DNA from: Prosthecobacter debontii | GTDB taxonomy: Bacteria > Verrucomicrobiota > Verrucomicrobiia > Verrucomicrobiales > Verrucomicrobiaceae | NCBI GenBank assembly: GCA_945860295.1 | Contig: CAMAQH010000017.1 | Span: 1-64,000, forward strand | Direction: 5' to 3' | DNA: 64,000 bases | Part shown: positions 1 to 64,000 of the stretch, in pieces | Layout of the letters: every line of letters starts with the position of its first letter | How positions within the stretch are numbered: position 1 is the first letter of the stretch | The notes under the pieces: generated by a model | Seen by the model: only the letters and a program-made list of their open reading frames with translations | What the model was told of the DNA's origin: nothing | The model's database searches: none | Translations under genes and position numbers: made by a program

Positions 1-1143
1 CACGGGCACCTCGAGCTGCCATTCGCCAGCGCTGATGCCGCGCTGCTGGAACCAGTTCCCCGCATAACCACCCGTCGTCTTCATGCAGGCCAGCATGACC
101 TCCAGCGTGGCGGATTTCGTGGCATGACCGCGCAGACGCACCATCGAATCAGGCCGAATCTGGAGGTTCGCCCGCTCCTGCCACGGCAGCGTGAGTCCCA
201 CCCGATGAATCGTCACCGGCCCGCGGCTGCTTTTGTGCACAAAGACCGGCTCGGCGGCGATGCGTGGCGCTTTCCCACCCTCAATGGGCAACCAGCGGCC
301 CTGCGTGCCAGCGGGACCGGCAGCGATGTCCGCGCGCCACAGCACCTCCGGCTGGCGGCGCGGCATCACGGACATCTCCGCGCCGGAGAGCGACGCCACG
401 GCCTCATGCTGCGCGGGCACTTCCGCCATGCGGCCATCCATCAGCCGCGTGAGACGCACGCGCCCTTCATTCACCGCGAGACGCGTGTTCGCCGAATCGG
501 AGTCCACTTCAAAGCGAGTGCCCAGCACCTCCAGCAGAGCCGTCGGCGTGTGAATCAACATCGGCCTGCCACGCTGCTGCGGCCGCACATCGGCGGAAAG
601 ATTGCCCTCGCGCAGATGCACCCGCTTCTGCCCGTCATCGGAAATCGTCGCCGCGCTGTGCGCCATCAGCGTGATGAGCGAGCCATCGCGAAACACCAGC
701 GTCACCGCCGCATCATCCGACACCGTCTCCACCGTGCCGCCACCCAGCGCAGTATCCTTCGCCAGGCTGTCCACGACGCTCCCGCCCTGTCCCGTCCAAC
801 GAACGCTGCCGCTCACCTCCGCTGCGCGCATCACCCACGCCGCATCGCGTCCGCTTTGCATCCAAATCACCGCTGCGAACACGACCGCAGCCGCAGCCGC
901 CATCGGCCAAAGCAAAGCCTGCCAGCGCTGAGGCGCACGATGGACCTCGCGCACCGGCACCGGATTCGCCTGCGCATATTCCCGCACCGCCGTGCCCTGC
1001 ATCAAAACCTCCGCGAGAAGGTCGCAAGCCGCCGCATCGCGTTCCAGCCGCGCCGAAAGCTCCCGCACCTCCTCCGCCGGGCAATCACCCGCGACATAGC
1101 GCGTGAGCATTTCGCAGAGCTGCGCGTCGTCGGTCATGCTCAT
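1..1143 (-). CDS. FecR-domain membrane protein, partial (C-terminus beyond window)
   Basis: This reading frame stays open for all 381 codons to the left edge. The N-terminal ~65 residues form a short anti-sigma-like helical region. One hydrophobic helix follows at about residues 75-96. After it comes a FecR-type domain with the hallmark VLGTRFEV near residue 204. The ATG overlaps the stop of the upstream sigma factor gene (ATGA), and a second ATG two codons later is also possible. The pairing with an ECF sigma gene suggests a membrane-bound regulator of that sigma factor; in verrucomicrobia such proteins often carry an extra C-terminal binding domain, which here would lie outside the window. 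Confidence 0.85.
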   Translation of the reverse strand, partial: MSMTDDAQLCEMLTRYVAGDCPAEEVRELSARLERDAAACDLLAEVLMQGTAVREYAQANPVPVREVHRAPQRWQALLWPMAAAAAVVFAAVIWMQSGRDAAWVMRAAEVSGSVRWTGQGGSVVDSLAKDTALGGGTVETVSDDAAVTLVFRDGSLITLMAHSAATISDDGQKRVHLREGNLSADVRPQQRGRPMLIHTPTALLEVLGTRFEVDSDSANTRLAVNEGRVRLTRLMDGRMAEVPAQHEAVASLSGAEMSVMPRRQPEVLWRADIAAGPAGTQGRWLPIEGGKAPRIAAEPVFVHKSSRGPVTIHRVGLTLPWQERANLQIRPDSMVRLRGHATKSATLEVMLACMKTTGGYAGNWFQQRGISAGEWQLEVPV

Positions 1144-1655
1144 GCCGCTCCCTCCTCCGCCAGCCGTTCATTGATGCACTTCCGCAACGCCTGATGCAGC
1201 CGCGACAGCGCCTTGTAAATCGCCGCCTCACTGCGCCGAAGCAGCCGCGCCAGCTCCTCGCCCTTGCACCCCTCGTCATAGCGCATCCGCAGCAGCGCCC
1301 TCGATTCCTCCGGCAACTTCTCCATGCACCCGCGCATCGCCTCCGCTCGCTGCCGTTGCGCATCACCGATTTCCTCCAGCCGCGCATCCAGCGCATCCAG
1401 CGCCATCTCGCTCAAAATCTCCCCCAACCGCCCCGAGCGCCGCACCTGGTCAATCCCCAGATTCCGCGCCGAAACCCGCGCCCAAGCCAGCACCCCACCC
1501 GCATCCGAAAAACTCTCCCGCATCCGCAACGCCCGCAGCAACACCTCCTGAAACACATCCTCCGCCAGATGCCCATCCCGCACGACCGCAAACGCCCCCG
1601 CCACCACACGTGGTCGCGCATCCAGAAGAGTTTTGACGAGTAGTTCTTCGGTCAT
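1140..1655 (-). CDS. ECF-family RNA polymerase sigma factor
   Basis: The 171-residue protein has the two-domain sigma-70 ECF layout. A region 2 segment with AEDVFQEVLLRALR lies near residues 31-44. A region 4 HTH follows at about residues 113-160, with LPEESRALLRMRYDEGC and a recognition helix in EAAIYKALSRLHQAL. It should direct RNA polymerase to a dedicated promoter set. Its stop overlaps the start of the FecR-like gene, so the two are translationally coupled and probably form a sigma/regulator pair. Its targets cannot be read from this window. Confidence 0.92.
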   Translation of the reverse strand: MTEELLVKTLLDARPRVVAGAFAVVRDGHLAEDVFQEVLLRALRMRESFSDAGGVLAWARVSARNLGIDQVRRSGRLGEILSEMALDALDARLEEIGDAQRQRAEAMRGCMEKLPEESRALLRMRYDEGCKGEELARLLRRSEAAIYKALSRLHQALRKCINERLAEEGAA

Positions 1656-1686
1656 TCACAGTATGGACGAACTGATCGGCGGAATC

Positions 1687-1884
1687 TGACCAGCAAAATC
1701 TAGGGATGCGTTTCAGCGCGAAAGGAACTTTGGTGGTAATGCCCTGTTCCGATCAGCGGACCACATTGCCACGGAGAAGCGACACCTCAAACGCAAGTGG
1801 AAGGCCTACATCGACTTCGGTGACTACAAGAGTCAGGAGCGCGTCTCGATGAGCGTCCCGCGCCGCCAGAGCATCGCCCTGTGA
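1687..1884 (+). pseudogene. Possible 3' remnant of a truncated gene at the island's left edge
   Basis: A 65-codon open frame with no usable upstream start ends at a TGA at 1882. Its translation looks protein-like (for example RSADHIATEKRHLKRKWKAY, then DFGDYKSQERV) with no sign of low complexity. It sits between the chromosomal sigma gene and the first island gene. This is what remains when recombination removes the 5' part of a gene. I do not recognise the family, and it may be chance. Confidence 0.3.
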
Positions 1885-1944
1885 CGACGCACCCCACGGC
1901 ACCTCCCAAACCCTGCGACCTAACCAAACCCCACGACATCATTT

Positions 1945-1987
1945 GGTGATGCAAACGGATGGAACCTCGAAGCCACGGTGACGAGGC
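1945..1987 (+). repeat. 43-bp pre-gene repeat, copy 1 (diverged)
   Basis: First of four 43-bp repeats in the island. The 3' core GCCACGGTGACGAGGC is identical in all four copies; the 5' half of this copy has drifted. The core ends 8 nt before the ATG at 1996 and supplies a purine-rich GACGAGG that can serve as ribosome-binding site. Confidence 0.75.
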
Positions 1988-1995
1988 CTCCATTC

Positions 1996-2580
1996 ATGGA
2001 CCTCCCAGATCTCTTTCCCGCCAACCCCATGCAACTGCGCACGATTCGTCATTATAACTTCAGCGAGGTATCCTCTGCGATGCAGAAAGCCATCCGCCGA
2101 GGCGATGCAGCACTGGCCGGTTACTGGGCACTGGAACTGTGGCAGAGCGGCTTCGGTCGCTATGTGTGGAAGCGGCTGCTCACGATCAGCGCGGAGGATT
2201 GCTGGGGCATTCTCACGCAGGAGGTGAAGGCACTGCATGACTCCTACCTCGTCATCAACGAGGGCGTGCCGCCGAAGCAGGCGCGGGGCCGCATCTTCAT
2301 CAGCAAGGCGGTCATTCTACTGTGCCTGTCGAAGAAAAGCCGTGACCCCGATCATTTGCAGAACTTTGTCTATGACCAGACGGCCGGGCTTGATCCTGAC
2401 ACGCTCGCCCAAGAACTGCGCAGCAGCGGTGAGTATGTCGCCATCCCTGAGTATGCGTATGACTGCCACACGCGCGAAGGCAAGAAGCGGGGCAAGACGA
2501 AGGCGGACTTCTTCAAAGCGGAGCAGGCGGCACTGGAGCCGTTGCAGCCGGGGTTGTTCGATCACTTGATTGAAGGCTGA
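1996..2580 (+). CDS. RarA/MgsA C-terminal-like helical protein
   Basis: The 194-residue protein contains EVSSAMQKAIRRGDAALAGY followed by WALELWQSGFGRYVWKRLL and ISAEDCWGI. This pattern resembles the C-terminal helical lid and tetramerisation region of the MgsA/RarA/WRNIP1 AAA+ family, but there is no ATPase domain. In full-length relatives this region assembles the enzyme at stalled replication forks. A free-standing version may be an accessory factor of the island's replication genes; that role is inferred. The ATG at 1996 is preferred over a GTG at 1978, which lies inside the repeat, because the repeat core provides the ribosome-binding site. The C-terminus is charged and lysine-rich. Confidence 0.6.
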   Translation: MDLPDLFPANPMQLRTIRHYNFSEVSSAMQKAIRRGDAALAGYWALELWQSGFGRYVWKRLLTISAEDCWGILTQEVKALHDSYLVINEGVPPKQARGRIFISKAVILLCLSKKSRDPDHLQNFVYDQTAGLDPDTLAQELRSSGEYVAIPEYAYDCHTREGKKRGKTKADFFKAEQAALEPLQPGLFDHLIEG

Positions 2581-2581
2581 C

Positions 2582-2619
2582 CTGATGGTCGCAACAACAC
2601 GCGCTGATGGTCGCAACAA
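2582..2619 (+). repeat. Two tandem 16-bp direct repeats
   Basis: CTGATGGTCGCAACAA occurs at 2582-2597 and again at 2604-2619, a 22-bp period (two helical turns). It lies immediately after the stop of the preceding gene and before repeat copy 2. The regular spacing suits a repeated protein-binding site. Confidence 0.6.
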
Positions 2620-2749
2620 GTGCATGTCGGGGGTCGGCATACTCTCATACCTTGCGGTGCCTCTGAGCCTGTAAAACGCCTCCTACGCGGCAACAACGGA
2701 GGCTGGTTTTGTGCATGCAGGTGAGTCGGTATTTTTGAGTCCGATAAAT

Positions 2750-2792
2750 GGTGATCAAAACGGTGCGACACACGCAGCCACGGTGACGAGGC
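2750..2792 (+). repeat. 43-bp pre-gene repeat, copy 2
   Basis: GGTGATCAAAACGGTGCGAC begins this copy, which differs from copy 3 at only two positions. The core ends 7 nt before the ATG of the ligase gene at 2800. ACGGTG occurs twice within the unit, 20 bp apart, so the unit may hold two binding sites on one face of the helix. Confidence 0.85.
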
Positions 2793-2799
2793 CCACAGG

Positions 2800-3729
2800 A
2801 TGCCCACATGGGCACTCCAAGCCATGAACACAACTACCACCGCCTCATCCACCATCACCAAACCCATGCTCGCCGATAAATGCGAGCGTCTCCATGCCCT
2901 CAGCTTCCCGCTGCTGGCCACGCCCAAGCTCGACGGCATTCGCTGCCTCAAGATCAATGGCCGCGCCCTGACGCGCAGCTTCAAGCCGGTGTCCAACCGC
3001 TTCATTCGCGAGTGGATCGAAGCCAACCTGCCTGATGGGTTGGATGGCGAGTTGATCGTCAAAGGCACCACCTTCAACGAAACCGCCGGGCATGTGGGCC
3101 GCGAGAGCGGTGAACCCGACTTCACCTTCGCCGTCTTCGACTATGTGAGCGAGGGCCTCGACGTGCCGTATGCCTGCCGCATGCAGGAACTCGCGCGTCT
3201 GCCGGACTACGAGCGCGTCGATAAAGTGCTGCCCGAGGAGATGCGCTCGCTGGACGAGCTCATGGCCTATGAGGAGCGCTGCGTGAGTGAGGGTTACGAG
3301 GGCGTCATGATTCGCACGCCGGGTTCCCCTTACAAGTGTGGCCGCTCCACGGAGCGCGAGGGCTACCTGCTCAAGATCAAGCGCTTCGAGGACGCGGAGG
3401 CGGTGGTGCTCGACACCTATGAGGGCATGAGCAATCACAACGCGGCTGAGAAGGACGCGTTTGGGCGCACCAAGCGCAGCATGGCGCAGTCCGGCATGGT
3501 CGGGCGCGGTGAACTCGGCGGCTTTGTCGTCAAGCAAGTGGAGACGGGCATCGAGTTCCGCGTGGGTTACAACCACGTCGTCGGTGGGGTGGACCGTATC
3601 ACCCTGTGGCAGCAGCGCGACGCGCTCATTGGCAGGATGGTGAAGTTCATGCACCAGCCCAGCGGCGCGAAGGAAGCGCCCAGGTTCCCGAAGTTCATCG
3701 GGTTTCGCGAGCCGTGGGACCTCTCATAA
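2800..3729 (+). CDS. ATP-dependent DNA ligase, phage-type
   Basis: A 309-residue minimal ligase. Motif I KLDGIR carries the predicted adenylated lysine at position 43. Motif III is FAVFDYV (about 110-116), motif IV EGVMIR (about 167-172) and motif V LLKIKR (about 190-195). A C-terminal OB-fold-like part follows. This is the domain set of small phage or plasmid ligases that seal nicks using ATP; bacterial replication normally uses the NAD-dependent LigA. The start at 2800 fits the spacing from the upstream repeat; a second ATG at 2824 would remove eight residues. It probably belongs to the island's own DNA maintenance set. Confidence 0.92.
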   Translation: MPTWALQAMNTTTTASSTITKPMLADKCERLHALSFPLLATPKLDGIRCLKINGRALTRSFKPVSNRFIREWIEANLPDGLDGELIVKGTTFNETAGHVGRESGEPDFTFAVFDYVSEGLDVPYACRMQELARLPDYERVDKVLPEEMRSLDELMAYEERCVSEGYEGVMIRTPGSPYKCGRSTEREGYLLKIKRFEDAEAVVLDTYEGMSNHNAAEKDAFGRTKRSMAQSGMVGRGELGGFVVKQVETGIEFRVGYNHVVGGVDRITLWQQRDALIGRMVKFMHQPSGAKEAPRFPKFIGFREPWDLS

Positions 3730-3743
3730 GGGGTTCGCAAAAT

Positions 3744-3786
3744 GGTGCTCAAAACGGTGCGACACACGCGGCCACGGTGACGAGGC
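3744..3786 (+). repeat. 43-bp pre-gene repeat, copy 3
   Basis: Nearly identical to copy 2 (two substitutions). It begins 15 nt after the ligase stop. Unlike the other copies it is followed first by a 15-codon mini-ORF at 3802 and then by the amidoligase ATG at 3836. Confidence 0.85.
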
Positions 3787-3801
3787 CAAGGGGAAGTCCG
3801 C

Positions 3802-3849
3802 ATGGACTTCAATCACCCGCACCCATTCCATCCTCATGAAAACTGCTGA
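3802..3849 (+). other. Possible 15-codon leader ORF
   Basis: An ATG 15 nt after repeat copy 3 opens a short frame rich in His, Pro and Phe that ends in TGA at 3847. It overlaps the amidoligase start (3836) in another frame. If translated, it could couple ribosomes from the repeat's GAGG to the amidoligase ATG. The peptide itself need not matter. Confidence 0.3.
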
Positions 3850-4798
3850 TCCTAAAGCTGCCCTCATCCAGTGGGGCATCGAACTCGAAACGCGCCTTCC
3901 CGCCACCAGCCAAGTGGCGGTGGGCAGTTACCACGCCGGTCATCCCGTCACCACGGGTCGCACCACTGCCGGTGTCCGCAGCAACGCGCCTGCGTTCAAC
4001 GCCGACACATGGAAGGCCGAGCGCGACGGTTCCATCCGCTGCGAGGCCGGGCAGATGCCCTGTGAGTTTGTCTCTCCCATCCTGCATGGCGAGCAGGGAG
4101 TGGAGCATCTGATCGGATTCGTTGAATGGCTCAACGCCCTCGGTGCCACGGTGGACCGCTCCTGCGGCTGCCACATCACCGTGGGCATTGAGTCGATCAT
4201 CGGCACGTCCGACACGAAAGCGGTGAGCGAGTTCATCCGCAAGCTTGCCCACATCGCCCGCTGGCACGCGCGCAGCCTCTACGGCCAGACGGGCACGGAC
4301 CGCCACCTGAACCACTACAGCCATCCTCTTTACGAGCAAACCGCCGAGCACATGCGCAAGATCGTCACCTGCGAGCAGGAGCGGGTCAAAGCTGAGTGCG
4401 CCGAGCAATGCGGTCGCGGCATGGTGAATTTTAGAAAAGCGTTCAAGCGTGATCGCGATGGCCGGTTCATCGGCGTGGTGGAATTCCGCGTCTTTGCCGG
4501 CACACTGAACATCGAGAAGATCATGCATCACCTAGCCAGCGTGCTTGGGCTGTGTCGCCGCGCCTGCGAGGTCCGCTGTCTTGGCGGGTTCGGCAAGAAC
4601 AAGATCCAAGCCAAGCGCACCGCCACGGCATCTGACGGACTGCGCTTCCTCTGGGACTACCTCGGGTGGACCGGCAGTGCGCGGCCCGTCGCCCTCGGGC
4701 TCTTCGGTAAGCTGCACTCGGAGTTCCGCCACTACCGCAAGAATGCACAGCGGCTCTGCCAGCAGTTCGATGAACGCTACCCCGATGCCAACCTTTAA
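3836..4798 (+). CDS. Putative amidoligase (PF12224-like)
   Basis: A 320-residue protein with the signatures of the amidoligase family of COOH-NH2 ligases, related to glutamine synthetase folds. They are an N-terminal GIELET, a central CEFVSPIL, CGCHITVG near residue 115, and EFRVFAGTLN near residue 218. Enzymes of this type are predicted to join a carboxyl and an amino group at the cost of ATP, on small molecules or peptides. The next gene encodes a class II glutamine amidotransferase, a recurrent partner of this family, so the two probably act together. The substrate is unknown. Confidence 0.82.
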   Translation: MKTADPKAALIQWGIELETRLPATSQVAVGSYHAGHPVTTGRTTAGVRSNAPAFNADTWKAERDGSIRCEAGQMPCEFVSPILHGEQGVEHLIGFVEWLNALGATVDRSCGCHITVGIESIIGTSDTKAVSEFIRKLAHIARWHARSLYGQTGTDRHLNHYSHPLYEQTAEHMRKIVTCEQERVKAECAEQCGRGMVNFRKAFKRDRDGRFIGVVEFRVFAGTLNIEKIMHHLASVLGLCRRACEVRCLGGFGKNKIQAKRTATASDGLRFLWDYLGWTGSARPVALGLFGKLHSEFRHYRKNAQRLCQQFDERYPDANL

Positions 4799-4878
4799 GC
4801 CTTTGCCCAAACTATACGCAGTCTGCGGATAGACGGGCCAAACCAAGAACAACGAACCTGAACCCAACTGAAACTGAT

Positions 4879-5511
4879 ATGTGTGTGATCCTGATATGTC
4901 CTCAAAATGTGCGCCCGAAGTCCGAGGTGCTGTATGCCTGTCATGAAGCCAACCCGCATGGTGCGGGCGTGGCATGGCGGGAAGGTGGCCGCGTGCGCTG
5001 GCAGAAGAACCTCAATACCGGCGAACTTGTGACCCTGCTCAAGAAGCTGGAGGGCGAAGTGGTGATCCACTTCCGCTGGGCCAGTGTGGGCGGGGTAGAT
5101 GCGCGGCTGTGCCATCCGTTCCCTGTCACCCCGAAGGCCTCCACCAGCCTGAGCGGCATGGCGGAAACGGTGCTGTTCCACAACGGCACGTGGAGCGGGT
5201 ATGAAGATGCGCTCAAGCGTCTGACGCAGCACCGCAAGGAACCCCTTCCTGTAGGACCGATGAGCGACACACGGGCGGCGGCGCTCGTCGTCCACACCAC
5301 CGGTCCTGATTCGCTGCACAAGCTGCCGGGGCGCTGGGTGTGGATGAACCACGCGGAGACGCGCCTCTTCGGTCCATGGGAAGCGTGGGGCGGCATGCAG
5401 GTGAGCAACACGTTCTTCGTGCCACGCCTGCGGTCTGCTCAAGCACGCCGCAAGGCGACGCAGCCTGCGGATCACCGCCCACGCCACCAATCCTGCCTCT
5501 TTGCCTGCTAA
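4879..5511 (+). CDS. Class II glutamine amidotransferase-like protein
   Basis: A 210-residue Ntn-hydrolase-type protein. It starts MCVI, which puts the predicted nucleophile at Cys2 once Met is removed. GAGVAW, HFRWASVG, LFHNGTW and SDTRAAA follow in the order expected for the glutaminase fold. Such domains release ammonia from glutamine or hydrolyse or transfer gamma-glutamyl groups. Its position after the amidoligase suggests supply or removal of amide groups. No Shine-Dalgarno is visible: the leader is A/C-rich (CCCAACTGAAACTGATATG). The C-terminal ~30 residues are basic and disordered-looking. Confidence 0.8.
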   Translation: MCVILICPQNVRPKSEVLYACHEANPHGAGVAWREGGRVRWQKNLNTGELVTLLKKLEGEVVIHFRWASVGGVDARLCHPFPVTPKASTSLSGMAETVLFHNGTWSGYEDALKRLTQHRKEPLPVGPMSDTRAAALVVHTTGPDSLHKLPGRWVWMNHAETRLFGPWEAWGGMQVSNTFFVPRLRSAQARRKATQPADHRPRHQSCLFAC

Positions 5512-5540
5512 CTCAAACCCAAACCCAAAACGAAACCGAT

Positions 5541-6101
5541 ATGAAACTGTTCAAACTGATCGCCAGCCGTGCTGGCCAAGTGCTCTTCGATGACCGTGTG
5601 GAGGCTGACTCCCCGCGTGAGGCCCGCGAGCAGATGAAGGCCCTGCTCGGGCTGCAATCACTCACTGGGGTGGTCTATGCGATCACCGAAATCCCCATCG
5701 AACTCATCCAGAGCATCGTCGATGCGAAGCTGGCGGAAGCCCTGCAGCGGGTGCGCAGCGGCCAGCCACCGGCCAGCATGGAGCAGATGATCCGCCCCAT
5801 TGCGAGTGCGGCAGTCCGGGAGCAACTCGCCACGTTGCGCACGGTGCAACCGGATGATCCGCCCGCAGGGCCGCAGCGCTTTGATGCGTTCACGCCTGCC
5901 GACCAGATCATTGGCTCGACCACGCCCAAGCCACGGCGCAAGCGCGTCAGCGTGACCACCAACGGCACGCTGGTGGATTGGAAGGCGGTGAAGCGAGCGT
6001 ATCGCCGCACCGGTTCCATCAAGCAGACGGCGGTGCAGTTCGAGCTGTCGATCAACTCGGTGAAGGCGCGTATCCGCCGGGAGGGCTGGACCCATGAGTG
6101 A
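5541..6101 (+). CDS. Hypothetical protein with C-terminal HTH-like segment
   Basis: A 186-residue protein I do not recognise. The N-terminal ~60 residues look like a small alpha/beta domain (LFKLIASRAGQVLFDDRVEA). The middle is Pro/Ala-rich. The C-terminus has a basic linker PKPRRKRVSV followed by an HTH-like stretch (GSIKQTAVQFELSINSVKAR) suited to DNA binding. The ATG is preceded by an A/C-rich leader (CGAAACCGATATG) very like that of the previous gene. The end overlaps the next small gene by 8 nt. Confidence 0.7.
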   Translation: MKLFKLIASRAGQVLFDDRVEADSPREAREQMKALLGLQSLTGVVYAITEIPIELIQSIVDAKLAEALQRVRSGQPPASMEQMIRPIASAAVREQLATLRTVQPDDPPAGPQRFDAFTPADQIIGSTTPKPRRKRVSVTTNGTLVDWKAVKRAYRRTGSIKQTAVQFELSINSVKARIRREGWTHE

Positions 6102-6270
6102 GCGTCTTTCCATCACCAAGTATGGCCAGCGGTACTGGGCCGTGTGGCTCGACGGAGAGCTGCTGGCAGTGACGCTCTACAAGAAGGGCGCACGGGCCAT
6201 CACGGCCGCAATTACGACGCTCTCCACGCATCACGGGAAGGAGGTCCATCATGGCATCCAAGCCGCGTGA
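6094..6270 (+). CDS. Small conserved island protein (58 aa)
   Basis: A 58-residue ORF that starts inside the end of the preceding gene and runs 20 nt into the next, so it is translationally coupled on both sides. The sequence SITKYGQRYWAVWLDGELLA then VTLYKKGA matches a small protein type I recall from integrative elements and plasmids next to AAA ATPase and DUF6908 genes. The function is unknown. It looks like a small beta-sheet protein with a helix after KKGA. Confidence 0.65.
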   Translation: MSERLSITKYGQRYWAVWLDGELLAVTLYKKGARAITAAITTLSTHHGKEVHHGIQAA

Positions 6271-6907
6271 ACGTGCGCTCAAACAAGCTCCGGCTTCCCC
6301 GATGAACTGGCGACCGCGCACGGCGGAGGATCTGATCGGCCAGGCGCGGCGGGTGGCGCTGGCGCAGGCGAACAAAGCGAAGCGCTTGGCGGCTGATCCC
6401 TCGGCCACGATGAAGCTGCTGCTCTATGGTCCGCCGGGCGTGGGCAAGACCAGCGTGGTGGAGTTGGTGGCCTTGCAATTGGCCGGCACGCCGCTCTCCA
6501 TTGAGGACTACAATGGGCGTGAGGTGACGGTGGACCTCGTGCGTGAGTGGATGAAGCAGCTTCCTTATGGCAGCCTGTTCAGTGCTTGGTCGGTGAAAAT
6601 CGTCAACGAACTGGACCGCTGCTCCCGTGAAGCGCAGGACCTGCTGCTCACCTACCTTGACCGATTGCCACCGGGCCGGGCGTTCCTCGGCACGAGCAAC
6701 CTGCAATTGGATCTGCTCACTGAGCGGTTCCAGACGCGGTTCCAAGCCATCAAGCTGCTGCCACCGACCACGGAGGAACTGGCGGCGTTCCTGAGCGCCC
6801 ATTGGGCCGTGCCATCCATGACGGCCACGCAGATCGCCGTGGGCAGCGGTGGGTGCGTGCGGGCTGCACTCGCCGATCTCGAATCCTACCTCGACCACAC
6901 ACTCTGA
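6251..6907 (+). CDS. AAA+ ATPase, clamp-loader/RuvB-like
   Basis: A 218-residue AAA+ protein with Walker A GPPGVGKT near residues 59-66. NELDRCSREAQDLLLTYLD near residue 119 stands at Walker B, as in clamp-loader subunits. LGTSN follows as a sensor-1-like strand. The N-terminal NWRPRTAEDLIGQ resembles the entry to RuvB, RarA and DnaX ATPase modules. It is short for the family and lacks the C-terminal collar. That domain could be supplied in trans by the MgsA-like protein encoded at 1996-2580; this is speculation. It probably helps load or remodel a DNA-bound partner. Confidence 0.85.
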   Translation: MASKPRERALKQAPASPMNWRPRTAEDLIGQARRVALAQANKAKRLAADPSATMKLLLYGPPGVGKTSVVELVALQLAGTPLSIEDYNGREVTVDLVREWMKQLPYGSLFSAWSVKIVNELDRCSREAQDLLLTYLDRLPPGRAFLGTSNLQLDLLTERFQTRFQAIKLLPPTTEELAAFLSAHWAVPSMTATQIAVGSGGCVRAALADLESYLDHTL

Positions 6908-6927
6908 ACCCGAACCAACGAACGACC

Positions 6928-7398
6928 ATGCAACACATCCAACAAATGATTGATCAACACGGCGGCTTTGAAGCCGTCCGCACCCGCTACCTCCGTCTTG
7001 AGAATCCACCGCTGATGCGGCTGGTCATTGAGGTGATCGGCGGTCCGTATCCGAACGGCGCGTATGAAGTCAGCGTGGCCCACTACGCCGAGCAGAACGG
7101 TGATGCCATGCGTGATCCCGAGATCACGTTCCTCGTAGTTCCTGCGGAACAAGGCACGACGTGGACGCCGCTCACCTTCGAAAACAGCTACCTCTCCTGC
7201 TATCAGGTGGTGGCAAGCGTGAGCAACGCTGGACTCATCGAGCCGCGCGATCCCGCGCTCATGTGTGATTTGCGCGACTTCGCCACCCAGTGGGACCGCA
7301 ACCTCAAGCAGCAAGGCTTCATGGCGGTGTTTGAGCGCCAATATGGTGATCAAAACGGTGCGACAACGGTAGCCACGGTGACGAGGCAGGATTCATGA
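6928..7398 (+). CDS. DUF6908-like protein
   Basis: A 156-residue protein matching the pattern of the island-associated DUF6908 type: LRLENPPLMRLVIEVIG, then VSVAHYAEQNGDAMRDPE, and CDLRDFATQWDRNLKQQGF. Function unknown; it is common in mobile elements beside AAA ATPases. The leader is A/C-rich without Shine-Dalgarno. Oddly, the last 17 codons are repeat copy 4, giving the tail DQNGATTVATVTR, so the repeat is both coding and the ribosome-binding site of the next gene. Confidence 0.72.
   Translation: MQHIQQMIDQHGGFEAVRTRYLRLENPPLMRLVIEVIGGPYPNGAYEVSVAHYAEQNGDAMRDPEITFLVVPAEQGTTWTPLTFENSYLSCYQVVASVSNAGLIEPRDPALMCDLRDFATQWDRNLKQQGFMAVFERQYGDQNGATTVATVTRQDS
7345..7387 (+). repeat. 43-bp pre-gene repeat, copy 4 (inside a coding end)
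   Basis: Same length and 16-bp core as the other copies, with four changes from copy 2 in the middle. It lies within the end of the DUF6908-like gene, and its core ends 7 nt before the ATG at 7395. Confidence 0.85.
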
Positions 7399-7646
7399 AC
7401 GATTCCCTCTGCAAGTATCACACCTTCCTCTTCATCAACGGAGCGCAGGTAGGCGATAACGCCACGTTTGCCGACTGGTATGCGGATGACGTCGCCGCCA
7501 TCAGCGATGCGCGCAGCTACTTCACCGCCGAAGGTTACCACGTCGAATCCGTCACCACCAGCCATGGCGAAGTGCGTCCGGCGAACCGGTTCCTGCCTGC
7601 TCTGCACGGGAAGATTCTCACCGTGCATCTCACCACTCAACCCTGA
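7395..7646 (+). CDS. Hypothetical protein (83 aa)
   Basis: An 83-residue acidic protein of unknown function. It has a mixed alpha/beta pattern: YHTFLFINGAQVGDNATF, ADDVAAISDARSYFTAEGYH and a C-terminal KILTVHLTTQ strand. Its ATG overlaps the preceding stop (ATGA) and is served by repeat copy 4. The first strand and the Asp-rich helix resemble small ferredoxin-like folds, but I cannot assign a family. Confidence 0.65.
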   Translation: MNDSLCKYHTFLFINGAQVGDNATFADWYADDVAAISDARSYFTAEGYHVESVTTSHGEVRPANRFLPALHGKILTVHLTTQP

Positions 7647-7653
7647 TCCGCCC

Positions 7654-7725
7654 ATGACCTCCAACGACCTCTTTGCCTGGATCGCGCTGGTCGGCCTGAT
7701 GGCCGCCATCCTGATCTTTGGCTGA
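7654..7725 (+). CDS. Possible single-span membrane micropeptide (23 aa)
   Basis: A 23-residue ORF, almost entirely one hydrophobic helix (WIALVGLMAAILIFG), begins 8 nt after the preceding stop. Short length makes chance possible. The hydrophobic composition and tight placement favour a small membrane peptide. Confidence 0.4.
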   Translation: MTSNDLFAWIALVGLMAAILIFG

Positions 7726-7776
7726 ATCATCCGCAACCTGCGGAGCCATGAACCACCACCCAAACCAGATACCACC

Positions 7777-8745
7777 ATGCCAACACGCACCCTGAACCGA
7801 AACGCCGAAGCCCATGAGATCGAACTACCACCTGACGCGGCCACTGCCGATGATCATCGCAACCCGCGCCGCAGGAAGCGCAATGAAGAGGAACCCGCTC
7901 CCGACGTGGGCCACCTGATGCAGCCAGAGCCGCGCCATGAACTCGACAAGCTGATCCTGCATGCGGAAGTGAAGACGGACATCTTGGCCGGTCTGCGAGC
8001 GCTGGAGATCCGTGCCGATCTGGACCGCATCTGGAATCTGAGCGCCATCCAGCCGCAGGAAGGAAAGTGCATTTTGAACTTCTACGGCCCGCCGGGAACA
8101 GGTAAAACTCGTGCAGCTCTTGGCATCGCGCTGCGGCTGGGCAAGTCGCTCTATCAGGTGGACTATTCGTCGGTGATTTCCAAATACCTCGGTGACACCG
8201 CCAAGCACATCAAAGCCGCCTTTGCCGCTGCCCGTGAGCATGACGCCGTGCTGTTCTTCGATGAAGCAGACAGCCTGCTCTCCAAGCGCGTATCAACCGG
8301 CGAATCCTGCTCCACCTCCATCAACCAGAACCGCAATTGTCTGATGCAGGAATTGGATCGGTTTGATGGGGTGGTGATCGTCACCACGAATCTGTTTGAG
8401 AACTATGATCCCGCGCTGCTTCGCCGCATCCAGCGCCATATCAAATTCCGCCTTCCAGACGCCTCCATGCGCCGGGAGTTGTTCGCCCTTCATCTTCCCA
8501 ACCCAGATCGGGTGACGGCTGATTACGCGGTTCTCGCGGATCTATCGCGTGGCCTCAGCGGTGGGGATATTCTGAATGTCTGCGTGAACGCAATTCATGC
8601 AGGGAGTGTGAATGTGGACCCGGCGAAGTGGAAGGTGACGCAGGAGATGATCGAGAGGGAGATCAAGAAGGCGCGGAAAGCGAAGGTGGATCACTCGGGG
8701 GAGAAGCAGGCACCGAGGCGGAGAATTGGGTTTTGTGTTGGGTGA
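7777..8745 (+). CDS. AAA ATPase, classical (FtsH/spastin-type module)
   Basis: A 322-residue ATPase. The N-terminal ~70 residues are charged and probably flexible. The AAA core has Walker A GPPGTGKT (about 105-112), Walker B VLFFDEADSLL (about 157-167) and sensor 1 VIVTTNLFENYDPALLRRI with arginine fingers. A small helical lid with GLSGGDILNVC follows, which is the classic sensor-2 region of AAA proteins. No protease or transmembrane domain is present, so it is probably a soluble unfoldase or remodeller. The leader is A/C-rich without Shine-Dalgarno. It closes the gene run that starts at 1996. Confidence 0.9.
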   Translation: MPTRTLNRNAEAHEIELPPDAATADDHRNPRRRKRNEEEPAPDVGHLMQPEPRHELDKLILHAEVKTDILAGLRALEIRADLDRIWNLSAIQPQEGKCILNFYGPPGTGKTRAALGIALRLGKSLYQVDYSSVISKYLGDTAKHIKAAFAAAREHDAVLFFDEADSLLSKRVSTGESCSTSINQNRNCLMQELDRFDGVVIVTTNLFENYDPALLRRIQRHIKFRLPDASMRRELFALHLPNPDRVTADYAVLADLSRGLSGGDILNVCVNAIHAGSVNVDPAKWKVTQEMIEREIKKARKAKVDHSGEKQAPRRRIGFCVG

Positions 8746-8894
8746 TGAAAAGGGGAGAAACCGTCGCTCGATGACTTCCACGGGCACCGGTTTGCCTGCT
8801 AAAAGCGGCTCCACGCTTCGCATGCTGGAACTTCCACTGGCTCGCGTGTGCATGTGTCCGCGGCTGGACCGATCGGTAAGGCCGTTTGTAACTG

Positions 8895-9086
8895 CTATTC
8901 AATTGCCGACGTGGATTTCAGGAACCGTTTCAACTCATCCGCGCTGATGATAACATGGCGAAACGCTCGTGATGGTCGAATCAGTCCACGTTGAATAGCG
9001 CGCCGCATTGAAACGGTTGAAACTCCGATCAGTGCAGCTGCATCCTTCAGTTTGTAAGCCAATGGGGGAGATTGTTCTGTATTCAT
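8895..9086 (-). CDS. Excisionase-like HTH protein
   Basis: A 63-residue protein that is essentially one winged-HTH: YKLKDAAALIGVSTVSMRRA followed by IQRGLIRPSRAFRHVIISADEL. This is the MerR/Xis-type HTH_17 layout used by recombination directionality factors and small repressors. The ATG at 9086 gives a compact domain; an upstream in-frame start would add 12 residues. It is divergent from the HicB-like gene with about 50 bp between, so it may regulate that gene and itself. Confidence 0.75.
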   Translation of the reverse strand: MNTEQSPPLAYKLKDAAALIGVSTVSMRRAIQRGLIRPSRAFRHVIISADELKRFLKSTSAIE

Positions 9087-9138
9087 GGGTAGACAATCAT
9101 ACGCCACCCTCTGAACACGCAATCAAACGCCAAACAAC

Positions 9139-9513
9139 ATGAAAGTCATTCCCTACCAGATCACCGTCTCCTACAGCGCCGATGACGAAGGTTACGTCGC
9201 CCGCATGCCCGCCCTGCGCTACTGCCTCGCCTTTGGCGAGACTCCAGAAAAAGCCGTGAAGGAAGTCAAAGCCGCTGCCGCCGAGATGCTCAAAGTCATG
9301 GAGCAGGAAGGAAAGCCACTGCCAGCGGTGGACACCACGCTTGCTCGTGTGACCGCCCTGCAACCGCTGCTCAACCTCTCCGCCATCGCGAAAGCTGCTA
9401 ACATCAGCGTACAGACACTGAGCAGCAAAATCAGCCGTGGCACAGCCTTCACCGCAGATGAGTCGGCCCGCATAGGCCGCGTACTTGTCGCACACGGCAT
9501 CGCAGCCACCTAG
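9139..9513 (+). CDS. HicB-family antitoxin-like protein
   Basis: A 124-residue protein. The N-terminal part has the HicB partial RNase H fold (ITVSYSADDEGYVARMPALR, then AFGETPEKAVKEV). The C-terminal half is an HTH (LSAIAKAANISVQTLSSKIS) that would bind its own promoter. HicB normally neutralises the mRNA-cleaving toxin HicA. No HicA-size ORF with the expected GSH motif lies on either side, so this is an orphan antitoxin or a stand-alone regulator. The leader is A/C-rich without Shine-Dalgarno. Confidence 0.8.
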   Translation: MKVIPYQITVSYSADDEGYVARMPALRYCLAFGETPEKAVKEVKAAAAEMLKVMEQEGKPLPAVDTTLARVTALQPLLNLSAIAKAANISVQTLSSKISRGTAFTADESARIGRVLVAHGIAAT

Positions 9514-9963
9514 AAGCATTCACGCCCGTGCATTCCGATGATGTGTCGTGCAAGGGAATCTCTTTCCGTGCGCGTCTGTGACCTTGGGTAGGCGCCCCAC
9601 CACGCAAATTCCATGCAAACGCGAATTTGTGCTTTCCACTTTTTTCGAGTTCCAGGCCGTCATGAAGCCTTCTCACGTTCAAGCAGGCAGGCGCACATTT
9701 GCCCCTCCAACGGCTTGCACCAGCACGTAAATGCTTACCAAACGAGCATCCCGCGCTGGCTTGATGTGGGACATTGCCTCTGATTTTCCAGCGCTTCCCT
9801 ACTTCATCTCACCGTAAGGTTGCAAGCATCTGTGGATGGCCACAAGGGCTGCTAAACCTTGATGATTAGGGCTGTTGCACACGCAAGATGATCAGCCGTG
9901 ATAAGCGACGGTGCAGGTGGGCTGAAACGGCAGCGGAAGGTTCCCAAGTGTCATGGTTGTGCA
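9514..9963. other. Non-coding stretch, about 450 bp
   Basis: I see no convincing gene here; open frames on both strands are short and lack family signals. It separates the HicB-like gene from a converging leftward gene. The perfect palindrome TTGTTGCGCAACAA (9967-9980) lies just beyond it, over the stop end of the next gene. Confidence 0.5.
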
Positions 9964-10569
9964 TCATTGTTGCGCAACAAGTTTGGAAGGGCGCGATGCG
10001 GGTGATTTTTTGGCCGAGGCGTCCTCGCCGCCGAGGCATTGCAGCGCATCCGAGAACATCTCCAGCCAGCCGTCTTCGTCACCCTCCAGCCCCTGATCGA
10101 ACAATTTGATCCATTGAGCCAGCTCCTCAGCCGCCATACGCAATTGGAGGCAACCTTCATCGGTGCGCTTGCTGCGTGCTTCGGCTTCAGCAGCAGCCTC
10201 TCGCGACTGCAATTCCGTCCTCAAGATTTGCTGGATGGATTCAAGGTGAGATCGAAGCAGCGAGGTCGCCTTCGCGATGATCTGGTGCCTGACCTCCGCG
10301 TGGGCTTGGCGTAGCAGCGCGTAGCGTTTGGCGGTGAGGCGTTCGTCAGCGAGCACGGCTAGGCGTTGCTCGTTTTCCGGTGAGGGATCAGCCGTGAAGG
10401 CCCCGTATGCGGCCTTTTGATCGAGCAGGACACGCTCTGGGCGCAACTGCTCCATCCGTTCCGAGTGCCGCTCCCAGTTGTCTTGCAATGATTTGAGGGC
10501 GAGGACCTGGGCCTTGCTGAGGGCGGGCAGTTTCAGAGATTGAATCAGGAGATTGAGCGAGGGCGGCAT
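9964..10569 (-). CDS. Hypothetical coiled-coil protein
   Basis: A 201-residue, highly charged, mostly helical protein of unknown function. Heptad-like segments (RLTAKRYALLRQAHAEVRHQ; ELQSREAAAEAEARSKR) point to coiled coils. The frame continues upstream to 10758, but that part is Pro/Ser/His-rich and overlaps the 10634-10855 gene, so the ATG at 10569 is preferred. Together with the 10634-10855 gene it forms a small leftward operon facing away from the primase module. Confidence 0.65.
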   Translation of the reverse strand: MPPSLNLLIQSLKLPALSKAQVLALKSLQDNWERHSERMEQLRPERVLLDQKAAYGAFTADPSPENEQRLAVLADERLTAKRYALLRQAHAEVRHQIIAKATSLLRSHLESIQQILRTELQSREAAAEAEARSKRTDEGCLQLRMAAEELAQWIKLFDQGLEGDEDGWLEMFSDALQCLGGEDASAKKSPASRPSKLVAQQ

Positions 10570-10633
10570 GGTGTGTGTGTGACTTGTCGATGGTGTGAAG
10601 CGATGAGTGCTAGCGTTGTGGCGCAAAGATGGA

Positions 10634-10855
10634 TTACAGCAATGGGTGCTCAGCCTTGGTTGCGGCAGCCTGGGAAGAAGCGGCTTTATCGGCGAAGAAC
10701 AGGGGCAGCAGTTTGCCGCCACCGATGTCCATGGCGGCATCGGCCAGGAGCTTGCCATCCTTGAGGCGCAGTAGGAGCGTCACGCGGCTGTGGCCGGTGA
10801 GTTGAGCGAGGCGGTTCAGCGAGATGTAACAGCGTGTGGTGGCAAGGGTGCTCAT
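10634..10855 (-). CDS. Hypothetical small protein with HTH-like start
   Basis: A 73-residue protein. YISLNRLAQLTGHSRVTLLL fits a helix-turn-helix of the excisionase type. The C-terminal half (MDIGGGKLLPLFFADKAA) is unassigned. It is first in a leftward pair, 64 bp upstream of the coiled-coil gene, and its upstream region faces the large inverted repeat at 11048-11180. Confidence 0.55.
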   Translation of the reverse strand: MSTLATTRCYISLNRLAQLTGHSRVTLLLRLKDGKLLADAAMDIGGGKLLPLFFADKAASSQAAATKAEHPLL

Positions 10856-11047
10856 GAGCGATTAACAACAGCGTTCGTGTCAAAGCGTGGAGCTTAAGTG
10901 TCGGCAATGATGACTGGTCGAATTCGTTCCCGGATTAGTGCTCAGCCGGACTACCCTCGAATGACGATGGCGGCCACACGTGCATCCCCATCCGCTTTGG
11001 CTGAAGCCGGCGTTCACGATCTCAGCAGATCATGCTTTTTCTTGGCT

Positions 11048-11180
11048 GGGGACACTTGGGACACCTTTTCCAAACTCTTTATGCACGGCAAAAAATCTTT
11101 TCTTCATGCTGGTTGAGGGAGGGGACATGTTTTTTTCGCATGTGCTAAAGGACTTCCAAAAAGGTGTCCCAAGCGTCCCC
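11048..11180. repeat. Large inverted repeat, candidate replication origin or operator
   Basis: GGGGACACTTGGGACACCTT (arm 11048-11069) is mirrored by AAGGTGTCCCAAGCGTCCCC (arm 11158-11180); the 22-bp arms differ at one position and lie about 88 bp apart. Each arm itself contains two GGGACAC-like units, so there are four iteron-like sites. The stretch between is A/T-rich with T-runs. It lies in the 450-bp gene-free region just before the HTH and primase-helicase genes, where a plasmid or phage origin would be expected. Confidence 0.6.
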
Positions 11181-11304
11181 AGATCGGACTCGACTGGGCT
11201 CGGTGCATCTTGGAACCGAAGCTGGGAATAGCTCTTGAGAGAACTGTTTCGCTCGTGCCGAGCCTGTTTACGCGGCTGGTCAGGTTGACACGGCTACCAC
11301 GGGT

Positions 11305-11571
11305 ATGAATGGCAATTCACCCCAACGCACCGGCCTCTGGCTGACCGAGCATGAACTGGCACGGCATCTGAACATCAGCGTGCGCCACTTGATGAACCTG
11401 CGCAAAGCCGGCTTGCCGCATATCCACCTTGGCGTGTCCATCCGGTACGACTTCCTCGAAGTGATGGCGTATTTGCGCGACCGGCGAATTGTCCCCTCGA
11501 AAAACCAATCCTCGACAACTGACTCGGTGGCCACCGTAACCAATCCTCCAATTGGGAAGCAACAGTCGTGA
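11305..11571 (+). CDS. HTH DNA-binding protein (excisionase/DNA-binding domain type)
   Basis: An 88-residue protein with a HTH_17-type domain: GLWLTEHELARHLNISVRHL, then MNLRKAGLPHIHLGVSIRYD. The C-terminal ~25 residues are Ser/Thr-rich and contain SVATVTN, which weakly echoes the repeat-encoded tail of the DUF6908-like protein. The stop overlaps the GTG of the primase gene (GTGA), so the two are coupled, as is common for small HTH genes ahead of D5-type primases. Confidence 0.8.
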   Translation: MNGNSPQRTGLWLTEHELARHLNISVRHLMNLRKAGLPHIHLGVSIRYDFLEVMAYLRDRRIVPSKNQSSTTDSVATVTNPPIGKQQS

Positions 11572-13877
11572 GCCAGGAAGCCACCACCCCCATGCGCCCA
11601 GGCATTGCGACGGCCACCTTGCAGCGGCTGGGCATTCGACCGGTTTCGCCAGAGGAAGCCAAGACACGCATCGGCCAGTCCTATGCAGGCCTGTTCATCC
11701 CATATGGTGTCCACGTGCAGGGCAAGCCCTTTGGCCGATTGCGGCTCGACCAGCCACTGATCGACCGCAAATACACCCAGGCGGCTGGAAGCGGCGTGCA
11801 TCCCTACATCCCGGACTTTCCAGAACTTTTTAGTCAAGCCGATCTCGTGATCGTCGAGGGCGAGTTCAAGGCCATCTCGCTATGTGAGGCTGGTTTCCGT
11901 GCCGTTGGCATCAGCGGGTTCTATGGCTTCATGCATGAGGGGAGTCTTTGCCCGAGACTGGTCACTCATCTCAAGGACCACCCGTGTCGGCGCATTCTCT
12001 TCCTTGGCGACACTGACACGGCGCTGAACTTCCAGTTCGCCGACGCTGCCATCAAGATGGCCAAGCTGATCGCTCCGATTCCAATCCTCCTACCCCGCAT
12101 TCCTTGGTCAATGCCCAAGGGAGTCGATGACTGCCGGGAAAGGCTGGGTGCCGCCACGTTCTCGGGGTGGTGGATCGAAGTGGCTGGGAGATCCATTGAA
12201 GTGCAGCCCAAGCTGGAAGCCGATCTCCTGGCCGTGGAGCTTTTCAAAGAAGCGCTGCCCATTTTGCAGGAAACCGAAGGGCTGGAACATGCCATGGTGC
12301 TCCAGCGCCTTGGTAGAATGGCATCCTGTCTAAATCCAATCGCCCAAGGGGAACTGGCGCGGCTTTGCAAGCGAGCCTTTGGCATCAACCAGGGAACGCT
12401 CAAACAAGCTGCCAAGAGTGCACGGGAAAAACCTGCTGCGGCCTTTGTGCCCAAGGAAGACTGGCATCCGGTGATGGATGATTTTGGAACCCCAGCGTTC
12501 CTCAACGGCGAGACGGGGGCGGTGGTCGGACTCAATGAACGATTCTGGGCAGGCTTGGTGGCCCATCAGAGCGAACTGCTGCACGAACCCACGGAAAAAC
12601 GGTTCTTCCGCTACCATTCGGAAACTGGGTTGTGGCGGCCTGAGAGCGAACCCAGCATGGAGCAACTGACCTGCCGGACCGTGACCAAGGAGACCGAGTT
12701 CAGGGAAGACTGCCTCGAGTTGACCAGCATGCGCTTTGCCAAGGCGGTGGTGGGCCATCTGAAGGGCATTTGCGAAAGGACCGATGTTTTTGCCCAAACA
12801 CCGCTGGGAATTCATGTGGCCAACGGCTTCCTCGTCATCGGTGATGAATCCATGGAGTTGCAGGAGTTCAGCCCGGCGCACTTCAGCCGCAACTCCTCGC
12901 CGATTGCCTTTGATCCGAAGGCACGCTGTCCGGTGTTTTTAGACAAAGTGTTGCGGCCTGCCCTGGATGAAGACGACATTAGCCTGCTGCAATATTATGC
13001 CGGACAGTGCCTGCTGGGCCGCAACTTGACGCAGACTGTGCTGATCCTCCATGGCGAGGGCGGCACGGGCAAGGGGACCACATCCAATGTGATTCAGAAG
13101 CTTGTCGGTGTTCACAACTGCCAGGAACTGCGAACCGAACACCTTGAAGAGCGCTTTGAGCTCTATCGCTACATTGGGCGCTCGCTGCTTTACGGCGCAG
13201 ACGTTGACCCCGGCTTTCTGCGCACCAAAGGCGCGCACACATTGAAGCGCATCGTCGGCAATGACCTGCTCACCCCCGAAGGGAAAAATAGCAATGAGGT
13301 CTTCAATATCCGCGGCAACTTCAACGTGCTGATCACCTGCAATAACCGCCTTTCGGTGCGGCTATCAGGAGATGTGAAAGCATGGCGGCGGCGGTTGCAG
13401 ATCATCGAATTTCATAAAGCTGACGGGAACACTCCCATCATCCGTGAACTGGACAACTGGCTCATTGAACATGAGGGGCCTGGTATCCTCAATTGGGCCA
13501 TCGTCGGTGCCTCCGAAGTGCTGGTGGACGCGAAGGCGGGCAGAGCGCGTGAATTGTCGGCGGCCCAAACGCAGCGGCTCGAGGCTCTACTCGGCATGTC
13601 CGATTCGATTCGAGGATTCCTGATGGCCAAGGTGGAGCGCCGCGACGGTGAATGCCTTGAGAAGAATGAATTGCTTGAGGCCTACGCAGATTACTGCGGC
13701 GACCAGAAATGGGATCCGCTGCCGGAAATGGCCGCGCGCAAGGAACTCAATAACCGCATGCTGGAGATGTTCGGATCAGTCGAACGCAAAAGCGCCGGGC
13801 CGGAGCGCAACCAGCGGGGCTATTCGAACGTGGCCTTCATTGAACAAAACAGCGATTATGAACAGAACCTCTTATGA
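11568..13877 (+). CDS. Primase-helicase: toprim-like (DUF3854-type) plus D5/P4 superfamily 3 helicase
   Basis: A 769-residue replication protein starting at GTG. The N-terminal part has IVEGEFKAISLCEAG (about residue 95) and LFLGDTDTAL (about 145), typical of toprim-like DUF3854 domains. The middle matches the D5 N-terminal region. The C-terminal superfamily 3 helicase has Walker A GEGGTGKGTT (about 496-505), DVDPGFLRT in place of Walker B and a sensor strand FNVLITCNNRL followed by AWRRRLQIIEF. Such proteins unwind and prime DNA at the origins of P4-like satellites, plasmids and phages. It is the clearest sign that the island is a former autonomous replicon. Confidence 0.92.
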   Translation: MSQEATTPMRPGIATATLQRLGIRPVSPEEAKTRIGQSYAGLFIPYGVHVQGKPFGRLRLDQPLIDRKYTQAAGSGVHPYIPDFPELFSQADLVIVEGEFKAISLCEAGFRAVGISGFYGFMHEGSLCPRLVTHLKDHPCRRILFLGDTDTALNFQFADAAIKMAKLIAPIPILLPRIPWSMPKGVDDCRERLGAATFSGWWIEVAGRSIEVQPKLEADLLAVELFKEALPILQETEGLEHAMVLQRLGRMASCLNPIAQGELARLCKRAFGINQGTLKQAAKSAREKPAAAFVPKEDWHPVMDDFGTPAFLNGETGAVVGLNERFWAGLVAHQSELLHEPTEKRFFRYHSETGLWRPESEPSMEQLTCRTVTKETEFREDCLELTSMRFAKAVVGHLKGICERTDVFAQTPLGIHVANGFLVIGDESMELQEFSPAHFSRNSSPIAFDPKARCPVFLDKVLRPALDEDDISLLQYYAGQCLLGRNLTQTVLILHGEGGTGKGTTSNVIQKLVGVHNCQELRTEHLEERFELYRYIGRSLLYGADVDPGFLRTKGAHTLKRIVGNDLLTPEGKNSNEVFNIRGNFNVLITCNNRLSVRLSGDVKAWRRRLQIIEFHKADGNTPIIRELDNWLIEHEGPGILNWAIVGASEVLVDAKAGRARELSAAQTQRLEALLGMSDSIRGFLMAKVERRDGECLEKNELLEAYADYCGDQKWDPLPEMAARKELNNRMLEMFGSVERKSAGPERNQRGYSNVAFIEQNSDYEQNLL

Positions 13878-14277
13878 AAAGCCGGCGGTGCGCCGGGTGA
13901 TTCCCTTGTCAGAACTTGGCAAGACAGCCACTCCTCAGCCGACACCGTCGCGTGCGGATGGCATGGCAGAACGTGCCAAGCGTGACTTGGATTCAGAAAC
14001 CCCCCAGTTCGGCCACCGCTTCCGCTCGCTGGATACTCTGCATCCGGAGTTCCGGGAGCCTGCCAACGGTGAGTGGGTGATCGGGCTCTACACCGGCGAG
14101 GACGGCAAGAAGTGCCCGGTGCTGCTGTGGGCCGATCCGAAGGTCGATTTGTTCTGGGATCCGAGCCGCCTTGAGCATGTGAAACCACCGGGAAGCTACC
14201 TGATGCTAGAAGAGCAGCCGAAGATAGACGGAGAAAGTGGCTACCCGATCAAGGGCGGAGTAGTGAGTCCATTTTGA
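13858..14277 (+). CDS. Hypothetical protein downstream of the primase
   Basis: A 139-residue protein of unknown function whose ATG lies 20 nt inside the primase gene. The N-terminal third is basic and likely disordered. The rest is compact with FGHRFRSLDTLHPEFREPAN, WVIGLYTGEDGKKCPVLLWA and LFWDPSRLEHVKPPGSYL. Translational coupling suggests a role linked to replication. Confidence 0.6.
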   Translation: MNRTSYEKPAVRRVIPLSELGKTATPQPTPSRADGMAERAKRDLDSETPQFGHRFRSLDTLHPEFREPANGEWVIGLYTGEDGKKCPVLLWADPKVDLFWDPSRLEHVKPPGSYLMLEEQPKIDGESGYPIKGGVVSPF

Positions 14278-14287
14278 GGGGGCGGTG

Positions 14288-14309
14288 ATCTTCGTTGCGC
14301 AACGAAGAT
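14288..14309. promoter_or_regulatory. Perfect 22-bp palindrome
   Basis: ATCTTCGTTGC is followed directly by its reverse complement, with no spacer. It lies 10 bp after the stop at 14277 and 29 bp before the ATG at 14339. No T-run follows, so an operator is more likely than a terminator. A TTGACA at 14320 lies too close to the next gene to be its -35 box. Confidence 0.55.
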
Positions 14310-14338
14310 GCCCGGTTGGTTGACATCGCACCCCGTGC

Positions 14339-14599
14339 ATGAGCAACCACATGCAATCAGGGGCAGACAGGCCCCACGAAGCGCAAGCACAACCCGCTTC
14401 ACCGCACCTATGGACGGCACGCGACGTGGCACGTTTCACCCGCTGCCGCCTTCGGCAGGTCGGGTATTTAAGGAATCAGGGACTGCCTTTTGTGCGCATT
14501 GGCCGCCTGGTCCGCTTTGATCCCCCTCACGTGACAGCCTGGCTGCTGCGTCAGTCCATATCGCTGAGCGCCATTCAACCGAAGGAAGTGACATTGTGA
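14339..14599 (+). CDS. Excisionase-like HTH protein
   Basis: An 86-residue protein. After a ~24-residue polar N-terminus comes a HTH_17 domain, LWTARDVARFTRCRLRQVGY then LRNQGLPFVRIGRLVRFDPP, ending in a helix with VTAWLLRQ. It is the third such small DNA-binding protein in the island. Its stop overlaps the GTG of the next gene. Excision and repression roles are both possible. Confidence 0.78.
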   Translation: MSNHMQSGADRPHEAQAQPASPHLWTARDVARFTRCRLRQVGYLRNQGLPFVRIGRLVRFDPPHVTAWLLRQSISLSAIQPKEVTL

Positions 14600-15180
14600 A
14601 AGCCGCATCCACACGACATGGCGGGGATGGGGCCGACACGAACTACACCCGTCGGCAACGCAGCAGTGACTCGGCCTACCAGCGTGAATACCGCGCCTGG
14701 GTGGCATCACTTTCTCATGAGGAGCGACACCAACTCGCGGCATTGGGACTTGATCAACCTCAGATGTCCGACACCAGCGGGAGCGGCTTTCGAGACGCTG
14801 CGCAGAATCATCAAGGCTCCGTCCAGCCTGAGGAATTCGATGACCCTGCCGATGATGTCGAGACGAATCAGGCCACTCCCGATCACGAAGACGTGCTGCA
14901 CTTCGTGCGCCGACTGGTGGGTGAACTGCTTGGTCAGGACAACGTGCGGCTCTCCGTCGAGTGCCTCGCCCTTGCCACCGGCATTTCCTATATGGGGGAT
15001 TCCATGACCGACATCGCTCGTCGTTACGGCGTCACCCGCGCGGCAGTCAGCAAGCGCTGTGTCGAGTTCACCGACGCTCTCGGCCTGGCCCCAAGCCGCG
15101 CCATGCGCTCCACGAAGGCTCGTCAGAGCTACCGTCGCCGCCGTATGGATGAACTCAACCAACAGAACCTCGTGCCATGA
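14596..15180 (+). CDS. Putative DNA-binding protein with sigma-like HTH
   Basis: A 194-residue protein starting at GTG. The first ~95 residues are polar and acidic. The C-terminal half holds DVLHFVRRLVGELLGQDNVR, then LALATGI and the HTH MTDIARRYGVTRAAVSKRCV, followed by a basic tail (KARQSYRRRRMDEL). A transcriptional or replication regulator is likely. It is coupled by overlap to both neighbours. Confidence 0.65.
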   Translation: MKAASTRHGGDGADTNYTRRQRSSDSAYQREYRAWVASLSHEERHQLAALGLDQPQMSDTSGSGFRDAAQNHQGSVQPEEFDDPADDVETNQATPDHEDVLHFVRRLVGELLGQDNVRLSVECLALATGISYMGDSMTDIARRYGVTRAAVSKRCVEFTDALGLAPSRAMRSTKARQSYRRRRMDELNQQNLVP

Positions 15181-15821
15181 GCCTCACCCTGCCTGACTCT
15201 CCCAAGTTCACCGTTTCCCGCACCGGCCTCGCCGTGCATACCTCTTTATCCTTTACCGAATGGGCCTCCTTGGCACCACGACTCAACGAGGCATCACGCT
15301 GCATCGGCTTCCTCATCGGTGACTGGCTGGTTTATGGTCAAACACAGTTCGCCAGCTCGACTGCCAAAAAGGCGGCTCGTGTGTCTGCCGACGACTATGC
15401 TGCCACCGTTGAAGCCACTGGATTGGATCACACCACATTGGCCACCTATGCCTATGTGGCGAGGCGTGTGCCACATTCCTTGCGCCATGAAAACCTTTCC
15501 TGGGAACACCATAAGGTGGTGGCGAAATTGGAACACGACGGCCAATCACGCTGGCTGCGTATTGCCGGGAATGGCAAGGAGGTGGTTTCCACCCGTCGCC
15601 TGCGCAAAAGCATTTCAGCGGGCAGGCTGCTGAAACCGGCGGACATGAAGCTTGATCCTGCCGATCGTGGCATCCCCAATCACATCCCGCCGCTCAATCG
15701 TCTCTGCGCATGGTGGTCAAATATTCAGAAAGAGCAGTGGCTGCATCGAGCCACGCCACAGCAGCGTGCGGCACTCAAGCGCGACCTGCTGCCCATCGTG
15801 AAAATCTATGAGAAGCTTTGA
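15177..15821 (+). CDS. LmbU-like protein, paralogue A
   Basis: A 214-residue protein. The run FLIGDWLVYGQTQF, TGLDHTTLATYAYVARRVP, LSWEHHKVVAKL and RRLRKSI resembles the LmbU family known from actinomycete antibiotic regulation. Its ATG overlaps the preceding stop (ATGA). A close paralogue is encoded on the opposite strand at 16176-16856; the two share the same order of motifs including NHIPPLNRLCAWWS near the C-terminus. DNA binding is probable; targets are unknown. Confidence 0.65.
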   Translation: MSLTLPDSPKFTVSRTGLAVHTSLSFTEWASLAPRLNEASRCIGFLIGDWLVYGQTQFASSTAKKAARVSADDYAATVEATGLDHTTLATYAYVARRVPHSLRHENLSWEHHKVVAKLEHDGQSRWLRIAGNGKEVVSTRRLRKSISAGRLLKPADMKLDPADRGIPNHIPPLNRLCAWWSNIQKEQWLHRATPQQRAALKRDLLPIVKIYEKL

Positions 15822-15828
15822 CGCGGCA

Positions 15829-16176
15829 TCATGGCAAAGACGGCTCGATGGGGGCGGGCAGACGTGGATTGATCTGGCTCCAAAACAGAGGTGTTAGCTT
15901 TTCGTCGAGATCACTTTCATCTTGGCGGGTCCAAGTGCCATCGGTGAGCATGGTCGCTGCCTTCTTAAACCAGCTCAGCAGCTCGGAACTGAGATGCAAT
16001 GGCACCGTAAATTCGTCATCGCCGACCATGGGGGCTGCTGGGCCACAGCAGGCCCTGCGCGCCTGGTAGTCGTCCCAAACCATCACGCCAGAGGGCATGA
16101 TACGGACCAGAAACTCTCGCTCGCCAAATGATAGGCTGTAGCTGAACAAGATCTCGGGATGTTCGGAATTGGACAT
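15829..16176 (-). CDS. Hypothetical protein (115 aa)
   Basis: A 115-residue acidic protein with no recognised family. Notable are SLSFGEREFLVRIMPSGVMV, a Cys pair in ARRACCGPAAP, and LSSELLSWFKKAATML. Its start overlaps the stop of the upstream LmbU-like gene by one base, so the two form a leftward pair. It converges with the other LmbU-like gene, 7 bp from its stop. Confidence 0.6.
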   Translation of the reverse strand: MSNSEHPEILFSYSLSFGEREFLVRIMPSGVMVWDDYQARRACCGPAAPMVGDDEFTVPLHLSSELLSWFKKAATMLTDGTWTRQDESDLDEKLTPLFWSQINPRLPAPIEPSLP

Positions 16177-16856
16177 CAGGGTTTTCTGCGGCGCTTGACT
16201 TCCACCAGCAGGTTCAGCTCATCCTGAATCCTCATCACCCACTTGAAGTCACGCAGCAGGGTTTCCACCTGCTCGACGGTTGCCCGTTGCGGCCACTTAT
16301 TGTCCTTCATGTCGCTCCACCAGGCACAAAGCCTGTTGATGTGCGGGATGTGGTTGTTTCTGCCACGATGCGCAGGATCGGTCACCATCTCATCAGGGGT
16401 GAGCACGCGCCCGGCGATGATGCTCTTGCGCAAACGCATGGTGCTAATAGCCCGCTGGTTTTTCTTGGGGGCTGCCAGCGCCAGCCAGCGGCGTTGTTCA
16501 ACAACGGGGAGCTTGGCGACCACCTTGTGATGTTCCCACGCCAGGGCTTCACTGCGTCGGTTCCTGGCCACGCGCCGAGCGACGTAGGCGTAGTTGTGGA
16601 GGGTGGTCCTGTCCAGGCCCGTGGCCTGAATGGCCGCATCATAGGCATCCGTGGCAACACGACTCGCAGCCGGACCTTTGCGGAAGTTGGCGTCGCCATA
16701 GACGAGCCAGTCACCGATCACAAAAGCAATGCCGCGCGCGGCATGCCCCAGGGAGTTGGCAACTTGGCTCCATTCCTCAAAGGTTAGAGGCGCGAGGACA
16801 TCCAGACCCGTGGGAGAGATTTGGATCTTGGAATGGCTGGGCAGGGCGAGACTCAT
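16176..16856 (-). CDS. LmbU-like protein, paralogue B
   Basis: A 226-residue paralogue of the protein at 15177-15821. Matching blocks are FVIGDWLVYGDANF, TGLDRTTLHNYAYVARRVA, LAWEHHKVVAKLP, MRLRKSIIAGRVL and NHIPHINRLCAWWSDM. The C-terminus is a basic RRRKP tail. The inverted arrangement with its paralogue suggests duplication or acquisition from a related element. It lies at the right border of the island. Confidence 0.65.
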   Translation of the reverse strand: MSLALPSHSKIQISPTGLDVLAPLTFEEWSQVANSLGHAARGIAFVIGDWLVYGDANFRKGPAASRVATDAYDAAIQATGLDRTTLHNYAYVARRVARNRRSEALAWEHHKVVAKLPVVEQRRWLALAAPKKNQRAISTMRLRKSIIAGRVLTPDEMVTDPAHRGRNNHIPHINRLCAWWSDMKDNKWPQRATVEQVETLLRDFKWVMRIQDELNLLVEVKRRRKP

Positions 16857-17184
16857 GCAGGAACTGGATCACGAAACCATGACAGTGACCGCCGGACAAG
16901 TGCTGGGTGTAAAATAGAACAACCTGCCTTCACCAAAACAACCTGCTGTCCAATCCTCAACCGGCTTACACCCAGTAGCCATGGACAACTCGCGTGAGGA
17001 TCCATGCGAAACAGTGCGCAGGTGGTCATTCGCTGCATGACAAAACATGACAACTCAAGCTCACCACTCTGCGAAAACGTGCATATGCACCCGCGATAAG
17101 GCTTGAGGGAATCCCCGGAAATACGAAGGTTCACGCACCAATCCCATGATCACATCACCCGCGCAGTCCCCTGTGCGCCGCACC
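16857..17184. other. Gene-free stretch, candidate right boundary of the island
   Basis: No convincing gene on either strand. It separates the last island-type gene from a conserved-looking hypothetical gene and the CPBP protease. I found no clear direct repeat matching the left side. Confidence 0.4.
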
Positions 17185-17490
17185 TCAGTCGTTCGCGCCG
17201 TTAATTTCCACGGCATGACCCTGTTCGTCAAACCGCCAGCCCAGAGCTTCGAGCGCCGCGTCCACCGTTTGCAGATGTTTAAGCGGCAGACGCTTCCGTT
17301 GATATTTGCGGAAGAGCACATCACGCGCCGCCAGCCACGTTTCCACGGTCGGTTTCATCGGCATCCACTCCTCACCATCGGGGTGAGCTAGGCGGAATAT
17401 CCACTCACGGGAGTTCCAGTGGGCGCGGATGTATTGCTTGCGACCATCTTCCAGACGTTCGTGCCATTCGTGACATTGGTTTTTGGTCAT
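17185..17490 (-). CDS. Conserved-looking hypothetical protein (101 aa)
   Basis: A 101-residue protein, rich in Trp and Arg, of unknown function. WNSREWIFRLAHPDGEEW and RDVLFRKYQRKRLPLKHLQT stand out. The frame extends upstream to 17529, but the ATG at 17490 gives the more sensible start. It is divergent from the CPBP protease gene with 33 bp between, which must hold both start regions. Confidence 0.55.
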   Translation of the reverse strand: MTKNQCHEWHERLEDGRKQYIRAHWNSREWIFRLAHPDGEEWMPMKPTVETWLAARDVLFRKYQRKRLPLKHLQTVDAALEALGWRFDEQGHAVEINGAND

Positions 17491-17523
17491 TGAGAGCGCG
17501 CAGGATGCGCTAGTATCGCCGCC

Positions 17524-18474
17524 ATGCAAGCCAACAAGCCTCGACCCACCTCAGCATTGCCCAAACTGCTGCTCTACCTGCTGGCCGTCATGCTCGGCGG
17601 TGCATTGCTCGCTCCTCCCTTATTCGATCTCGGTCAGTCTGCCCTCATCTGGCTCAAGAGCGGATCACTCGGCAGCAGTGGCCTCGGCCAATGGCTCCTC
17701 AAAGAAATTCAACGCGCCCATTTCACCCGCTACTTTAATCGCGCCGTACTCATCTGCGCCATCGTCTTCATTTGGCCCTTTCTGCGCTGGGTGAAACTCG
17801 ACCGCACACTCCTGCCGTCCTGGCGACCAGTGAGTTCAGGCATCAAACAGTGGCTCATCGGCTTCTGCCTCGCCGCTGGATTCCTTTTGCTGCTTGGTTT
17901 TGTGTTTTGCAAAGCCGGAGCCTATCAACTGAAGCCGCAAGTAAGCTGGATCAAAATCAGCGAACCAATCACCGCCGCACTCGGAGCAGGCATCATCGAG
18001 GAGTTTTTCTTTCGCGGGCTTCTGCTGGGCCTCCTGCTCCGCACCATGACCACGCGGGCCGCCCTCTTGTGGGCTACCTTCATCTTCGCCATCGTGCATT
18101 TCATGAAGCCACCAGACGGCTGGCAAATCACCGATGATCAAGTCGTGTGGACCAGCGGTTTTGCGGTGCTCACTCAGATCGCCAAAGGCTTCGGCGATGT
18201 ACAATTCCTACTCGCTGAGTTCGCCACACTCTACGCTGTTGGTTGGGTGCTCACTCGCGTTAGGGTGCAGACAGGGGCACTCTGGGCAGGCATCGGCCTG
18301 CATGGTGGCTGGGTTTTTGGGTTGAAGTATTTCAGTTCGCTTACCGTTTATCAAAACGGCTGGCTCCCCTGGATCGGACCCAATCTCAAGATCGGTCTAG
18401 CCCCGCTGGCCATGGTTCTCTTAACCGGTTGGCTTGCCCTTCGGCTACTGCCTAGCCATCAGCAGGCAGACTAA
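17524..18474 (+). CDS. CPBP family intramembrane metalloprotease
   Basis: A 316-residue membrane protein with about eight hydrophobic segments. The family motifs are present: EEFFFRGLLLGLLLR near residue 160 and FIFAIVHFMKP near residue 190, giving the glutamates and histidine of the CPBP/Rce1/Abi active site. These proteases cut within membranes or process prenylated and bacteriocin-like peptides; the substrate here is unknown. The start ATG follows a short spacer from the divergent gene. Confidence 0.88.
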   Translation: MQANKPRPTSALPKLLLYLLAVMLGGALLAPPLFDLGQSALIWLKSGSLGSSGLGQWLLKEIQRAHFTRYFNRAVLICAIVFIWPFLRWVKLDRTLLPSWRPVSSGIKQWLIGFCLAAGFLLLLGFVFCKAGAYQLKPQVSWIKISEPITAALGAGIIEEFFFRGLLLGLLLRTMTTRAALLWATFIFAIVHFMKPPDGWQITDDQVVWTSGFAVLTQIAKGFGDVQFLLAEFATLYAVGWVLTRVRVQTGALWAGIGLHGGWVFGLKYFSSLTVYQNGWLPWIGPNLKIGLAPLAMVLLTGWLALRLLPSHQQAD

Positions 18475-18551
18475 AAGCGCGCCAACAAACGCGACAAATC
18501 ATTTGCAGCCTGCGCTCTGTCTGGAATCATGCGCGCGTTGCAGCACTCAAT

Positions 18552-18636
18552 GCCTGAGTGGCGGAATTGGTAGACGCGCCAGACTTAGGATCTGGTTGGG
18601 AAACTAGTGCAGGTTCGAGTCCTGTCTCAGGCACCA
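18552..18636 (+). tRNA. tRNA-Leu (anticodon TAG)
   Basis: An 85-nt class II tRNA with a long variable arm. The acceptor stem is GCCTGAG/CTCAGGC, the D-arm is GGCGGAATTGGTAGACGC, the anticodon TAG is at 18586-18588, the T-loop is GTTCGAGTC and the CCA end is encoded. Confidence 0.95.
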
Positions 18637-18648
18637 TCAGCAACAAAG

Positions 18649-19428
18649 TCACCGCATCCTTCCCACGGCGGGCTTCGGCATGGAAAACCCACCGAGTTGG
18701 TTGCGAAATTCATACACATCGCTGCGATAAATCGTCTCTTCATACCACAGAGGGATTCCGCCTTCGAGAATGCCAGTGGCGATGACCAATAAACACGCGG
18801 CATTCGTCGTAACGCCCAATTGGGTTGCCTGTGACTTCGTGGCGTTGACTGCGCGGATGGATTCGTTGGCTCCGGAAATGGTGAGTTTGCATTTCGCGGT
18901 CCAAAACGCATACAGCGAGCTTTTGGCATCGGTTTTGGTCATGGCCGGGCAATGACGCGCTACGACGTGACGGCGCTCATAGATGACCGGTTGCCCATCG
19001 GCGAGACGAAGGCGCTCGATGTAGAGCAGCGGCTCGTTGGCAGTTAATTTGAGTGCTTGAACGATCTCGTCAGACACATCGGCGGCACTGAGCTTTTGGA
19101 AGGCGAGGACTTGCGTGCTGGGCTCCTTGCCCGCAGCGCGGGCTTTGTCGGTGAAGCTGACGAGGCGCTGTAAATCGTAGTCGAGCACGCTTTCACGGAC
19201 GAATGTGCCCGCCCCCTGGCGAAATTCTAGCAAGCCCTGAGAAACGAGGCTGCTAAGGGCTTTGTTGGCTGTGGGACGGCTGGTCTCGAAGCGCTCGGCA
19301 ATCTCGCGCTCGGTGAGGAATTGCGCACCTAGCACGAACTGACGACTGCGGAGGAGTTTACGCAGTTTGGCGATGAGTTCCTGATGAAAAGACGCTGGCT
19401 TGCCCACAGGGTCGATCTTGGAACACAA
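18649..19428 (-). CDS. GntR family regulator, HutC/UTRA type
   Basis: A 259-residue regulator. The N-terminal winged HTH (EREIAERFETSRPTANKALS, then LVSQGLLEFRQGAGTFV) is classic GntR. The C-terminal part matches a UTRA ligand-binding domain, with LLYIERLRLADGQPVIYERR and PLWYEETIYRSDVYEF. Divergent from deoC with 58 bp between, which contains a perfect palindrome; it therefore probably represses deoC and itself until a sugar phosphate or nucleoside ligand binds. Confidence 0.88.
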   Translation of the reverse strand: MCSKIDPVGKPASFHQELIAKLRKLLRSRQFVLGAQFLTEREIAERFETSRPTANKALSSLVSQGLLEFRQGAGTFVRESVLDYDLQRLVSFTDKARAAGKEPSTQVLAFQKLSAADVSDEIVQALKLTANEPLLYIERLRLADGQPVIYERRHVVARHCPAMTKTDAKSSLYAFWTAKCKLTISGANESIRAVNATKSQATQLGVTTNAACLLVIATGILEGGIPLWYEETIYRSDVYEFRNQLGGFSMPKPAVGRMR

Positions 19429-19443
19429 TCTGGCTTTGACAAG

Positions 19444-19475
19444 TGGCTAAGCCAATTTAGAAATTGGCTTAGCCA
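19444..19475. promoter_or_regulatory. Operator-like perfect palindrome between gntR and deoC
   Basis: TGGCTAAGCCAATTT, AG, then the exact reverse complement: 15-bp arms with a 2-bp centre. Each arm contains a near-palindromic TGGCTWAGCCA, so there are two 11-bp sub-sites, which suits two GntR dimers. It lies 12 bp before the deoC ATG and 15 bp before the gntR ATG. It would block transcription or translation start of both genes. Confidence 0.85.
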
Positions 19476-19486
19476 AGCCATAATCC

Positions 19487-20269
19487 ATGAAATACTCCTA
19501 CTCAGGCCTCGCCAAAATGATCGACCACTCGTTGCTGCACCCAACGATGACCGATAAAGATCTCCAGGAAGGCTGCGCCTTGGCCGCGAAATACGATGTG
19601 GCCTCCGTCTGCATCAAACCCTACGCGGTGAAGCAGGCCGTGGAGTGGTTGCGTGGAACAGACGTTAAAGTCGGAGCCGTCATCGGCTTTCCGCATGGCA
19701 ATAGCGCCACGGAATCGAAGCGTTATGAAACGGAACTGGCCTGCAAAGATGGCGCGGTGGAGATCGACATGGTGGTCAATCTTGGCAAGGCCCTTGGCGC
19801 TGATTGGGACTACGTCGAGGCTGATGTGAAAGCCGTCTGCGATGAAGCCCACAAGCATGGAGCCAAGGTGAAGGTCATCTTTGAAAACGATTACCTCACC
19901 AACGGTGGAGCAGGTCTGAGCAGTGACGATTTAAAAATCAAACTCTGCCAACTCTGCGAGCGCGCTGGAGCCGATTGGGTGAAGACGAGCACCGGCTATG
20001 GCTTTGTGAAGCAACCCGACGGCAGCTACAACTACAAAGGTGCCACGGAGCACGACCTCGTTCTCATGCGCGCCAACGTGTCAGCCAAGGTCCAAGTCAA
20101 AGCCGCTGGCGGCGTGCGAGATCTCGATGGACTGATCAAAGTCCGCGATCTCGGTGGCTCTCGTTGTGGAGCCACAGCGACTGCTGCGATGATGGACGAT
20201 TATCGTAAACGCGAAGCGACTGGCACACTCGATGCCGCAGGCGGGAAGATCGGTGTGGGTGGGTATTGA
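19487..20269 (+). CDS. deoC: Deoxyribose-phosphate aldolase
   Basis: A 260-residue class I aldolase. It splits 2-deoxyribose-5-phosphate into glyceraldehyde-3-phosphate and acetaldehyde in nucleoside catabolism. The Schiff-base lysine is in WVKTSTGYGF, and VKAAGGVRDLDG supplies the second catalytic lysine. DMVVNLGKALG and VKVIFENDYL are also family-typical. The length fits the family. It stands alone after the operator-like palindrome and is the probable target of the divergent GntR regulator. DeoC-like enzymes of this clade may act on other deoxysugar phosphates. Confidence 0.94.
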   Translation: MKYSYSGLAKMIDHSLLHPTMTDKDLQEGCALAAKYDVASVCIKPYAVKQAVEWLRGTDVKVGAVIGFPHGNSATESKRYETELACKDGAVEIDMVVNLGKALGADWDYVEADVKAVCDEAHKHGAKVKVIFENDYLTNGGAGLSSDDLKIKLCQLCERAGADWVKTSTGYGFVKQPDGSYNYKGATEHDLVLMRANVSAKVQVKAAGGVRDLDGLIKVRDLGGSRCGATATAAMMDDYRKREATGTLDAAGGKIGVGGY

Positions 20270-20278
20270 TCGAGAAAA

Positions 20279-21151
20279 TCACTCCCTTCGCCATTCGTTG
20301 CCTGATTGGGTCAATTTGGCATCCTCGCGCACCTCAAAGTCCCTCGCTTGATGATGGATGATGCAGTTGGTCACACGATGTGATTTTCCTGCGAAGCTGA
20401 AGGCGGCAGCGAGGTTGTGGTGCACTTTGCAGTTGGTGTAGGTCGTGACGCTGTCGTTCACATCGGCCACGCCGCCTGCGGTGGAGCCGTTCCAAGCGAT
20501 TTCGGCATCCACCACGTCCATCTGCACGGTTTCGTGTGCGCTGATGCCTTCGTCGCCATTCGAGAACGCCTTCACATGCTCCAGACGAACGCCAACACGT
20601 GCGCCGTGAATGTTGAAGCCATCGTTGGCAGCATGAATCGCGGTGATGTTTCGAACAGTGATGTGCGAGCACTGAACCGACACGCAACTCGCGAGATTGG
20701 CAGGTGGCAGGATGATGTGTGCGGTGCAGGGCTTCTTCCCGACCGGCCAGCGGAAATAGATCGCTCCTTCCGCCGTGAAGCCCAGTTCGCCGGGTTTAAG
20801 CGCCGCCGGTGCTGCGTAGCTGACTTGGCCTGCGACGACACTCTTTTTTTCGGCTTCGCGATCACGCACTGTGCGCATGGGCACTTCTTCAATGAACAGC
20901 GCCGCACGCTGGATGTCTGCCACCGCCGGATGATCCTTAAACGCGCAACGTGAGGTCCACACCTCGCCGTCCTTCTGCCAGTCATGTGTAGTGACGTCGA
21001 TGCCGAGATCGATGATCATCCCTTTGCCATCAAACACCGTCGGATTTTCCGGCGTGCCGCCCTTGTTCAAGGTAAGCGGCACATGGCGGATTTCCTGCGC
21101 GTGAACGGAAGTGATGATGAAAGTTGTGAGAGCAAGCAGGCGGCAAAACAT
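20279..21151 (-). CDS. Secreted right-handed beta-helix protein
   Basis: A 290-residue protein with a signal peptide (LLALTTFIITSVHAQ) and repeating short beta-strand turns in the C-terminal half: SHITVRNITAIHAANDGFNI, VRLEHVKAFSNGDEGISA, VQMDVVDAEIAWNGS and SHRVTNCIIHHQA. This is the parallel beta-helix pattern of polysaccharide-binding or -cleaving enzymes. No catalytic set can be named. It converges on deoC with 9 bp between the stops. Confidence 0.8.
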   Translation of the reverse strand: MFCRLLALTTFIITSVHAQEIRHVPLTLNKGGTPENPTVFDGKGMIIDLGIDVTTHDWQKDGEVWTSRCAFKDHPAVADIQRAALFIEEVPMRTVRDREAEKKSVVAGQVSYAAPAALKPGELGFTAEGAIYFRWPVGKKPCTAHIILPPANLASCVSVQCSHITVRNITAIHAANDGFNIHGARVGVRLEHVKAFSNGDEGISAHETVQMDVVDAEIAWNGSTAGGVADVNDSVTTYTNCKVHHNLAAAFSFAGKSHRVTNCIIHHQARDFEVREDAKLTQSGNEWRRE

Positions 21152-21245
21152 GGGATCACTTCATCGCGGCTGCGTGCGGTGGCCTTTCAAAGGATGCAGC
21201 GAGGAGAGCGATTCATGCTGCTCGCAGCGTTATAGAGCGCACACT

Positions 21246-22499
21246 ATGAAACACACCTCAGCACTTGATCGCCGCCAATTCATCGGAACCACCGCCGCCG
21301 CTGTCGGCGGTTTTTTTCTGTCAGACGCTTCGACATTGCACGCTGAGCCAGCATCCACGGAGCACTTCTGGTATCGCCTTCAGCCAGAGGGGCCTTACAT
21401 CGACTCACAGCGTGACAACAAGGCGTTTGGGTTTGGTAGCGGGAAGATTTTCTTGTCGGAGGATAGCGGCAAGACGTGGCCGCACAGCGCAGCATTCGCC
21501 GAAGCGGAGAAGATCACCTTCAGTGTCATCCTGAAGAATGGTAACATCGTCTTTGCCACGCTGGCGCAGCTTTTCCTCAGCACGGACAATCTCAAAACGC
21601 ACCGGGCTATCACGGTGAAGAATTTCGACGGCAGCGACTATCTGCCGCACACGCCCGTGAATCCTGAGCAGCCGGGCTGGTATTTCCATTCGCTCGATGG
21701 CGAGCACTGCTTCGAGGTCGATGGCAAAGAAATGCTCGTTTGGGGAAACTACTGCAACGTCCTCGGCGGCCCAGTGCCGGTGAACATCTACTACTCCACC
21801 GACAACGGCCAGACCGTGAAGTTGGCGTATGCATTTGGGCAGAATCCGAAGTTCCAGCAGAAGGACACGCCGCCGGAGAAATTCATCGGCAATCCCAACA
21901 ACAAGCTCATCGCCCGCCACGTCCACAACGTGACCTACAACCCCGCAGAGAACGCCTTCTACGCCTGCACCGGTGACATCGACCGCACTCATGGCAAGGA
22001 GGTCCACTGGCTGCGCGGCACCTACGATGCCAAGGCCGACAAATGGGACTGGAAGCACGTCATTTCAGTGGACTCGAACTCCCGCTTCAAATGCGGTGGC
22101 ATCAACTTCATCGAGGGCAAATGCTACTGGATCGCCGATGCCAACGGCCCTGCTCTCGCCAATAGGCACGACCGTGGCATCTTCGTATGCGATCCGAAAG
22201 ACATCACCGATAGGTCCAAGCATACGTTGTTATTCAATCCCATGTTTGAATCTGCCAACATGCTCGTGCAGGACGGCGTCATGCTCGCCACGCACTGCGC
22301 GCCGGCTTCGACCTATGCCTGCGGCATCATCTACTCGCCCGACATGGGCAAGACCTGGGCGCAATACGACCTCAAAGAGTTCGGCCCACGCTCCGGCTGC
22401 CGCATTCAACGGAAAAACAGCGACGGCTGGTTCCGCATGGACCTGCGCAAAGGCTGGATCGAGCGCGCCGAGGTCTTGTTTATCAAACCGAAGGTGTGA
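21246..22499 (+). CDS. Tat-exported sialidase/BNR-repeat-like protein
   Basis: A 417-residue protein with a twin-arginine signal (DRRQFIGTTAAAVGGFFLS). BNR/Asp-box-like motifs IFLSEDSGKTW, IYYSTDNGQT and IIYSPDMGKTWAQ point to a six-bladed sialidase-type propeller. The ligand is unknown; many such verrucomicrobial proteins act on host or algal glycans. It opens a rightward run of six genes ending in pdxA. The ATG at 21246 is chosen because the signal peptide begins there. Confidence 0.82.
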   Translation: MKHTSALDRRQFIGTTAAAVGGFFLSDASTLHAEPASTEHFWYRLQPEGPYIDSQRDNKAFGFGSGKIFLSEDSGKTWPHSAAFAEAEKITFSVILKNGNIVFATLAQLFLSTDNLKTHRAITVKNFDGSDYLPHTPVNPEQPGWYFHSLDGEHCFEVDGKEMLVWGNYCNVLGGPVPVNIYYSTDNGQTVKLAYAFGQNPKFQQKDTPPEKFIGNPNNKLIARHVHNVTYNPAENAFYACTGDIDRTHGKEVHWLRGTYDAKADKWDWKHVISVDSNSRFKCGGINFIEGKCYWIADANGPALANRHDRGIFVCDPKDITDRSKHTLLFNPMFESANMLVQDGVMLATHCAPASTYACGIIYSPDMGKTWAQYDLKEFGPRSGCRIQRKNSDGWFRMDLRKGWIERAEVLFIKPKV

Positions 22500-22532
22500 A
22501 AAGCGCGAAACTGCGTCGTTAATGTGGGAGCA

Positions 22533-25496
22533 ATGATGTCCCCTTTTCTCAATCGTTTTTCGCTGGCGTTTCTCGTCGCCAGCAGCGCGCACGCCGTTGA
22601 TTTTAATCGTGAGGTGCGGCCGGTGCTCGCGCAGCAGTGCTTCGCTTGTCACGGTATGGATGATCATTCGCGGAAGGGCAAGCTGCGGCTCGATTTGCGT
22701 GATTCGGCTGTGGGTGCGGGGAAATCGGGTGAGATCGCGATTGTTCCTGGCAAGCCGGAGACGAGTGAGATCATCAAGCGACTTCTCTCCACGGATGAAG
22801 ATGAGCAAATGCCGCCGCCGCATACGAAGAAGTTTGTATCAGAAAAGGACAAAGCCATCCTGAAGCAATGGATCGCCGAAGGGGCCAAGTATGAGGCGCA
22901 TTGGGCTTACACGCCGCCGAAAGCCAGTGCAGACGCCAAGGCGAGTATCGATGGATTCATTCGGCAACGACTCGCCAAAGAAGGTTTGAAGTTCTCAACT
23001 GAGGCGGATCGCTACACACTTGTTCGTCGCCTCTATCACGATCTCATCGGCCTGCCGCCCACGCCTGTGGAAGCGGATGCCTTTGTGAATGACAAAGCGC
23101 CGGATGCTTATGACAAGCTTGTGGACTCACTCCTCGCTTCCAAACAATACGGCGAGCGTTGGGCGCGCCGCTGGTTGGATCTGGCGCGATATGCGGACAC
23201 GAACGGCTTTGAAAAAGACCGCTCGCGCAGCATTTGGCCGTACCGCGATTGGGTCGTGAAGGCGCTGAATGACGACATGCCGTTTGATCAGTTCAGTATC
23301 AAACAGATCGCTGGCGACATGTTGCCAAAGGCCTCGCCTGAGGATCTCATCGCCACAGGGTTTCATCGCAACACCATGCTCAATGAAGAAGGCGGCATCG
23401 ATCCGAATGAGTATCGTTTTTACGCCATGGTGGACCGCGTCAGCGTCACAGGCACCACGTGGATGGGCCTGACCATGAACTGCTGCCAGTGCCACACGCA
23501 CAAATACGATCCCATCCTGCACACCGATTACTACAGCACCATGGCGCTGCTGAACAACGCCAGCGAACCGACCTATTACATCCCAACGCCTGACATCAAG
23601 GCGCAAAAGAAAATGCAGGCCGAGAAGATCGCCAAACTGGAGGCTGAATTGCCTTCTAAGTTTCCCGGTGGTGCCGCTGCAATGCAAAGCCGCCTCGCAG
23701 GCTGGATCGAAGGCGAATCACGGCGCGCTTCCAAGTGGCAGATCATTCGTCCCACGAAGATGGAGACCACCATGCCGCATCTGGAGCAGCTGGCCGATGG
23801 CTTTATTCTCGGCAGCGGCGACATCTCGAAGAGCGATGTGTATGACTTGAGCTTCAAAGCCCCGATCAAAGGCATCACTGCCATCCGGCTTGAAGTCGCC
23901 AGTCACTCGAGTCTGCCGAATGATGGACCTGGCCTAACGAATTACGAAGGACCACTCGGCGGATTTTTCCTCAGTGAGCTACAAGCCTTCCAGAATAATC
24001 AGCCGATCAAAATCAGCCGCGCGGATGCCACCAATGACGCGGAAGAAGACCGCATCAGCGATGCCTCCGCCGCCAATCCAAAGGCGAAGGCTAAAGCCGC
24101 TCGGAAGCCCAAGAAAACTAACAACGCCAGCGCTGCACTGGATAAAGAAATGTCGAGTGGTTGGCAGGTGCTCGGTGGCTACGGCGTGCAACACGCTGCG
24201 ATGTTTTATTTTGAGCAACCGATGGATCTGACGAACGGCTTCGATTTGAAGATGCTGTTTGAAAAGCACTTCGCCTGTCCACTCGGCCACTTCCGCATCT
24301 CAGTCACCACCAGCGATCACGCCGAGGCCACGGGACACCCTGCGGAGGTCGAAGAAGCACTTGCAACGAATGACTCATCGAAGCACGAACTGTTGCTTCG
24401 TCGTTTTCTCGAAACCGCACCCGAGATGAAGCAAGCCGTGGCCCCGCTACTCGCGATGCGCAAGAATCCACCACGTGGCCAGCCCACGCTGGTCATGAAC
24501 GAGCGACCTGCATCGAATCCACGACCCACGCAGCTTCATCACCGTGGCGAATACCTTCAACCCAAAGAAGAAGTGCCGCCCGCTGTGCCAGCCTTTCTTC
24601 CGCAACTACCAAAGGATGCACCCGCCAATCGCCTCACGTTTGCCAAATGGCTCTTCGCTCCTGAAAACCCGCTCACAGCCCGCGTCACGGTCAATCGCCA
24701 GTGGCAGGCCTTCTTTGGTCGCGGCTTCGTCAAATCACTCGAAGATTTCGGCTATCAGAGCGATCCACCTTCCCATCCCGAACTGCTCGACTGGCTGGCT
24801 GTTGAGTTCGTGAAGCAAGGTTGGTCCATGAAGAAGTTGCATCGCCTCATCGTCACCAGCGCCACTTACAAGCAGTCCTCACGCGTCGCGCCGGAACTCC
24901 TTCGGCACGATCCTGAAAACATTCTTCTCGCTCGCGGTGCACGCTTCCGACTCGATGCCGAAATCATCCGCGACTCGGCTTTAAAGGCTGCTGGTGTTCT
25001 GTCGCTTAAAATGGGTGGCCCAGGCGTCTATCCACCGCAGCCAGCCAGCGTGACCTCAGAAGGAGCCTATGGCAAAATCGAGTGGAAGATCAGCGAAGGC
25101 GAAGACCACTTCCGTCGCAGCCTCTATACCTTCACCAAGCGCACCGCCCCCTTCGCCATGGCCACCACGTTTGATGCGCCGACCGGCGAATCCTGCCTCG
25201 CGAGACGCGATGTTTCCAACAGCCCACTGCAAGCCCTCACGCTGCTCAACGATCAAATGTTCATGGAAGCCGCGCAAGCCATGGCCAAACAAGTGATCGC
25301 CGAATCCCCAACCGACGACGAGCGCCTCACTAACATCTTCCGCCGCTGCACCACTCGCCCTGCCGCAGCCGATGAACTCGCCATGCTCAAGTCCTTCCTC
25401 CAAAAACAACGCGACAAAAAACTCGAAGGCGAAGCGCTCTGGGCGGCAGTCAGTCGCGCGGCGCTGAACCTCGACGAAGCCATCACACATCCATGA
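22533..25496 (+). CDS. PSD1-type protein with planctomycete cytochrome c domain (DUF1549/DUF1553)
   Basis: A 987-residue secreted protein. A signal peptide ends at SSAHA. The N-terminal planctomycete cytochrome c domain carries the haem motif CFACHG. DUF1549 follows (YADTNGFEKDRSRSIWPYRD) with a second CXXCH, CCQCHTHKYDP. The C-terminal DUF1553 region includes LTARVTVNRQWQAFFGRGFV and NSPLQALTLLND. Such proteins are hallmarks of Planctomycetes and Verrucomicrobia and are nearly always paired with DUF1501; a periplasmic redox role in polysaccharide use is suspected. The start is ATG 22533 or 22536. The stop overlaps the DUF1501 start (ATGA). Confidence 0.9.
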   Translation: MMSPFLNRFSLAFLVASSAHAVDFNREVRPVLAQQCFACHGMDDHSRKGKLRLDLRDSAVGAGKSGEIAIVPGKPETSEIIKRLLSTDEDEQMPPPHTKKFVSEKDKAILKQWIAEGAKYEAHWAYTPPKASADAKASIDGFIRQRLAKEGLKFSTEADRYTLVRRLYHDLIGLPPTPVEADAFVNDKAPDAYDKLVDSLLASKQYGERWARRWLDLARYADTNGFEKDRSRSIWPYRDWVVKALNDDMPFDQFSIKQIAGDMLPKASPEDLIATGFHRNTMLNEEGGIDPNEYRFYAMVDRVSVTGTTWMGLTMNCCQCHTHKYDPILHTDYYSTMALLNNASEPTYYIPTPDIKAQKKMQAEKIAKLEAELPSKFPGGAAAMQSRLAGWIEGESRRASKWQIIRPTKMETTMPHLEQLADGFILGSGDISKSDVYDLSFKAPIKGITAIRLEVASHSSLPNDGPGLTNYEGPLGGFFLSELQAFQNNQPIKISRADATNDAEEDRISDASAANPKAKAKAARKPKKTNNASAALDKEMSSGWQVLGGYGVQHAAMFYFEQPMDLTNGFDLKMLFEKHFACPLGHFRISVTTSDHAEATGHPAEVEEALATNDSSKHELLLRRFLETAPEMKQAVAPLLAMRKNPPRGQPTLVMNERPASNPRPTQLHHRGEYLQPKEEVPPAVPAFLPQLPKDAPANRLTFAKWLFAPENPLTARVTVNRQWQAFFGRGFVKSLEDFGYQSDPPSHPELLDWLAVEFVKQGWSMKKLHRLIVTSATYKQSSRVAPELLRHDPENILLARGARFRLDAEIIRDSALKAAGVLSLKMGGPGVYPPQPASVTSEGAYGKIEWKISEGEDHFRRSLYTFTKRTAPFAMATTFDAPTGESCLARRDVSNSPLQALTLLNDQMFMEAAQAMAKQVIAESPTDDERLTNIFRRCTTRPAAADELAMLKSFLQKQRDKKLEGEALWAAVSRAALNLDEAITHP

Positions 25497-26905
25497 ACAC
25501 CTCCAACATCACTCGCCGCCATTTCTTCCAAGACTGCGGCATTGGCACTGGCAAGATCGCTTTGGCGTCGTTGCTGGCGGAATCGGCTTATGGATCGAGC
25601 AAGAGCCCGAATGTGGCTGCCGCTCCGCATTCGCAACCTAAGGCAAAGGCGGTCATTCATCTGTTCATGGCGGGTGCGCCGTCACAGCTTGAGCTTTTCG
25701 ACAACAAACCGCTGCTGACGAAATTTGAGGGCAAGCCGATCCCGCCTTCGATCATCGGTGGGCAGCGTTATGCCTTCATCCGCCCGGATGCGGCGGTTTT
25801 GGGGCCGCGCTTCAAGTTTGCCAAGCATGGGCAGAGTGGCTTGGAGCTTTCCGAGATGCTGCCGCATTTGGCGACGGTGGTGGATGATATCGCCATCATC
25901 AAATCTTGCCGCACGACCCAGTTCAATCATGCACCAGCCCAAATTTTCATGAATACGGGTTTCTCACAGCCAGGCCGCCCAAGCATGGGCTCGTGGATCA
26001 CTTATGGTCTTGGCTCGGAGTCGCGTGATCTGCCGTCCTTTGTCGTCATGAGCACCGGCAGCGGCATCAGCGGCGGTGCGGCGTGCTGGGGCAGTGGTTT
26101 CCTGCCGAGCATTTATTCCGGCACACGCTTCCGTAACACGGGCGACCCCATTTTGAATGTGAGCACGCCACAGGGTATCGAAGCGGGCACGCAGCGCGAT
26201 ACTATCGATCTCATCAACGCGATGAATCATCGCCGACTCAAATTGGATGGCGATAGCGAGACGGCGACGCGAATCGCTAACTACGAGATGGCCTATCGTC
26301 TGCAAAGCTCCGCGCCTGAACTAATGGACCTTACCAGTGAGGACAAGGCGACGCTGGAGATGTATGGCTGCGATCCAAAGGTGCCTTCCTTTGCCCGTGC
26401 CTGCTTGCTGGCTCGGCGCATGGTCGAGCGCGGCGTCCGCTTCATCAATATCTACAACGAAGGTTGGGATGCCCACAGCAACGTGGAAGGGAACGTGCGC
26501 AACAACTGCAAGAACACCGATCAGGCCAGCGCGGCACTTATCAAGGATCTCAAACAACGCGGCATGCTTGATGACACTCTCGTCGTCTGGGGTGGCGAGT
26601 TCGGTCGCACGCCGATGGTTGAAGCCAGTGTATCTCTGGGCCGTAGCATGGGTCGTGATCATCATCCGCAGGCTTTCAGCATGTGGATGGCCGGTGGCGG
26701 CATCAAAGGAGGCGTCACGGTCGGTGCCACAGATGACATGGGCTTCAACATCATCGAAGACGAAGTCCATGTGCCCGACCTGCAAGCCACCATCCTGCAC
26801 TGTCTTGGCATCGACCATGAGCACCTGACCTTCCGCAGCGCGGGGCTGGATTTCAAACTTACGGGTGTGGAGCCGTGCAAGGTGGTGAAGAAGATTTTGG
26901 CATGA
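25493..26905 (+). CDS. DUF1501 protein, Tat-exported (sulfatase-like fold)
   Basis: A 470-residue protein with a twin-arginine signal (TRRHFFQDCGIGTGKIALAS). Family blocks are AVIHLFMAGAPSQLELFDNK, VWGGEFGRTPMVE, GRDHHPQAFSMWMAGGGIKG and a C-terminal CLGIDHEHLTF. DUF1501 proteins resemble alkaline-phosphatase/sulfatase-fold enzymes, but their substrate is not established. It is coupled to the upstream PSD1 gene and to the next gene by 4-base overlaps. Confidence 0.92.
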   Translation: MNTSNITRRHFFQDCGIGTGKIALASLLAESAYGSSKSPNVAAAPHSQPKAKAVIHLFMAGAPSQLELFDNKPLLTKFEGKPIPPSIIGGQRYAFIRPDAAVLGPRFKFAKHGQSGLELSEMLPHLATVVDDIAIIKSCRTTQFNHAPAQIFMNTGFSQPGRPSMGSWITYGLGSESRDLPSFVVMSTGSGISGGAACWGSGFLPSIYSGTRFRNTGDPILNVSTPQGIEAGTQRDTIDLINAMNHRRLKLDGDSETATRIANYEMAYRLQSSAPELMDLTSEDKATLEMYGCDPKVPSFARACLLARRMVERGVRFINIYNEGWDAHSNVEGNVRNNCKNTDQASAALIKDLKQRGMLDDTLVVWGGEFGRTPMVEASVSLGRSMGRDHHPQAFSMWMAGGGIKGGVTVGATDDMGFNIIEDEVHVPDLQATILHCLGIDHEHLTFRSAGLDFKLTGVEPCKVVKKILA

Positions 26906-27342
26906 CCCTAGCCACCATCGTTCAAGGCCATCGCGTTGCTTCTGGTCTCAATGGCAATCCGCACTTTCCTGGCGGCACGATGCGGATGCAGTTGCCATTC
27001 TTTCGCGATTTGGGCCTTGATTTGAGTGGCTACCATCTCGGCACATTAAATGTGAGCATCGCGCCGATGAGTTATTGCGTGGTGAGACCGAAATGGACCT
27101 TTCGCGCTTTGAAATGGCATCCCACGGAACCAGCGGAGGATTTCTCGTTCTTCGATGTGATCGTCCATCGCGATGACGCTGCCGCGGTGAATGGCTTGAT
27201 CTACTTTCCGCATCCAGAGACGAAGCCTGAGCATTTTCAGAAGCCGGATGTGCTGGAACTGCTGCTGCCGTGGACGGAAGGTTTGGCCTATGGCACGAAA
27301 ATACGGCTGGAAGTGCCAGCGGAGCAGATGAGGATCGAGTGA
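26902..27342 (+). CDS. RibK-like small protein
   Basis: A 146-residue protein. GNPHFPGGTMRMQLPFF, GYHLGTLNVSIAP, WHPTEPAEDFSFFDV and IYFPHPETKPEH resemble the archaeal CTP-dependent riboflavin kinase (RibK) domain, where GTLNV-type turns line the flavin site. The match is by eye only. If real, it could phosphorylate a small molecule such as a sugar or flavin rather than riboflavin. Coupled to DUF1501 (ATGA) and to the next gene (GTGA). Confidence 0.5.
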   Translation: MTLATIVQGHRVASGLNGNPHFPGGTMRMQLPFFRDLGLDLSGYHLGTLNVSIAPMSYCVVRPKWTFRALKWHPTEPAEDFSFFDVIVHRDDAAAVNGLIYFPHPETKPEHFQKPDVLELLLPWTEGLAYGTKIRLEVPAEQMRIE

Positions 27343-28184
27343 TTAAAACAATCGTCTTTCTCCTTCATCTGATCGCCAGCTGCGCCTTCGCCGGCACACA
27401 GACAGACATTGAATACGCGCGCGTCGGCGATCACTCACTCAAACTGGACCTATATACACCCAAGACCGCCAATGCGCCGTTGCTCGTCTATGTCCACGGG
27501 GGCGCTTGGCGCGGTGGATCGAAGTCGGATGTGCCCATTGCGAAGCTGCTGGATCGTGGGTTCGCGATTGCGAGCGTGGACTACCGTCTTTCCACTCAGG
27601 CGGTTTTCCCGGCGCAGATCCACGACATCAAGGCAGCCATTCGATTCCTGCGCGCCAAGTCAAAATTGTTTCAAATCAATACGGCTAGCATCGGCATCGT
27701 TGGTTCCTCAGCGGGTGGACATCTCGCTGCGCTGGTGGGCGTGACGAATGGACGCGCGGAACTCGAAGGCACTCTCGGTGAGCATTTGGATCAAAGCAGC
27801 AACGTGCAATGCATCGTCAGTCACTTCGGCGCGTCAAATCTGCAAACGATCCTGTCTCAAAGCACTGAGTTTGGTTTGAAGATGCGCGTGCCTGCTCTGC
27901 AATTGCTGCTTGGCGGTCAGCCGACCGAAAAGCCTGATCTGGCCAAACTCGCCAGCCCTGTGGCGCACCTCGACAAGAATGATCCACCGCTGCTCTTGAT
28001 CCACGGCGATGCCGATCCGCAGATGCCACCAGCGCAGTCGCAGGAGTTCGCCAAGTCCTATGAGTCATTGAAGCTGCCAGTGGAGTTCATCATGCTGCCA
28101 GGCAGCAAGCATGGTGGCTCAGAGTTCTACGATCATGAGCGCACCGGCCTCATTGCCAAGTTTCTCGACAAGGCGTTGCGTTGA
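27339..28184 (+). CDS. Secreted alpha/beta hydrolase (BD-FAE/carboxylesterase type)
   Basis: A 281-residue hydrolase with a GTG start and signal peptide (VFLLHLIASCAFAG). Oxyanion-hole motif VYVHGGAWRGG, nucleophile elbow VGSSAGGHLAAL, acid region LIHGDADPQMP and catalytic His in GSKHGG are all in order. This is the family of feruloyl and acetyl-xylan esterases, fitting the glycan-degrading context. The GTG overlaps the preceding stop. A second related hydrolase is encoded at 50905-51828. Confidence 0.88.
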   Translation: MIKTIVFLLHLIASCAFAGTQTDIEYARVGDHSLKLDLYTPKTANAPLLVYVHGGAWRGGSKSDVPIAKLLDRGFAIASVDYRLSTQAVFPAQIHDIKAAIRFLRAKSKLFQINTASIGIVGSSAGGHLAALVGVTNGRAELEGTLGEHLDQSSNVQCIVSHFGASNLQTILSQSTEFGLKMRVPALQLLLGGQPTEKPDLAKLASPVAHLDKNDPPLLLIHGDADPQMPPAQSQEFAKSYESLKLPVEFIMLPGSKHGGSEFYDHERTGLIAKFLDKALR

Positions 28185-28201
28185 GCCACACTCGACGGCT
28201 C

Positions 28202-29197
28202 ATGTCCAAACCAATCATCGCCGTCACCATGGGCGACCCTGCCGGGGTCGGCCCTGAAATTTGCCTTCAGTTGCTCGCCAATGAAGCCCTGTGTGAAGTC
28301 TGCACGCCTGTTGTGTTTGGGGATGCGCGGCTGCTCTCGCGTTGCGCGCGTCAGACGAACCTCCCGGCGCCGAAGCGCATCATCTCCGAGATCGAGTGGG
28401 CAGAGAAGTGCGGCAGTATTGATGAACCTAGCGTGCTCGATGTGTTTGGGTTTGATGCGGAAGGCTTCACGCCAGGAAGCGTCAGCGCAAAGACCGGCGC
28501 AGCGGGTTTCCGCTATGTTGAGAAGAGCATCGAAGCTGCTTTGGCAAAGCAAGTCTCAGCCGTGGCGACGGCACCGCTGAACAAGGAAGCGCTGCATGCC
28601 GCTGGCATTCGGTATCCTGGTCACACGGAGATGTTTGCGGAGAAGATGCAGGCGGCGAGGTCGTGCATGACTTTTTACTCCGCTGAGATGATTTGCAGTC
28701 TGGCGACCGTCCACATCGGCTATCAAGACGTGGTGCCAGCGCTGACCACGGTACGCATTCTGGATGTGATCGAACTCACCGCCGAGAGTGTGCAGCGCAT
28801 CCGTGGTAAGAAACCCAAGATCGCCGTAATCGGCCTGAATCCTCATGCCGGTGAGCATGGTTTGTTTGGCAATCAAGAGGAGGAAAAAATCATTATCCCT
28901 GCCATCGAAGCCGCGCGCGCCAAAGGCATCACCATCGAAGGCCCACTGCCACCCGACACCGCCTTCATCCCAGCCAAGCGCCGCCAAGTCGATGCGTATA
29001 TCTGCATGTATCACGATCAGGCCTTGATCCCGCTGAAGATGCTCGCCTTTGATTCAGCGGTGAACACCACGCTTGGCTTGCCAGTGCCGCGCACTAGCGT
29101 CGATCACGGCACCGCGTGTGACATTGCCTGGCAGGGCAAAGCGAATGGCAACAGTCTGGTCGAGGCCGTGCTGCTGGCTGCGGAGATGGCTTCTTAG
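28202..29197 (+). CDS. pdxA: PdxA-family dehydrogenase (4-hydroxythreonine-4-phosphate type)
   Basis: A 331-residue NAD-dependent dehydrogenase. It begins IIAVTMGDPAGVGPEI. The metal-binding histidines are in YPGHTE, MYHDQALIP and VDHGTACD. PdxA oxidises 4-phospho-hydroxy-L-threonine in vitamin B6 synthesis. The closely related PdxA2 group acts on threonate or erythronate phosphates, and the sugar-related neighbours make that alternative plausible. The ATG at 28202 is preferred to a TTG at 28181. Its stop overlaps the convergent gene by 4 bases. Confidence 0.88.
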   Translation: MSKPIIAVTMGDPAGVGPEICLQLLANEALCEVCTPVVFGDARLLSRCARQTNLPAPKRIISEIEWAEKCGSIDEPSVLDVFGFDAEGFTPGSVSAKTGAAGFRYVEKSIEAALAKQVSAVATAPLNKEALHAAGIRYPGHTEMFAEKMQAARSCMTFYSAEMICSLATVHIGYQDVVPALTTVRILDVIELTAESVQRIRGKKPKIAVIGLNPHAGEHGLFGNQEEEKIIIPAIEAARAKGITIEGPLPPDTAFIPAKRRQVDAYICMYHDQALIPLKMLAFDSAVNTTLGLPVPRTSVDHGTACDIAWQGKANGNSLVEAVLLAAEMAS

Positions 29198-29892
29198 AAC
29201 GCCTTCACATCCTGTGTGTGAATGGCTTCACAGATCATACGGAGTGATGCTTCAAGATTGCCATCGGCGGTTTTAAAAGCATCTGCATCAATGGTGAGCG
29301 GCGCACCAAGCACGACAAGCGGGGCACCATATTGAGGACACATGATCGCCTGCTCAAGGCTCAGACCACCGACGGCTTGCACGGGAATTTTCACGGCGTT
29401 CACCACCTCACGGAGTTGATCGAGCGGGCTCGGCATGCGATGCCCGGCAGCAGCGATTCCACGTCGCTCGTCATAGCCGATGTGATGAATGACATAGTCG
29501 CAGCCGAGGTCTTCGAGAAACTTCGCGCCATCAATCATGCTTTCGCAGACCATGTTATCACCCATGACTTTGCAGCCGAAGTCGGCACCGGCTTTGACGA
29601 CACACTTGATGGTTTCAGCGTGAGCGCGGGCCATGACAACGACATGTGTGGCACCCGCCTTGGCCATCATCTCAGCTTCGAGATAGCCGCCGTCCATCGT
29701 CTTCAAATCGGCGACGATGGGTGTGTTCGGAAACGCTTTACGCAAAGCACGAACGCCATGCAAACCCTCGGCAAGAATGAGCGGCGTGCCAGCCTCCAGC
29801 CAATCAACTCCAGCACGCATGGCCAGCGCTGCGGTTTCGAGGGCTTCGTCGATGTTGGTGAGGTCGAGAGATATCTGGACGATAGGTTTCAT
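29194..29892 (-). CDS. Hexulose-6-phosphate synthase/KGPDC-like enzyme
   Basis: A 232-residue TIM-barrel enzyme of the orotidine-phosphate decarboxylase superfamily. ADLKTMDGGYLEAEMMAKAG contains the DXKXXD active-site motif. DWLEAGTPLILAEG, HHIGYDERRG and VPVQAVGGL-like VQAVGGLSLEQA complete the barrel. Relatives form hexulose-6-phosphate from formaldehyde and ribulose-5-phosphate or decarboxylate keto-gulonate phosphate. With PdxA next door, a sugar-acid role fits as well as formaldehyde fixation. It converges with pdxA. Confidence 0.82.
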   Translation of the reverse strand: MKPIVQISLDLTNIDEALETAALAMRAGVDWLEAGTPLILAEGLHGVRALRKAFPNTPIVADLKTMDGGYLEAEMMAKAGATHVVVMARAHAETIKCVVKAGADFGCKVMGDNMVCESMIDGAKFLEDLGCDYVIHHIGYDERRGIAAAGHRMPSPLDQLREVVNAVKIPVQAVGGLSLEQAIMCPQYGAPLVVLGAPLTIDADAFKTADGNLEASLRMICEAIHTQDVKAF

Positions 29893-29965
29893 GGGCCAGA
29901 GACTACGCAATCACACCCCGCGTCGTCACGACAAAGATGATGCGAAATACGACGCCCGAGGATCA

Positions 29966-31381
29966 TCACCTTAGCGCCCGCCTCAGTAGATTCGCCGTGA
30001 TGCGCTGCACGCGGGCATCTGTGCCATGCGGTCGTGAGTAATGACTCCACACGGGCATGTGGCCCGGCGGTTTGCTCAGACCTTGCGCCCACCAGATGGT
30101 GGAAGCGTTGAAGATGAAGTTGCCCTTCGGGCCATCGAAAATGACGGCCTGCCACTGCTGAGGATTGCGACCACCTTGAAAAGCGGTGCCTCCGGCCACA
30201 ATCTCCAGACTTGGGATGTCATTTGGCGCATCACCATGATATTCCCAGCCGATCATGCCGGGAATCGAGTCGCCCTTTTTCATGCCAGTGCCTTCGAAAA
30301 TCCAGTGCTCAGGTTTGGTGCAAACCCAGTCGCCGCCGCCGTTCACAGGGTCAATATTGCGCACGCCCATGAGATAGCCTTCATCGGGACCACGGTGAGG
30401 ATAGGGTCCGTAATCCTTCTCGCGGTCCACCGCATATTTGTAGTCACCACCATACGGTCCACCGCGGAAGATGCGGCGATTCGGTTCTCCATTCGCATTC
30501 GGAGTGAACGGCGTGACCCAGCATACGGAGTTGCCGGAAAGGAAGAGCAGGTTCACACCTGCATCACGCATCTTCGCCACACTGTCGTGCTGGCGGATGT
30601 CCCAGTATTCATCATGACCGATGCTGATGAAAGCCTTGCACTTCAAGCCATGATTCGGCGTGATCATGTCGGCGTTTGAGCAGTAAGTCACATCATAGCC
30701 TTCCTTCTCCAGCCAGTATGCAGCGGGGAATTCAAAGCACAGCCACTCACCACTGCCCACCGACTGAGGATTCTCATAAATCAGTGCATACTTCGCATAC
30801 GGACGATCAAAACTCACATCCGACGATGGCCCCTGATTGCCCTTCGGGTCGGTGTAGAGCGAGTAATCATCCGGCCACCTGTTGTAGGCCTGCCAGGTGT
30901 TGTCGCTGCACTGGAAGAGGATGTCCGCCTTGCGGTCATCGGTGACGATGAAGACGATGTAACTCTGCCAATAGGGCTCGTCCGTACTCTTCGGCAGCGT
31001 CGTCAGTCTGCCCACATATACTCCGCTTACCCAGTCCGCCGGAATCGTGATCGACGTGGACTTCTCCCACTTGCACTCACGCAACCGCTTGGCACCGATC
31101 TCCGGCACTGGCTGCTCCTTGCCTTCAAAGGGGCCGAGTTCTGTCATCAGCCGTGCACCACGTCCGCCGTAGTAGCCCGTGCGGAAGATTTCGATCTTGA
31201 AGCGTGCCATCGGTTTCGTGCTGACAAAGAAGTCCAGCACCTCGCCTGCCTTTACCGACTGCCGCGAGCAGTAGCCCTCAATCACAGGTGAGCGAAAGCC
31301 CTCCGCTTTGTCTAGCTTCATGCGCGTGAGCTGCCAGTCACGCGATCCCTCGCGCGCATTCTCCGTCGTGATTAGATTCAT
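29966..31381 (-). CDS. N,N-dimethylformamidase beta-subunit-like protein
   Basis: A 471-residue protein without an evident signal peptide. VSTKPMARFKIEIFRTGYYG then GGRG matches the N-terminal beta domain, and SIGHDEYWD with VNLLFLSGNSVCWVTPF matches the C-terminal domain of the DMFase large-subunit family. In Paracoccus this enzyme hydrolyses dimethylformamide; most homologues have unknown amide or ester substrates. The start ATG at 31381 is chosen over a TTG two codons upstream. It probably shares transcription with the hexulose-type gene downstream. Confidence 0.72.
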   Translation of the reverse strand: MNLITTENAREGSRDWQLTRMKLDKAEGFRSPVIEGYCSRQSVKAGEVLDFFVSTKPMARFKIEIFRTGYYGGRGARLMTELGPFEGKEQPVPEIGAKRLRECKWEKSTSITIPADWVSGVYVGRLTTLPKSTDEPYWQSYIVFIVTDDRKADILFQCSDNTWQAYNRWPDDYSLYTDPKGNQGPSSDVSFDRPYAKYALIYENPQSVGSGEWLCFEFPAAYWLEKEGYDVTYCSNADMITPNHGLKCKAFISIGHDEYWDIRQHDSVAKMRDAGVNLLFLSGNSVCWVTPFTPNANGEPNRRIFRGGPYGGDYKYAVDREKDYGPYPHRGPDEGYLMGVRNIDPVNGGGDWVCTKPEHWIFEGTGMKKGDSIPGMIGWEYHGDAPNDIPSLEIVAGGTAFQGGRNPQQWQAVIFDGPKGNFIFNASTIWWAQGLSKPPGHMPVWSHYSRPHGTDARVQRITANLLRRALR

Positions 31382-31416
31382 GGGCAAAATACGCCGTCAA
31401 AACGATCAACCTCACG

Positions 31417-32877
31417 TTACCCGATGATTTCTTTGATCGGATGCTGGCTCTCAACACCCGTGAGACGCGCATCCAGGCCGGCAAACTTATACGTCAGCCG
31501 CTCGTGGTCGATGCCGCATTGATTCATGATCGTGGCGTTGATGTCGTTCAGGTGAGCAGGGTCGGTGGCGATGTTGTAACTGAAGTCATCGCTCTCGCCG
31601 TAGGTCGTGCCGCCTTTGATGCCGCCACCGGCCATCCACATGCAGAAGTTTCGCGGATGGTGGTCGCGGCCGTAGTTCGTCTGCGAGAGACCGCCCTGCG
31701 AATAAACGGTGCGGCCAAATTCACCGCCCCAGATGATGAGCGTGCTGTCGAGCAGGCCGCGCTGTTTGAGGTCGGTCAAAAGTGCGCCGATTGGCTGATC
31801 GGTATCGCCGCATTGCAGGCGGATGTCGGCAGGCAAATTGCCGTGCTGGTCCCAGCCGCGATGTAGCACCTGCACCACGCGCGTGCCGCGTTCGATGAGT
31901 CGCCGGGCGAGGATGGCACTGGCGGCGAAGCTTCCAGGCTTCATGACATCGGGGCCATACATGTCGAGCGTGGCTTGGCTTTCCTGCTTCAAATCGACGA
32001 GTTCCGGCACGCTCGTCTGCATGCGGAAGGCCATCTCATACTGCGAGATGCGCGTCTGGATTTCTGGATCACCGAACTTCTCAAAGCTGTGCGCATTCAT
32101 CTGCGAAAGCGTGTCGAGCATGGCGCGGCGGTTCGCGGGAGAGACACCATCAGGGTTCTGCATGTAGAGCACTGGATCACCCACAGCACGCAGCGCCACG
32201 CCGCTGAATTTACCCGGCAAAAATCCGCTATTCCACATGCGCGTGAACAGTGCTTGTGCCTGCGCCTTGGCGCTCCATTTCGGCGTCAGCACGACAAAGG
32301 CGGGCAGATCATTGCTCTCGCTGCCGAGTCCATAACTGAGCCACGAACCGATGCTCGCAAAGCCCGGCACTTCGCGTCCGGTCATCACAAAAGTGCAGGC
32401 CGGGTCATGGTTGATCGCGTTCGTATGCACCGTCTTGATCAAAGCGATGTCATCGACGTGCTTCGCCGTGTGCGGGAGTAACTCACTCACCCAGCGACCG
32501 CATTTCCCATGTTGAGCGAACTTGAACAAACTCGGTGCCACCGGAAACCGGGCCTGCTTGCTCGTCATGCCCGTCAGCCGCTGCCCGCCCTGCACGCTCG
32601 GCGGCAAATCCTTGTCATACCATTGCTGGAGGCCCGGTTTGTAGTCCCAGGTGTCGAGCTGCGACGGCCCGCCGTTCATGTGCAGATAGATCACCGCCTT
32701 CGCCTTCGAAGCAAAATGCGGTAGCCCTGGAATCGGCGGATGCACACGAGCATCAGGAGCTGCGAGCGTGTCCTTACCCATCAAGTATGTTAAGCCGAGT
32801 CCGCCGAGACGCAGACCACTCCGCCCGAAAAATTGACGGCGAGTTTGGAGGAGATTGGATTCGAAGATCGGGTTCAT
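31417..32877 (-). CDS. DUF1501 protein, Tat-exported (second copy)
   Basis: A 486-residue paralogue of the protein at 25493-26905. It has a twin-arginine signal (QTRRQFFGRSGLRLGGLG), AVIYLHMNGGPSQLDTWDYK, IIWGGEFGRTVYSQGG and GRDHHPRNFCMWMAGGGIKG. The starts of the central blocks match, but the sequences are clearly diverged. It follows its PSD1 partner by 3 bp, mirroring the rightward pair. Confidence 0.92.
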   Translation of the reverse strand: MNPIFESNLLQTRRQFFGRSGLRLGGLGLTYLMGKDTLAAPDARVHPPIPGLPHFASKAKAVIYLHMNGGPSQLDTWDYKPGLQQWYDKDLPPSVQGGQRLTGMTSKQARFPVAPSLFKFAQHGKCGRWVSELLPHTAKHVDDIALIKTVHTNAINHDPACTFVMTGREVPGFASIGSWLSYGLGSESNDLPAFVVLTPKWSAKAQAQALFTRMWNSGFLPGKFSGVALRAVGDPVLYMQNPDGVSPANRRAMLDTLSQMNAHSFEKFGDPEIQTRISQYEMAFRMQTSVPELVDLKQESQATLDMYGPDVMKPGSFAASAILARRLIERGTRVVQVLHRGWDQHGNLPADIRLQCGDTDQPIGALLTDLKQRGLLDSTLIIWGGEFGRTVYSQGGLSQTNYGRDHHPRNFCMWMAGGGIKGGTTYGESDDFSYNIATDPAHLNDINATIMNQCGIDHERLTYKFAGLDARLTGVESQHPIKEIIG

Positions 32878-32880
32878 AGC

Positions 32881-35800
32881 TCAGTTTCGGGTGACGGTTT
32901 CATCGAGGTTCAGCACCAAGTTCGCGATTAAAGTCCATGACGCGGTCTCAGTCGCCGGTGCGATGTTCTTCGGAGTTGATTCGCCGGTGCGAATAGCGTT
33001 CTCGGCGGCTTTGAGATTGGTCTTATAAAGCAGGCGTTGTTTCGCGAGAGCTGCGCTGAGCATCATTGATTCATTCGCGTCCGGTTTGCGACTCAAGACG
33101 CTGCGGAAGAGCCAGTTAAGCTTTGTTGTATCTTCTTTACCGCCTTCAAAAATTACACGTTCAGCCAATGCTCGTGCGGCTTCGAAGTGCTGGACGTCGT
33201 TCATGAGCTGGAGGGCCTGCATCGGGGTGTTGCTGCGTTCGCGGCGGATGCAGCTTTGCTCGCGGTTCGGAGCGTCGAAGTTGCTCATGAAGGGCGGTGG
33301 AGCGGTGCGCTTGAGGAAGCTGTAGAGGCTACGACGGTAGAGCGCGGGGCCGTGATCTTGCAGATAGTAGCGGGTGTTGCTGTCGCCGTAGCCGACGGGT
33401 TCCCAGATGTTCGGCGGCTGGTAGGAGCGCACGCCACGACCACCCATGTCGAGATTGATGAGGCCACTGACGAAGAGCGCGTTGTCGCGTATCTGCTCGG
33501 CATCGAGACGGGTGCGCGGGCCGCGTGCCAGCAGGCGGTTTTCTGGATCGAGACTGAGCAGGTTTGATTCGACTGGAGAGGCCTGTTTGAAGGCCTGCGT
33601 CATGACTAACTGCTTGATCAAGGCCTTCACATTCCAGCCGCTTTTTTGAAAACTGACCGCGAGATGGTCGAGCAGTTCGGGATGGCTTGAAGGCTCGCCT
33701 TGGGAGCCGAAGTCGTGGCTCGTCTTCACCAAACCAATGCCGAAAACCTGCTGCCAGAATCGATTCACCGTGACGCGGGCGGTCATCGGGTTTTCGGGAG
33801 CTACGAGCCACTTCGCGAGATCGAGTCGCGTGGCTCGCGCCGCAGGGTCGGCTTTTTTAAGCGCTGGAAATACAGCGGGGACACCTGGCTCCACTTGGTC
33901 GCCGAGCTTGGTGTACTGTCCGCGCATGGCGATGAAGGTGTCACGCGGCGTTTCGAGATCACGGAAGATCATGGTGCCAGGAATCGCATAGTCCGCCGCT
34001 TCTCGATTCACCTGGGCTTCTTCCCAAGCCAAACGTTTCTTCGCGATGTCGTCATTGGCGGGATGGGCGACGCGGGCAAGGTAGAAGCGCAACAGCGCCT
34101 CACGCTCTTCCTTGGCTTTGGCGGCAGATGCTTCTGCGGTTTTGGCGTCCTCATGCTTGGACTGCGGTGCCTTCGCTTGAGCGGGATCGGTCATCAGTGT
34201 TTTGAGAATGGGAGCGGGCACCTCAGGTGGCGTTTTCTTGCCACTACTCACCGCCTTCCACCACAGGCTGAATGAAGCGAGAAGATCGGCGGAGGCCTTC
34301 ACCTCACCGGTCATCGTGCATAGATCCCAGGCAACTCTGCCGCCGACCTGCTGTACGGATAGGCTAGCGACGCGCGAACCAACTTTTAGATCGAGAGATA
34401 TTGGGTCAAAGCTCAGCAGCGTCCACACGCCCGGCTTTGGCAAAGGACCGGCGTGTACCACCTTTGTCATCGCGCCGAAGCTGGCGCCATCCAATGCATC
34501 TTCCTCACCCCAGAACACACGGCGACCGCTCATGACTATGCTTAGCACCCGCGGCGTGCTCAGAGGATCGGTGCGCGCCCAGATGCTGATGCGTGGAGCT
34601 TCCGGCAGCGTCAGCGGTGTAAGAGACATCGTGATCACGTCCTCCACAAACTGACCGCCCGCATGTTTCAACACGCGATGCCCGGACTGCGTGCCATACG
34701 CTGGATTTGATTCCCACGCGCTCGGATTGCGTGAAGTGTTCTTGATCTCCGATCCCACAGGGAATGAATCATCAAAGATCACCTCAGTCAGCATCTGTGC
34801 GTCTGGCGCAGGCTTCAATGTCGCTGGATCGGTATAGCTCACTTTTGCCGTCGCCGCTTCCAATGACTGTAAGGCCTTCGACTCAGCCTGAACCGCTGCC
34901 TCCAGCGTCTTTTGCTGCACGGAAGTTGGCAATTTCAAATAAGGTTCTGTGCTCGCGATGTTCTTATCCATCGCCGGATCAGCGCCGCTGTAGAAGAAGG
35001 CGTAGAGCGAATAAAATTCCTTTGTCGTCAGCGGATCGAACTTGTGATCGTGACACTGCGCGCAGCCGCCTGTGAGCGCCATGAATGCCGAGGTCAGTGT
35101 CGATGCACGATCTACGGCATACAGATGGCGATACTCCTCATCAATCGCTCCGCCCTCACTTGTCGTCACATTGCAGCGTGAGAAGCCGGTGGCCGTGATT
35201 TGATCTGGCGTTGCATTTGGCAGCAGATCACCCGCGATCTGCCATGTTGTAAATTGATCAAAGGGAAGGTTCGCATTGAAGGCCTTCACCACCCAATCGC
35301 GATAGGCCCACATGCTACGCTCATTGTCGAGGTGCAGCCCGTGTGTGTCCGCATAGCGCGCCACGTCCAGCCAGTGCTTTGCCATCTCTTCACCAAAGCG
35401 TGGTGACTTCATGTAGCTGTCCACCATTGCCTCGTAGGTCTGGCCTTTCAGGAAGGCATCCACCTCAGCCAGCGTCGGCGGCAAGCCAGTCATGGTGAAT
35501 GCCACTCGGCGGATCAGCGTTTCTTTATCCGCTTCATCCGCGAAGCTGAGGCGATCCTTCGTCTGGCGTTCGGCTAAAGCTGCATCAATCGACATGCCCG
35601 TTTTCGCCACAGGCGCTTCAAAGGCCCAATGCTTCTGATACGACGCGCCTTGCTCGATCCAGAGTTTCAGCGTGTCCTTCTGCGCCTGAGTGAGTTTCTT
35701 GTGCGACTTCGTCGGCGGCATGAGGTCGTCTTCATCGGTCGTGATGATGCGCTGCCAGACTGCGCTCTTCGCCAGATCTCCAGGCTTAATTGGAATCAAA

Positions 35801-35994
35801 TCATCTTTAGATTTGTAGGCACCCTCAGCCGTATCCAGTCGCAGCTCCGCCTCACGTTTCTTAGAATCAAAGCCATGACACGCAAAGCAGTTCTCTGAGA
35901 GGATAGGCCGGACATCGCGATTGAAGCTTAGTTTGTCAGCGGCGAATAAAGAGCTGGTTGCAAGCAGGCAGAGAATGGGCGCGGCACGAGTCAT
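32881..35994 (-). CDS. PSD1-type protein with planctomycete cytochrome c domain (second copy)
   Basis: A 1037-residue secreted protein with a signal peptide (PILCLLATSSLFAA). The N-terminal cytochrome domain has CFACHGFDS. DUF1549 follows, with YADTHGLHLDNERSMWAYRD and CAQCHDHKFDP. A central beta-rich insertion resembles a concanavalin-like domain (residues about 400-570). The C-terminal DUF1553 has MTARVTVNRFWQQVFGIGLV and NTPMQALQLMNDV. The ATG at 35994 gives a clean signal peptide; the frame continues upstream. It is divergent from the site-2 protease gene. Confidence 0.9.
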   Translation of the reverse strand: MTRAAPILCLLATSSLFAADKLSFNRDVRPILSENCFACHGFDSKKREAELRLDTAEGAYKSKDDLIPIKPGDLAKSAVWQRIITTDEDDLMPPTKSHKKLTQAQKDTLKLWIEQGASYQKHWAFEAPVAKTGMSIDAALAERQTKDRLSFADEADKETLIRRVAFTMTGLPPTLAEVDAFLKGQTYEAMVDSYMKSPRFGEEMAKHWLDVARYADTHGLHLDNERSMWAYRDWVVKAFNANLPFDQFTTWQIAGDLLPNATPDQITATGFSRCNVTTSEGGAIDEEYRHLYAVDRASTLTSAFMALTGGCAQCHDHKFDPLTTKEFYSLYAFFYSGADPAMDKNIASTEPYLKLPTSVQQKTLEAAVQAESKALQSLEAATAKVSYTDPATLKPAPDAQMLTEVIFDDSFPVGSEIKNTSRNPSAWESNPAYGTQSGHRVLKHAGGQFVEDVITMSLTPLTLPEAPRISIWARTDPLSTPRVLSIVMSGRRVFWGEEDALDGASFGAMTKVVHAGPLPKPGVWTLLSFDPISLDLKVGSRVASLSVQQVGGRVAWDLCTMTGEVKASADLLASFSLWWKAVSSGKKTPPEVPAPILKTLMTDPAQAKAPQSKHEDAKTAEASAAKAKEEREALLRFYLARVAHPANDDIAKKRLAWEEAQVNREAADYAIPGTMIFRDLETPRDTFIAMRGQYTKLGDQVEPGVPAVFPALKKADPAARATRLDLAKWLVAPENPMTARVTVNRFWQQVFGIGLVKTSHDFGSQGEPSSHPELLDHLAVSFQKSGWNVKALIKQLVMTQAFKQASPVESNLLSLDPENRLLARGPRTRLDAEQIRDNALFVSGLINLDMGGRGVRSYQPPNIWEPVGYGDSNTRYYLQDHGPALYRRSLYSFLKRTAPPPFMSNFDAPNREQSCIRRERSNTPMQALQLMNDVQHFEAARALAERVIFEGGKEDTTKLNWLFRSVLSRKPDANESMMLSAALAKQRLLYKTNLKAAENAIRTGESTPKNIAPATETASWTLIANLVLNLDETVTRN

Positions 35995-36114
35995 GGAGGG
36001 GAGAGAGACGGTTTGGAAAGCGTACGCTGAAAAATAGCCAAACCTTCGCGACAACACATGCCGTTTTCATACAAACCCTTGGCTTATCTTGCTTCGATAA
36101 CTAGTGTGAACAGT

Positions 36115-37209
36115 ATGAAATGGTCCTTTAAAATCGCCACGGTCGCAGGAACTGAAGTGCGGATTCATATCACGTTCTTTATCCTTCTGATCTTCGTCGC
36201 CATGCAGGGAATGGCTGGCGGCCATGGCTTGAATGGGGCGTTCGATGCAGTGCTGTTTGTGTCCGCTGCCTTCGTCTGCGTGCTGCTGCATGAGTTCGGT
36301 CATGTCTTCGCCGCCAGTGGTTATGGCATACGCACGCCAGATATCACACTGCTGCCCATCGGCGGCGTGGCACGACTGGAGCGTATGCCGAACAAGCCCT
36401 CACAAGAGTTCGTCGTCGCGGTATGCGGGCCATTCGTGAATGTGGCCATTGCTACCGCGATCTATCTATTTGTGGGCATCGGGTTGGTGGCGAATCCCGA
36501 TTTCCATTTTGAGCAAAGCGGCCGCTTTTGGGAAAAGCTCATGGCGTGGAATTTGATGATGGTCGCCTTCAATATGATCCCTGCTTTTCCCATGGATGGT
36601 GGACGTGTGCTACGTGCCTTTTTGGCTATGCTCATGGACTATGGCCGCGCCACACGCTGGGCCGCTACCGTGGGGCAGGGCATCGCGCTAGCGACGGCGC
36701 TCTGGATGCTGCTATCTGGCAATGTCAGTCCGGTGCTGCTGCTCATTGCTTTCTTCATTTTCATGGCTGCTGGTCAGGAAGCCGCCAGTGTCACTCAGCG
36801 CGAGGCCACGAGCGGACTGCGTGTGCGTGATGCTATGCTCACCGATTTTCGCGCACTGTCACCAGATGCAACGCTGCGTGATGCCGTGGATCTGTTGCTC
36901 GCGGGTAGTCAGCATGACTTTCCCATGATGGATGAAAACGGCGACCTGCTCGGCATACTCACCCGCCAGCGCCTCATCAGTGGCCTTTCCGAGCATGGTG
37001 CCAGCTTTCCTGCAAAGACCATCATCGAGCCGTGCGAGCAGAGTGTGACCGCTTTCACGGTTCTCAGTGAAGCTATGGAACAACTCAGCGCCTCAACATG
37101 CCCAGCACTGCCCGTGATGGACACGCAGAGCGGACGTCTCGTGGGTCTGCTTACCGCCGAAAATGTGGGCGAACTCATGATGATCAAAGCCGCACTGAAG
37201 CGAGCGTAG
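36115..37209 (+). CDS. Site-2 protease family protein (M50) with CBS domains
   Basis: A 364-residue membrane protein. The metalloprotease motif HEFGH lies in the second or third transmembrane helix. NMIPAFPMDGGRVLRAFLA is the conserved NPDG-like motif. The C-terminal ~110 residues hold two CBS modules (VRDAMLTDFRALSPDATLRD; ALPVMDTQSGRLVGLLT) that could sense adenine nucleotides. It is the SpoIVFB-like M50B subgroup. The substrate is unknown. The ATG at 36115 is chosen; an upstream ATG at 36058 would add a non-matching N-terminus. Confidence 0.9.
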   Translation: MKWSFKIATVAGTEVRIHITFFILLIFVAMQGMAGGHGLNGAFDAVLFVSAAFVCVLLHEFGHVFAASGYGIRTPDITLLPIGGVARLERMPNKPSQEFVVAVCGPFVNVAIATAIYLFVGIGLVANPDFHFEQSGRFWEKLMAWNLMMVAFNMIPAFPMDGGRVLRAFLAMLMDYGRATRWAATVGQGIALATALWMLLSGNVSPVLLLIAFFIFMAAGQEAASVTQREATSGLRVRDAMLTDFRALSPDATLRDAVDLLLAGSQHDFPMMDENGDLLGILTRQRLISGLSEHGASFPAKTIIEPCEQSVTAFTVLSEAMEQLSASTCPALPVMDTQSGRLVGLLTAENVGELMMIKAALKRA

Positions 37210-37338
37210 CCCAGTTGGCGCAACACCGTAGCATTGCCCGCGGACGCGTGCGACCACGAGCATGAATGCCTTTCATCCATAATTTTGTGGCCTCCGAATC
37301 GCGGCCTCGTATTAAGCACACTGTCAACCCAACCCATC

Positions 37339-38664
37339 ATGACTTGCCTCCCACATTTCTTCCTAGCGCGACCTGCAAAGCTAGGTCTACTCGTTCTCCT
37401 CACGAGCCTTTGCATGACCCTGCCCGCCGCCGCTGCTGACTCCTCGATCAACTCTGGCGATACCGCCTGGCTGCTGACCTCCACTGCGCTCGTGCTCTTC
37501 ATGATGATCCCCGGACTGGCCTTGTTTTATGCCGGACTCGTCCGTGCGCGGAATGTGCTCTCGATTTTTATGCAATGCTTCGTGCTCACTGCCGCACTGA
37601 GTCTGCTGTGGCTCGTCTGTGGCTACTCGCTGTCCTTTACAGATGGCGGCAGCTTCATTGGCAGCCTGAGTAAAACCTTCCTCAATGGCGTGACCACTAC
37701 CTCGACTCGCGGCGACTGTCCGACGATCCCCGAGTTGCTGCATTTTGCCTACCAAATGATGTTTTTCGTCATCACTCCTGGCCTCTTCATCGGTGCCTTT
37801 GCCGAACGTATGAAGTTCAGCGCCATGTTCATCTTTAGTCTCGTTTGGAGCCTCGTCGTCTATGTGCCGTGCTGTTATGGCGTTTGGCATAAAGCGGGCG
37901 CGTTTTTCGGACTCACAGGCGTCATCGACCTCGCTGGCGGCATCGTCGTCCACATCACCGCAGGCGTCGCTGCGCTCGTACTTTGCATCGTCGTCGGTCC
38001 GCGCAAAGGCTTTCCCACCGCGCAGATGCTACCGCACAATTTGCCTCTCACGCTTATCGGTGCCGGAATGCTCTGGGTTGGCTGGTTTGGCTTCAATGCA
38101 GGCAGCCAGCTCGCAGCGAATGGCAGCGCCGCCATGACGCTCATCGTCACTCACATCTCCGCCTGCACGGCCGCCCTCGTTTGGATGGCTATCGAGTGGA
38201 TCAAAGTGCAGCGCCCCAGTGCGCTCGGCATCGCCACCGGCTCCATCGCCGGGCTCGCCGCCATCACACCAGCCGCTGGTAAAGTGGGCCCCATCGGAGC
38301 CATCTGTATCGGAGCCATCTCCGCCCTTATCTGCTGGGTTGCTTGCGCTAAGCTCAAGAAAAAATTCCGCTACGACGACTCACTCGACGTCTTCGGCGTG
38401 CATGGTGTCGGTGGCTTCGTCGGCACTATCCTCGTCGCCGTCTTCGGCTCCACCTCCTTTGCCGGTGGTCTCGGTGATTTCCAAATCAGCACTCAGCTCA
38501 AAACCCAAATCCTCGCAGCCCTCTACACCACACTCCTGTCAGGAGTCGCCAGTTACGTCATCTTGAAAGTCATCGCCCTCTTCATCCCCCTCCGCGTCAC
38601 CAGCGACGAAGAAAGCCAAGGCCTCGACCTCGCCGAGCACGGTGAATCGGCATACAATGATTGA
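37339..38664 (+). CDS. amt: Ammonium transporter
   Basis: A 441-residue Amt/MEP/Rh protein with a cleavable signal peptide (ending LPAAAA) and about eleven transmembrane helices. PGLALFYAGLVRARNVLSIF is the N-terminal family block, and HITAGVAALVL plus FGVHGVGGFVGTI contain the pore histidines. It moves ammonium into the cell under nitrogen limitation. No glnK/PII gene is adjacent, which is unusual for amt loci. The ATG at 37339 is chosen by the signal peptide. Confidence 0.93.
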   Translation: MTCLPHFFLARPAKLGLLVLLTSLCMTLPAAAADSSINSGDTAWLLTSTALVLFMMIPGLALFYAGLVRARNVLSIFMQCFVLTAALSLLWLVCGYSLSFTDGGSFIGSLSKTFLNGVTTTSTRGDCPTIPELLHFAYQMMFFVITPGLFIGAFAERMKFSAMFIFSLVWSLVVYVPCCYGVWHKAGAFFGLTGVIDLAGGIVVHITAGVAALVLCIVVGPRKGFPTAQMLPHNLPLTLIGAGMLWVGWFGFNAGSQLAANGSAAMTLIVTHISACTAALVWMAIEWIKVQRPSALGIATGSIAGLAAITPAAGKVGPIGAICIGAISALICWVACAKLKKKFRYDDSLDVFGVHGVGGFVGTILVAVFGSTSFAGGLGDFQISTQLKTQILAALYTTLLSGVASYVILKVIALFIPLRVTSDEESQGLDLAEHGESAYND

Positions 38665-38734
38665 TGCTAAACTCTCTTGAGTCTGTCGCACATGACCTGC
38701 AGAAGTTTAAGCAGCTACCAGCGGCACGTACATG

Positions 38735-38764
38735 TTGACATGGAAACGCGAGTTTCTGAAAAAT
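38735..38764 (+). promoter_or_regulatory. Possible sigma-70 promoter
   Basis: A consensus TTGACA at 38735-38740 is followed after 18 bp by AAAAAT, a weak -10 match. It lies about 46 bp upstream of the oxidoreductase gene at 38810 and after the amt stop. Confidence 0.3.
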
Positions 38765-38809
38765 AGCGTTTATTCGCGGGCTATTGGGGTCCATTCATGG
38801 TGATCATTC

Positions 38810-39988
38810 ATGACTCCACTTTATCATCTCCGCGCAGGCATCATCGGCACAGGTTTTATCGGCCCCGTTCACATTGAGGCGCTGAAGCGGCTAGGGGTTC
38901 AGATCACGGCGGTTTGTGGCTCGTCGAAGAGTGCGCGGAAGATCGCAGATCTCTGGGGCATTCCTGAGGTGTATGGCGACTACGATCATGAGGCGATGTA
39001 TGCGAGTCCGAACGTGGATGTGGTCCATATCACCTCACCCAACAAAGCGCATGTGGAGCAGTGCTTGCAGGCTTTGGAAATGGGCAAGCATGTCATCTGT
39101 GAAAAGCCGCTGGGCATGACCACGAGCGAAACGGCGAAGGTGGTCGAGGCCGTGAAGAAGGGTGGCAAAAAGGGGCCGGTGTTCGCGGTGAATTATATGT
39201 GCCGCTTCTTTCCCGCTGTGCTGCAAATGCGCGCCATGGTGGAGCGCGGGGATCTCGGCAAGATCATTCATGTTCAGGGTCAGTTCTTCCAGGACTGGCT
39301 GCTGCATGAGAGCGATTACAACTGGCGCGTCATCGCTAGCGAGGGTGGCAAGTTACGTGCCGTGGGTGACATCGGCACGCATTGGATCGATGCCGTTAGC
39401 TTCATTCTCGGAGCCAAAGCGCAAAGTGTGTTTGCCCACATCGAAACCTTTCATAAAACCCGCCTGCGCCCGAAGGGTGAAGTTCAGACCTTTGCCAAGG
39501 TCGATCCGAAAACGATGGTGCCCTACAAGGTGGACACCGAGGACTTCGGTAGCGTGCTGTTGAAGTTCGGCAAGGCGAAGCATGGCAACGCGGATGGAGT
39601 CCACGCCAATGCCAGTATCTCGCAGGTCGCCGCAGGCTCGAAGTGCAGTCTTGGCCTCGGTATTTACGGCACCAAGGGCAGTGTGCGCTGGGATCTCCAG
39701 CAGCCGAATGAAATCATCCTCGGTCGACGTGATGAACCGAATCAGATTCTTCAGCGTGGCACGCCCGGCTTCATGGAGGACGTGGCCAATTTTACCGACT
39801 ATCCAGGCGGACATCCCGAAGGTTTTAACGATGCCCACAAGATGCATTACCGCGCCGTGTATGAGCACATCGCCAGCGGCAAAAAGACGCCTGCTTTTTT
39901 CGCCACCGCAGCAGATGGCTATCATGAAGTGAAGCTCTGCGAGGCGATCCTGCAGAGTAGCCTAACAAAAACGTGGGTGAAAGTTTAG
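38810..39988 (+). CDS. Gfo/Idh/MocA family oxidoreductase
   Basis: A 392-residue NAD(P)-dependent dehydrogenase. The Rossmann motif is GIIGTGFIGPVH. CEKPLGMTTSE is the cofactor-side lysine motif. DIGTHWIDAVSFILG in the C-terminal domain has the catalytic histidine. Members oxidise or epimerise sugars and inositols. The downstream sugar isomerase-type gene at 40671 suggests a shared pathway, interrupted by the ATPase remnant between them. Confidence 0.9.
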   Translation: MTPLYHLRAGIIGTGFIGPVHIEALKRLGVQITAVCGSSKSARKIADLWGIPEVYGDYDHEAMYASPNVDVVHITSPNKAHVEQCLQALEMGKHVICEKPLGMTTSETAKVVEAVKKGGKKGPVFAVNYMCRFFPAVLQMRAMVERGDLGKIIHVQGQFFQDWLLHESDYNWRVIASEGGKLRAVGDIGTHWIDAVSFILGAKAQSVFAHIETFHKTRLRPKGEVQTFAKVDPKTMVPYKVDTEDFGSVLLKFGKAKHGNADGVHANASISQVAAGSKCSLGLGIYGTKGSVRWDLQQPNEIILGRRDEPNQILQRGTPGFMEDVANFTDYPGGHPEGFNDAHKMHYRAVYEHIASGKKTPAFFATAADGYHEVKLCEAILQSSLTKTWVKV

Positions 39989-40010
39989 CGGGTAAATGAA
40001 TGAAATACGA

Positions 40011-40049
40011 TTTTGAGCGATTTAATCTGGCAGTTTAGATTCCTCAAAA
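40011..40049. promoter_or_regulatory. Imperfect long palindrome before the ATPase remnant
   Basis: A 19+1+19 palindrome with four mismatched pairs: TTTTGAGCGATTTAATCTG, G, CAGTTTAGATTCCTCAAAA. It ends at the ATG of the decayed ATPase gene. It is clearly the same element as the perfect copy at 40611-40647. Confidence 0.7.
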
Positions 40050-40579
40050 TGAAAGCCATCGATCGAGATATCAAAAAGCACCCTGTCACTGCAGCCAAAA
40101 ACTTTCCGGCGACCATCATCACGGGGCCGCGCCGCGCAGGTAAAACCTATCTGTGGCGTCACCTCTTTCCGAAGGCGGATTAATATCTTTTTGAAGATCC
40201 TGACATCATCTCCCGCTTCCGTCAGGACCCGCAAGGTTTTCTGGATGGCGTGATGCCGCCAGTCATCCTGGATGAGATTCTAATTCTGGGCTGCGCCGTG
40301 AACTCTACTACTTCCGTGATCAGCAGGGACTGGAGGTTGACTTTGTTGTTCCTGGAAAGAATGGCTCCATGCGCATGATCGAGGCCGAAGCAGCGCGCAC
40401 CGTGAGGCCGGACATGACCTTGCCCATGCGCCGTCTGGCGTAAGCACTTCGGTGATAAGCGTGCGGTGAAGAGCCTGCTCGTTCACCGTCCGGTGCGCGC
40501 TGCGGTGGCTTCGAGAGCCATCGCCAAAGAGGTGGAGGTCTGTTCATGGAAAGACTTGGCTAGTTACATCAAAGGCTGA
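40049..40579 (+). pseudogene. Decayed AAA_14/DUF4143-type ATPase
   Basis: Pieces of one ATPase gene can be read across frames. The N-terminus has Walker A TGPRRAGKT; an in-frame TAA interrupts at 40181. A Walker-B-like PPVILDEI follows. The frame then jumps to a C-terminal fragment (GLRRELYYFRDQQGLEVDFV) with a large internal deletion. A further shift near 40440 leads to the C-terminal end VEVCSWKDLASYIKG. Intact members are about 400 residues with unknown roles. It is flanked by two copies of the same palindrome. Confidence 0.82.
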
Positions 40580-40610
40580 TCAAAAAAGCATCTTTTCATC
40601 TCTTCCACAC

Positions 40611-40647
40611 TTTGAGCAATCTAAACTGTCAGTTTAGATTGCTCAAA
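40611..40647. promoter_or_regulatory. Perfect 37-bp palindrome before the sugar isomerase gene
   Basis: TTTGAGCAATCTAAACTG, T, then its exact reverse complement: 18-bp arms with a single-base centre. It lies 24 bp before the ATG at 40671 and 31 bp after the ATPase remnant. It could act as an operator or, as RNA, as a hairpin. Confidence 0.8.
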
Positions 40648-40670
40648 ATAGTCACCACCCAAAAAACATT

Positions 40671-41585
40671 ATGAAACTTGGTTTTGTCTCCGCCATTCTC
40701 CCTGAGCTGTCTTTGAATGAAGTGCTCGCCTTTGCCTCACATGAGGTCTTCTCCACCGTGGAAATCATGTGCTGGCCCGTCGGCAAGGTGGAGCGCAAGT
40801 TTGCCGGTGTCACTCATCTCGATGTCACGGACCTAACCAAGACCCGCTCGGAGGATGTGCGAAAGCTCTGTGAAGATCATGGCGTGGGCATCAGCGCGCT
40901 CGGGTATTACCCGAACATGCTCGATCCAGATCCCGAGGTCTCGCGCGTGGCCGTGGCTCACTTCAAGAAAGTCATCAAAGCTGCGCCCTTGCTTGGTTTG
41001 AAAAACGTCAACGGCTTTGTCGGTCGCGACTGGACCAAGACCGTCGATGAAAACTGGCCGCGCTTTCTCAAGATCTGGAAGCCCATCATTGAATACGCCG
41101 AGGCGCATGGCGTGAAGATCGGTATCGAAAACTGCCCCATGTCCTTCACCCGCGACGAATGGCCCGGCGGCAAGAACCTCATGACCACGCCCGCGATTTG
41201 GCGTCGCGCTTTCAATGACATCGACTCGCCCAACTTCGGTCTGAACTACGATCCAAGCCACTTCATCCTCCAAGGCATGGACCCGCTCAGCCCCCTGGCC
41301 GAGTTCAAATCCAAGCTCTTCCATCTCCACGCCAAGGACGTCAAAATTAACCACGCCGCGCTGAATGAAGTCGGCTGCTTCGACTTTCCGCTCAACTGGC
41401 ATCAGCCTCGCATCCCAGGTTATGGCGACATCAACTGGGCTGCCTTCATGGGAGAACTCATGCGTATCGGCTACGACGGCCCTCTCTGCATCGAAGTCGA
41501 AGACGACACCTTCGGCAAAACTCTGGATGGCCGCATGAAGGCGATCAAAGTCGCGAGAAACGTGCTCGCGCCGTTCTTTGGGTGA
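40671..41585 (+). CDS. Sugar phosphate isomerase/epimerase (xylose-isomerase-like TIM barrel)
   Basis: A 304-residue AP-endonuclease-2 superfamily protein. The metal-binding positions are visible: IGIENCPM, LNYDPSHF, LFHLHAKD and CIEVEDD provide Glu, Asp/His, His and Glu. Members isomerise or epimerise ketoses and inositols. It lies after the Gfo/Idh/MocA dehydrogenase, a frequent partner in inositol and glucoside breakdown. The perfect palindrome at 40611 lies in its promoter region. Confidence 0.88.
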   Translation: MKLGFVSAILPELSLNEVLAFASHEVFSTVEIMCWPVGKVERKFAGVTHLDVTDLTKTRSEDVRKLCEDHGVGISALGYYPNMLDPDPEVSRVAVAHFKKVIKAAPLLGLKNVNGFVGRDWTKTVDENWPRFLKIWKPIIEYAEAHGVKIGIENCPMSFTRDEWPGGKNLMTTPAIWRRAFNDIDSPNFGLNYDPSHFILQGMDPLSPLAEFKSKLFHLHAKDVKINHAALNEVGCFDFPLNWHQPRIPGYGDINWAAFMGELMRIGYDGPLCIEVEDDTFGKTLDGRMKAIKVARNVLAPFFG

Positions 41586-42107
41586 TCACTCAGGAAGTTC
41601 GACCTTCCGGCTGTTATCATCACGCGTGAACCGCAGCTCCATGTTGTGCTCTCCACTTCGTAGATGCAGCAGATTGGTTTGATCTTTAAAGAGATCGCAG
41701 AGCACGGAATGCTGAATTGTTATTCCCGAGGGGCACGCGATAAGAGGCACCTCAAAGTAGAGGGTGACTGTTGGATCGTCGGTCTTGATACTCTCGATCT
41801 CGCGCCCAACCCAATCGATCTTGGCATTTTTTCCCGTGACTTCCGTGACCACAAAGGTCTTTGCGAGGTAGGCCTGCATTTGGGCGTCGAACTCGGCGGC
41901 GGAGGTTTTGTCGATCGACATCAGGCGCTCTGACTGGCGGATGAGAGCCAGTTCCAGGTCGTTGACGAATACGGTGAGACTGACTTCGAGCTTTTGAGTC
42001 TTCGGATTGTATTCCGCCTCGGCAGTGGACTGGTGCAGCGAGTGCGCGTGGAGACAGGGCACAACAAGAAGGGCGGTGAGGACCGCGATGAAGCTACTTC
42101 TTTTCAT
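41586..42107 (-). CDS. DUF6702-like exported protein
   Basis: A 173-residue protein with a signal peptide (FIAVLTALLVVPCLHAHSLH). EYNPKTQKLEVSLTVFVND and a YLAKTFVV segment match the DUF6702 type, small periplasmic proteins often encoded beside M1 peptidases. The role is unknown. Its start overlaps the end of the peptidase gene by 14 bases, so the two form a leftward operon. It converges with the isomerase gene, with adjacent stops. Confidence 0.78.
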   Translation of the reverse strand: MKRSSFIAVLTALLVVPCLHAHSLHQSTAEAEYNPKTQKLEVSLTVFVNDLELALIRQSERLMSIDKTSAAEFDAQMQAYLAKTFVVTEVTGKNAKIDWVGREIESIKTDDPTVTLYFEVPLIACPSGITIQHSVLCDLFKDQTNLLHLRSGEHNMELRFTRDDNSRKVELPE

Positions 42108-44439
42108 CAGACTTCTTCTTGCCGTCGTCTTTCTTCTCCGGCTTCGTGATCTCGCGCATCGGATTCGGAGCCTTGTCGTCTTTGAAGAGCTGGAATTTGC
42201 TCTTCACGGGTCGACGGGGCCAGAAATTGTTTTCCACGTCGGTGTCCACAAGTTCCTGGCGCGGATCGAAGGTGACGGATTTTATCTCCTTCTTCGTGAA
42301 CAGAAGCTTGGAGGCTTTTTCCGTGTTGAAGCGCCAAATTTCCGGCGGGAGCTTCATCTCCTCGGCGCTGCCGTCGGTGTACTCGACCTTCAGGATCACG
42401 GGTGTGACGAGTCCGCCGACGTTGCTCAACTCGATGGAGTAAAAGTTGTGTTTCGTCTGCAGCAGTTTCGGGTCGATCTCCTCCTCACTGAGATCTTTGA
42501 TGAGCGTCTCGAACTTCTCCTTCTCGCTGGGTAGCACAGTGGTCTTGTCGAAGCTGTCGTAGAAGTCCTTCAACTCGGGGAAACGGTCCACGCGCTTCGA
42601 GAGCGAGTAGTTGCGCTCGCGCGTGGTGGTTTTCGGCAGTTCGTCCTCCTCCTGCTTCTTTTTCCTCTTTTCGATGGCGGGATCGCGCGTGTCGAGTTGC
42701 AGCCATTTTACCTCATCAATCGACACATCCACATGATCGACGCTGTAGAACCAACCGCGCCAGAACCAGTCGAGATCGACACCGCTGGCGTCCTCCATGG
42801 TACGAAAGAAATCACTCGGCGTGGGCCGCTTGAACATCCAACGTTTCGCATAGGTCTTGAATGCGTGATCGAAGGCATCGCGGCCGAGAATGTGCTCACG
42901 CAGGATGTTCAGCGCCACGGTCGGCTGGCCGTAGGCGTTCGGGCCGAGTTCGGCGATTGACTCCGAGTTCGTCATCACCGGCACACGGTCCATCGTGCGC
43001 ATGTAATCGACCATGCCGCGCTCGTTGCGGCGATGCCTCCAGTCGTTCTCCCATTCTTCTTCGGTGAGATATTCCACAAACGAATTCAGCCCTTCGTCCA
43101 TCCACGTCCACTGCCGCTCGTCGCTGTTCACGATCATCGGAAAGTAGTTGTGCCCCACTTCGTGAATCACCACTCCGATGAGCGCATACTTCGCCTTTTC
43201 AGGATAGGTGCCATCCTTCTCTGGACGCGGGCCGTTGAAGCAGATCATCGGGTATTCCATGCCGCCCACCGGCCCGTTCACCGACCACGCCACGGGATAC
43301 GGATACGCGAAGGTGTAGCGCGAATACGTCTGGATCGTATGCGCGATGGCATGGGTTGAATACTTGTCCCACAAAGGCATGCCTTCTTTGGGATAAAGCG
43401 ACATCGCCATCACCGGCTTGCCATTCACACTCGCGCCTTCGACGGCCATCGCATCCCAAGCAAATTTACGCGATGAAGCGAAGGCAAAGTCACGCACGTT
43501 GTCCGCCTGAAACACCCAGGTCTTCTTGCTCTTCGGCTTACCTTTCTCCGCCGCTTTTGCTTCTTCAGGAGTGACGATGTACATTGGCTTCTTTATCTCT
43601 CCCTGCGCCTTCTTCAGCCGCTCTCGCTGAGTCTCCGTCAAAACGCTATCCGCATTCTGTAGAGTCCCCGTGGCGGCCACGAGATGATCATCCGGCACGG
43701 TGAGGCTGACTTTATAGTTGCCGAACTCCAGGGTGAATTCGCCGGTGCCGAGGAACTGTTTATTGATCCAGCCCGCATAGTCCGTGTAGGCCGCCATGCG
43801 CGGGAACCACTGCGCGATGGTGTAGATGCAGTTCTTGTCCTCCTCGAAGAACTCGTAACCCGTGCGCGCGTTCAGGTGCTTGCAGTCATTGATCGGATAA
43901 CTCCAGGCGATTTTGAAAACGAAGTCTGCTCCGGCTACCAGCGGTTCCGGCAGATCAAGGCGCAGCATGGTCTTCACAACGGCATGTGGCAGCGCTGCGC
44001 CTTTGGTATCAGTGAGCTTGCTGATCTTCATCTCGCCATCGTAGGTCTCATAGGTCAACAGACGGTCCAGCGCGCTGTAGCTGATCTTGGCTGGATCAAT
44101 GCCACGCTTCGTGTTCGGCGCGGCGCGTGAGTCGGCATTGTGAGAAAGATAGTTTTGATCGAGCTGCACCCAAAGATACTCCAGGGCATCTGGTGAGGCA
44201 TTGTGATACGTCACCGTTGCCTCCGCTGTGATCGTGTGCTTCACGTCATCCAGCTCGACGTTGATGTCATAGTCCGCTCGGTTCTGCCAGTAGCCTGTGC
44301 CCGGCGCTCCTGAAGCGATCCGCTGAGCCGAAGGCGTGGGGATCGAGGGATCAAGCTGCTGAAACTTGCCGACAGGCGATCCAGTTTGTTGTGCTGCGGC
44401 TGTCAGTGTGGTGAGAAGAAAGCGGAATAAAGTCTTCAT
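42094..44439 (-). CDS. M1 family metallopeptidase (aminopeptidase)
   Basis: A 781-residue exported peptidase with a signal peptide from the ATG at 44439. The zinc site is HEVGHN with the third ligand in WMDEGLNSF. VGGMEYPMICF takes the place of the usual GXMEN exopeptidase motif, with Tyr for Asn. The C-terminus is very lysine/asparagine-rich (DDGKKKSDEKK). It removes N-terminal residues from peptides, probably in the periplasm. The frame stays open upstream to 44526 without a plausible start. Confidence 0.9.
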   Translation of the reverse strand: MKTLFRFLLTTLTAAAQQTGSPVGKFQQLDPSIPTPSAQRIASGAPGTGYWQNRADYDINVELDDVKHTITAEATVTYHNASPDALEYLWVQLDQNYLSHNADSRAAPNTKRGIDPAKISYSALDRLLTYETYDGEMKISKLTDTKGAALPHAVVKTMLRLDLPEPLVAGADFVFKIAWSYPINDCKHLNARTGYEFFEEDKNCIYTIAQWFPRMAAYTDYAGWINKQFLGTGEFTLEFGNYKVSLTVPDDHLVAATGTLQNADSVLTETQRERLKKAQGEIKKPMYIVTPEEAKAAEKGKPKSKKTWVFQADNVRDFAFASSRKFAWDAMAVEGASVNGKPVMAMSLYPKEGMPLWDKYSTHAIAHTIQTYSRYTFAYPYPVAWSVNGPVGGMEYPMICFNGPRPEKDGTYPEKAKYALIGVVIHEVGHNYFPMIVNSDERQWTWMDEGLNSFVEYLTEEEWENDWRHRRNERGMVDYMRTMDRVPVMTNSESIAELGPNAYGQPTVALNILREHILGRDAFDHAFKTYAKRWMFKRPTPSDFFRTMEDASGVDLDWFWRGWFYSVDHVDVSIDEVKWLQLDTRDPAIEKRKKKQEEDELPKTTTRERNYSLSKRVDRFPELKDFYDSFDKTTVLPSEKEKFETLIKDLSEEEIDPKLLQTKHNFYSIELSNVGGLVTPVILKVEYTDGSAEEMKLPPEIWRFNTEKASKLLFTKKEIKSVTFDPRQELVDTDVENNFWPRRPVKSKFQLFKDDKAPNPMREITKPEKKDDGKKKSDEKK

Positions 44440-44498
44440 GTGCTGTCTGGATTTAACGTGACCAACAGCGTTCAAGCGAGGCATTTTCTTGGCCGGAT

Positions 44499-44765
44499 TT
44501 GCAGGGCAGTGTAGCCTCGGATGCATTTCTGACTTGGGAAACTCTGACTTTACTGTTCCTCGCCGGACTCAGTGCGGGGTTTCATCGACGCCATCGCGTG
44601 CATTATCCCATCGCGTTCGCGATGATCGCCGGGCAGCTCATCGGGGGGAGGCTGGGAGCTTCGATGGCTATTAGGCATGGTGAGTCTTTCATCCGTGTGA
44701 TCTTCATCGCGGTTCTGTTCGCGATGCTGATCAAGCTTCTGTGGGACCAGTTTGGCGCAGCTTGA
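44499..44765 (+). pseudogene. C-terminal fragment of a TauE/SafE (TSUP) transporter
   Basis: An 88-codon frame whose second half, AMIAGQLIGGRLGASMAIRH then SFIRVIFIAVLFAMLIKLLW, matches the last two helices of the sulfite-exporter family. Full members are about 250 residues, so this is a remnant. It overlaps the end of the convergent VanZ gene. Confidence 0.6.
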
Positions 44766-45162
44766 GGAGTAGCTTCCAGACAATCCAAGCGGCGAGCACT
44801 CCGCCGGTCACATCGGCCAGCCAGTCCCATGGTTCATTACCGCTGCGGCCAGGGGTGAAGGTTTGATGAAACTCATCCAGCGCGCCGATGATGGCGGTAA
44901 ACAAGAGCCCTGGAATGGCCAGCACGCGCCAACTCGGCAGAGACGATCTTTTGCCATGCAAGGCAAGTAGGAGGCAGAGGGCACCGCCGCAAAAGTAGGT
45001 GCAGTGTAGCAGCTTGTCCTTCAGCGGAAATGAGGGGCCACTTGGCAGCGCGCTGTTCGCTGAGAGAGTCCAAAGTACAGCGCCCCAAACGAGGACGCCG
45101 AACCACCAAAGTGCGCTGGTTTTAACCAACCGAGAACCGAGGACAACGAACCGAGGACTCAT
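44731..45162 (-). CDS. VanZ-like family membrane protein
   Basis: A 143-residue protein with four hydrophobic helices. The VanZ signature is seen in KDKLLHCTYFCGGALCLLL and GALDEFHQTFTPGRSGNEPW, DWLADVTGG. VanZ confers low-level teicoplanin resistance in some firmicutes; in most bacteria the role is unknown. It follows brnA with a 4-base overlap, so it may be co-transcribed with the toxin-antitoxin pair. Confidence 0.88.
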   Translation of the reverse strand: MSPRFVVLGSRLVKTSALWWFGVLVWGAVLWTLSANSALPSGPSFPLKDKLLHCTYFCGGALCLLLALHGKRSSLPSWRVLAIPGLLFTAIIGALDEFHQTFTPGRSGNEPWDWLADVTGGVLAAWIVWKLLLKLRQTGPTEA

Positions 45163-45497
45163 CCCTCCTTCATCTCCTCCTCCATGCGCTCACTGAGCCA
45201 TTGCTTGATCATGCTCTGGTAGTTCAGGTAGCGGCGGCGAGCGATGCGCTTGATCCGGCTCAGCATTCGTGGATCGAAGCGCAGTGTGATGGTTGTGGAT
45301 TCACGCACATCGGTGCGGTGGATGGACATCTGCATCAAGCGTGATTCGAGCTGGTGCTGCGCCCAGTATTTGCCTTCTGCCTCTTCGGAATCAAAGGCTG
45401 GCACATCTTTCCAGGCCCGCACCAAGTCTAGATCCCCATCCATCGGGATCGGGCGGGTGGTGATGGTGGTTTCTTTGCGGAGTGGTTCAGTGCTCAT
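45159..45497 (-). CDS. brnA: BrnA-type antitoxin (ribbon-helix-helix)
   Basis: A 112-residue protein. The C-terminal half is a CopG/RHH domain: TTITLRFDPRMLSRIKRIAR then YLNYQSMIKQWLSERM. The N-terminal part contains YWAQHQLESRL. BrnA neutralises BrnT and represses the operon. The gene starts 6 bp after brnT ends, and the order toxin then antitoxin is the usual one for this system. Confidence 0.82.
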   Translation of the reverse strand: MSTEPLRKETTITTRPIPMDGDLDLVRAWKDVPAFDSEEAEGKYWAQHQLESRLMQMSIHRTDVRESTTITLRFDPRMLSRIKRIARRRYLNYQSMIKQWLSERMEEEMKEG

Positions 45498-45503
45498 TGC
45501 GGG

Positions 45504-45782
45504 TCATACATCCTCGGCTCTCTTCCTCTCAAAAAAATCAAACTCGCCATTGGTCATGTCTCGGGCGAAGATGACTCTGTAGCGTTTGCCATCGGTCCAA
45601 AAGACGCTGAATACCGCGCGGCCACCCAGCGACTTGCCGAGGCTGTAGTAGCGGGCCTCGGTTGTGTTTTCGTTATCGCCGGGTAGGAGCTTTAGCGAAA
45701 AGGGATCTTCAAACGACTCCTCAATATCCTTGGGAGTCAGTTTGGTGAGATCAAAAGTTACGCCGAGCCAGTCAAAATCCAT
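45504..45782 (-). CDS. brnT: BrnT-type toxin
   Basis: A 92-residue protein of the BrnT ribonuclease family. FDWLGVTFDLTKLTPKDIEE, then ARYYSLGKSLGGRAVFSVFW and YRVIFARDM keep the fold's order, but FDLTK deviates from the typical WDXXK region. BrnT cleaves RNA and stops growth. With the adjacent RHH antitoxin it forms a complete two-gene system. Confidence 0.8.
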   Translation of the reverse strand: MDFDWLGVTFDLTKLTPKDIEESFEDPFSLKLLPGDNENTTEARYYSLGKSLGGRAVFSVFWTDGKRYRVIFARDMTNGEFDFFERKRAEDV

Positions 45783-45825
45783 GATGTGTATGTTGTCTTC
45801 AACGTGCTACCCGCCGCATCTCTCG

Positions 45826-46203
45826 CTATTTCCGATATTGGATCAGTTCTATCTCATAACCCTCAGGCGCGTCAATGAAGGCGAATATGCCGCTGGAACT
45901 TTCGGTCGGACCATCTGAGAGGGGGTAGCCACAAGAGGCGGCATGAAGGGCGAACTTTTCTAAATCCTCAACCTCAAAAGCTAGGTGCGTCACATCAGGC
46001 CCGAGGACAACGGCGCCACTGGCAGGGAAGCTGCAAATTTCGATCAGTTCGTCGCTGTTTGGAGTCTTGAAGAAGACAAGCTCAGAGCCGCGTGGCGACT
46101 TGTGGCGCTTCACCTCTTCAAGCCCGAGTACGTCGTTATAAAAGGCGACGGTTTTCACGAGATCGTTCACGCGATAGCGGGTGTGGAGAAGTTTTTTGAC
46201 CAT
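45826..46203 (-). CDS. VOC family protein (lactoylglutathione lyase-like)
   Basis: A 125-residue single VOC protein. LLHTRYRVNDLVKTVAFYND supplies the first metal-ligand His. VTHLAFEVEDLEKF and FAFIDAPEGYEIELIQY supply the second His and the Glu. Glyoxalase I needs four metal ligands from two modules, so a dimer is expected. The exact substrate cannot be assigned. Confidence 0.87.
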   Translation of the reverse strand: MVKKLLHTRYRVNDLVKTVAFYNDVLGLEEVKRHKSPRGSELVFFKTPNSDELIEICSFPASGAVVLGPDVTHLAFEVEDLEKFALHAASCGYPLSDGPTESSSGIFAFIDAPEGYEIELIQYRK

Positions 46204-46307
46204 GGAGTGTGAAGATAAAATATTTCGCAGTTACTTTGGTGCCATGCACGCTGTCTGGCAACACAGTCGTTTGCGAGTTGTTGCGTTTACCGCTACTGGC
46301 AGCACCG

Positions 46308-47564
46308 ATGTCTGCACGTAAACCGGCTTTAAGTTTCATCTTCATCACTCTCACGCTCGATATTCTGGGCATCGGTCTGATCGTGCCGATCCTGCCAAAG
46401 CTCATCGAACAATATCAGGGCGGCAATGTGGCTGCGGCTTCCAGCACCTATGGCCTGCTTTACGCACTGTATGCGCTGATGCAGTTTCTTTTTGCGCCGC
46501 TGATCGGCAGCTTGTCGGATCGGTTTGGGCGCAGACCCGTGATTCTCATTTCATTACTGGGATCAGCGCTGGATTACTTCGTGATCGCCTTTGCGCCAAA
46601 TTTAGCCTGGTTTGCTGTGGGCCGCGTGATCGCTGGACTCACGGGTGCCAACTTTGCCGCTGCCAGTGCCTACATCGCAGACATCAGCCCGCCGGAGAAG
46701 CGTGCGGCGAATTTTGGGATGATCGGCGCGGCCTTTGGTCTGGGTTTTGTGATCGGACCGGTGTTAGGCGGACTGCTGGGGCAGTATGGCATGAAGGTGC
46801 CGTTCTTCGCCGCAGGTGGACTGACTCTGCTTAATTGGGTCTATGGCGTGTTCGTGCTGCCTGAATCTCTCGCGCCAGAAAATCGCCGTAACTTCAGTTG
46901 GGCACGCAGTAATCCGATCGGCTCACTGTTGGCATTGAGGAGGTTCCCGACGCTGCTCGGCTTGATCGCCGCCTACTTCATCGCCCTGCTGGCGCATCAG
47001 GTGTACCCTAGCATCTGGGTGCTCTACACCAGCTACCGTTTTGGCTGGGACACGCTGGCGACGGGTCTCTCGCTGGCTGCGGTCGGCGTCATGGCCGGCG
47101 GCGTGCAGGGCGGACTCACGAAGCGTGTCGTCGGCGCTTTTGGGGAGGCTAAAACGGTGCGCTATGGGCTGATCATGGCCACCTTCTTTTACGCCGCTTA
47201 CGGTCTGGCATCTCAGCCGTGGATGATCTACGTCTGCATTGTGTTTGGCAGCCTCAGCGGACTCGTCACACCGGCTGTACAAGCACTGATGTCACAGGCC
47301 GTACCTGCGGATGAGCAGGGCGCGCTGCAAGGCTCACTGACCAGTCTTTCCAGTCTGACGGGCATCATCGGGCCGATCGTTTGCACCCACTTATTCAGTT
47401 TCTTTGTGAGTGAAAAAGCACCCATCGTGCTGCCCGGCGCACCCTTCTTTTGGAGTGCCTTATTGATGCTCGTAGCGTTGGCTTTTGCCCTGCCCGCACT
47501 GCGCAGGATCACTCCACGTTCTGGATCTGCTCACGGATCTTCTCCAGTTCCGTCTTCGCACTGA
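46308..47564 (+). CDS. MFS transporter, TetA-like
   Basis: A 418-residue, 12-helix transporter. Motif A is GSLSDRFGRRPV between helices 2 and 3. Motif C-like GAAFGLGFVIGPVLGGLLG marks drug/H+ antiporters of the 12-TMS group. It resembles tetracycline exporters. The frame is open upstream to a GTG at 46209, but the ATG at 46308 starts the first helix. Its 3' end overlaps the yicC gene by 56 bases, tail to tail. Confidence 0.9.
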   Translation: MSARKPALSFIFITLTLDILGIGLIVPILPKLIEQYQGGNVAAASSTYGLLYALYALMQFLFAPLIGSLSDRFGRRPVILISLLGSALDYFVIAFAPNLAWFAVGRVIAGLTGANFAAASAYIADISPPEKRAANFGMIGAAFGLGFVIGPVLGGLLGQYGMKVPFFAAGGLTLLNWVYGVFVLPESLAPENRRNFSWARSNPIGSLLALRRFPTLLGLIAAYFIALLAHQVYPSIWVLYTSYRFGWDTLATGLSLAAVGVMAGGVQGGLTKRVVGAFGEAKTVRYGLIMATFFYAAYGLASQPWMIYVCIVFGSLSGLVTPAVQALMSQAVPADEQGALQGSLTSLSSLTGIIGPIVCTHLFSFFVSEKAPIVLPGAPFFWSALLMLVALAFALPALRRITPRSGSAHGSSPVPSSH

Positions 47565-48384
47565 CGACGTGGTGTGCGATCTCGGCATTGTTGCACTTCG
47601 ATCCCATCGTATTGAACTCGCGGAAGAACTCCTGCACGAGGAAGTCCAGACTGCGACCCACGGGTTCATCGCTTGCCAGATAAGTGCGGAATTGCTTCAA
47701 GTGACTGGCTGCGCGTGACAACTCCTCTGAGATGTCCGTGCGGTCAGCAAACAGGGCGATCTCTTTGAGCAGGCGTTCATCATCGAGAGGTAAAGGCAGG
47801 CCAGCTTGCTCCAAACGTTGGCGCAAAACAGTCCGCTGATGCTCCGGCACTGCGGGGGCTTTTTCAGCGATCTGCGTGGCGAGTGATTCGATGGTATTGA
47901 GGCGTGCTTCCATCTCTTCACGCAGATGGCTTCCCTCCGTGCTGCGCATGGCGACAAATTGCTGCAAAGCCGCAGCCAGGGCAGTTTGCAGCACAGGCCA
48001 GATGTCCTCAGCTACGGTCTCCGCCGTCTTGCTGACGAGCACGCCGGGCAGACGCACGACTTCGCTCAAAGAGAGCTCGGGGGAGATGCCGAGACGCCCC
48101 GCCATCTCACGCAATTGCTGTACATATTTCGCGGCTACCGCCTCATCGAGCTGCGGCATCGTGTCCTCCACCATCGCCTGATCGGTTCGCACCTGAACAT
48201 TCACACGACCACGCGAGCACAGGGCAGACACTTGATTGCGCACCTGTATTTCCAGGTCGCTTAAATCGCGGGGCAGGCTCACGGCTACCTCGAGCTGCTT
48301 GCGGTTCACACTGCTGCACTCCACCACCCAAGTCGTGCCACCCTGCCGCGCTTCACCACGGCCAAATCCAGTCATGCTTTTCAT
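47509..48384 (-). CDS. yicC: YicC family endoribonuclease
   Basis: A 291-residue protein starting MKSMTGFGRGEA, the typical N-terminus. GRVNVQVRTDQA, LFADRTDISEELSRAASHLK and DFLVQEFFREFNTMGSKCNN are family motifs. YicC acts in RNA turnover and stress adaptation. The ATG at 48384 is chosen because the frame further upstream does not match. The last 56 bases overlap the MFS gene on the other strand. Confidence 0.92.
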   Translation of the reverse strand: MKSMTGFGRGEARQGGTTWVVECSSVNRKQLEVAVSLPRDLSDLEIQVRNQVSALCSRGRVNVQVRTDQAMVEDTMPQLDEAVAAKYVQQLREMAGRLGISPELSLSEVVRLPGVLVSKTAETVAEDIWPVLQTALAAALQQFVAMRSTEGSHLREEMEARLNTIESLATQIAEKAPAVPEHQRTVLRQRLEQAGLPLPLDDERLLKEIALFADRTDISEELSRAASHLKQFRTYLASDEPVGRSLDFLVQEFFREFNTMGSKCNNAEIAHHVVSAKTELEKIREQIQNVE

Positions 48385-48526
48385 AGGCCGCGATAAAAGC
48401 CGCGATGCCGCCGACTGGCAAGGCGTGCTTTGACCTGCATCTGTCCACAAAGCAAAACCGCATGGAGGCGGAACCCCCATGCGGCTTGTCAACAAACCAG
48501 AAACCGAAGCGAACGGCATCCGGAAA

Positions 48527-49103
48527 TTAGAAGCGAATACACATGTCCATCGTCACGCGATTATTCGTCAGGCCATAGGGGCGCACAGCGGCCACTTCAT
48601 AGGCGATACCAAAGTCCACGTTGTCGAGGAGTCGGCTACGGAAACCAATGCCGACCATGCCCTGCGTGGTGCCGCTAGCATTGCTGCCACCGAAGTTGAT
48701 CACATCGTAGCCATTGCCACGCAGACCTCGGAAATTCGTGCCATCACTCAAATTGGTGAAGAAGTTCGCCGAGATGAATGGGATGAAGTAGCGGCAGGTG
48801 TAGTAGTCCAGCATCAAGCTATAATGAGCGACTGTGTTTTGCTCATCTTGAGTCACTGGAATGCGCACGCCCAAATTGCCGGAGACATGGAAATCTCCGT
48901 AGCCTTTTTGGAACGAGACGAAGGGATTGAGCTCGCCACCCCCACGACCCTGAAACACGTCACGCTCGCCGGAAGGGATTGTCCATGCGAGAACAAAAGC
49001 ATTGAATGGCTTTTTTTGATCCAAACCGCTTGTTAGAGATTGCGCCTCTTCTTTGCTGTTTGTTGCGTTGACCAGCCTCATGACCTGCGGAGAATCGCGG
49101 CCC
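48527..49103 (-). pseudogene. Outer-membrane beta-barrel C-terminal fragment
   Basis: The frame reads as the end of a porin-like barrel: alternating hydrophobic strands (YSLMLDYYTCRYFIPFISAN; VDFGIAYEVAAVRPYGL) and a terminal Phe (TMDMCIRF), the outer-membrane sorting signal. No signal peptide or start fits, and the frame upstream runs into the exonuclease gene on the other strand. It is therefore probably a 5'-truncated gene. An intact short protein with an unusual start is less likely. Confidence 0.55.
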
Positions 49104-49859
49104 ATGAAACTCTCCACCTGGAACGTCAACGGAATCCGTGCCTTACTAAACAAAGGCCTGCGCGAGTACCTGCTCGGTTCTGATGCCGATGTCATCTGCC
49201 TCCAGGAAACCAAGGCCATGCAGGAGCAGGTGGATCTGTCTTTCTTTGGCGGTTATCAGGCCGTCTGGAACAGTGCGGAAAAGAAAGGTTACTCAGGCAC
49301 CTGCATCCTCAGCCGCGTGCCGTGGAAGAGTCATGAGATCGGCATGGGCCACGTTGATCATGACCGTGAGGGGCGTGTGATCACAACGGAGTTTGACGAC
49401 TTCTATGTCGTCACCGTTTATACCCCGAACGCAAAGGCGGAGCTGGCACGGCTTTCCTATCGCTTGCAGTGGGACGAGGTCTTCCGCCTCTTCATCAAGA
49501 ACCTGGAGAGGAAGAAGCCGGTACTTGTTTGCGGTGATTTGAATGTCGCGCATCAGGAGATCGATCTGGCGAATCCTAAATCGAACCGCATGAACCCTGG
49601 CTTCAGTGATGAAGAACGCGCCAGCTTCACGCAGCACTTGGAGTCTGGCTTTCTGGATGTCTTCCGCGAGTTTGATCCGACTCCGCACCACTACACTTGG
49701 TGGACACAGCGCACGCCGGATGCACGCGCCAAGAACATTGGATGGCGGCTAGATTACTGGCTGGCCTCCAGCGCCCTACGACCTGCTTTGAAAAGCTGCA
49801 CGATCCGCGATGACGTGCATGGCTCAGACCACTGCCCGGTGGAGCTGGTGATCGGCTAA
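49104..49859 (+). CDS. xth: Exodeoxyribonuclease III
   Basis: A 251-residue protein of the ExoIII/APE1 family. KLSTWNVNGIRALLNKGL, CLQETKAM, VTVYTPNAKAEL, VCGDLNVAHQEIDLANP and GSDHCPVEL give the metal-binding and catalytic Asn, Glu, Asp and His. It removes abasic sites and trims 3' ends in DNA repair. The ATG at 49104 starts the canonical first strand. It converges with the FAD oxidoreductase gene with a 4-base overlap. Confidence 0.94.
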   Translation: MKLSTWNVNGIRALLNKGLREYLLGSDADVICLQETKAMQEQVDLSFFGGYQAVWNSAEKKGYSGTCILSRVPWKSHEIGMGHVDHDREGRVITTEFDDFYVVTVYTPNAKAELARLSYRLQWDEVFRLFIKNLERKKPVLVCGDLNVAHQEIDLANPKSNRMNPGFSDEERASFTQHLESGFLDVFREFDPTPHHYTWWTQRTPDARAKNIGWRLDYWLASSALRPALKSCTIRDDVHGSDHCPVELVIG

Positions 49860-50908
49860 AGATTCCCCGCCAGATCCAGCTCAGATTCGATGGGTTTGCC
49901 GTCCAGCAAATGCTCCATGAGCTGTCGAGCCAGCCAGGGTGCACGCAGTACGCCTTTGGAACCAAGGCCGTTCATGAAGGCGATCTGCGGTCGTGCGGGG
50001 TGCCGACCGATGAGTGCCTGACGATGCTGGATGATCGGCCGCACGCCGGTCTGTGAATCGGTGATCTGATAGGGGCGTTTCAGCAAGGATTGCAGCTTAG
50101 TTTCCAGACCCGCGACGGCCTCCGGCTCGGGTGTGTGAGGCTGATCAAAGTCGAACTCATAGGTGGGGCCGACGCGAAGTGTGCTATCGCCACGCGGGAG
50201 CAGCCATGAGCCGTTGTTGATGATGCGGGTCTCGCCGCCGGTGTCGGCGGTGACTTGCAGCACAGTGCCGCGCGCGGAGCGGAAGGGCACCCAGTCAAAC
50301 CAGGGATGCCGCGCGGCCTCCCAGCCGATGCAGAAGACGGCCCTGGTAAAGGTCTGGCCGTTCCAGACGAGAGATCCGTCTGATCCGTCTGATCTTTCCA
50401 AAGAAAACTCCTCTCGTTGCCAACAGCCGAGGCTCTCAAAGTAGCGCTGGCTGGCCGCGAGAAACGCAGCGGTGTCCAGCCAGCCGCTGTGCTGCTGCTC
50501 AAAGCCTCCGTGAGGGTTGGCAAAGATGGCTTCATTCACCAGTGACTCTGGTGCGGAAGCATTTAAGTAAGGCTGCACTTCCGGCTGCTCGCGCCGCTTT
50601 TGCCACTGCATGACGGCTTTCTCATCGCGCAGAAGCTGCACGATGGGCACCTGATGGTAGAAGCGCGTGCCGAGCTGAGATTCCTTGTCCCGATAAAACT
50701 TCATCGCTTCAGGGTAGAGCGTGTCGTAGCGCCAGTTCAGGGTGAGACGTAATCCAGTGATCGGTGCCACGAGACCGGCGGCGACTTTCGATGAAGTCAG
50801 TGGCTCATCGCGATCCACGATGAGGAAGGGTACGCCGCGCTCATGCAGCCGCCACGCGAGCGCCATGCCGGCGAGTCCGCCGCCGATGATGAGGATGCGT
50901 GGCGTCAT
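49856..50908 (-). CDS. FAD-dependent oxidoreductase (DAO family)
   Basis: A 350-residue protein. The N-terminal ILIIGGGLAGMALAWRLHER with IVDRDEP is a GXGXXG FAD site. GVRPIIQHRQALIGRHPARP then FMNGLGSKGVLRAPWLARQL is the DAO C-terminal region. It oxidises an amine or amino acid and may be related to glycine oxidase or the MnmC oxidase part; the substrate is uncertain. It overlaps the upstream hydrolase gene by 4 bases. Confidence 0.85.
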   Translation of the reverse strand: MTPRILIIGGGLAGMALAWRLHERGVPFLIVDRDEPLTSSKVAAGLVAPITGLRLTLNWRYDTLYPEAMKFYRDKESQLGTRFYHQVPIVQLLRDEKAVMQWQKRREQPEVQPYLNASAPESLVNEAIFANPHGGFEQQHSGWLDTAAFLAASQRYFESLGCWQREEFSLERSDGSDGSLVWNGQTFTRAVFCIGWEAARHPWFDWVPFRSARGTVLQVTADTGGETRIINNGSWLLPRGDSTLRVGPTYEFDFDQPHTPEPEAVAGLETKLQSLLKRPYQITDSQTGVRPIIQHRQALIGRHPARPQIAFMNGLGSKGVLRAPWLARQLMEHLLDGKPIESELDLAGNL

Positions 50909-51828
50909 TGCACAGCGACGGGGCCTTCCTTCACCTCCGTCTTCAAGCCGAGCAGATGCTGATCAAAAAAGGCGCGTAGTTTAGTGATGAGATCGAGAGA
51001 GAAGAACACATGCGGCCCGCCATCACCCGAGAGCAGCGTGCTGGAGACGCCTGCCTTTTCCAAAGCAGCATCAAATTCCAGCGCCTGCTCATAAGGCACG
51101 AGTGTGTCCTTCGTCCCGTGGATGTGGACAAAGGGCGGATCATCTTTGTCGATGTAGGTTATCGGCGAGGCTGCCTTGGCTTCGCCCAGATGCTGGCTCA
51201 TCGGGCCGCCAAAGAGCTTGGTGATGGCGGTGCCCGGCTTCTCGGGATCAATGATGCTGCCCTTGCTAGGAAAGGTGATGAAGTTGGCCGGACCGCAGAA
51301 GTTGGCGATGCACGCGATCTTCGGCGCGGAGCTTTGAGTGCCCACCGCGCCTTCCAGTTCCGTGACGCCCTGGCTTGTTCCGAGAAGGCTAACTAAATGT
51401 CCGCCAGCGGAGATGCCGATGAGGCCGATACGATTGGGGTCAAAGCCGTGTTCTTTTGCATGAGCGCCGAGCCAGCGCAGTGCAGCTTTCACGTCGTGAA
51501 TTTGCGCGGGCCACTTCTGCTCTTGAGTCAGCCGATAACCGATGGAGGCGGCGGCATAGGCTCCGTCTTTGATGAAGCTGTAAAGGATGCCCGCTTCTTC
51601 CTTGCTGCCCGCTTCCCAGCCGCCGCCGTGGATGTACACGATTACCGGCAGCGGTTTTTCAGAGGGCTTCTCAGGCATGTAGAGGTCCAGCTTTTGGCGT
51701 GGGTTGCCGGAGCCTGCGTAATCGAGATCACGCAAGGCGAGGACACCGGGTGGTGGAGGTGGCGGTTCTTTGGCGCAGGCGGGAAAAACGACGGAAAGGA
51801 CGAGAAGGACAGAAAGCAGGCGGGGCAT
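50905..51828 (-). CDS. Secreted alpha/beta hydrolase (BD-FAE/carboxylesterase type)
   Basis: A 307-residue hydrolase with a signal peptide (LSVLLVLSVVFPACA) followed by a proline run. VYIHGGGWEAGSKEE is the oxyanion motif, IGISAGGHLVSLLG the nucleophile elbow, IHGTKDTLVPYEQAL the acid region and GGPHVFF the His region. It is a second relative of the esterase at 27339. The ATG at 51828 is chosen by the signal peptide. It leads a two-gene leftward operon. Confidence 0.88.
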   Translation of the reverse strand: MPRLLSVLLVLSVVFPACAKEPPPPPPGVLALRDLDYAGSGNPRQKLDLYMPEKPSEKPLPVIVYIHGGGWEAGSKEEAGILYSFIKDGAYAAASIGYRLTQEQKWPAQIHDVKAALRWLGAHAKEHGFDPNRIGLIGISAGGHLVSLLGTSQGVTELEGAVGTQSSAPKIACIANFCGPANFITFPSKGSIIDPEKPGTAITKLFGGPMSQHLGEAKAASPITYIDKDDPPFVHIHGTKDTLVPYEQALEFDAALEKAGVSSTLLSGDGGPHVFFSLDLITKLRAFFDQHLLGLKTEVKEGPVAVQ

Positions 51829-51922
51829 GGCGCTCTGGTAAACGATGCGGCGTGAACTGGGTAACAGAAAAAGCGCATCTCCTGCTTTCCTGTCAGGCAC
51901 AGCGCTGCATCACTCTGAGGTC

Positions 51923-52726
51923 ATGCGTCACCATCTTTCCGCTCTTTGCCTGCTGCTCACACTTCCCGCCTATGCCGCTGAGTTGCCGATCACCGTGACC
52001 TTTTCTACAGAGCCTGGGGTCTACACCGTCGAGCACTGGAAGCAGGACTGGCCGGGCTGCAAGTTTGAGGATGGAATCAAAGAAGGCCATGTGTCGCTGA
52101 AGGAGCGCGATGGCGTGAAGTGGCTGCGCGTGAACTACGCCGTCGGCGGCATCGGCCCGGAGCAGGGCGGCACGGGCTGGCGCTGGCCCATCGGCAAACA
52201 TGAGGCCGCCGAGCTGCGCTACACGCTGCGCTTCAGTGAGGATTTTGATTTCGTCAAAGGCGGCAAGCTGCCCGGCTTGTGCGGTGGGCTGGAGAACGTC
52301 AGCGGTGGCCGTCCAGCCGATGGCTTCAATGGTTTCTCCGCGCGCCTTATGTGGCGTACTGATGGTCGCGGTGAGGCCTACATTTATCACAAGAACCAGC
52401 CTGAGAAATATGGTGAGAGCTTTCCGTTCCCCGAAGACTTTTGCTTTCCCACCGGCAAGCCATTCCTGTTGCGCCTCGCCGTGACAATGAACACGCCCGG
52501 GCAGCGCGATGGCACCGTGCGTGTCTGGATCACTCTGCCCGATCAAGGCGAACGCCAAGTGGTGGAACAGACCGACATGGAGTGGCGCAACACCGATAGC
52601 TTAGGCGTCGACGGGCTCTATTTTGAAACCTTCCACGGCGGTAATGACAGCTCTTGGGCGCCGACTCGCGCCTGCTGGTCCGAGTTTGCCAATTTCCTGC
52701 TCAACAAGGTGAAGCGGAGGCCGTGA
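51923..52726 (+). CDS. Secreted PL14-like polysaccharide lyase
   Basis: A 267-residue protein with a signal peptide (LSALCLLLTLPAYAA). FVKGGKLPGLCGG, FNGFSARLMWRTDGRGEAYI, YHKNQ and LYFETFHGGNDSSWAPTRAC are typical of the alginate/glucuronan lyase fold of family PL14. It would cut uronic-acid polymers by beta-elimination outside the cytoplasm. This fits the glycan-degrading profile of the region. It is monocistronic and divergent from the hydrolase operon. Confidence 0.82.
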   Translation: MRHHLSALCLLLTLPAYAAELPITVTFSTEPGVYTVEHWKQDWPGCKFEDGIKEGHVSLKERDGVKWLRVNYAVGGIGPEQGGTGWRWPIGKHEAAELRYTLRFSEDFDFVKGGKLPGLCGGLENVSGGRPADGFNGFSARLMWRTDGRGEAYIYHKNQPEKYGESFPFPEDFCFPTGKPFLLRLAVTMNTPGQRDGTVRVWITLPDQGERQVVEQTDMEWRNTDSLGVDGLYFETFHGGNDSSWAPTRACWSEFANFLLNKVKRRP

Positions 52727-52804
52727 ACAAGGTCTGTTACCGCTGAGCAATCCCGCGCGTTGTGCTGGCAGTGTGTTTTCCGTTTCCCATAAACTCTGTC
52801 CGTC

Positions 52805-53395
52805 GTGATTTCCGAAAGCTTCGATGTGCAGGACTGCCTTCAGCGCGTGCGCGCTGGGGAGATGGCATCGGCCCATGCCCTGATCGAGAATCTGCATCCA
52901 CTGGTGCGGCAGCTGGTGCGGAATCACCTGCCACGGCGAGAGAGCGAGGAGGATCTGATGCAGGAGGTGTTTTTAAAGCTACTACAAAAGCTCGACAGCT
53001 ACCGCGAGCTAGCGGGCATTCCTTTCGAGCACTGGGTCAGCCGGCTCACCGTGCGCACTTGTTTGGATGCCCTGCGCGCGGAGAAAGCACGACCCGAGTG
53101 GCGCATGGCCGATCTGAGCGACGGGGAGACCGAGTGGATGGATTATTTGTTAAACCGGCAGGCCTCCGCCCCTTCCGAGCACGCGGTGGATGCAAAGGCC
53201 GTGGTGACACGACTGCTGGCGCAGCTTTCGCCGCCCGACCGATTGGTGCTCACACTGCTCGACCTGGAAGAGCGCAGCACGCAGGAGATCGCCCAGATTA
53301 CCGGCTGGACACGCCCGATGGTAAAAATGCGCGCCATGCGCGCCCGGCACAAACTGCGTGTGATCGCAAAGGAATGGAATCTAGCTCAATACTAA
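52805..53395 (+). CDS. ECF-family RNA polymerase sigma factor
   Basis: A 196-residue sigma factor with a GTG start. Region 2 includes ESEEDLMQEVFLKLLQKLDS. Region 4 includes LSPPDRLVLTLLDLEERSTQ then IAQITGWTRPMVKMRAMRAR. It leads a three-gene unit with two small membrane-associated proteins, the usual layout for a sigma factor held by an anti-sigma factor. It is not closely similar to the sigma factor at 1140-1655. Confidence 0.9.
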   Translation: MISESFDVQDCLQRVRAGEMASAHALIENLHPLVRQLVRNHLPRRESEEDLMQEVFLKLLQKLDSYRELAGIPFEHWVSRLTVRTCLDALRAEKARPEWRMADLSDGETEWMDYLLNRQASAPSEHAVDAKAVVTRLLAQLSPPDRLVLTLLDLEERSTQEIAQITGWTRPMVKMRAMRARHKLRVIAKEWNLAQY

Positions 53396-53399
53396 CACG

Positions 53400-53690
53400 A
53401 TGAATGACTTCGACCAACGCTGGCACTCTGCCACCCAAGCTGCGCGCTGCGCCACGGCAGCGCCTGCCGAGATGCCTTTCGGATTCACTACCCGCCTCGT
53501 CGCGCGGTTTCAAGAAACGCCTGCTGAGCCGTGGGTTGATCTGCTCGCCACACTCGGGCTGCGTGCGGTGCTGACATCTGCGGCTCTGTTCTTTGCCAGT
53601 GCGGCACTCGTCGCATGGCAGCTTGATGTCATGTCGCTCGCGCCGACATGGATCGAGACACCCATTTCACCCACCGTTTTCCTGCCATGA
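53400..53690 (+). CDS. Small single-span membrane protein, possible anti-sigma
   Basis: A 96-residue protein 4 bp after the sigma gene. The first ~50 residues are cytoplasmic in character (RWHSATQAARCATAAPAEM). One transmembrane helix follows (AVLTSAALFFASAALVAW), then a short tail. Such a layout fits a sigma-binding membrane protein, but no known anti-sigma motif is visible. Confidence 0.6.
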   Translation: MNDFDQRWHSATQAARCATAAPAEMPFGFTTRLVARFQETPAEPWVDLLATLGLRAVLTSAALFFASAALVAWQLDVMSLAPTWIETPISPTVFLP

Positions 53691-54058
53691 TGATTTCACG
53701 TCGCTTCAAAGCCGGCTGCCTGATGACGCTGCTCATCGGCTTTTGCCTCGGCATCGGTTTCGTCTTCGGCATACTGGCTCAACAGGCCTGGAAAAAGAAA
53801 ACGGAAGATCCGGTCTTCATGAAGTGGGCTGCCATGAAGCAGCTTGAAAAGCTCAAGCCCGACGAGGCGCAGCGGCAGAAGTTTGAGCAGAAGACTGACA
53901 AGGCGGTCGCTGAAATGATGACCTTTAAAGGTCAGGCGATGCACAACATCTGGGACATCATCGACCGCACCTGTTCAGAATTGGAACAAGATATTACGAC
54001 CGCGCAAAAAGACGTATGGTCCCATATCAAACCTCAGCGGCCAAAGAATAGTCAGTGA
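53687..54058 (+). CDS. Small membrane-anchored protein of the sigma operon
   Basis: A 123-residue protein. After a basic start comes one hydrophobic helix (LMTLLIGFCLGIGFVFGILA). A long, charged helical extracytoplasmic part follows (KLKPDEAQRQKFEQKTDKAV; IWDIIDRTCSELEQDI), resembling CnrX/Spy-type helical sensor domains. Its ATG overlaps the preceding stop. A sensor role in the sigma system is inferred from context. Confidence 0.6.
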   Translation: MMISRRFKAGCLMTLLIGFCLGIGFVFGILAQQAWKKKTEDPVFMKWAAMKQLEKLKPDEAQRQKFEQKTDKAVAEMMTFKGQAMHNIWDIIDRTCSELEQDITTAQKDVWSHIKPQRPKNSQ

Positions 54059-54060
54059 GC

Positions 54061-54936
54061 CTAATCGCTTGAAAACCGCTCCAAAAGGGGCATCAAATTC
54101 TGCACCGTCTCGGCAGGCCAGAGCTTGCGGTCGGTCATGATGGCACCCTCCAGAGCATGATGTTCAGGCCATGTCGGCTCCTTTGGAATGAGTGGTATGA
54201 CTCGGGCAATCACAGCTTTGGCCAGCGCCACATTCGCGGTTACATGGGCCATCACGGCATCGACGGTGACATGCACTTCGTCCGTCTTCCAGCAGTCGTA
54301 GTCGGTGATCATCGCCAGTGTGGCCAGGGCGATCTCTGCCTCACGCGCTAGCTTAGCTTCAGGCAAATTCGTCATGCCGATGACGTCGAAGCCGAGCTGG
54401 CGGTTCGCATTCGACTCGGCGCGGGTGGAGAAAGCCGGGCCGTCCATGTTCACATAAGTGCCGCCATCATGCACACGCGCTCCCGTGGCCCGAGCTTCAT
54501 CCCGCAGCAGTTCACGCAGACCCGTACTGATCGGATCTGCAAAGGCCACATGCCCGACGATGCCGTGCCCGAAGAACGTGTGGTGCTCACGCCGACTCGT
54601 GCGGTCAAAGAACTGGTCCGGCAACAGCACATCACGCGGGTGATACTCCTCCTTTAAGCTGCCCACCGCAGTCACCGCGATGATCCAGCGCACGTTGAGT
54701 GAGCGCAGCGCCCAGATGTTGGCCCGATGATTCAGCTCCGTAGGCAGCAGGCGGTGGCCTTTGCCATGGCGTGGCAGAAAATACACGCGCCGACCAGCCA
54801 GTGTACCTGTCACCAGTTTGTCGGAAGGCGGACCAAAAGGCGTCTCCACACTGATCTCCTCGCGGTCCTCAAAGCCTTCCAAATCATACAAGCCTGAGCC
54901 GCCAATGATGCCGATGGAAGGGGGGTGATCTGTCAT
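54061..54936 (-). CDS. mtnP: S-methyl-5'-thioadenosine phosphorylase
   Basis: A 291-residue nucleoside phosphorylase. IGIIGGSGLYDLEGF, RHGKGHRLLPTELNHRANIW and NMDGPAFSTRAESN define the MTAP/PNP class 2 family. It splits methylthioadenosine to adenine and methylthioribose-1-phosphate in methionine salvage. The residue pattern SXXPXXXNY-type regions were not checked, so inosine as substrate stays possible. It is convergent with the sigma operon, separated by 2 bp. Confidence 0.93.
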   Translation of the reverse strand: MTDHPPSIGIIGGSGLYDLEGFEDREEISVETPFGPPSDKLVTGTLAGRRVYFLPRHGKGHRLLPTELNHRANIWALRSLNVRWIIAVTAVGSLKEEYHPRDVLLPDQFFDRTSRREHHTFFGHGIVGHVAFADPISTGLRELLRDEARATGARVHDGGTYVNMDGPAFSTRAESNANRQLGFDVIGMTNLPEAKLAREAEIALATLAMITDYDCWKTDEVHVTVDAVMAHVTANVALAKAVIARVIPLIPKEPTWPEHHALEGAIMTDRKLWPAETVQNLMPLLERFSSD

Positions 54937-55016
54937 GGCGCGATGCTAAGCAGAGATTCAATGCTGGCAACGACACCCTTGCTCTGATTTGAATCACCGC
55001 CTACTAAGCAGCACGC

Positions 55017-56552
55017 ATGGTCGCCCGCACCTACTCAGCCACAATCCTCGGGGTCAACGCCGTCGAGGTGGAGATCGAGTCCCATGATGGAGGCGGCAAT
55101 CCAAAGATGTTCATCGTCGGCCTACCGGATGCTTCGGTGAAGGAAAGTCGTGAGCGAGTCACGGCCGCCATCGCGAGCTGTGGTTTCGCCATGAATGAGG
55201 GCGTGACCACGGTGAATCTAGCGCCGGCGAATTTAAAAAAAGAAGGCCCAGGCTTTGATCTCCCTATCGCCATCTCCCTGATCGCGCATCGCGTGAAGCT
55301 TCCGATCAACGTGCTCGCTGAAACTGCTATGATCGGCGAGTTGGCGCTGAATGGTGAAATCCGACCAGTGCCCGGCTTGCTCGCCGTCGCTTTGGAAGCC
55401 CGAGCCAAAGGCCGCAAACGCTTGCTCGTGCCAAAGCGTGTGGCCATTGAGGCCAGCGTCGTCGCTGGCATCGATATCATCGGCGTCGCTCATCTGCGTG
55501 AGGTCGTGGAGTATCTCAAAGGTGACATTGAGATCGCGCCTGAGCCATGCCGCGCCACCGAGTTCTTCGCCGCTGCCGCGCATTACGACATCGACTTTGC
55601 GGATGTGAAAGGCCAAGGAGATGCCAAGCACGCCATCGAAGTCGCCGTCGCTGGCGGACACAATATCCTCATGGTCGGCCCGCCCGGCACTGGCAAGAGC
55701 ATGATCGCCAAACGTGTCTGCACGATCATGCCGAGCATGACCGAAGAGGAAGCCATCGAGACCACGAAAATCCATAGCGTCGGTGGTCTGCTCAGCGAGG
55801 CCCATGCCTTCGTCGCCACGCGCCCCTTCCGCTCACCGCACCACACCATCAGCGATGCTGGCCTTCTCGGCGGCGGCACCAATCCTGGTCCGGGTGAAGT
55901 CTCACTCGCCCACAACGGCGTGCTTTTTCTCGATGAACTCCCCGAGTTCCGCCGCAGCACCTTGGAAGTCATGCGCCAGCCTTTGGAGGATGGGAAGGTC
56001 ACCATCTCCCGCGCTGCTGGCACCGTCACTTTTCCTGCGCAGTTCATGCTGGTCGCCGCCATGAATCCTTGCCAGTGCGGCTACTATGGCGATCTCAAGC
56101 GCGCCTGCCGCTGCAGTTCACCGATGATTCAAAAATATCGTCAGCGCATAAGCGGTCCGCTTTTGGACCGTATCGACCTGCATGTGGAGGTGCCGCTTGT
56201 GGACTACAAAGCGCTCATGAACACCGAGCCCGGAGAGTCATCCGCCGTCATTCGCGCCCGAGTCGAAAAGGCACGCGCCATCCAGGCCGCGCGCTTCAAA
56301 GGAATCAAAGGCATCCATACCAACAGCGCCATGACACCGCGGCTCATCAAGAAGCACTGTGAACTGGATGCCGAGGGTAGCACCTTTTTGGAGCACCAGA
56401 TGAGCGAGATGAATTTCTCAGCCCGCGCCCATGACCGCATCCTCAAGGTCGCCCGCACACTCACCGATCTCAAAGGCCTAGAAAAGATCGACACCGACAG
56501 CGTCCTCGAGGCTGTAAACTATCGCACACTGGACCGAAACATGTGGTCGTGA
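55017..56552 (+). CDS. comM: YifB/ComM family Mg-chelatase-like AAA ATPase
   Basis: A 511-residue protein. The N-terminal ~170 residues match the ComM/LonC-like S5 fold (NPKMFIVGLPDASVKESRER). Walker A GPPGTGKSMIAKRV is near residue 222. Walker B-like NGVLFLDELPEF and a Mg-chelatase-like core follow. AAMNPCQCGYYGD contains cysteines typical of the group. ComM is a helicase that promotes branch migration during natural transformation. The gene is monocistronic. Confidence 0.93.
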   Translation: MVARTYSATILGVNAVEVEIESHDGGGNPKMFIVGLPDASVKESRERVTAAIASCGFAMNEGVTTVNLAPANLKKEGPGFDLPIAISLIAHRVKLPINVLAETAMIGELALNGEIRPVPGLLAVALEARAKGRKRLLVPKRVAIEASVVAGIDIIGVAHLREVVEYLKGDIEIAPEPCRATEFFAAAAHYDIDFADVKGQGDAKHAIEVAVAGGHNILMVGPPGTGKSMIAKRVCTIMPSMTEEEAIETTKIHSVGGLLSEAHAFVATRPFRSPHHTISDAGLLGGGTNPGPGEVSLAHNGVLFLDELPEFRRSTLEVMRQPLEDGKVTISRAAGTVTFPAQFMLVAAMNPCQCGYYGDLKRACRCSSPMIQKYRQRISGPLLDRIDLHVEVPLVDYKALMNTEPGESSAVIRARVEKARAIQAARFKGIKGIHTNSAMTPRLIKKHCELDAEGSTFLEHQMSEMNFSARAHDRILKVARTLTDLKGLEKIDTDSVLEAVNYRTLDRNMWS

Positions 56553-56563
56553 ATCTGCGCCCT

Positions 56564-56821
56564 TCAATGTGGGAATGATTGCTGTAAAAACACGTCGCCA
56601 TCCCCAGGATCACCTTCGCCAAACTGTCCCACGGGTTGCGACGTGTGACCTATTAGGCGCTTAAATAAGGGCACTTCCGGAAATAGAAAGTATTCCCACA
56701 GATTCAGAAAACCCTCAGATTGGACGAGAAGTACATCACCATCACTGAAAACCATGGGTGAAGCTGTCTGAGCCATCTTGATTAAACTTTCCGTGTATTT
56801 GGAGGATGATGTGTTTTTCAT
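56564..56821 (-). CDS. Hypothetical small protein (85 aa)
   Basis: An 85-codon frame converging on the comM-like gene. The sequence looks protein-like (FSDGDVLLVQSEGFLNLWEY then FLFPEVPLFKRLIGHTSQ) but has no recognised family. It may be a fragment of an older gene. It sits in the 340-bp gap before the next hydrolase gene. Confidence 0.35.
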   Translation of the reverse strand: MKNTSSSKYTESLIKMAQTASPMVFSDGDVLLVQSEGFLNLWEYFLFPEVPLFKRLIGHTSQPVGQFGEGDPGDGDVFLQQSFPH

Positions 56822-56889
56822 CTTTGGATTTAGGCGTAGCTATTTTGCCGTCGACAGAGGAGTAAGTACTTGCTCCGATGGGGGGACTT

Positions 56890-57723
56890 ATGCGCTCTCT
56901 TTGTTGTCTTGCTGTGATGGGTTTGGTTTTGCCGTGGTTGGCTCTTGCTCAGCCGTCTGCGGAAGTGGTGAGGAAGATCAAGCCTGGGGTGCGGTGCCCG
57001 ATCACTTTCAAAGAGAGTGCTGCGCTGGGGAGTGCGACTCAACTGAAGATGCGGCTGAGGTCGGCGGATACGCCGGATGCGTACGATGTGAGGAAGGAGT
57101 CCTATGAAATCCTGGTGCCAAAGGGCTACAAGGAAGGGGTGCCCCACGGGCTTTTTATCTGGATCAGTGCTGGGGACAGGCCTGCGATCTCGCAGGAATG
57201 GGAAAAGGTGCTGGCGGAGAAGAGGCTGATTTTTATCGGTGCGCTGAAGTCGGGGAACAGTAGGCCGGTGTTTGACCGAATGCGGCTGGCGATCGATGCG
57301 AATGATCAACTGCGGCAGATGTACACGGTTGACCCGACGCGTGTCTATATAAGTGGGCACTCGGGCGGCTCGCGGGTGGCATCGATGCTGGGGGTTGCTT
57401 ATGCGGATATGTTTACCGGGGCGGCCTGTTTCATGGGGGTGAATTTCTTTACCCCGACGCAGGGGAAGGGCGGGACGGTGTATGAGGCGCGCTACATCCC
57501 GCACCCTGAAATCGCGGCGATGGCGCAGAAGGAGTCACGCTTTGCTCTGGTGACGGGGGAGAAGGATATGAACCTGGATAACACGCGGGCGATCTATGAG
57601 GAGGGTTTTAAGGCGAATGACTTCAAGTGGGCGAAGCTCTTTGACGTCCCCGGCCAGACGCACAGTGCGCCGAGCAAGGAGTGGCTGGAGAAGGTGCTGG
57701 ATTTCCTGGATACGGGAAAGTGA
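56890..57723 (+). CDS. Secreted alpha/beta hydrolase (PHB-depolymerase-like)
   Basis: A 277-residue protein with a signal peptide (LCCLAVMGLVLPWLALA). YEILVPKGYKEGVPHGLFIW opens the fold, VYISGHSGGSRVASMLG is the nucleophile elbow and VPGQTHSAPSKEWL contains the His. It belongs to the esterase/feruloyl group. The ATG at 56890 is used because the GGGGGGAC just before it is a good ribosome-binding site, giving the signal peptide a clean start. Confidence 0.8.
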   Translation: MRSLCCLAVMGLVLPWLALAQPSAEVVRKIKPGVRCPITFKESAALGSATQLKMRLRSADTPDAYDVRKESYEILVPKGYKEGVPHGLFIWISAGDRPAISQEWEKVLAEKRLIFIGALKSGNSRPVFDRMRLAIDANDQLRQMYTVDPTRVYISGHSGGSRVASMLGVAYADMFTGAACFMGVNFFTPTQGKGGTVYEARYIPHPEIAAMAQKESRFALVTGEKDMNLDNTRAIYEEGFKANDFKWAKLFDVPGQTHSAPSKEWLEKVLDFLDTGK

Positions 57724-57732
57724 CCTGAGGTA

Positions 57733-58572
57733 TCAGGCTTTGTCTTTGAAGTATGCCCAGCAGTGGACGTGAGGTTAGCCACGGAAGAACCAGACCATGT
57801 TTGGCACCTTGATCTGCCAGACACCCCAGACGCCGTCTTTGCGGATGTCTTGGTGCTTATAATAGGCGAGGTAGATTTGATCGAAGCCGCCGGCCTCGAG
57901 TATTTCATGGATTCTTCGGCGTCTTCTTTGCGAAAGGGAGCGAGCATATCTCTGAGCACGGTGTGGACGAGGCTTTCTGATCGGCGCTGAGCTCGGTCAT
58001 GGGCATGCCATGGAGTCCGATGGTCTTGCCGGTGAGTTTGACGACGTCGTTGGCTGATTCATCGCGCTGTTTGCCACCAAGTTCCCGGAAGACTTCGTTG
58101 GCGCGCTTTGCCTGAAACCATAAGGCGTTACCGGAGTGACCGGCCTTTTCATTGAAGCCTTGGGGGCCGGTGCCGGGATCGCTGAAGAGGGCGATGGAAG
58201 AGAACTACAGAAACCGCCGTTGCCTTTATTGCCTCGATCAAACTGGCGCCAGAATTCCTATTTATATTCGTCACTTTGCAGAAGTTCGAAAATCAGGCGG
58301 TCGAGCTCCTGCTAGACAGGCTTAAGGGCATCGTGAATGCGACGGGAGCGGATGAATCAATTGTTATCGACTTTCAGGCGCAGGAAATCATCCCAACCGA
58401 GGCACAAGGCGGCGCGCTGTTTTTCATCGAGACCGCCATGGAGCTGCTGCAGAAGCATTTCGTTTTTAAAATGAAGGGTCGGCTTTTCTGCCGCCAAGCT
58501 AGAATTCAACCGCCCAGAGCATTGTTTTAGTGTGGCCTTGTCAATATTAGCCGCGAGGCGATCAAAGCCCAT
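57733..58572 (-). pseudogene. Decayed secreted protein gene, DUF3500-like
   Basis: Coding-like sequence can be followed through at least three frames on the leftward strand. The order is LHGGLDEKQRAALCLGWDDF near the 5' end, then QELDRLIFELLQSDEYK, then ALFSDPGTGPQGFNEKAGHS, and last GVWGVWQIKVPNMVWFFRG, a stop, and PHVHCWAYFKDKA. The final stop and at least two shifts (near 57910 and 58330) show decay. The pattern of a peroxide-type or DUF3500-like secreted protein is suggested by eye only. Confidence 0.7.
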
Positions 58573-58629
58573 TGAGCTGGGTTCGCTATTCCGAGGTTGA
58601 GAATTGGAGCTTACGCGGCTGATTATTCA

Positions 58630-59421
58630 ATGAGCGAAGCCAAAAAGTCGTCGAATGAAAAAGAAACGGCAGACGCAGAGTCTGTGGAATCACGTATCCA
58701 GGAAGAAGCTGGACGATCTTTGAGCAAGGAGAACAGAAAGGTTCTGCTGCTGGTGCTCGTCGTGGGATCCTTCATGGCCTGCGCCAATTTCACTCCGATG
58801 CGGGCATGGATCACCAATGTGCAGACATGGAAGGACTATGTGAGCGAGATGGGCTGGAAGGCTGACGGAATGTTTTGCTTAGCCTGTGCGGCATCAGTGC
58901 TGATTGGCATTCCTCGTTTACCTTTGTGCGCTGCAGCTGGGCTGATCTTCGGATTTGCTGAAGGACTGAGCATATCGCTGCTGGGATCGACCGTGGGCTC
59001 GTATGGCGCTTTTGTGATGTCACGGCACGGAGCGCGTGGTGCGGTCTCGGCAAGAATTGAGAATTGGCCCTGGCTGGTACGCATGCTTGAAAAGCCATCC
59101 TTTGGCCGCGTGTTTTGGGTTAGGCAGTTAATGGTGCCCGGCATCGTTCTTAATGTCCTGTTAGGCGTGACAACGGTGAAGCATAGCGTGTTTCTGATCG
59201 GTACTTTGTTAGGCCATCTGCCACTAAACATAACATTCAGTTTAGTGGGTAGCGGACTAGGCAAAGACAGCCTCTCTGAAACACTCACGCAACTACTCGC
59301 AGCAATAGGCATTATTAACATTATTGGTTGGGCTGTATGGCGCTACCGAAAAGCAGGAAAAACGATCAAAAAAAGCCCTGATAAAGAAGACATTAAAGAG
59401 ATGCATAGCTGCGCAAAATAG
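58630..59421 (+). CDS. TVP38/TMEM64 family (VTT domain) membrane protein
   Basis: A 263-residue protein. A charged N-terminal ~45 residues is followed by about six hydrophobic segments. LIGIPRLPLCAAAGLIFGFA then LSISLLGSTVGSYGAFVMSR is the SNARE-associated VTT domain pattern, and FWVRQLMVPGIVLNVLLGV is its second half. Such proteins may flip lipids or transport small molecules. The ATG at 58630 is chosen; an in-frame start at 58597 would extend it by 11 residues. Confidence 0.85.
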   Translation: MSEAKKSSNEKETADAESVESRIQEEAGRSLSKENRKVLLLVLVVGSFMACANFTPMRAWITNVQTWKDYVSEMGWKADGMFCLACAASVLIGIPRLPLCAAAGLIFGFAEGLSISLLGSTVGSYGAFVMSRHGARGAVSARIENWPWLVRMLEKPSFGRVFWVRQLMVPGIVLNVLLGVTTVKHSVFLIGTLLGHLPLNITFSLVGSGLGKDSLSETLTQLLAAIGIINIIGWAVWRYRKAGKTIKKSPDKEDIKEMHSCAK

Positions 59422-59752
59422 AGTGAAGGCAGAATACCGGGAGGTGAGTTCAGGGAGCCTAGAAAGGGCGTCGGAAGCATTCGGAAGAAAAAAAGTGCAG
59501 AAAAAGAGCAGAAAGGACTTGCGGAAACTCCGGGACCTGATAAGCTCCAAATCCGCCACCGAAAAGGCAGCGGCTGAGAAGAGAGTCTGAAACGCTACGG
59601 CGCCTCAAGTTCTTGTATCAGAAAACGATCTTTCAAAGAACAGCAGAGGAGGCGGTAAATAGCCGATTCCAATGCACAAAAAACAAAGGCTAAATTGTGC
59701 GCTGCACGCGAATGAGCGGGCAGCATGTTTGAAATATAATATGGTCAATTTA
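59422..59752. other. Upstream region of the rRNA operon
   Basis: No supported gene. A TATAAT at 59735-59740, about 45-50 bp before the 16S start, could be a -10 box of a proximal rRNA promoter; no good -35 box is at the proper distance. A lysine-rich frame overlaps the preceding gene's end but is probably chance. Confidence 0.4.
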
Positions 59753-59774
59753 GCTGGCATTTAAATATGCCAGC
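59753..59774 (+). other. Hairpin just before 16S (processing stem or leader)
   Basis: GCTGGCAT, a 6-nt loop, and ATGCCAGC form a perfect 8-bp stem ending about 10 bp before the 16S 5' end. Such stems occur in rRNA leaders as antitermination or processing elements. Confidence 0.5.
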
Positions 59775-59784
59775 ACCAATTTTT

Positions 59785-61328
<1,544 letters not shown>

Positions 61329-61336
61329 TGGAGTAT

Positions 61337-61368
61337 GTTCACGAGTGTCTCACACTCATTATGTGAAC
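61337..61368 (+). other. Hairpin after 16S (processing stem)
   Basis: GTTCAC pairs with GTGAAC, and inside it GAGTGT pairs with ACACTC around a CTC loop. This nested stem in the spacer likely takes part in rRNA processing. Confidence 0.5.
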
Positions 61369-61494
61369 AAGGTCGACACCTCGCAGCAATGCAGGTGGGT
61401 GAAACGCGAAAGCGCTCACAAACCTTTTATCTGCACGCAATATAAAGTGTTGCAGCGCACAATTTAGTCTTTGTTTTTTAGAGATCCCATGAGC

Positions 61495-61570
61495 GGGGGT
61501 TTAGCTCAGTTGGTAGAGCGCTAGCTTTGCAAGCTTGATGTCAGGAGTTCGAGTCTCCTAACCTCCACCA
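61495..61570 (+). tRNA. tRNA-Ala (anticodon TGC)
   Basis: A 76-nt tRNA between 16S and 23S with encoded CCA. The acceptor stem is GGGGGTT/AACCTCC with one G-U pair, the anticodon loop is TTTGCAA and the T-loop TTCGAGT. One mismatch lies in the anticodon stem. Confidence 0.93.
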
Positions 61571-61579
61571 ATGATCAGC

Positions 61580-61656
61580 GGGCATGTAGCTCAGTTGGTT
61601 AGAGCACCGCCTTGATAAGGCGGGGGTCACTGGTTCGAGTCCAGTCCTGCCCACCA
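61580..61656 (+). tRNA. tRNA-Ile (anticodon GAT)
   Basis: A 77-nt tRNA with encoded CCA. The anticodon stem-loop is CCGCC-TTGATAA-GGCGG with GAT. The acceptor stem GGGCATG/CCTGCCC has one mismatch. It lies 9 bp after tRNA-Ala, the common spacer pair. Confidence 0.94.
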
Positions 61657-61783
61657 TTCACATGTCAATATTTGTTCTTTGATCTCTTTTTGTTCCTTGA
61701 TAACTGCATATAGGTAGAAATATACAATTTTAAATAGAGTCAGACGTTGAGACCAATTTAGGTTTCAATCAAAGTTAGTCGAT

Positions 61784-61823
61784 AACCAGTTTCGGCTCCT
61801 TAATCGGAGTCATCGAAATGGTT
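61784..61823 (+). other. Stem before 23S (processing stem)
   Basis: AACCA..TTTCG on the left pairs with CGAAA..TGGTT on the right around an inner CTCC/GGAG stem. It lies about 13 bp before the 23S start and matches the position of a rRNA processing helix. Confidence 0.45.
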
Positions 61824-61835
61824 CAAAGCAATGCA

Positions 61836-64000
<2,165 letters not shown>

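Follow-up and report, generated by a model that had tools for sequence, protein, structure and literature searches.

Palindromes flanking a gene are known from REP/REPIN sequences with their RAYT genes and from the hairpin ends of IS200/IS605 elements, and toxin-antitoxin operons are autoregulated. The insertion of restriction-modification genes with long target duplication was reportedly described by Nobusato et al. in 2000. This mode of insertion is dealt with in the available parts of two papers on restriction-modification genes (PMC3031569, PMC1643837), and titles cited in PMC3874152 place palindromes at mazEF and yefM-yoeB. According to the accessible text of PMC12988326, the defence candidate PDC-S01 joins an ATPase domain to a member of the PD-(D/E)XK superfamily and ranks fourth in frequency among the defences of all prokaryotes; validation is stated there to be pending for most such candidates. 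The same text gives neither a mechanism nor an insertion mode for PDC-S01, and two features described here make both testable. The first is a lineage-specific palindrome at the start of the gene, which predicts autoregulation by a winged helix; the second is the long target duplications, by which insertions can be mapped. The literature searched contained no paper linking DUF4143 with palindromes, and COG1373 together with palindrome retrieved only a Rickettsia genome paper which, in its accessible part, looks unrelated. Related literature, also available in part, comprises PMC2654758, PMC13356809 and PMC4406477.

The degraded unit in the window and its intact relatives

The window, i.e. the whole 64,000-nucleotide stretch that was analysed, carries the following features at the locus:

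38810..39988, + strand: left neighbour, Gfo/Idh/MocA oxidoreductase gene (the dehydrogenase below); target context outside the unit, adjoining the isomerase gene in empty relatives
40012..40048, no strand: decayed palindrome on the upstream side, at the start codon, with 14 of 18 arm pairs matching; it abuts the remnant ATG
40049..40579, + strand: AAA_14/DUF4143 ATPase remnant (PDC-S01 type), 54-71% identical to an intact 394-aa relative
40611..40647, no strand: downstream palindrome, perfect, 18-bp arms plus 1 nt, from the palindrome scan
40671..41585, + strand: right neighbour, AP_endonuc_2/xylose-isomerase-like TIM barrel, sugar-isomerase-like; target context outside the unit

The first-pass annotation had reported an imperfect palindrome at the ATG of a broken AAA_14/DUF4143-like ATPase gene and a perfect 37-bp version of it between the remnant and a sugar isomerase gene, and both were found. 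The upstream palindrome (TTTGAGCGATTTAATCTGGCAGTTTAGATTCCTCAAA) consists of 18-bp arms and a 1-nt spacer with 4 of the 18 pairs mismatched, and the ATG at 40049 follows it directly. The downstream palindrome has no mismatch in its 18 pairs and is the longest perfect palindrome in the 64-kb window (scan for arms of at least 11 and spacers of 0-3). The 23-bp palindrome core, with up to 3 mismatches, occurs in the window at these two places and nowhere else, and none of 100 shuffles gave two matches. In the whole assembly, the 37-mer within 3 mismatches was matched by the perfect copy only. The upstream copy is decayed, and so is its gene, in the remnant of which residues 1-93, 289-347 and 345-390 of the intact relative are kept at 69, 71 and 54% identity, respectively. 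A TAA at 40181, frame changes and the loss of about 195 codons between the N-terminal ~93 codons and the C-terminal part have broken the gene, and PF13173 scored 26.6 bits on the remnant, just under its curated cut-off of 27, with one TAA within the match. Intact or less decayed counterparts of the upstream palindrome are present in four relatives (G003, G014, G031 and G039) and at locus L090. The window thus holds the dead remains of a defence-candidate gene that is mobile and capped by palindromes.

When 189 genomes were searched with up to 3 mismatches, the palindrome was found in five, all of one genus: once in the genome of the window, twice in each of four relatives (G003, G014, G031 and G039) and in none of the other 184. 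The paired palindromes of these four lie about 1240 bp apart and enclose an intact ATPase gene, so the intact unit (palindrome-ATPase-palindrome) measures about 1.28 kb. In two more relatives (G021 and G035) the ATPase is 75% identical and has an imperfect palindrome on either side. Nine loci came from a scan of named genomes, which added L090, where both palindromes are present, and L093, where the copy is truncated and has the upstream palindrome. Both palindromes are present in eight of the nine focal-clade units including that of the window, and the ninth unit is broken. Versions of the palindrome thus bracket seven intact relatives (G003, G014, G031, G039, G021, G035 and L090). Farther away, a Syntrophaceae MAG (L092, 57% identity) has an imperfect upstream palindrome only, and its ATPase gene sits between apparent histidine-kinase and response-regulator genes. 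The contig of L093 (JAAUPF010000142.1) is labelled Richelia, a cyanobacterium, and bears an apparent verrucomicrobial binding-protein 3′ end next to the truncated ATPase; it is possibly mis-binned.

Three insertion sites were recognized. The dehydrogenase-isomerase site is occupied in the window, G003 and G039 and empty in four relatives (G037, G023, G045 and G017), in which the two genes are adjacent (20-78 bp) with neither ATPase nor palindrome between them. At the transporter site, in G021, G035 and L090, the unit has a sugar-binding-protein-like gene on one side and a permease gene on the other, with one further small gene between unit and permease in L090; in 23 of the 25 permease loci without ATPase, the binding-protein gene lies 12-616 bp upstream of the permease gene. 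At the third site, the 3′ end of purK beyond a dehydrogenase gene, the unit is present in G014 and G031, and G036, G008, G032 and G011 have the dehydrogenase gene and one purK end without ATPase. These four are the only ones among 30 dehydrogenase loci with purK in the flank, and G011 is cut by the locus end. Since the intact unit has been found at three sites and each of these is empty in some other relatives, the suggestion of a mobile unit that had inserted between pathway genes is supported, and the mobility of the palindrome-ATPase unit is well supported. The unit would have entered the dehydrogenase-isomerase gap in an ancestor common to this genome, G003 and G039, or else relatives would have lost it.

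In G014 both junctions at purK can be read. On the left, the last ~175 nt of purK start at a distance of 17-21 nt from the palindrome, and on the right a decayed purK end (72 nt at 68%) stops 1 nt from the right palindrome; at this site the palindromes are at the borders of the inserted DNA. No direct left-right repeat was found at the dehydrogenase-isomerase borders in the window genome, G003 or G039, where there were weak scattered matches only, and no flanking host duplication was detected at the transporter insertions. Because these two sites are without one, a long target duplication is seen in the focal clade only at purK, with its decayed right copy.

All three sites in the genus adjoin metabolic genes, and the perfect copy stands 23 nt before the isomerase ATG, as might be expected if the palindromes were bound by a regulator of the host that controls metabolic genes (dehydrogenase, isomerase, ABC transporter), with the ATPase being incidental. 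However, the relatives lacking the ATPase have the same metabolic genes and no palindrome in the gaps examined, the pattern within 3 mismatches occurs at most twice per genome and then beside an ATPase gene or remnant in the 5 of 189 genomes, and other ATPases bear other palindromes. We therefore consider such a pure operator function exceedingly improbable. The palindrome-free empty relatives also rule out two narrower candidates, an operator of the host sugar genes and a target duplication of the dehydrogenase-isomerase site, and a dispersed REP-like repeat is ruled out by the maximum of two matches per genome within 3 mismatches. The first-pass annotation had also placed the downstream copy in the promoter region of the isomerase gene. 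This holds for the window; in the intact relatives G003 and G039, however, 110 bp separate palindrome and isomerase gene, and the closeness is therefore local. The intact palindrome beside the isomerase gene may have been kept as a promoter, or its survival may be mere chance.

Some neighbouring observations can be added. A perfect palindrome with 15-bp arms (TGGCTAAGCCAATTTAGAAATTGGCTTAGCCA) at 19444-19475 of the window lies, by eye, between a divergent regulator gene and a deoC-like gene and is probably an ordinary operator. On contig C381 of G014 (L022), a further copy of the purK 3′ end (90 nt, 93%) lies about 700 nt to the right of the unit, past small genes resembling, by eye, a DUF433/DUF5615 pair; a second hot spot of insertion may exist at the purK 3′ end. 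The binding protein-permease gap, which is the ATPase site in G021 and G035, measures 247-306 bp in L211, L213, L214, L216, L217, L221, L225 and L232, and other small ORFs seem, by eye, to be present in it; the gap may be a general landing site. The same gap is filled in L219, L220 and L228 by GAATGACGAA/TTCGTCATTC repeats, which are REP-like in look.

Start-codon palindromes and the protein across the ATPase family

The family was surveyed in a non-random draw of 105 loci (30 + 5 + 30 + 40, the last from the upper part of its list). Distinct ORFs of at least 300 aa with a P-loop pattern were kept (99, forming 67 clusters at 70% identity) and the remaining loci were dropped. A palindrome was called when the inverted-repeat score reached at least 9 in an 80-nt window over the start region. 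By this measure 26 of the 66 clusters in the phylum have a long palindrome at the start codon, with a score of at least 12 in 11 of them, and the other 40 stay below the threshold. In the control windows, the counts were 0-5 of 62-67 clusters (15 other windows around the P-loop) and 0-6 of 62-67 (eight stop-codon windows); the proportion with a score of at least 9 averaged ~3% in the other windows and was 0.6% in shuffles. In 40 loci the palindrome lies within 46 nt upstream of the predicted start codon, with start codons considered only from 15 nt before the palindrome end onward. The sequences differ between lineages, and the commonest 5-mers of the half-arms were TGAAA (25 of 80), AAAAT and AAATC (22 each).

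Outside the phylum we took 12 plasmid loci, chosen for spread among the 60 matches listed of 383 records, and 2 of 6 phage matches. The start window scored at least 9 in 10 of these 14 loci, the highest scores being those of Spirosoma (21), Azotobacter (16) and two phage contigs (11); among the ten, the Thioflavicoccus palindrome is too far upstream and a control window of Desulfosarcina scores equally high. The members from Ensifer, Paracoccus, Thermus and Sulfitobacter scored below 6. These data show that many members of the AAA_14/DUF4143 ATPase family have a long palindrome at the start codon. The earlier idea that the palindrome travels with this ATPase family was thus supported: palindromes stand at other ATPase genes, and none was found in the four relatives in which dehydrogenase and isomerase genes adjoin without the remnant. 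A matching second palindrome after the gene is rare and was seen in the focal clade, in L116 and L147 and, weakly, in L146. In L149 (G258:C14) the ATPase start is focal-like and two long flanking palindromes differ in sequence.

The symmetry of the arms was tested with 17 focal palindromes (16 distinct) against 500 shuffles. Arm cells were paired in 93.1% compared with 90.8% in shuffles (2/500), 10 cells were changed on both sides compared with 4.4 (6/500), and the covariation score was reached in 1/500; two of the five covariation measures were unremarkable (pairs changed on both sides, 64/500; further pair types, 96/500). Sliding the partner lowered arm pairing to 20-53%. Changes in the arms thus tend to keep the symmetry, which could be due to selection, relatedness or quasipalindrome (template-switch) repair. 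Some symmetrical changes in the arms and the position at the predicted start codon would also suit a hairpin acting in RNA, e.g. as a terminator after the gene or as a translational switch over the start codon. Symmetry alone, however, is common to an RNA hairpin, a DNA cruciform and a dimer binding site, and the downstream copies examined are not followed by a T run, by which a classical terminator is ruled out. An RNA role is very unlikely in our opinion.

Intact relatives match PF13635 and PF13173 above the cut-off, and the best E values for PADLOC PDC-S01 were 1.8e-94 (L027), 3.8e-93 (L031), 2.6e-95 (L035) and 2.2e-84 (L042), a comparison made with members other than the window remnant. 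Judged by these matches, the ATPase family is the PADLOC defence candidate PDC-S01. Pfam assigned only AAA and DUF4143 families to the focal protein and no transposase family, the NCBIfam search gave no informative match, and a sequence search of solved structures with the ATPase gave no match up to E 0.1. The AlphaFold2 model had a modest mean pLDDT of 63 with a poor N-terminal half. In the Foldseek search it matched ArsR/SmtB winged helices with a probability of 0.97-1.0 and E of 0.03-0.12 (e.g. 6cdb and 1r1u), and further matches were Card1/VC1899/Can2-type proteins and the archaeal Walker ATPase 2qen; the three matches with E of at most 0.001 had TM scores of 0.20-0.24. A Spirosoma member of the family is annotated as an ‘ArsR family’ regulator. 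The VDF...ExK motif is kept in six of seven focal-type sequences, the seventh (L030 from G003) having Lys in place of Glu. Since a regular expression for PD-(D/E)XK matched just 18-19 of 97 ORFs, no family-wide claim is made for it. The predicted structure and these matches are best explained by an AAA+ ATPase with winged-helix-like and PD-(D/E)XK-like (DUF4143) parts.

Long direct duplications and the AraC 3′-end hot spot

Some members of the ATPase family lie between long direct duplications, which enclose the palindrome as well; these had not been mentioned in the first-pass annotation. A strict test, requiring a direct repeat of at least 30 nt outside the gene on both sides, was applied to 96 of the 99 loci (three had short flanks) and 26 loci, in 18 of 64 clusters, were positive. 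Their downstream copies begin between -6 and +40 nt relative to the stop codon; the other 70 ATPases had no flanking repeat by this test. Nine of the 26 repeats are the palindromes themselves and 17 (16 of 64 clusters) are other DNA of 37-284 nt, 68-100% identical. Among the controls, 1 of 147 other genes and 0 of 561 mismatched cross-locus pairs were positive; the control genes comprised further complete ORFs, 250 aa or longer, from the window and from loci numbered L021 and above, and the count becomes 2/148 with one unfiltered ATPase included. A looser test gave 36 of 99 loci as against 5 of 295 mismatched pairs. The start-region palindrome score was at least 8 in 14 of the 17 loci with duplications of other DNA (57 of 98 loci overall), and in all 14 the palindrome lies between the upstream repeat copy and the gene, so that the start palindrome is inside the unit. 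ORF inspection placed the repeat at the 3′ end of a neighbouring gene in 7 of the 17 (L051, L054, L099, L114, L127, L130 and L152). The repeats of L098 and L155 may be dispersed repeats.

The sole positive control gene other than an ATPase is an ATP-dependent DNA ligase gene (PF01068) at 2800-3729 of the window. Its 55-nt direct repeat (91%) has copies just before the start and 3 nt after the stop, a pattern like that of the ATPases.

The clearest junctions are at the 3′ end of an AraC-type gene, which has relatives in 48 of 48 genomes of the genus. On contig C15 of the genome of the window (G000), an ATPase gene follows the AraC-type gene, and the last 100 nt of the latter recur after the ATPase gene with 99 of 100 positions matching. 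The stop codon of the AraC-type gene contains the insertion point: the upstream copy ends with TAG and the downstream copy with TGA, like the empty G009. A single AraC 3′ end was found in 26 of 30 loci, in flanks covering at most 1.5 kb, and less in some cases where the contig ends. The same 3′ end is followed by a 97%-identical ATPase in G021, by a UPF0175 + DUF3368 pair with a 71-nt flanking duplication in G014 and by another gene pair with a 216-nt flanking duplication in G035, to which Pfam matched no family. The AraC 3′ end thus holds three different cassettes within one genus. Because the cassettes without ATPase in G014 and G035 are flanked likewise, the long duplication is not private to the ATPase.

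These junctions bear on whether the ATPase moves itself. The AAA+/winged-helix/PD-(D/E)XK protein might use the palindromes as termini, excise and insert the unit, and leave a long staggered cut that is repaired into a duplication. At purK no more than 1-21 nt separate the palindromes from the ends of the inserted DNA; L116, L147 and, weakly, L146 have matching palindromes of other sequences at both ends, and the predicted structure matches ATPase, DNA-binding and nuclease-like folds. Against such self-mobilization stand the same kind of long duplication around the ATPase-less cassettes at the AraC 3′ end (UPF0175 + DUF3368 in G014, the gene pair in G035), the lack of matching palindromes at both ends in all 17 loci with duplications of other DNA, and the Lys that replaces the Glu of ExK in one focal member (L030). 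As regards classical IS elements and transposons, Pfam gave no transposase of the unit's own, and no short target duplication was found in the junctions and alignments examined. We regard self-mobilization as unlikely. A broader version, in which AAA_14-DUF4143 ATPases are self-contained single-gene mobile elements, is doubtful as well, if a little less so. Their protein would recognize the palindrome of its lineage as both operator and end, and insertion near gene ends would copy tens to hundreds of bp while the target gene is kept intact. Palindrome and protein would co-evolve in this case, and each lineage would therefore have a private sequence.

The proposed module in comparison with known systems

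In our view the unit is probably a mobile defence module resembling restriction or toxin-antitoxin modules, whose winged-helix protein would repress its own gene at the palindrome. The start palindrome is the predicted operator/promoter, and repression by the winged helix of the protein would be comparable to that exerted by regulators of toxin-antitoxin and restriction-modification systems. Autoregulation is favoured for the start palindrome because ArsR-type winged helices bind inverted repeats. The second palindrome may be a copy of the operator that caps the end of the unit and insulates or drives the next gene. The module would spread by insertion with long target duplication, and host repair or recombination is the most likely route because cassettes without ATPase entered the same AraC hot spot in the same way. 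The protein itself would act as an anti-phage module. The intact copies in related bacteria hint at how such ATPase genes may be controlled and may spread.

The intact relatives match the profiles of PDC-S01 (AAA_14 + DUF4143, i.e. PF13173 + PF13635), and the second palindrome after the gene is an addition of the focal clade; the accessible text of PMC12988326 mentions no palindrome or insertion mode. With REP/REPIN-RAYT and IS200/IS605 the unit shares palindromes that flank a gene; it differs from them in the absence of dispersal (at most two matches per genome) and of a transposase family among the Pfam matches. Like toxin-antitoxin operons, the unit is a small mobile module with a palindrome spanning its start region, and its product has a winged-helix-like part; here, however, a single gene is present, no antitoxin partner was seen and repression is a prediction. 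The insertion of restriction-modification genes likewise yields a module between long, variable direct target duplications which are single-copy in relatives. Here, in contrast, the cargo is an ATPase/nuclease-like candidate (also the UPF0175/DUF3368 pair), the start palindrome is inside the unit, and the dehydrogenase-isomerase insertion is without duplication. Our results would thus widen the range of modules that insert with long target duplication, adding further addictive or defence modules to the restriction-modification genes.
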